From Pseudomonadota bacterium (GTDB lineage: Bacteria; Pseudomonadota; Gammaproteobacteria; Burkholderiales; Burkholderiaceae), in assembly GCA_029777935.1 (NCBI GenBank), contig JAKORH010000305.1, positions 1 through 19,462 of the forward strand: 19,462 nt of DNA. Reading direction: 5' to 3'. The stretch's first letter is position 1. Each line of letters starts with the position of its first letter. Position numbers and translations under genes: made by a program. Below, piece by piece: positions 1-19,462 of this stretch. The notes under the pieces are model-generated. The model was not told the DNA's origin and made no database searches. It worked only from the letters and a program-made list of their open reading frames with translations.

Positions 1-86
1 CCCGCGAACATCTTGCCGCCGACCGACGAATACTCGCCCTCGGTGTTCTCGCGCACCACGTAGAAATCGATGTCGCCGGGTTTGCG
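1..86 (-). pseudogene. Fragment of tartrate/D-malate/isopropylmalate-type dehydrogenase
   Basis: Read on the minus strand, about 28 codons give DRKPGDIDFYVVRENTEGEY followed by SSVGGKMFAG. This is the hallmark segment of the NAD-dependent beta-decarboxylating dehydrogenase family (tartrate dehydrogenase TtuC, D-malate dehydrogenase DmlA, isopropylmalate dehydrogenase LeuB), where the VVRENTEGEYS stretch lies in the middle of the protein. The match stops near base 87, where the plus strand begins to read as aldehyde dehydrogenase, so the N-terminal half is missing. The C-terminal part, if present, lies left of the window. The family is clear; the exact substrate (tartrate or D-malate more likely than isopropylmalate) is a guess. 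It is either a real truncated gene or one side of a misassembled join. Confidence 0.7.
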
Positions 87-851
87 GTCGGGCGCCAGAT
101 CCAGCAGGCGCTTTCCACCGACACGCGCTGCCAGCTCGAAATGGGCGGCAAGAACGCGACGATCGTGCTCGGCGACGCCGATGTCGACAAGGCACTCGCG
201 ATCGTCACGCGCGGCGCGTTCGGCCAGTCGGGGCAGGCATGCACGGGCACCAGCCGCGTGCTGGTGGCCGAACCGCTGCGCGCAAAGCTCACCGAAGCGC
301 TGGCGCAGGCTGCAGATGCGATCGCGGTCGGCCGCGGCACCGACGCCGGCGCGAAGATGGGACCGCTGGCCAGCCGCGCGCAGCTCGACAAGGTGCTGTC
401 GTACATCGAGCTCGGTCGCAGCGAGGGTGCGCGCGTGGTGGCCGGCGGCATGCGCGCGAACGGCCGCGGGCTCGAGCGCGGACACTTCGTGCGGCCGACC
501 GTGTTCGCCGACGTGCCGCACGCGAGCCGGTTGCTGCGCGAAGAGATCTTCGGGCCGGTGGTGGCGGTGTGCGGCTTCGGCTCGCTCGACGAGGCGATCG
601 CGATCGCCAACGACACCGAGTACGGACTGTCGACCGCGGTCGTGACCAACGATCTGGCCGCGGTGCTGAAGCTCGCGCGCGAACTGCAGAGCGGGCTGAT
701 CAAGGTCAATTCGCCGACCACCGGCGTCGCGTTGAATGCGCCGTTCGGCGGCTTCAAGCATTCGAGCAACCAGGCGGCGAAGGAGCAGGCCGGCGCCAAC
801 GCGATGGATTTCTACACCAGGATCAAGACCGTATACCTCGCCGCCGCATGA
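87..851 (+). CDS. Aldehyde dehydrogenase, C-terminal part (5'-truncated)
   Basis: An NAD(P)-dependent aldehyde dehydrogenase oxidises an aldehyde to the carboxylate. The readable homology starts at VGRQI (base 87), the end of the cofactor-binding GS-x-x-VG motif, and continues with the general-base glutamate in QLEMGGKN (Glu codon 138-140), the nucleophilic cysteine in GQACTGTSR (Cys codon 240-242), EEIFGPV and the C-terminal PFGGFKHS. About 255 codons remain of a usual 480-500. The substrate-side catalytic residues are present, but nearly all of the Rossmann NAD domain is missing. The frame stays open leftward to the window edge, but the codons before 87 do not look like aldehyde dehydrogenase. 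The next ATG in frame is at 141, inside the conserved core, so it is not a natural start. The gene is 25 bases upstream of the Bug receptor gene and probably belonged to the same operon. Substrate unknown; as it stands it is probably non-functional. Confidence 0.8.
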   Translation, partial: VGRQIQQALSTDTRCQLEMGGKNATIVLGDADVDKALAIVTRGAFGQSGQACTGTSRVLVAEPLRAKLTEALAQAADAIAVGRGTDAGAKMGPLASRAQLDKVLSYIELGRSEGARVVAGGMRANGRGLERGHFVRPTVFADVPHASRLLREEIFGPVVAVCGFGSLDEAIAIANDTEYGLSTAVVTNDLAAVLKLARELQSGLIKVNSPTTGVALNAPFGGFKHSSNQAAKEQAGANAMDFYTRIKTVYLAAA

Positions 852-864
852 GGCGGCTCAAACC

Positions 865-870
865 GGAGGA
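865..870 (+). promoter_or_regulatory. Ribosome binding site of the Bug receptor gene
   Basis: GGAGGA lies six bases before the ATG at 877. It fixes this start over the longer open frame that begins at 736, inside the aldehyde dehydrogenase gene. Confidence 0.75.
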
Positions 871-876
871 GATGTA

Positions 877-1848
877 ATGAACGCAACGATGAAGGTCCTG
901 TCCGCACTGCTGATGACGACGTCGGCGCTGGCGCCGTGGTCCGCGTTCGCGCAGTCCGGCTATCCGAACAAGCCGGTGAGGGTGATCGTCAGCACGGTGC
1001 CGGGGCCGCTCGACACGTTCGCGCGCATGATCTGCGACAAGATCGCGACGTCGCTGAAGCAGCCGTTCGTCATCGAGAACAAGGCCGGCGCCGGCGGCAA
1101 CATCGCCGCCGACTTCGTCGCCAAGTCACCGGCGGACGGCTACACGCTGCTGTTCTCGATCGACACCACGTTCACCGTCAACCCGCCGCTGTACAAGAAG
1201 CTGCCGTTCGATCCGGTGAAGGACTTCGCCACGATCTCGGTGCCGGTCACTTACGGCCAGATGCTGACCGTGCATCCGTCGGTGCCGGCCAGGAGCGTGG
1301 CCGAGCTGGTCACGCTGGCGAAGAGCAAGCCGCTGACCTATGCGTCGGGAGGCAACGGTTCGCCGAGCCATCTGGTGGCCGCGTATTTCTACTCGGCAGC
1401 GGGCGCGAACCTGACTCACGTGCCGTACAAGGGCACCGGCCAGTCGGTGCTCGACGTGATCGCGGGCCGCGTCGACTCGCTGTTCGCCGTTACCACCGGC
1501 GTGCTGCCGCACGTGAAGGATGGCCGGCTGCGCGCGCTCGCCGTGTCGAGCAACAAGCGCTCGCCGCTGGCGCCCGACGTGCCGACGATCGCCGAGTCCG
1601 GCTACCCGGGCTTCGACGTGCAGTTCGCCTACGCGCTGATGGCGCCGGCCGGGACGCCGGACGCGATCGTGCAGCAGTTGAACAGCGAAGTGCGCAAAGC
1701 GCTCGCGCTGCCGGACGTGCAGGAGAAGGACCGCACGTTCGACTACGCCGCGACAGACCTCGACCCGAAGCAGTCGGCCGCGTGGTTGGCCGCAAACCGC
1801 GAGCGCTGGACCAAGGTGATCCATCAAATGGGCATCACGATCGACTAG
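877..1848 (+). CDS. Bug/TctC-family periplasmic solute-binding protein
   Basis: A 323-residue tripartite tricarboxylate transporter receptor, the usual length for this family. It binds a carboxylate in the periplasm. The N-terminus is a signal peptide with a hydrophobic core and a likely cut after the AFA at residues 23-25. Then come the family marks: YPNKPVRVIV at the start of the mature protein, ENKAGAGGNIAADFVAKSPADGYTL, PVKDF, the ligand-loop segment YASGGNGSPSH, HVPYKGTGQ, and the PDVPTIAESGYPGFDV segment. No tctA or tctB membrane gene is in the window, so it is an orphan receptor, as is common in Burkholderiales. It follows the aldehyde dehydrogenase closely and precedes a TauE/SafE gene by 19 bases, which suggests a shared transcript. 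The ligand cannot be deduced. Confidence 0.93.
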   Translation: MNATMKVLSALLMTTSALAPWSAFAQSGYPNKPVRVIVSTVPGPLDTFARMICDKIATSLKQPFVIENKAGAGGNIAADFVAKSPADGYTLLFSIDTTFTVNPPLYKKLPFDPVKDFATISVPVTYGQMLTVHPSVPARSVAELVTLAKSKPLTYASGGNGSPSHLVAAYFYSAAGANLTHVPYKGTGQSVLDVIAGRVDSLFAVTTGVLPHVKDGRLRALAVSSNKRSPLAPDVPTIAESGYPGFDVQFAYALMAPAGTPDAIVQQLNSEVRKALALPDVQEKDRTFDYAATDLDPKQSAAWLAANRERWTKVIHQMGITID

Positions 1849-1867
1849 CGACCGCGATTCCGGTGGC

Positions 1868-2590
1868 ATGAGCCTGTTGGCGGATCCCGGCTTCATCGCC
1901 TGCGCAGCGGCGGTCACCGCGGGCGCGTGCGTGCAAGGCGTGGGCGGCATCGGCTTCGCGATGCTCGCCGCGCCGGTCACGGCGCTGTTCTATCCGGAAC
2001 TCGTGCCGGGACCGCTGCTGCTGCTCGGCGGCTGCGCGTCGCTGCTGGCGGCGCTGCGCGAGCTGCGCCACGTCGACTTCCGCGGTGCCGGACTCGCGTT
2101 CGCGGGCCGCGTGCCGGGTTCGATCGTCGCCGGGTTGATCATCGGGATTCTGCCGCGCGATACCTTCGCTGCCGTGTTTGCCGGGCTGATCCTGCTCGCG
2201 GTGGCGCTGAGCCTGACCGGCTGGCGCGTGCGGACCACGCCGCTGGCGCTCTTCACCGCGGGCTTCAGCTCGGGAGTGATGGGGACGATCACGTCGGTCG
2301 GCGCGCCGCCGATGGGCATCGTGATGCAGAACACGGCGCCGGCCGCGCTGCGCGCGACCGTCGGCGCGTACCTGGTCGGCGGCGCGACCGTGTCGCTGGC
2401 GGTGCTCGGATGGGCCGGCCGCTTCGGCTGGCGCGAGTTCGAGCTGGGGCTGCTGCTGATCGCGCCGATGGCGCTCGGCTTCTGGCTGTCGAACTCGCTG
2501 CGGCATCGCGTGCCGGCCGGCGGCGTAAGGTGCCTAGTGCTCGCGATCTCCGGCGCGTCGGCCGCGTTGCTACTGGTCAAAGGCGGCTGA
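1868..2590 (+). CDS. TauE/SafE-family membrane transporter
   Basis: A 240-residue, very hydrophobic protein with about seven to eight predicted membrane segments. It shows the two-fold glycine-rich pattern of the TauE/SafE (sulfite exporter) family: GACVQGVGGIGFAMLAAPV near residues 18-37 in the first half and GFSSGVMGTITSVGAPPMG near residues 132-150 in the second half. Members export sulfite, sulfoacetate or other organic anions, and most are uncharacterised. The ATG at 1868 has only a weak GGTGG-like ribosome site. The gene sits between the Bug receptor and the GntR regulator, with four bases to the latter. Its substrate is unknown; export or import of an anion handled by this cluster is a guess. 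Confidence 0.87.
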   Translation: MSLLADPGFIACAAAVTAGACVQGVGGIGFAMLAAPVTALFYPELVPGPLLLLGGCASLLAALRELRHVDFRGAGLAFAGRVPGSIVAGLIIGILPRDTFAAVFAGLILLAVALSLTGWRVRTTPLALFTAGFSSGVMGTITSVGAPPMGIVMQNTAPAALRATVGAYLVGGATVSLAVLGWAGRFGWREFELGLLLIAPMALGFWLSNSLRHRVPAGGVRCLVLAISGASAALLLVKGG

Positions 2591-2594
2591 CGCG

Positions 2595-3311
2595 ATGCGC
2601 TCGGCGACCTCGCCTCATTCGCGCGCCGGCAAGCCCGCGCGCATGCGGTTGCGCCAGCGCGCCGACCGGCAGAAGGTTCCGCTCGGCAAGCTCGCCACCG
2701 AGGAACTGCGGCGCGCCATCCTGACCGGCCGCTATCGCCCGGGCGAGCGACTGGTCGAGGACCGGCTGTCGGAGGAACTCGGCATCTCGCGCGTGCCGAT
2801 CCGCGAGGCCTTGCGGATGCTCGCCGGCGACGGGCTGGTCGACGTGCGGCCGAATCGCGGCGCTGCAGTGGCCGACGTTTCGTCCGCGGTGGCGCGCGAC
2901 CTGATCGAGGTGCGGGCCACGCTCGAAGCGCTGAATGCGCGACTCGCGGCGCGGCACCATCGGCCCGAAATCATCGCGGCGCTGCGCGAAGTGCTCGTGG
3001 CCGGCAACGCGGCAGCGGTCAAGGGCCACGTCGGTGATCTCGTGCGCCTGAACGCCGAGTTCCACGACAAGCTGGCCGAGGCGGGTCGCAACGCGATCCT
3101 GTGGGACATCATGCGCACGCTGCGCGAGCGCACCGGGCTCGTGTTCGCGCGCAACACCGCGGCGCGCGCGAAGCAGGACTGGGACGAACACTCGCGCATC
3201 CTCGCCGCAGTGATCGATGGCGACGAGGAACTCGCCGCGCTGCTGGCAGCGCGCCATGTGCACCGCGCGGGCGAGGCCGCGCTTGCGGCCACGCAGAAGG
3301 CGGCGCCATGA
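2595..3311 (+). CDS. GntR-family transcriptional regulator, FadR subfamily (FCD domain)
   Basis: A 238-residue DNA-binding regulator. A winged helix-turn-helix spans roughly residues 32-95 (LATEELRRAILTGRYRPGERL, LSEELGISRVPIREALRML, GLVDVRPNRGAAV). The FCD effector domain follows at about 100-225. Likely metal-ligand histidines are visible at H157 (LNAEFH), H199 (WDEHSRI) and H221 (ARHVH); the usual preceding Asp is Asn153 here. Such regulators typically repress an organic-acid catabolic operon and release on binding the acid. It is embedded in the operon it probably controls and overlaps the next gene by an ATGA. The first 20 residues are basic and variable; ATG 2643 is a possible alternative start. 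Confidence 0.92.
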   Translation: MRSATSPHSRAGKPARMRLRQRADRQKVPLGKLATEELRRAILTGRYRPGERLVEDRLSEELGISRVPIREALRMLAGDGLVDVRPNRGAAVADVSSAVARDLIEVRATLEALNARLAARHHRPEIIAALREVLVAGNAAAVKGHVGDLVRLNAEFHDKLAEAGRNAILWDIMRTLRERTGLVFARNTAARAKQDWDEHSRILAAVIDGDEELAALLAARHVHRAGEAALAATQKAAP

Positions 3312-4177
3312 AGCTGCAGAACTCGTTCATCCTGCGCCAATACCTGCGGCCGCGCGCGCTGCCGAGCACATGGTGCCCCGGCTGCGGCCTGGGCATCATC
3401 ACCAGCGCGATCGCGCAGGCGGTGCACTTCACGGGGCTCGAGAAGAACGGCGTGGCGATGGTGTCCGGCATCGGCTGCACCGGCCGCATGTCGGGCTACG
3501 TCGACTTTCACACGCTGCACACCACGCACGGCCGCGCGCCGGCGTTCGCCACCGGACTGAAGCTGGCGCGGCCCGGGATGACCGTGATCGTCGTGATGGG
3601 CGACGGCGATTCGATGTCGATCGGGGGCAACCACCTGATCCACGCGATGCGGCGGAACATCGGGCTCACCGCAATCGTCGTCAACAACGCGGTGTACGGA
3701 CTCACCGGCGGGCAGGTGTCGCCGACCACTCCGGTCGGCGGCCGCACCACGACCTCCGCGCCCGGCTCGTTCGAGCGGCCGCTGAACCTCGAGACGCTGG
3801 CACGCGCGGCCGGGGCGGCTTTCTACGCGCGCGCCACCGTCAATCACACGGCGGCGCTCACCAAGCTCATCGAGCGCGCGCTGCGGGCGCCGGGCTTCGC
3901 GCTGGTCGAGGTGATCAGCAACTGCCACGTGCTGTACGGCCGCATGAACGAGCTGGGTGACGCCGCGCAGATGATGAAATCGATGGATGCGCAGACGCGA
4001 CGCGTGAATCCGGTGCTGCTCAGGCGCGCCGCGCTGCCGCTGCGCCTGTCCGCCGGCGCTGCGCCGGCGCCGATGCAGCCCGATGCGCGCGTGCCGCGCG
4101 GCGTGATCTTCGAGCGGCGCGGCGCGGCCGACTACGCGCAGCGCTATCGGGCGCTGGTCGACAAGAGCGACGCATGA
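3308..4177 (+). CDS. 2-oxoacid:ferredoxin oxidoreductase, TPP-binding beta subunit (KorB-like)
   Basis: A 289-residue beta subunit of a pyruvate/2-oxoglutarate-type ferredoxin oxidoreductase, which converts a 2-oxoacid plus CoA to acyl-CoA, CO2 and reduced ferredoxin. Visible marks are the WCPGCG motif (Cys23, Cys26), GIGCTGR at 54-60, the thiamine pyrophosphate/Mg motif GDGDSMSIGGNHLIHAMRRN starting at 98, the paired asparagines 126-127 and GLTGGQVSPTTP at 131-142. All residues expected for an active cofactor site are there. The ATG overlaps the GntR stop (ATGA), and the stop overlaps the next ATG the same way, so translation is coupled. The motif set is closest to 2-oxoglutarate-type KorB, but the real 2-oxoacid is not proven. 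Confidence 0.93.
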   Translation: MKLQNSFILRQYLRPRALPSTWCPGCGLGIITSAIAQAVHFTGLEKNGVAMVSGIGCTGRMSGYVDFHTLHTTHGRAPAFATGLKLARPGMTVIVVMGDGDSMSIGGNHLIHAMRRNIGLTAIVVNNAVYGLTGGQVSPTTPVGGRTTTSAPGSFERPLNLETLARAAGAAFYARATVNHTAALTKLIERALRAPGFALVEVISNCHVLYGRMNELGDAAQMMKSMDAQTRRVNPVLLRRAALPLRLSAGAAPAPMQPDARVPRGVIFERRGAADYAQRYRALVDKSDA

Positions 4178-4431
4178 CCGTCGTCGAACGCGGCATCTAC
4201 CGCATCAACCTGTACCGCGAGCTGTGCAAGGCGTGCGGGCTGTGCGTGGCGTGGTGCCCGCAGTCCGTGCTGGTGGCGGACGCCGCGGGCTACCCCGTAG
4301 CGGCGCACCTCGGGGCGTGCGTGAACTGCAAGGCGTGCGAGCGCCACTGCCCCGACTTCGCGATCGAAGTGATTCCTCCCGAGCCGGAAAGCGAGACCGC
4401 CGATGTCGAACGTCTGCTTCATGCACGGTAA
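4174..4431 (+). CDS. 2[4Fe-4S] ferredoxin, delta subunit of the oxidoreductase (KorD-like)
   Basis: An 85-residue electron carrier with two classical cluster motifs: CKACGLCVAWCP (cysteines 18, 21, 24, 28) and CVNCKACERHCP in the second half. Each has C-x2-C-x2-C-x3-C-P spacing. This is the usual delta subunit of four-subunit 2-oxoacid:ferredoxin oxidoreductases and would take electrons from the cluster/TPP site of alpha-beta. It overlaps the beta gene by four bases and the alpha gene by 29 bases, so it is part of the same translation unit. It differs from the second ferredoxin at 8259, whose second motif has an eight-residue insert. Confidence 0.92.
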   Translation: MTVVERGIYRINLYRELCKACGLCVAWCPQSVLVADAAGYPVAAHLGACVNCKACERHCPDFAIEVIPPEPESETADVERLLHAR

Positions 4432-5536
4432 CGAAGCGGTCGCCGAAGGCGCGATCGCCGCCGGCTGCCGCTTCTATGCCGGCTACCCGATCACGCCGTC
4501 GACCGAAATCGCCGAAATCCTGTCGGGCCGTCTGCCTGAAGTCGGCGGCGTGTTCATCCAGATGGAAGACGAGATCGCCAGCATGGCGGCGATCATCGGC
4601 GCGTCGCTGGGCGGCCTGAAGAGCGCGACCGCGACCAGCGGCCCGGGCTTCTCGCTGATGCAGGAGAACCTCGGCTTCGCGGTCGCGGCCGAGATTCCGT
4701 GTGTGATCGTCAACGTGCAGCGCGTGGGACCGAGCACGGGGCTGCCGACCAAGGCCGCGCAGGCCGACGTGATGCAGGCGCGCTGGGGCACGCACGGCGA
4801 CCATCCGATCATCGTGCTGGCGCCGTCGAGCGTGCAGGAGGCGTACCGGCTGACCGTGCGCGCGTTCAATCTGTCGGAGCGCTTCCGCACGCCGGTCGTG
4901 CTGCTGATGGACGCGATCGTCGCGCAGCTCAAGGAAAGGGTCGAACTCGACGGCGCGCCGCCGGCCTTGGCGCGGCCGGCGCCGGCCGAGCCGCCGTCCG
5001 CGTACAAGCCGTTCGCGTTCGGTGCCGGCGAGGTGACGCCGCTGGCGTCGTTCGGCAGCGACTATCGCTACCACGTGACCGGGCTGCTGCACGACGAGCA
5101 TGGCTTTCCGACCGAGAACCCGGAAGTCGTCGCGCGCTGGTGGCAGCACATGAACGCCAAGATCGACCGCCACCTCGACGAGATCCTGCAATGGGAGGAA
5201 AGCGATCTCGACGACGCCGAGGTCGCGCTCGTCGCCTACGGTGCGACGGCGCGCTCGGCCGCGCACGCCGTGACGCTGGCGCGCGCACAGGGCATCCGCG
5301 CCGGACTCTTCAAGCCGCTGACGCTGTGGCCGTTTCCCGAGGCCGCGCTGCGCGCATTGGCCGCGCGCACACCCAGGCTGATCGTCGCCGAGATGAACCT
5401 CGGACAGATCCGGCTCGAGGTCGAGCGCCTCGCCGCCGGGCGCGCGCGAGTCGAGGGCGTGCACCGCGCCGACGGGCTGGCGATCACGCCCGAGCAGATC
5501 CTGGCGGCGATCGAGACCGCGCCGAGTACGCAATGA
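4403..5536 (+). CDS. 2-oxoacid:ferredoxin oxidoreductase, alpha subunit (KorA-like)
   Basis: A 377-residue alpha subunit holding the pyrimidine-binding half of the TPP site. It starts with GNEAVAEGAIAAGCRFYAGY and has YPITPSTE (28-35), the acidic MEDEIASM segment with the conserved Glu near 54-57, TSGPGFSLM (78-86), RVGPSTGLPTKAAQ, and a C-terminal domain II with GATARSA, KPLTLWPFP and EMNLGQ. It has the length of a stand-alone alpha chain, without the N-terminal gamma domain found in some KorA proteins; gamma is instead encoded at 5736. The start at 4403 gives a 29-base overlap with the ferredoxin gene; ATG 4421 is an alternative closer to the conserved core. The stop at 5534-5536 overlaps an ATG at 5533. 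Confidence 0.93.
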   Translation: MSNVCFMHGNEAVAEGAIAAGCRFYAGYPITPSTEIAEILSGRLPEVGGVFIQMEDEIASMAAIIGASLGGLKSATATSGPGFSLMQENLGFAVAAEIPCVIVNVQRVGPSTGLPTKAAQADVMQARWGTHGDHPIIVLAPSSVQEAYRLTVRAFNLSERFRTPVVLLMDAIVAQLKERVELDGAPPALARPAPAEPPSAYKPFAFGAGEVTPLASFGSDYRYHVTGLLHDEHGFPTENPEVVARWWQHMNAKIDRHLDEILQWEESDLDDAEVALVAYGATARSAAHAVTLARAQGIRAGLFKPLTLWPFPEAALRALAARTPRLIVAEMNLGQIRLEVERLAAGRARVEGVHRADGLAITPEQILAAIETAPSTQ

Positions 5537-5739
5537 AATTCGAAGCAACCGTTCGGCTGCCCTGTCATGCCCGCGAACGCGGGCATCCAGTGACGTTGGG
5601 TGTGCCGGATTCCCGCTTCCGCGGGAATGACACCTCGAATGCCGTGTCGTCCCCGCGCAAGCGGGGACCAAGTGTCTTTCGCGCAGAGTCTCTGGATTCC
5701 CGCTTGCGCGGGAATGACACGAGAGTGCGGCTCACATGA
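5533..5739 (+). CDS. Possible 68-codon frame made of REP-like repeats, bridging korA-like and fusion genes
   Basis: The gap between the alpha gene and the fusion gene is open for 68 codons. It begins with an ATG whose ATGA overlaps the alpha stop and ends with a TGA that overlaps the next gene's ATG (5736-5739). Its peptide is the kind encoded by REP-like palindromes (DSRFRGND, SPRKRGPS, DSRLRGND). No clear ribosome site of its own is seen, so any translation would depend on coupling from the gene before. A folded product is unlikely; a role in keeping ribosomes moving across the repeat is possible. It may also be chance, because these palindromes often leave a frame open. Confidence 0.25.
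   Translation: MKFEATVRLPCHARERGHPVTLGVPDSRFRGNDTSNAVSSPRKRGPSVFRAESLDSRLRGNDTRVRLT
5566..5716. repeat. Cluster of four REP-like palindromes
   Basis: Four short hairpins stand in a row: 5567-5586 (ATGCCCGC/GCGGGCAT), 5609-5628 (ATTCCCGC/GCGGGAAT), 5650-5667 (TCCCCGC/GCGGGGA) and 5696-5715 (ATTCCCGC/GCGGGAAT). Each has a four-base loop. Short conserved flanks (GTCAT before, CCAG or CTGGA and TGACAC after) show they are units of one family in alternating orientation. They fill the only large gap in an otherwise overlapping operon and could act as mRNA stabilisers, attenuators or gyrase/IHF-type sites. They are not CRISPR: there are no equal-length unique spacers. Confidence 0.88.
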
Positions 5740-6971
5740 GCGACGACCGCGCCTTTGCCACCAACTGGCAGCTCCTGCTCGACAGCATCTGCGCGGTGAC
5801 GGGCACCCTCGATCCGCGCGAGCCGCCGATCGTCCTGTCGAGCCTGCCCGACCTGCCGTACCGGCGCGACGCGCGCAACGGACCGGCGCCGCTGTCGTTC
5901 ATCCAGGGACCGCCCGGGCGCAACATCGCGCTGGCGATCGGCTTGCGCGCAGCGAAGCCGGCCACGCCGCTGGTGCTGATCATGAACTCCGACAGCGTCA
6001 CGCTCGGCACCAATCACCTGATCCACGCCGCGCGGCGGAACATCGGCATGACACTGCTGCTGTTGCGCGCCGAGCTGACGCGCACGGCGCAACTCGACCG
6101 CACCGGATGGGAAGTACCGGCGCAGCAGAAGGCGCTCGAGGCGCCATCGCGACCGCTCGACTGGGTGACCGCGCTCGGCGCAGCGCTGGTCGGCCGCGGC
6201 AATCTGAACGAGCCGGACGAACTGGCGCGCCTCCTTGCGCGCGCGCTCGCCACGCCGGGCTTCTCGGTGCTCGGCGTGACGGTCGATCCGTCGCTGCCCA
6301 CCGGCGTGCTGAACGAGGCGCCGTGGCCCGAGTACTTCACTGCGTATCGCGACTGGGCCGCGCCGCTGCGCGCCGGGCCGGCCGGGCCTCCAACGTGCAG
6401 CGCACCGGCGCTGGCGCGCGCGCAACCGCGCTACGAAGTGCGCATCGCCGGCTTTGGCGGGCAAGGCGTGAAGCTCGCCGGCACCGTGCTCGGCGAAGCC
6501 GCCGTGTTCGAAGAAGGACTGTGGGCCACGCAGCGCGGCGACTACGGTTCGGCCACGCGGGGCGGGCCGAGCATGGTCGACGTGGTGATCGGAGCCGATC
6601 CGATCACGTATCCGAACGCCGACCATCCCGACGCGCTGGTCGTGCTGACGCAGGCCGCCGCCGACCGCTACGCGCGGGGGCTGAAGCCCGGTGCCCACGT
6701 GATCGCCGATGCCACCGAAGTCAAGCGCACGCCGCAAGGCGCGATCACGGTGCCGATCACGCAACTGGCGCGCGAGCACACCGGCAAGCCGATCGCCGCC
6801 GGCGTGGTCGCGCTCGGCTGCGTGGCGGCGCTGACCGAGGCGGTCTCGGCCGATGCACTGGAACGCAGCCTCGCGCGCCACGTGCCGCACGGCAGCGTCG
6901 ATCGCAACATCGCCGCGTGTGCGGCGGGATTCGCCGCCACGCGCGCGGCATTGCAGGGAGTCGTGTCATGA
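5736..6971 (+). CDS. Fusion of a TPP-motif-less KorB-like domain with a 2-oxoacid oxidoreductase gamma subunit (KorC-like)
   Basis: A 411-residue two-domain protein. The C-terminal part (about 232-410) is a typical gamma subunit: YEVRIAGFGGQGVKLAGTVL from 233, QRGDYGSATRGGPS, VDVVIGADPITYP, then the PDALVVL segment. The N-terminal part (about 1-210) resembles the beta subunit encoded at 3308. Its TNHLIHAARRNIGMT (92-106) matches GNHLIHAMRRNIGLT there. However, the GDGD of the TPP/Mg site is NSDS (84-87), the two asparagines are RA (111-112), the GLTGGQ stretch is absent and so is the CPGC motif. This domain therefore should not bind TPP and is probably structural or regulatory. The start ATG overlaps the stop of the repeat-derived frame, with only a weak GAGAG ribosome site; the stop overlaps the next ATG. 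Confidence 0.85.
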   Translation: MSDDRAFATNWQLLLDSICAVTGTLDPREPPIVLSSLPDLPYRRDARNGPAPLSFIQGPPGRNIALAIGLRAAKPATPLVLIMNSDSVTLGTNHLIHAARRNIGMTLLLLRAELTRTAQLDRTGWEVPAQQKALEAPSRPLDWVTALGAALVGRGNLNEPDELARLLARALATPGFSVLGVTVDPSLPTGVLNEAPWPEYFTAYRDWAAPLRAGPAGPPTCSAPALARAQPRYEVRIAGFGGQGVKLAGTVLGEAAVFEEGLWATQRGDYGSATRGGPSMVDVVIGADPITYPNADHPDALVVLTQAAADRYARGLKPGAHVIADATEVKRTPQGAITVPITQLAREHTGKPIAAGVVALGCVAALTEAVSADALERSLARHVPHGSVDRNIAACAAGFAATRAALQGVVS

Positions 6972-8251
6972 GTCGAATCGTCATCACCGGCGGCGGCTGG
7001 GCGGGATGCGCGGCGGCATTGGCGGCGCGCCAGGCCGGCGCCGAAGTCGTGCTGCTCGAACGCAGCGACAGCCTGCTGGGCACGGGGCTGGTCGGCGGCA
7101 TCATGCGCAACAACGGCCGCTTCACCGCCGCCGAGGAAATGATCGCGCTCGGCGGCGGTGCACTGTTCGAGGTCTGCGACGCGAACTCGCGCCACCGCAA
7201 CCTCGCGTTTCCGGGCCATCAGCACGCGTCGATCTACGACGTGGCGTGGATCGAGCAGGGCGTGAAGCAGAAGCTGCTTGCCGCCGGCGTGGAGATCTGG
7301 CTGCTCGCCCGTGTCAACGGGCTCGTCAAGCCCAACGGCGCGATCCGCGCGGTCAAGCTCGAGAACGAGACGGCGATCGAGGGCGACGTGTTCGTCGACA
7401 CCACCGGATCGTTCGGGCCGCAAAGCTTCTGCACCGAGGCCGGCAACGGCTGCGTCATGTGCATCATGCGCTGCCCGACCTTCGGCCCGCGCGCGAGCGT
7501 CACCGGGCTGGCCGGCATAACGGAGAAGCAGGGCCGCAAGGCCGACGGTACGGTCGGTGCGATGAGCGGCTCGTGCGAATTCTCCAAGGACACGCTGGCG
7601 CCCGAGCTGGCCCACAAGCTGGAGCGCGAAGGGCTGCTGGTGATTCCGCTGCCGTCGCAGCTCGTCGACGAGAGCAAGCTCGCCGGCAAGGCGTGCCAGC
7701 AGTACGCGTCCGGCGACTACGCGCGCAACATCATCGTGCTCGACACCGGGCGCGCGAAGCTGATGACCTCGCACATGCCGCTGCACCAGTTGCGCCAGGT
7801 GGCGGGTTTCGAGAACGTGCGCTACGACGATCCGTACGCGGGCACGCTCGGCAATTCGATGCGCTACGCCGCGCTGTCGCCGCGCGACGACGCGATGCAG
7901 GTGCAGGGCGACGTCGACAACCTGTTCTGCGGCGGCGAGAAGGCGGGACTGCTGGTCGGTCACACCGAGGCGATCGTCACCGGCACGCTGGCCGGCCACA
8001 ACGCCGTGCGCAAGGCCGCCGGCAAGGCGCTGCTGACGCTGCCCGACACGCTCGCGGTCGGCGATGCGATCGCGCACGTGCGCGATCGCATGCAGACCGA
8101 CGCCGGCATGCGCGAGAAGTACACGTTCTCCGGCGCCGGCTACTTCAGGCGCATGCAGGAGCGCGACCTGTACACGACCGACGTGGCGAAGCTGCGCCGG
8201 CGCGTCGCCGCCGCGGGGCTCGCCGGCGTGTTCGCGCAGCCCGTGCAGTGA
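6968..8251 (+). CDS. FAD-dependent oxidoreductase with a cysteine cluster
   Basis: A 427-residue flavoprotein. The N-terminal dinucleotide fold is clear: IVITGGGWAGCAAALAARQAG (from residue 4) ending in the acidic VVLLE (27-31). The C-terminal FAD segment LFCGGEKAGLLVGHTEAIVTG (319 onward) resembles the TrmFO/MnmG (GidA-like) fold. Between them lie cysteines 155, 162, 165 and 169 in the pattern C-x6-C-x2-C-x3-C-P, which looks like an iron-sulfur ligand set. A tRNA role is unlikely given the place. ATGA overlap with the fusion gene and the ferredoxin just behind suggest it exchanges electrons with the 2-oxoacid oxidoreductase. Known precedent: the 2-oxoglutarate oxidoreductase of Azoarcus evansii carries FAD and reduces NADP. 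I cannot say this protein is the same; its acceptor is unknown. Confidence 0.85.
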   Translation: MSRIVITGGGWAGCAAALAARQAGAEVVLLERSDSLLGTGLVGGIMRNNGRFTAAEEMIALGGGALFEVCDANSRHRNLAFPGHQHASIYDVAWIEQGVKQKLLAAGVEIWLLARVNGLVKPNGAIRAVKLENETAIEGDVFVDTTGSFGPQSFCTEAGNGCVMCIMRCPTFGPRASVTGLAGITEKQGRKADGTVGAMSGSCEFSKDTLAPELAHKLEREGLLVIPLPSQLVDESKLAGKACQQYASGDYARNIIVLDTGRAKLMTSHMPLHQLRQVAGFENVRYDDPYAGTLGNSMRYAALSPRDDAMQVQGDVDNLFCGGEKAGLLVGHTEAIVTGTLAGHNAVRKAAGKALLTLPDTLAVGDAIAHVRDRMQTDAGMREKYTFSGAGYFRRMQERDLYTTDVAKLRRRVAAAGLAGVFAQPVQ

Positions 8252-8258
8252 GACGCCG

Positions 8259-8519
8259 ATGGCGTACATGGTCTCCTGCGAGTGCATCAACTGCAGCGCG
8301 TGCGAGTACGAGTGCCCGGTGCGCGCGATCCGCGCCGGCGCGAGCCAGTACATGATCGACGCCGCAACCTGCGTCGAGTGCGACGGCTACTTTCCCGTCG
8401 CGCGCTGCAAATCGGTGTGTCCGGTCAATGCATGCTCGCCGTTGCGCGAGAGCTATCAGTTCAAGATGCGCAGCCTCGCCAACCGCGGCGCGCCGCCCGT
8501 GGTGCTGCGCGCGCCATGA
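8259..8519 (+). CDS. 2[4Fe-4S] ferredoxin, YfhL/Allochromatium-type
   Basis: An 86-residue ferredoxin. The first motif is CINCSACEYECP (C-x2-C-x2-C-x3-C-P). The second has the insert typical of Allochromatium-type ferredoxins: CVEC, eight residues, then CKSVCP, with an extra Cys shortly after (VNAC). These ferredoxins usually have at least one very low-potential cluster. It starts seven bases after the flavoprotein stop and overlaps the next gene by ATGA. It is the second ferredoxin of the operon; its place next to the FAD protein rather than next to alpha-beta suggests the two work together. The ribosome site is weak (GAGACGCCG). Confidence 0.92.
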   Translation: MAYMVSCECINCSACEYECPVRAIRAGASQYMIDAATCVECDGYFPVARCKSVCPVNACSPLRESYQFKMRSLANRGAPPVVLRAP

Positions 8520-8719
8520 GCGGTACCGAACACCAGGACGCGGCGCCGCTGCGGCAGCGGCTGGCAGCGCTGCAGCGCAAGCTCGACCTGCTGACCAGCA
8601 AGCCCGCGCGGGCCGAGGCGATGCGCGAAATCGCGCGCCTGCGCTGGCAGCTCGGCGAGATCAGCGATGACGAGCTGCGGCAGTTCGAGGATTTTGCCGA
8701 CGGGTTCAGCTACGAGTAA
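8516..8719 (+). CDS. Small hypothetical protein, last gene of the oxidoreductase run
   Basis: A 67-residue protein that I do not recognise. It has no cysteines, no signal peptide and no membrane segment. The sequence is highly charged and helical, with leucine-rich heptad-like stretches (LRQRLAALQRKLDLL, MREIARLRWQL), and ends in an acidic tail (SDDELRQFEDFADGFSYE). That would suit a coiled-coil or helical-hairpin adaptor. Its ATG overlaps the ferredoxin stop, so it is translationally coupled to the electron-transfer genes, which argues that it is a real gene and possibly an assembly or docking factor. Confidence 0.72.
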   Translation: MSGTEHQDAAPLRQRLAALQRKLDLLTSKPARAEAMREIARLRWQLGEISDDELRQFEDFADGFSYE

Positions 8720-8741
8720 CGGCGCGGCAGGAGCAAACTTG

Positions 8742-8815
8742 CCGTCGCCCCGGCGCAGGCCGGGGCCTAATCTCGATCGCCGCAAATTGGGCCCCGGCCT
8801 CCGCCGGCGCGACAC
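8742..8815. repeat. Compound palindromic repeat, copy A
   Basis: Hairpin 8747-8766 (GCCCCGGC/GCCGGGGC, four-base loop), a spacer of about 25 bases, then a second imperfect hairpin around 8790-8813. Bases 8771-8800 are identical to 10932-10961 downstream of the DUF4139 gene, so the two are copies of one element. It lies between the 67-residue protein and the rhodanese and may end or weaken the upstream transcript, although no T-run follows the stems. Confidence 0.8.
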
Positions 8816-8833
8816 GCATTTCGACACCGAACG

Positions 8834-9301
8834 ATGAAACGCTACGCCGACCTGCTCGCCGACGCGCAGACGCGCGTGCGCGAGATCCAGCCGTGGGATC
8901 TGACGCAGGCGCTCGCGCGCGCGACGCCGCCGCTGCTGCTCGACGTGCGCGAACCGTCCGAGTTCGCGCAGGCGCGCATCCCGGGCTCGGTCAACGTGCC
9001 GCGCGGCGTGCTGGAGCAGGCGTGCGAATGGGACTACGACGAGACGGTTCCCGCGCTCGCCGCGCGCGCCGTCGAGTCGATCGTCGTCGTGTGCCGCTCC
9101 GGCAACCGCTCGCTGCTCGCCGCCGACGTGCTGCGGCAGATGGGGTTCGCCGACGTGGTGTCGCTGAAGACCGGCGTGCGCGGCTGGAACGACTTCGACC
9201 AGCCGCTGGTCGATGCGCAGGGACGCTTGATCGACGGCGACGCGGCCGAGCTGGTCCTTGCGCCGCGCGTGCGACCGGAGCAGCGGCGGCCAGCCGGTTA
9301 A
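8834..9301 (+). CDS. Rhodanese-like sulfurtransferase
   Basis: A 155-residue single-domain rhodanese. It has LLLDVREPSEFAQARIPGSVN (from about 35), the active-site loop CRSGNRS with the sulfur-carrying Cys87, and the final GVRGWND. Such proteins move sulfane sulfur or bind thiols; cluster assembly for the neighbouring iron-sulfur proteins is a possible role (inference). There is no signal peptide, so it is cytoplasmic. The N-terminal ~20 residues and the C-terminal ~25 residues extend beyond the minimal domain. The start at 8834 has no strong ribosome site. A repeat element separates it from the oxidoreductase run, so co-transcription is uncertain. Confidence 0.92.
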   Translation: MKRYADLLADAQTRVREIQPWDLTQALARATPPLLLDVREPSEFAQARIPGSVNVPRGVLEQACEWDYDETVPALAARAVESIVVVCRSGNRSLLAADVLRQMGFADVVSLKTGVRGWNDFDQPLVDAQGRLIDGDAAELVLAPRVRPEQRRPAG

Positions 9302-9350
9302 CCCTGTTCCGATCGCGGAGACGTTCAATGCGCGTGTACCTTTGCCGCGC

Positions 9351-9356
9351 AGGAGG
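9351..9356 (+). promoter_or_regulatory. Strong ribosome binding site of the DUF4139-type gene
   Basis: A perfect AGGAGG ends five bases before the ATG at 9362. It is the best ribosome site of the window and settles that start. Confidence 0.8.
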
Positions 9357-9361
9357 CGTCG

Positions 9362-10870
9362 ATGCCCGTTCACCGTTTCGCCGCGCTCGCGGCCGCGCTC
9401 GCGAGCCTGCCCGCTTTCGCGCAGCCGCCCGGCGCGACCGCGCTGACCATCTACTCGAGCGCAAGCCCGGGAGCGATCGCGCCCGAGAACTACCGCTTCC
9501 CCGGGCGCGGCGGCGTGCCGGGTTACGCGGTGGTGCGGCAGGAGCGCGAGATCGAACTTGCGCGCGGCCGCAACGAAGTGAAGTTCAGCGACGTGGCGGC
9601 GCTGATCGACCCGACCACGGTGATGTTCGAATCGCTGACCGATCCGAAGGGCACGTCGGTGCGCGAGCAGAACTTCCAGTTCGATCTGGTCAGCACCGAC
9701 AAGCTGCTGCAGAAGTTCGTCGACCGCCAGATCGCGGTCGAGCAGGTCCGCGGCCAGTCGACCGAATCGTTCAGCGGCACGCTGCTGTCCACGCAGGGCG
9801 GCATCGTGCTGAAACGCGACGACGGCGGCGTGCAGATCCTGCCGCACAACGCGGGCGTCAGGCTGCCCGCGCTGCCGGGCGGGCTGATCACGCGGCCCAC
9901 TCTGGTGTGGAACGTCGACGCGAAGAACGCGGGCATGCAGCGCACGCGCGTCGCCTATCAGACGCAGGGCATCACGTGGTGGGCCGACTACAACGTCACC
10001 TTCGCCGAAGGTCGCAACCACGGCGACTGCAGGCTCGAGGTCGGCGCGTGGGTCAGCATCGTCAACACGTCGGGCGCGAGCTACCCGGACGCGAAGTTGA
10101 AGCTGGTGGCAGGCGAGGTGCATCGGGCGCCGGTCGCCGGCCGCGCCGCGTCGGCGAAGGCCGCGTCGCCGATGATGGCGCGCGATGCCGCGGCGGAAGG
10201 TTTCGCGGAGAAGGCGTTCTTCGAATACCACCTGTACACGCTCGGACGTCCGACCACGCTGCCCGACAACTCGACCAAGCAGATCGAGCTGTTTCCGGTC
10301 GCGCGTGGCGTGCCGTGCGAACGCACGCTCGTCTACTACGGCCGGCCCGACGGCGGTTACGGCTTCCTGCCTAGCCCTGCCACCGACCGCGGCTATGGCG
10401 TGGTCAGCAACAGGCAGGTCGACGTCTACCTGCAGTTCAGGAATGCGGAAGCGGCCAACCTCGGCATGCCGCTGCCGCGCGGCCGCGTGCGCGTGTCGAA
10501 GCTCGACCCGGCCGACCGCACGCTCGAATTCATCGGCGAGGACGCGATCGACCACACGCCCAGGAACGAGAAGGTGCTGCTGAAGCTCGGAGCCGCATTC
10601 GACGTGGTCGGCGAGCGGCGGCAAGTCGACTTCAAGGTCGACACGTCGCGCAAGACGATGAGCGAGGACATCGAAATCCGGCTGCGCAACGCGAAGAAGG
10701 AACCGGTCGAGGTGCAGGTCAAGGAAGTGCTGTATCGCTGGGTCAACTGGGAGATCACGTCGAAGAGCCACGCCTATCGCAAGGACGACGCGCGCAGCGT
10801 GTACTTCCCGGTGACGGTGCCTGCTGGTGAGGAGGTGACCGTGCGCTACACGGTTCGCTACTCGTGGTGA
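9362..10870 (+). CDS. Secreted DUF4139-family protein
   Basis: A 502-residue exported protein. The signal peptide ends at AFA (18-20) before Q21. The body matches the DUF4139 pattern: an N-terminal ALTIYSSASPG beta strand, REIELARGRNEVKFSDVAAL, PTTVMFESL, and the central TQGITWWADYNVTF motif followed by LEVGAWVSIVNTSGASYPDAKLKLVAGEV. The C-terminal part is rich in beta strands and ends in VTVPAGEEVTVRYTVRYSW. The family's function is unknown; it is generally an envelope or periplasmic protein. The gene is 60 bases after the rhodanese, with its own strong ribosome site. Its last 13 bases overlap the end of the convergent ABC gene. Confidence 0.85.
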   Translation: MPVHRFAALAAALASLPAFAQPPGATALTIYSSASPGAIAPENYRFPGRGGVPGYAVVRQEREIELARGRNEVKFSDVAALIDPTTVMFESLTDPKGTSVREQNFQFDLVSTDKLLQKFVDRQIAVEQVRGQSTESFSGTLLSTQGGIVLKRDDGGVQILPHNAGVRLPALPGGLITRPTLVWNVDAKNAGMQRTRVAYQTQGITWWADYNVTFAEGRNHGDCRLEVGAWVSIVNTSGASYPDAKLKLVAGEVHRAPVAGRAASAKAASPMMARDAAAEGFAEKAFFEYHLYTLGRPTTLPDNSTKQIELFPVARGVPCERTLVYYGRPDGGYGFLPSPATDRGYGVVSNRQVDVYLQFRNAEAANLGMPLPRGRVRVSKLDPADRTLEFIGEDAIDHTPRNEKVLLKLGAAFDVVGERRQVDFKVDTSRKTMSEDIEIRLRNAKKEPVEVQVKEVLYRWVNWEITSKSHAYRKDDARSVYFPVTVPAGEEVTVRYTVRYSW

Positions 10871-12837
10871 AACTTCTCGTCGCCGCGGCGAAGAGCCTGC
10901 CCCGGACTTGATCCGGGGCCGGGGCCCAAGTTCTCGATCGCCGCAAATTGGGCCCCGGCCTTGGCCGGGGTGACGGAAGCGAGCACCGGGCCTGCGTCCT
11001 CGTCGTCCTCCGCGCCGAGGAAGCCGCCGCTCTGGTGCGCCCACAGCCGCGCGTAGATGCCGCCGAACGCGAGCAGGCTCTGATGATTGCCCTGCTCGAC
11101 GATGCGGCCGTGGTCCATCACGATCAGCCGGTCCATCGCGGCGATCGTTGACAGCCGGTGCGCGATCGCCAGCACCGTCTTGCCCTCCATCAGCCGGTAG
11201 AGGCTCCCCTGGATCGCCGCCTCGACCTCGCTGTCGAGGGCGCTGGTGGCCTCGTCGAGCACGAGGATCGGCGCGTCCTTCAGCATCACGCGCGCGATCG
11301 CCACCCGCTGGCGCTGGCCGCCGGAGAGTTTCACCCCGCGCTCGCCCACATGGGCGTCGTAGCCGTGCCGGCCCTTCGGATCGGCGAGCGACAGGATGAA
11401 GTCGTGCGCCTCGGCGCGCTCGGCGGCGCGGACCATCTCGATGTCGGTGGCGTCGGGGCGGCCGTAGACGATGTTCTCGCGCACCGAGCGATGCAGCAGC
11501 GACGTGTCCTGGGTGACCATGCCCACCTGCGCGCGCAGGCTGTCCTGCGTGACGTGGGAGATGTCGTGGCCGTCGATCAGGATGCGCCCCTGCGGCAGGT
11601 CGTAGAAGCGCAGCAGCAGGTTGACGATCGTGCTCTTGCCCGCGCCCGATCGGCCCACCAGCCCGATCTTCTCGCCCGCCGCGATCGTGAGCGAGAAGTC
11701 GTCGATCACCTTGCGCGGACCGCCATACGAGAACGTCACGTGCTCGAAGCGGATCTCGCCGCGCGTGACCGCGATCGGGCGTGCGCCGGCGCGGTCGACC
11801 ACGGAGTGCGCCTTCGACAGCGTCAGCATGCCGTCCTGCACCGTGCCGACGTACTCGAACAGCGCCGCCATCTCCCACATGATCCAGTGCGAGATGCCGT
11901 TCAGCCGCATCGCCATCGCCGCGGCGGCGGCGACCGCGCCGATCCCCACGCCGGCGTCGCCGCGCGACCACAGCCACAGCGACAGTCCCGCGGTGGAGCC
12001 GATCAGCACCACGCTGAGAATCTGGTTCACCGTCTCGAAGCCGGTGACGTAGCGCATCTGCCGGTGCACGGTCGTCATGAACTCCTGCATCGCGCTCTTC
12101 GCATAGCCCGCCTCGCGCTGCGAGTGCGAGAAGAGCTTGACGGTGGCGATGTTGGTGTACGCGTCCGTGATGCGGCCTGTCATCAGGCTCCTCGCGTCGG
12201 CCTGCGCCTGCGCCACGCGCGCCAGCCGCGGCACGAAGTACCACATCGACACCGCGTACAACGCCAGCCACAGCGCGAACGGCCCGATCATTCGCAGGTC
12301 GAAGCCGCCGAGGATCGCGCTCATGGTGACGAAATAGATGACCACGTAGACCAGGATGTCGGCGAACACCATCCACGCGTCGCGCACCGCGAGCGCGGTC
12401 TGCATCACCTTGGTCGCGATGCGGCCGGCGAACTCGTCCTGGAAGAAGGTCATGCTCTGCGCCAGCATCAGCCGGTGGAAGTTCCAGCGCAGCCGCATCG
12501 GCAGGTTGCCGGCGAGCGTCTGGTGCTTGAACGCCGACTGCGCGAGCGCCAGCGCGATGCTGCCTGCCAGCACCAGCGCCAGAGCCGCCAGCGTCGCGCC
12601 GTGCTCGTGCCAGAACGTCTGCGGCCGCGCGGCGGCCAGCCAGTCGATCACGTGGCTCAGCATCGCGAACAGCAGCGCCTCGAAGGCGCCGATGGCCGCG
12701 GTGAACAGCGTCATCAATGCGATGTAGCGCCGGGTGCCGGCGGTGGCGGCCCAGATGAACGCACCGAAGGTGCGCGGCGGCGCCGCCGGCGGCGCGTCGG
12801 GGTAGGGATCGACGAGCTTCTCGAACCAGGCAAACAC
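10858..12837 (-). CDS. ABC exporter, fused membrane and ATPase domains
   Basis: A 659-residue half-transporter of the multidrug/lipid exporter type; two copies would form an inner-membrane pump. Five to six membrane segments lie in residues 30-310. The ATPase domain follows with Walker A GRSGAGKS (395-402), signature LSGGQ (504-508), Walker B ILVLDE (524-529) and H-loop His560. I chose the GTG at 12835-12837, giving (M)FAWFEKLVDPYPDAPP, which fits how relatives start; a TTG at 12859-12861 would add eight residues. Neither has a good ribosome site. The last ~40 residues, after GAEDDEDAG, are encoded by a repeat element and are not part of the family. The substrate is unknown. The gene is monocistronic and convergent with the DUF4139 gene. 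Confidence 0.92.
   Translation of the reverse strand: MFAWFEKLVDPYPDAPPAAPPRTFGAFIWAATAGTRRYIALMTLFTAAIGAFEALLFAMLSHVIDWLAAARPQTFWHEHGATLAALALVLAGSIALALAQSAFKHQTLAGNLPMRLRWNFHRLMLAQSMTFFQDEFAGRIATKVMQTALAVRDAWMVFADILVYVVIYFVTMSAILGGFDLRMIGPFALWLALYAVSMWYFVPRLARVAQAQADARSLMTGRITDAYTNIATVKLFSHSQREAGYAKSAMQEFMTTVHRQMRYVTGFETVNQILSVVLIGSTAGLSLWLWSRGDAGVGIGAVAAAAAMAMRLNGISHWIMWEMAALFEYVGTVQDGMLTLSKAHSVVDRAGARPIAVTRGEIRFEHVTFSYGGPRKVIDDFSLTIAAGEKIGLVGRSGAGKSTIVNLLLRFYDLPQGRILIDGHDISHVTQDSLRAQVGMVTQDTSLLHRSVRENIVYGRPDATDIEMVRAAERAEAHDFILSLADPKGRHGYDAHVGERGVKLSGGQRQRVAIARVMLKDAPILVLDEATSALDSEVEAAIQGSLYRLMEGKTVLAIAHRLSTIAAMDRLIVMDHGRIVEQGNHQSLLAFGGIYARLWAHQSGGFLGAEDDEDAGPVLASVTPAKAGAQFAAIENLGPGPGSSPGQALRRGDEKFHHE
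10885..10983. repeat. Compound palindromic repeat, copy B, inside the ABC gene 3' end
   Basis: Hairpin 10899-10919 (GCCCCGGA/TCCGGGGC) is followed by a spacer and a second hairpin 10953-10970 (CCCCGGCC/GGCCGGGG, two-base loop), the same layout as copy A. A 30-base block (10932-10961) is identical in both. On the minus strand it is translated as the tail of the ABC exporter (VTPAKAGAQ and onward). It lies just past the DUF4139 stop and could also act as a terminator between the convergent genes. Confidence 0.85.
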
Positions 12838-13101
12838 GTTGATTGCAGCCGCGCCCGTCAATGCGCGGCCGGCATCGGAGGGGGAGCGTAGCGAAAGACG
12901 CGACGGCCCACCCGTGCCGATTCCCGTCCCGGCTCGGTTCGGTCGAGAAAGACGCCGGTGTCCGCCAAGTTTCGCGGACGCGATTCGTCAAGCTTTCCCG
13001 ACATCAGGCGGGCAGCCGGGCCCCTAGAGTGCGCGCATGTTGCGCTTGCCGCGGCGCGGCGGACGCTCTTCACGGACCTCGGCAACAAGCACGCAAATTC
13101 C
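12838..13101. other. Divergent intergenic region between ABC exporter and Liv operon
   Basis: About 270 bases carry the 5' ends of two divergent genes, so promoters for both are expected here. I see no convincing -35/-10 pair; a TAGAGT near 13026 is the only weak candidate for the plus strand. One plus frame is open through from 12958 into the binding protein gene but lacks any family signal before the ATG at 13114. Confidence 0.4.
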
Positions 13102-13106
13102 AGGAG
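13102..13106 (+). promoter_or_regulatory. Ribosome binding site of the Liv binding protein gene
   Basis: AGGAG lies seven bases before the ATG at 13114. It selects this start over ones further upstream in the same open frame, and the resulting protein begins directly with its Tat signal. Confidence 0.75.
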
Positions 13107-13113
13107 CCCGATC

Positions 13114-14358
13114 ATGGATCACTTCACCCGTCGCGACGCACTGAAAGCGGCACTGGCGCTGGGAACCGCGCCGCTGGTGGCCACGCCGGTCCTCTCGTAC
13201 GGCGCGGGCGAGAAGCCGATCCGCATCGGCATGCACGATCCGCTGACCGGCACCTACGCCGCCGAGGGCGACAGCGAAGTGCGCGGCGCGAAGCTGGCGC
13301 TGGCCGAAGTCAACGCCGCCGGCGGCATCCTCGGCCGCCAGGTCGAACTCATCGTCGAAGACGACAACGCCAACGCGGGCCTCGCCGCTCAGAAGGCGCA
13401 CAAGCTGCTCGAGAAGGACCAGTGCGACATGCTGATGGGCGCCGTGTCGTCGGCCACCGCGCTGTCGGTCAACCAGGTCGCACACCAGAAGGGTACGGTG
13501 TACATGGTTACGGGCGGGCACACCGACCCGGTGACCGGCAGCCAGTGTCACTGGACGACGTTCCGCATCTGCACGACTACGTACATGCTCGCCAACGGGC
13601 TCGCCGGGACTCTGTACAAGAAGTTCGGCGGCAAGTGGTACTTCATCACGCCCGATTACGCCTACGGCCACACGCTGCAGGAGGCGTACGCGAAGATCCT
13701 TAAGTCGATGGGCGGCACCGTGCTCGGCAACTCGCTGTCGCCGCTCGGCACGACGGACTTCTCCTCCTATCTGATCAAGGCGCAATCGACCAATCCGCAG
13801 GTGCTGGTCCTGCTGGTCGACGGCCAGGATCTGCTCAACTGCATGAAGCAGGCGGTCCAGTTCGGGCTGCAGAGGAAGATGCCGATCGGTGGCGGCCTGT
13901 CCGAGCTCGAGGTGCTGCGAGCGCTGCCGCCCGAAGCCCGCCTGGGCTGGTGGACGCTCGAGTGGTACTGGAACCAACCCGGCACGCCGCACGTCAAGGA
14001 ATGGGTCGATCGCTACCGCAAGGCCTATCCGGACGGCAGCTATCCGAGCGCGCGCACGTGGTTCGGCTACGCGGGACTGCACGCGCTGGCGCTCGGCGCG
14101 GCGCGCGCCAAGAGCATCGAGCCGGTGAAGTTCGCGAAGGGGCTGGAGGGCCTCGAGCTGCCGCCGCAAGTGAAGCTGCAGCCGAACAAGGTGTACTTCC
14201 GCCCCGGCGACCACCAGCTCATGTCGAGCGAGTTCCCCGGCGAGATCATCGCCAAAGGCAAGTATCCCGACCTGTTCAAGGTGGCCGAGATCGTCCCCGG
14301 CGACAAGGCGGCGCTGCCGGAGAGCGAGACCGGCTGCAAGCTCGACTATCCGATGTGA
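13114..14358 (+). CDS. Branched-chain amino acid-type ABC substrate-binding protein (HAAT family)
   Basis: A 414-residue periplasmic type I binding protein. It starts with a twin-arginine signal: TRRDALK at 5-11 followed by a hydrophobic stretch to about 28. The mature part has IRIGMHDPLTGTYAAEGDSE, GAKLALAEVNAAGGILGRQVE, EDDNANAGLAAQKAHKL, GAVSSATALSV, WYFITPDYAYGH and LVDGQDLLNCMKQA, all typical of LivJ/UrtA-like proteins. Tat export is common for these in Proteobacteria. It heads the operon with livHMGF-type genes behind it. The family binds amino acids, urea, short amides or aromatic acids; the ligand is not deducible here. The SQCHWTTFRICTTTYML stretch is typical of the relatives annotated only as amide/amino acid binding proteins. 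Confidence 0.93.
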   Translation: MDHFTRRDALKAALALGTAPLVATPVLSYGAGEKPIRIGMHDPLTGTYAAEGDSEVRGAKLALAEVNAAGGILGRQVELIVEDDNANAGLAAQKAHKLLEKDQCDMLMGAVSSATALSVNQVAHQKGTVYMVTGGHTDPVTGSQCHWTTFRICTTTYMLANGLAGTLYKKFGGKWYFITPDYAYGHTLQEAYAKILKSMGGTVLGNSLSPLGTTDFSSYLIKAQSTNPQVLVLLVDGQDLLNCMKQAVQFGLQRKMPIGGGLSELEVLRALPPEARLGWWTLEWYWNQPGTPHVKEWVDRYRKAYPDGSYPSARTWFGYAGLHALALGAARAKSIEPVKFAKGLEGLELPPQVKLQPNKVYFRPGDHQLMSSEFPGEIIAKGKYPDLFKVAEIVPGDKAALPESETGCKLDYPM

Positions 14359-14440
14359 CCGTCCGCCGCGCCCCGCGCGGCCGCCGCGGTTCGCCCGCGG
14401 TTCGCCTGACCGAACCCCGGTTTCCGGGAAGGCCTGCTGA

Positions 14441-15310
14441 ATGGAGCTGCTGCTGTTCAACGTGTTCAACGGCCTCATTCAGGGGGCGTTCTATGCACTG
14501 ATGGCGCTGGGCCTCGCGCTGATCCTGAGCCTGAATTCGGTCATCAACATGGCGCACGGCGGCTTCCTGGTCATCGGCGCCTATCTCGCCTATACGCTCG
14601 AGCCATACCTGGGCTTCTGGGGCGCTCTGGTCGCGGGGCCGCTGGCGGCGTGCGCGATCGGGCTGGTGGTGGAGCCGATCCTGATCCGCCCGCTGTACAA
14701 GCGGCCCGATCCGCTCTACACGCTGCTGCTCACCTTCGGCCTGGCGCTGGTGATCGAGGACGTCACGCGTCGGATCTGGGGGCCCGCCGGCCTGCCGTTC
14801 CAGGTGCCCGACGTTCTGAACTCGCCGGTCAGCAGCGTGCTGTTCTTCATCACCGGCTATCGGCTGCTGGTGGTGGGCATCGTCGCCGTCGCCGCGTTCG
14901 CGTTGTACCTGCTGTTGCGGTACACGCGGCTCGGCGTGCGCATCCGCGCCGGAACGCTGGACCTCGAGACGGTCTCCGCGCTCGGCGTGAACATCTACCT
15001 GCTGCGCGCGCTGAACTTCGGCCTCGGCTGTCTGCTCGCGGGTCTCGCGGGGGTGCTGGCCGCGGGCGTGCTCGGGCTGACGCCGCCGATGGGCAACAGT
15101 CTCATCATGCCGAGCTTCGTCGCCATCATCGTCGGCGGCATCGGCAGCCTAGTCGGCAGCATCCTCGGCGGCCTGATCATCGGCACGGCGGCCGGCATCG
15201 CCACGACCTACTATCCCGCCGCGAGCGAGGCCGTGATCTACCTGATCATGCTGATCGTGCTGGTGATCCGCCCGCGCGGACTGCTGGGGCAGGAAGGCCT
15301 GTTCGAATGA
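14441..15310 (+). CDS. livH: Branched-chain amino acid-type ABC permease (LivH-like)
   Basis: A 289-residue inner-membrane permease with about eight membrane segments. Marks of the family are NVFNGLIQGAFYALMALGLA at the start, the NMAHGGFLVIGAYLAY segment (about 37-52), a cytoplasmic loop with RYTRLGVRIRAGTLDLETVSALGVN that contacts the ATPase, and GGIGSLVGSILGGLIIG. GGGAAGG-like GGGAAGG at 14426-14432 gives a ribosome site eight bases before the ATG. The gene is 82 bases after the binding protein; that gap is GC-rich with short inverted repeats but no clear terminator. It overlaps the next permease by ATGA. Confidence 0.95.
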   Translation: MELLLFNVFNGLIQGAFYALMALGLALILSLNSVINMAHGGFLVIGAYLAYTLEPYLGFWGALVAGPLAACAIGLVVEPILIRPLYKRPDPLYTLLLTFGLALVIEDVTRRIWGPAGLPFQVPDVLNSPVSSVLFFITGYRLLVVGIVAVAAFALYLLLRYTRLGVRIRAGTLDLETVSALGVNIYLLRALNFGLGCLLAGLAGVLAAGVLGLTPPMGNSLIMPSFVAIIVGGIGSLVGSILGGLIIGTAAGIATTYYPAASEAVIYLIMLIVLVIRPRGLLGQEGLFE

Positions 15311-16251
15311 CATGGCGCCGCGGCGCGTCCGCCGTGCTCTGGCTCGCGCTCGCGCTGCTGCCGTTCTGGCTGCCTTACGCGGGCGGTTACACGGCCCTGG
15401 GCACCAAGATCCTCGTCTATGGCCTCGCGGCGCTGGCGCTGAACCTGCTGCTCGGTTTCACCGGCGGCCTGTCGTTCGGCCACGCCGCGTACTTCGGGCT
15501 CGGCGCCTACGGGGCGGGGATGACGCTCAAGTACCTGGCGCCGTCGACGCCGCTCGCGATCCTGGTCGGCACGCTTGCGGGCGGCATCGCCGCCACGCTG
15601 CTGGGGCCGCTGGTGATGCGCCGGCGCGGCATCTACTTCGCGATGATCACCATCGCGATCGGCCAGCTCTTCTACTTCGTCGCCGTGCGCTGGAACGGCG
15701 TCACGGGAGGGGAGGACGGACTGGCCGGATTCGAGCGGCAGCCGCTGCATTTCGGCGGCTGGGCGTTCGACGTGCGCGACGACACGAAGTACTACTACCT
15801 CGTCTTCGTCTGCTTCGTCGTCGCCGTGTTCATCATGCGCCGCCTGCTCGCGTCGCCGCTGGGACACACCTGGCTCGCGATCCGCGAGAACCGCCGCCGC
15901 GCGCAGTTCCTCGGCGTGCGCAGCGATCTGTACCTTTGGGCGGCGTTCGCCGTCTCCGGCCTGTTCGCGGGGCTCGCGGGAACGCTGAACGCGCTGCTGT
16001 TCAACTTCACCTCGCCGCAGGACCTGCACTGGATCCTGTCCGGCGACTTCGTGATCATGATCGTGCTGGGGGGCATGCGCCGCTTCTGGGGCCCGCTGCT
16101 CGGCGTCGTGATCTTCGTGGTGGCGCAGGACTACCTGTCGAGCCTGACCGACAACTGGATGACGTTCATCGGCCTGCTGTTCGTGCTGATCGTGCTGCTG
16201 TTTCCCAGGGGCATCCTCGGGATGGTCGCGCGGCGCGGGGGTGCCTCGTGA
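15307..16251 (+). CDS. livM: Branched-chain amino acid-type ABC permease (LivM-like)
   Basis: A 314-residue second permease subunit. It has about eight membrane segments, the LNLLLGFTGGLSFGHAAYFGL motif (about 47-67), RRRGIYFAMITIAIGQ, the ATPase-contact loop SPLGHTWLAIRENRRRAQFLGV, and the closing GGMRRFWGPLLGV and LFPRGILGM. The start ATG overlaps the livH stop; the stop overlaps a GTG. The size is the common short LivM form without long extensions. Confidence 0.95.
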   Translation: MTWRRGASAVLWLALALLPFWLPYAGGYTALGTKILVYGLAALALNLLLGFTGGLSFGHAAYFGLGAYGAGMTLKYLAPSTPLAILVGTLAGGIAATLLGPLVMRRRGIYFAMITIAIGQLFYFVAVRWNGVTGGEDGLAGFERQPLHFGGWAFDVRDDTKYYYLVFVCFVVAVFIMRRLLASPLGHTWLAIRENRRRAQFLGVRSDLYLWAAFAVSGLFAGLAGTLNALLFNFTSPQDLHWILSGDFVIMIVLGGMRRFWGPLLGVVIFVVAQDYLSSLTDNWMTFIGLLFVLIVLLFPRGILGMVARRGGAS

Positions 16252-17003
16252 GCATGCTGCGTCTCGCCGGCGTCAGCCGTCACTTCGGCCGGCTGCAGGC
16301 CGTCCAGGATCTGACCTTCGAGATGCGCGAGGGCGAGCTGCGCGCGATGATCGGACCCAACGGCGCGGGCAAGACGACGTTCTTCAATCTCATCACGGGG
16401 TTCGTCGCGCCGAGCGCCGGTCGCATCTGGTTCGACGGGCGCGAGATCGGCGAGCTGCCGGTCGTGAACCGGGTGCGGCTGGGCATCGTGCGGACCTTCC
16501 AGATCACCGAGGTGTTCCACGACCTGTCGGTCTACGAGAACGTGCGCTTCGCCGTGGAGACCGCCGCCGGACTGAATGCGCGACCGTGGCTGCCGCGCGC
16601 GGCGCGCGCCGAGGTCGCGCGGCGCATCGACGAGTTGCTCGGCGCGGTGGGCCTCGAAGACAAGTCGGCGCGCGTCGTCGGCGAACTGCCGCACGGCGAC
16701 CAGCGCGTGGTGGAGATCGCGCTGGCGCTCGCGATGAATCCGCGGCTGCTGCTGCTCGACGAACCAACGGCCGGGATGGGGGACGCGGAAACCGAGCGCA
16801 TGGTCGAGCTCGTGCGGCGCCTGCATGCCGAACGGAAGCTCTCGATCCTGTTCATCGAGCACGACATGAGCATCGTGTTCGGCATCGCGCAGCGCATCAG
16901 CGTGCTCGATCGTGGCCGCCTGCTGGCCGAAGGAACGCCCGCGGAGATCTCGTGCCACGATCAGGTGCGCGCCGCCTATCTCGGCGAGGCGGCGGCGCAA
17001 TGA
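16248..17003 (+). CDS. livG: Branched-chain amino acid-type ABC ATPase (LivG-like)
   Basis: A 251-residue ATP-binding subunit. Walker A is GPNGAGKT (36-43), the Q-loop region reads VRTFQITEVF, and the signature is LPHGDQR (147-153), a variant of the usual LSYGDQR of LivG. Walker B ends with Asp171-Glu172 in LLLLDEPTAGM, and the H-loop is in FIEHDMS. I chose the GTG at 16248 because its GTGA overlaps the livM stop, as at the other junctions; an ATG two codons later is equally workable. The C-terminal YLGEAA is typical of LivG. Confidence 0.95.
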   Translation: MSMLRLAGVSRHFGRLQAVQDLTFEMREGELRAMIGPNGAGKTTFFNLITGFVAPSAGRIWFDGREIGELPVVNRVRLGIVRTFQITEVFHDLSVYENVRFAVETAAGLNARPWLPRAARAEVARRIDELLGAVGLEDKSARVVGELPHGDQRVVEIALALAMNPRLLLLDEPTAGMGDAETERMVELVRRLHAERKLSILFIEHDMSIVFGIAQRISVLDRGRLLAEGTPAEISCHDQVRAAYLGEAAAQ

Positions 17004-17704
17004 GCTCCATGCTGCAAGCACGAGAGGTCCACGCCTTCTACGGCAAGAGCCACATCCTGCACGGCGTCTCGCTCGACGTCGGCGAGGGCGAGATCGTGGC
17101 CGTGCTCGGGCGCAACGGCGCCGGCAAAACCACCACGCTGCGCAGCCTGATGGGATTGACTGCCCCGCGCGAAGGCAGCGTCACGCTGCTCGGCAAGGAC
17201 GTTACGCGCTGGCCGGCCTACCGGATCGCGCGGCTCGGCGTCGGATACGTGCCGGAGGGGCGCCGGATCTTTCCGAACCTCACCGTGCTCGAGAACCTGC
17301 GCGTTCCCGCGGTGCGCTCCGGGCCCTGGAGCCTCGAGCGCGTGTTCGCGCTGTTTCCGCGCCTGGGCGAGCGCAAGGGCCAGCTCGGGCGGCAGCTCTC
17401 GGGCGGCGAGCAGGAGATGCTCGCCATCGCGCGCCCGCTGCTGCTCAACCCGCGCATCGTGCTGCTCGACGAGCCGTCGCAGGGACTGGCGCCGCTCGTG
17501 GTGCAGGAAGTGATGAACGTGGTTCGGGCGATGCGCGGGGAAGGGCTCGCCGTGCTGCTGGTGGAGCAGAACGTCCCGCTGTCGCTGAGCGTGGCCGACC
17601 GCGCCTACATCCTCGACGACGGCCGCGTCGCCTATGCGGGTACGGCCGCCGCGCTCGAACAGGAGCGCGAGCTGGTGCACAAGCTGGCCGGCGCGACGGC
17701 GTGA
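17000..17704 (+). CDS. livF: Branched-chain amino acid-type ABC ATPase (LivF-like)
   Basis: A 234-residue second ATP-binding subunit. Walker A is GRNGAGKT (37-44), the signature LSGGEQ (133-138), Walker B IVLLDE (153-158), followed by PSQGLAPLVVQEV and the H-loop position occupied by Gln in LLVEQNVP, as is normal for LivF. YVPEGRRIFPNLTVLENL is the family hallmark. It overlaps livG by ATGA and ends the operon. Eight bases later a decayed ABC exporter fragment begins on the other strand. Confidence 0.95.
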   Translation: MSSMLQAREVHAFYGKSHILHGVSLDVGEGEIVAVLGRNGAGKTTTLRSLMGLTAPREGSVTLLGKDVTRWPAYRIARLGVGYVPEGRRIFPNLTVLENLRVPAVRSGPWSLERVFALFPRLGERKGQLGRQLSGGEQEMLAIARPLLLNPRIVLLDEPSQGLAPLVVQEVMNVVRAMRGEGLAVLLVEQNVPLSLSVADRAYILDDGRVAYAGTAAALEQERELVHKLAGATA

Positions 17705-17711
17705 CGGGCGC

Positions 17712-17925
17712 AGTCGTCCTGGCAGAGCGTCATGCTCTGCGCCAGCATCAGGCGGTGGAAATTCCAGCGCAGCGGCAGCGGCAGGTTGCCGGCCAGCGTC
17801 TGGTGCTTGAACGCCGACTGCAGCGGCGCCTCGAACTCCCCGTTGGCGGCGGTGATCAGCGTCATCAATGCGATGTACCGGCCCATGTCTGCGGTGGGGG
17901 CCCAGATGAACGCGCCGAACGCCTT
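17712..17925 (-). pseudogene. Decayed partial copy of the ABC exporter
   Basis: On the minus strand this reads KAFGAFIWAPTADMGRYIALM, then TLITAANGEFEA, PLQSAFKHQTLAGNLP and LRWNFHRLMLAQSM. It matches residues of the exporter encoded at 10858-12837 (DNA 12432-12540 and 12677-12776). Over the ~90 bases from 17731 only about six differ. Compared with the parent, 129 bases (43 codons) are missing between FEA and QSAFKH, so the frame is kept but a membrane segment is lost. It has neither the rest of the membrane domain nor the ATPase. Clearly a remnant, not a gene. Confidence 0.88.
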
Positions 17926-17978
17926 CGGCGTCGCGGTTGAAGGCCGACGGCTGGGCGATTCGCCCATGAGACTTGTGA

Positions 17979-18887
17979 TCAGCGGGCGGTTGCGTGACCG
18001 AAGGCTGCCTCGCCGCCCAAGAAGGTCTGCAGGTCCGCCAGCAATTCCTCGGGCATTTCTTCGGGAATGAAATGGCCGCAGGGGAGCGAATGGCCCCCGA
18101 CCGTCTCCGCCTTCTCCTTCCAAGTCGCGATTACATCAAAGATTGCGTGCATCTTGCCGTACTCGCCCCAGATCGCCAGCACCGGGCAGCGCACGCGCTT
18201 TGCAAGGTCGCGCTCGTCGTCCTCGAAATCGCGGGTCGCCGCCGCACGATAATCCTCCAGCGTGGCGCGGATCGTTCCCGGCAAAGCGAACGCGCGCAAG
18301 TACTCCTGAACCAAGGGCTCCTCGATGGCCCCCGCGCGGAACGTCAGCGCGCGAAACATGTGGCGCAGGAACGCCTCCGGAGCTGCCGAAATCATCATCT
18401 CGGGCAAGTCAGGTGCCTGGAAGCTGAACCAATGCCAATACGCAGCGGCCAGATGCCGGTCGGTCCTCGCAAACACGGTGTGCGTCGGCACGATGTCGAG
18501 GACACACAGCCTCGTGACGGCGTCGGGGTACTCGAGCGCTTGGCGGTGCGCCACGCGCCCGCCGCGGTCGTGACCGACCAATGCGTACATTGCATGTCCG
18601 AGCTCCAGCATCAACTCGTGCATATCGCGTGCCATGGTCGTCTTGTCATACCCGTCGCGCGGCTTGTCGGAGTCGCCATAGCCACGCAGATCGGGGCAGA
18701 CGACCGTGTACTGCCGCGCGAGCTGCGGCGCGATCTTGTGCCAGATCTGGGCGGTTTGCGGGTAACCGTGCAGGAGCGGGACCGGTGGCCCGTTGCCGCC
18801 CACCCAGAAGTTGATCTTGATGCCGTTGGCGCGGACCGCGCGTTGGTCCATCCCGGTCATGAAGTGCACTTGCTTCCTGTCTGTCAT
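17979..18887 (-). CDS. Alpha/beta-hydrolase haloacid dehalogenase, fluoroacetate dehalogenase type
   Basis: A 302-residue hydrolase that should displace halide from a haloacetate through an aspartyl ester, giving glycolate. Residues expected from the characterised Rhodopseudomonas enzyme RPA1163 are all visible: nucleophile Asp107 in GHDRGGRVAHR with Arg108 and Arg111 for the carboxylate, acid Asp131, base His272 (CGHFIPEE), and the halide pocket His152-Trp153 (AYWHWF) and Tyr213 (EDYRAAATRDFE). Oxyanion-hole LLHGYPQT is near 38-45. The ATG at 18887 was chosen over an upstream start at 18974 because GAGG lies seven bases before it and the length fits the family. It is cytoplasmic and stands alone, with no halide exporter visible nearby. 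Other haloacids or epoxides are possible substrates. Confidence 0.9.
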   Translation of the reverse strand: MTDRKQVHFMTGMDQRAVRANGIKINFWVGGNGPPVPLLHGYPQTAQIWHKIAPQLARQYTVVCPDLRGYGDSDKPRDGYDKTTMARDMHELMLELGHAMYALVGHDRGGRVAHRQALEYPDAVTRLCVLDIVPTHTVFARTDRHLAAAYWHWFSFQAPDLPEMMISAAPEAFLRHMFRALTFRAGAIEEPLVQEYLRAFALPGTIRATLEDYRAAATRDFEDDERDLAKRVRCPVLAIWGEYGKMHAIFDVIATWKEKAETVGGHSLPCGHFIPEEMPEELLADLQTFLGGEAAFGHATAR

Positions 18888-18894
18888 GGCCAGT

Positions 18895-18898
18895 CCTC
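18895..18898 (-). promoter_or_regulatory. Ribosome binding site deciding the dehalogenase start
   Basis: On the minus strand GAGG (within GCGAGGACT) stands seven bases before the ATG at 18887. The longer frame to 18974 has no comparable site and would add 29 residues not seen in this family. Confidence 0.65.
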
Positions 18899-19036
18899 GC
18901 CGAAGGAAACTGAAGTGGAGGCGGCGACGCGTTGTCTGGGGAACTGCCAGTGTGCCGTCACCGCCCTTCGGCAATCTGGCCCGAAGTCCTTGGGCGGCTT
19001 ACCGGCTGCATCGCGCGTTGAGTCGGCCTCGCAGGT

Positions 19037-19462
19037 TCACACGATCTCGAAGTACCTCTTCAATTCCCAGTCCGTCACCCCATCCTGCCACTGCCGCCAC
19101 TCCCACTCGCGCGTCAGCGCGAAGTGCTCGACGAAATCGTCGCCGAGCCAGTCGCGCGCGACGCGACTGTCCTTGAAGATCGCGGTCGTCGCTGCGAGTG
19201 AGCGCGGCGCGCGCGGGATGTTCTCGGCGCCGACGTTGGTGCCGGTGATCGGCTTGGCGGTGAGCTTCAGGTTCTTCTCGACGCCATGCAGCCCCGCCGC
19301 GATCAGCGCCGCGACCGCGAGGTACGGGTTGATGTCGCTGCCGGGGCAGCGCGTTTCCAGCCGCGTACTCTTCGGCGAGCCCGCGATCACGCGGAAGCTC
19401 GCGGTGCGGTTGTCGATGCCCCAGGTCGGCTTCACCGGCGCCCAGAAGCCGTCGACCAGCCG
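19037..19462 (-). CDS. Glutamine-synthetase-family protein, C-terminal part (cut by window end)
   Basis: About 141 C-terminal residues of a glutamine synthetase-fold ligase, which joins ammonia or an amine to glutamate with ATP. Visible are GFWAPVKPTWGIDNRTASFR, containing the NRTASFR segment that binds ATP phosphate and glutamate, then STRLETRCPGSDINPYLAVA and the helical end with LGDDFVEHFALTREWEWRQW and VTDWELKRYFEIV. The style is that of GlnA-like enzymes such as gamma-glutamylputrescine or other gamma-glutamylamide synthetases rather than classic GlnA, because the adenylylation-site region of GlnA is not seen. The start lies right of the window. 149 bases with nothing recognisable separate it from the dehalogenase gene. 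Confidence 0.92.
   Translation of the reverse strand, partial: RLVDGFWAPVKPTWGIDNRTASFRVIAGSPKSTRLETRCPGSDINPYLAVAALIAAGLHGVEKNLKLTAKPITGTNVGAENIPRAPRSLAATTAIFKDSRVARDWLGDDFVEHFALTREWEWRQWQDGVTDWELKRYFEIV

Follow-up and report, generated by a model that had tools for sequence, protein, structure and literature searches.

A beta-like domain without Mg-TPP ligands joined to the gamma subunit in a predicted FAD-coupled 2-oxoacid:ferredoxin oxidoreductase operon

The OFOR operon and its fusion gene

The window, by which we mean the whole stretch of 19,462 nt that was analysed, carries the genes of a 2-oxoacid:ferredoxin oxidoreductase (OFOR), a family in which the alpha and beta subunits together use TPP to decarboxylate a 2-oxoacid oxidatively, yielding an acyl-CoA (Table 1). 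Alpha (POR_N, PFOR_II), beta (TPP domain with CPGC, GDGD and NN) and gamma (POR) are all encoded here, which makes up the gene set of an OFOR complex. The GntR/FCD-family gene that runs into the start of beta is perhaps the regulator of the operon. The beta gene, which a sequence-only reading of the same DNA had called the true beta gene, has each of its motifs in place, and the four cysteines, GDGD and NN are present in 10 of 10 true betas from operons of this type.

Table 1. Features of the OFOR locus, in nucleotide positions of the window.
Feature	Position	Strand	Description
GntR/FCD-family regulator	2595..3311	+	Pfam FCD and GntR above cut-off; overlaps beta start by 4 nt
True OFOR beta	3308..4177	+	CPGC, GDGD, NN, GLTGGQ intact; PF02775 E 7.4e-34; 8ys5_C E 7.9e-67
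Ferredoxin-like delta subunit, two [4Fe-4S] type	4174..4431	+	Fer4 families; best NCBIfam is OGOR_delta, below cut-off
OFOR alpha	4403..5536	+	POR_N, PFOR_II; NCBIfam PRK08659 560 bits vs cut-off 411
Alpha-fusion gap, 199 nt	5537..5735	.	three palindromic repeats
Pseudo-beta domain	5736..6371	+	residues 1-212; fold of a beta subunit, lacking Mg-TPP ligands and cluster cysteines
Gamma-subunit domain	6429..6950	+	residues 232-405; complete
FAD protein	6968..8251	+	MnmG/GidA-like fold; invariant cysteines C155, C162, C165, C169; 4-nt overlap with fusion gene
Second ferredoxin	8259..8519	+	YfhL-like, below YfhL model cut-off
Small protein, 67 aa	8516..8719	+	4-nt overlap with second ferredoxin; no Pfam family

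Positions 5736-6971 encode one protein of 411 residues, in which gamma is preceded by a second beta-like domain, hereafter called pseudo-beta. The sequence-only reading had described the N-terminal half as beta-like and the C-terminal half as an intact gamma subunit, and both descriptions hold: by structure comparison residues 1-212 have the fold of a TPP-binding OFOR beta subunit, which also settles the match that had been looked for across residues 1-230, and residues 232-405 form a complete POR domain with the gamma fold. The placement of the two domains relative to each other is unsure because the predicted structure of the fusion has a pTM of 0.52. In the annotation names, which come from one source, such a protein is a plain gamma subunit, and under that label the extra domain stays hidden.

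Three palindromic repeats of the ATTCCCGCTTnCGCGGGAATGACA type lie in the gap between alpha and the fusion gene and occur nowhere else in the window at up to three mismatches, and none would be expected in shuffled sequence. In nine other loci alpha and the fusion gene either overlap by 4 nt (eight loci) or stand 9 nt apart (L002); the gap is peculiar to the window and lies outside the mechanism considered below.

The FAD protein and the second ferredoxin, which the sequence-only reading had left out, travel with the fusion: in 11 of 11 loci, the window included, the FAD gene has a counterpart of this ferredoxin after it. The FAD protein scores 27.4 bits against the MnmG equivalog model, well short of its cut-off of 524.85, though the fold matches; its predicted structure is weak (pLDDT 69), and the alignment of FAD proteins excludes L003. 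Proteins of this kind are also found without this OFOR (L048-L053, and a second copy in L010 at 5373-7065), where they lie next to genes resembling acetolactate synthase and, in some loci, molybdenum hydroxylase, and it is therefore not certain that the FAD protein is a bound subunit. The second copy in L010 has its own ferredoxin, and no second ferredoxin was found alongside the FAD genes of L048-L053, so that joint movement of FAD gene and ferredoxin fits L010 only.

Further downstream, open reading frames resembling the 67-residue protein were seen in L001, L002, L004, L007 and L008 in a motif-limited look, making six of 11 loci with the window. A protein of 502 residues encoded at 9362-10870 matches DUF4139 alone, just below cut-off (30.2 of 31.8 bits).

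Distribution, selection and origin of the fusion

The window's own protein and 119 others, the best 120 of 161 above threshold, were aligned, and 119 of the 120 cover both domains well. Genome contigs, when scanned, yielded 23 loci, 10 of them with the fusion, and the remaining 13 have separate beta and gamma genes (12 loci) or gamma alone (L019). The two genes are also separate in L026, from another search. The protein set and the genome loci overlap, as with P0123 and L006. By the titles of their metagenome-assembled genomes (MAGs), which may be incomplete or mixed, the fusion loci belong to Betaproteobacteria (Rubrivivax; L001, L002), Acidimicrobiia (L003, L008), Anaerolineae (Anaerolineales; L004, L007, L010), Gammaproteobacteria (L005), Phycisphaerales (L006) and Pseudomonadales (L009). 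The fusion recurs beside OFOR genes in a constant order of six genes, namely beta, ferredoxin, alpha, pseudo-beta/gamma, FAD protein and ferredoxin, in 10 of 10 loci that could be followed on both sides, window included, and true beta is intact in 10 of 10. L003 stands outside the gene-order count, its contig beginning within alpha.

Each of nine genomes searched has one full-length match to the fusion. Three genome samples, with the best 6 to 9 candidates scored in each genome, gave one carrier apiece: 1 of 300 in the order of G001, 1 of 198 in the class of G007, and 1 of 298 in that of G003. In every case this carrier is the genome at the centre of the search. A second match in the last of these samples (G314) consists of separate genes with beta intact. 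The fusion is rare but widely scattered among bacteria. In a plasmid collection 14 records matched, all to the gamma part, and none covers 80% of the query.

Selection on the pseudo-beta domain was compared with that on gamma and true beta in the same four pairs of loci. The dN/dS values are 0.075, 0.25, 0.44 and 0.26 for pseudo-beta, 0.078, 0.26, 0.32 and 0.32 for gamma, and 0.12, 0.17, 0.31 and 0.23 for true beta; pseudo-beta exceeds true beta in three of the four pairs, with L004/L007 showing the opposite. These codon comparisons show purifying selection on pseudo-beta. An artefact of assembly or a frameshift, or a fusion confined to this one genome, which the sequence-only reading had named as grounds for giving up its claim, can be set aside, as 119 of the 120 aligned proteins have the fusion, 10 genome loci besides the window carry it, and dN/dS is below 1.

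No clean stand-alone pseudo-beta turned up among the 14 matches of 0.55 to 1.75 times the query length obtained with residues 1-214, 11 of which were inspected as sequences. Four of the 14 have a gamma domain, three run into the first gamma residues, two are ordinary betas, and five are short fragments, stopping within the domain or just past what looks like a frame change, that are uninformative on a stand-alone form. One pseudo-beta piece (P0132), in which the reading frame seems to shift, lies on contigs of up to 8.5 Mb and may be a damaged copy within a chromosome that is nearly complete. An active beta fused to gamma was likewise not found in the searches, which went by sequence similarity as opposed to domain architecture.

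In a tree of 42 rows and 204 columns, from which the catalytic columns were omitted, the 17 pseudo-beta rows group in one clade with support of 100/100, and the 10 operon betas in a clade of their own with 98/99. The stem of the pseudo-beta clade is very long, at 2.16 changes per column, which leaves room for a role unrelated to that of beta. The path from the window to L001 measures 0.56 for pseudo-beta vs. 0.16 for true beta. Forcing operon beta and pseudo-beta together gives a p-AU of 0.298, or 0.268 with L026 added, values that neither establish nor reject such a clade and are to be read with the very long stem. The duplicated beta subunit from which the sequence-only reading derived this domain may have been the operon's own. 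L004 with L007, and L005 with L009, pair in both clades, as expected if beta and pseudo-beta travel together.

Active-site residues and the proposed role of pseudo-beta

In the description of the Sulfolobus tokodaii OFOR in PMC5020499, the GDG of residues 89b-91b and Asn118b help to bind the Mg ion of TPP. Asn118 corresponds to the second N of the NN motif, since the spacing of 28 agrees. Neither the GDG Asp nor the Asn 28 residues further on is found in residues 1-212 of the fusion. The Mg-binding Asp is absent in 120 of 120 aligned proteins (N in 91, A in 20, S in 8, G in 1). The earlier description of GDGD as turned into NSDS is right as to this loss, but its register is one residue off, and the second Asp of the motif (Asp86) is D in 120 of 120. 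The loss of both asparagines of NN that had been reported stands: the first (position 111) is R in 118 of 120 proteins, with H and Y once each, and none of the 120 has the Mg-binding Asn, which is replaced by S (80), A (33), E (3), R (2), F (1) or W (1). Position 113 carries an acidic residue, E or D, throughout the same 120.

The alignment of loci likewise bears out the earlier statement that CPGC and the GLTGGQ loop are gone from pseudo-beta. At four columns where 10 of 10 true betas have Cys, it is absent from 11 of 11 pseudo-betas, and residues 1-212 lack the four cysteines of the proximal [4Fe-4S] cluster. The first 215 residues contain no Cys in 42 of the 120 proteins and one to four in the other 78. 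The beta segment GR...GxNHLIHAxRRN is still present.

We read the six adjacent genes as a distinct subfamily of FAD-coupled OFOR in which pseudo-beta is a predicted non-catalytic part, probably serving to dock, to hold gamma and to tune the enzyme, and we give this reading a probability of about 0.6. Alpha and true beta, as predicted from the family, would catalyse the TPP-dependent conversion of a 2-oxoacid to an acyl-CoA, and electrons would exit via the beta cluster and then the delta ferredoxin, probably going onward to the second ferredoxin and the FAD protein. The fourth gene would supply gamma joined to a beta-like domain without Mg-TPP and Fe-S ligands, whose retained beta surface (GR, GxNHLIHAxRRN) most likely docks it beside alpha or true beta. 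Once docked, pseudo-beta would hold gamma in position and tune the active site or the docking of redox partners. Conservation of the dead copy among distantly related bacteria makes a part in assembling or controlling the enzyme probable. Its role would probably be structural or regulatory, as the sequence-only reading had proposed for a complex with one active and one dead beta-type chain.

The pocket may instead have been re-used, with Arg111, Glu/Asp113 and the kept Asp86 binding CoA, a nucleotide or an effector, so that pseudo-beta would be a sensor and not a scaffold. The conserved Arg and acidic replacements argue against mere decay and make a new ligand possible. The Arg-acidic pair may, however, merely stabilise an empty site, and stretches 118-125 and 134-138 of pseudo-beta are predicted at pLDDT below 50; on balance we regard re-use of the pocket as the most credible of the alternatives and still unlikely. 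Less probable again is an asymmetric complex, alpha2-beta-(pseudo-beta/gamma), in which pseudo-beta takes the place of one true beta and leaves one live and one dead site. In the S. tokodaii OFOR, as described in PMC5020499, two alpha-beta protomers pair to a dimer whose TPP sites are 16.5 A apart. The asymmetric arrangement would agree with the retained GR...GxNHLIHAxRRN segment and with the single alpha gene of the operon, but it would result in only one gamma per two alphas. That pseudo-beta is a passive remnant, a beta copy caught by the fusion and tolerated while idle, possibly from an active korB-korC fusion (of the kind reported for archaea in PMC11237513) whose beta half died, would agree with its faster divergence than true beta (the window-L001 path), yet it is highly improbable given residues invariant in 120 proteins and a dN/dS well below 1 and near that of gamma in all four pairs.

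OFORs are central to carbon metabolism, and a subfamily in which gamma carries a conserved dead copy of the catalytic subunit offers a natural test of whether the two TPP sites of an OFOR dimer depend on one another, and of the part played by gamma's position.

Related systems and metabolic context

The beta and gamma domains match chains of the four-subunit 2-oxoglutarate:acceptor oxidoreductase OorDABC of Helicobacter pylori (8ys5) by sequence and fold. There the two are separate chains, whereas here a second, TPP-less beta sits on gamma, and genes for an FAD protein and a second ferredoxin are added. In the Magnetococcus marinus OFOR (6n2n_A) a gamma-type domain heads the 572-residue alpha chain, and its beta is catalytic. 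A gamma-type domain likewise heads the alpha chain of the S. tokodaii OFOR (5b46-5b48), whose betas are catalytic, unlike pseudo-beta. The nearest non-fused relative in the class search (G314, loci L026/L039; E 1.2e-73 across the adjacent beta and gamma genes) has separate alpha, beta and gamma, ordinary and with active-site motifs intact.

An OFOR core with an extra FAD subunit occurs in PadEFGHI, the NADH-dependent phenylglyoxylate dehydrogenase, and in the 2-oxoglutarate:NADP oxidoreductase of Azoarcus. The genes here fall far below the Pad equivalog models (PadE 48.3 of 300 bits, PadG 72.4 of 700, PadI 28.5 of 700) among the best 25 of 78 families, with no PadH model among the matches listed, and the FAD protein looks MnmG-like, unlike that of the Pad system.

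Fusions of korB to korC and of korA to korC are described in archaea (PMC11237513). The korB-korC fusion of cluster 368 likewise joins beta and gamma of a 2-oxoglutarate oxidoreductase in one protein, with a domain order that is alike by name alone, and the passage on it, compared here by description, mentions neither a lost TPP site nor a true beta apart from the fusion, nor an FAD gene (PMC11237513). The fusions considered here come from MAGs of bacteria and have an intact beta next to them, those of PMC11237513 come from archaea. A dead relative complexed with a live enzyme is known in the prozyme of trypanosome AdoMet decarboxylase; that is a different enzyme, for which complex formation and activation are demonstrated (PMC5201418), whereas for pseudo-beta a place in a complex is predicted. 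The sequence-only reading knew of no enzyme with such a build. The archaeal reports in PMC11237513 qualify that statement, since they already show beta joined to gamma. The combination of a TPP-dead beta on gamma with an intact beta alongside was not found among the titles and abstract openings listed from the open-access literature, and within that scope it appears to be the new part.

Hints as to the substrate come from neighbouring genes. A piperideine-6-carboxylate dehydrogenase scores above cut-off near the operon in L001 (6155-7696), L004 (13190-14707), L009 (3788-5278) and L010 (13091-14614), and L007 has a counterpart by clustering, which makes five of 10 complete loci, or four when the near-identical L004 and L007 are counted once; the window is not among these. 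Other neighbours are, in L001, a protein resembling saccharopine dehydrogenase; in L002, a member of the ornithine-cyclodeaminase family; in L004, a member of the proline-racemase family together with an acyl-CoA dehydrogenase; in L009, a member of the glutamate-dehydrogenase family; and in L005 and L010, proteins of the DAO type. The L010 protein exceeds the cut-off for glycine oxidase ThiO, an enzyme of thiamine synthesis, which weakens the amino-acid reading. The window's own neighbour is an aldehyde dehydrogenase (ALDH) fragment nearest the 2-oxoglutarate-semialdehyde type, below cut-off. Our guess is that the OFOR works in the breakdown of lysine or cyclic amino acids, via 2-oxoadipate or via 2-oxoglutarate from its semialdehyde.

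Joining this context to re-use of the pocket, one might picture the dead beta as a sensor whose Arg-rebuilt pocket binds a metabolite or CoA and switches an oxidoreductase, FAD-coupled and acting on 2-oxoadipate (or 2-oxoglutarate), that serves lysine- or proline-type breakdown in bacteria that are for the most part uncultured. We consider this combination improbable; were it true, it would amount to a previously undescribed FAD-coupled oxidoreductase of amino-acid breakdown. Finally, positions 13114-17704 of the window carry, on the same strand, genes resembling those of an ABC transporter of the branched-chain amino-acid type (binding protein by Pfam, permeases and ATPases by eye), which may supply the OFOR substrate.
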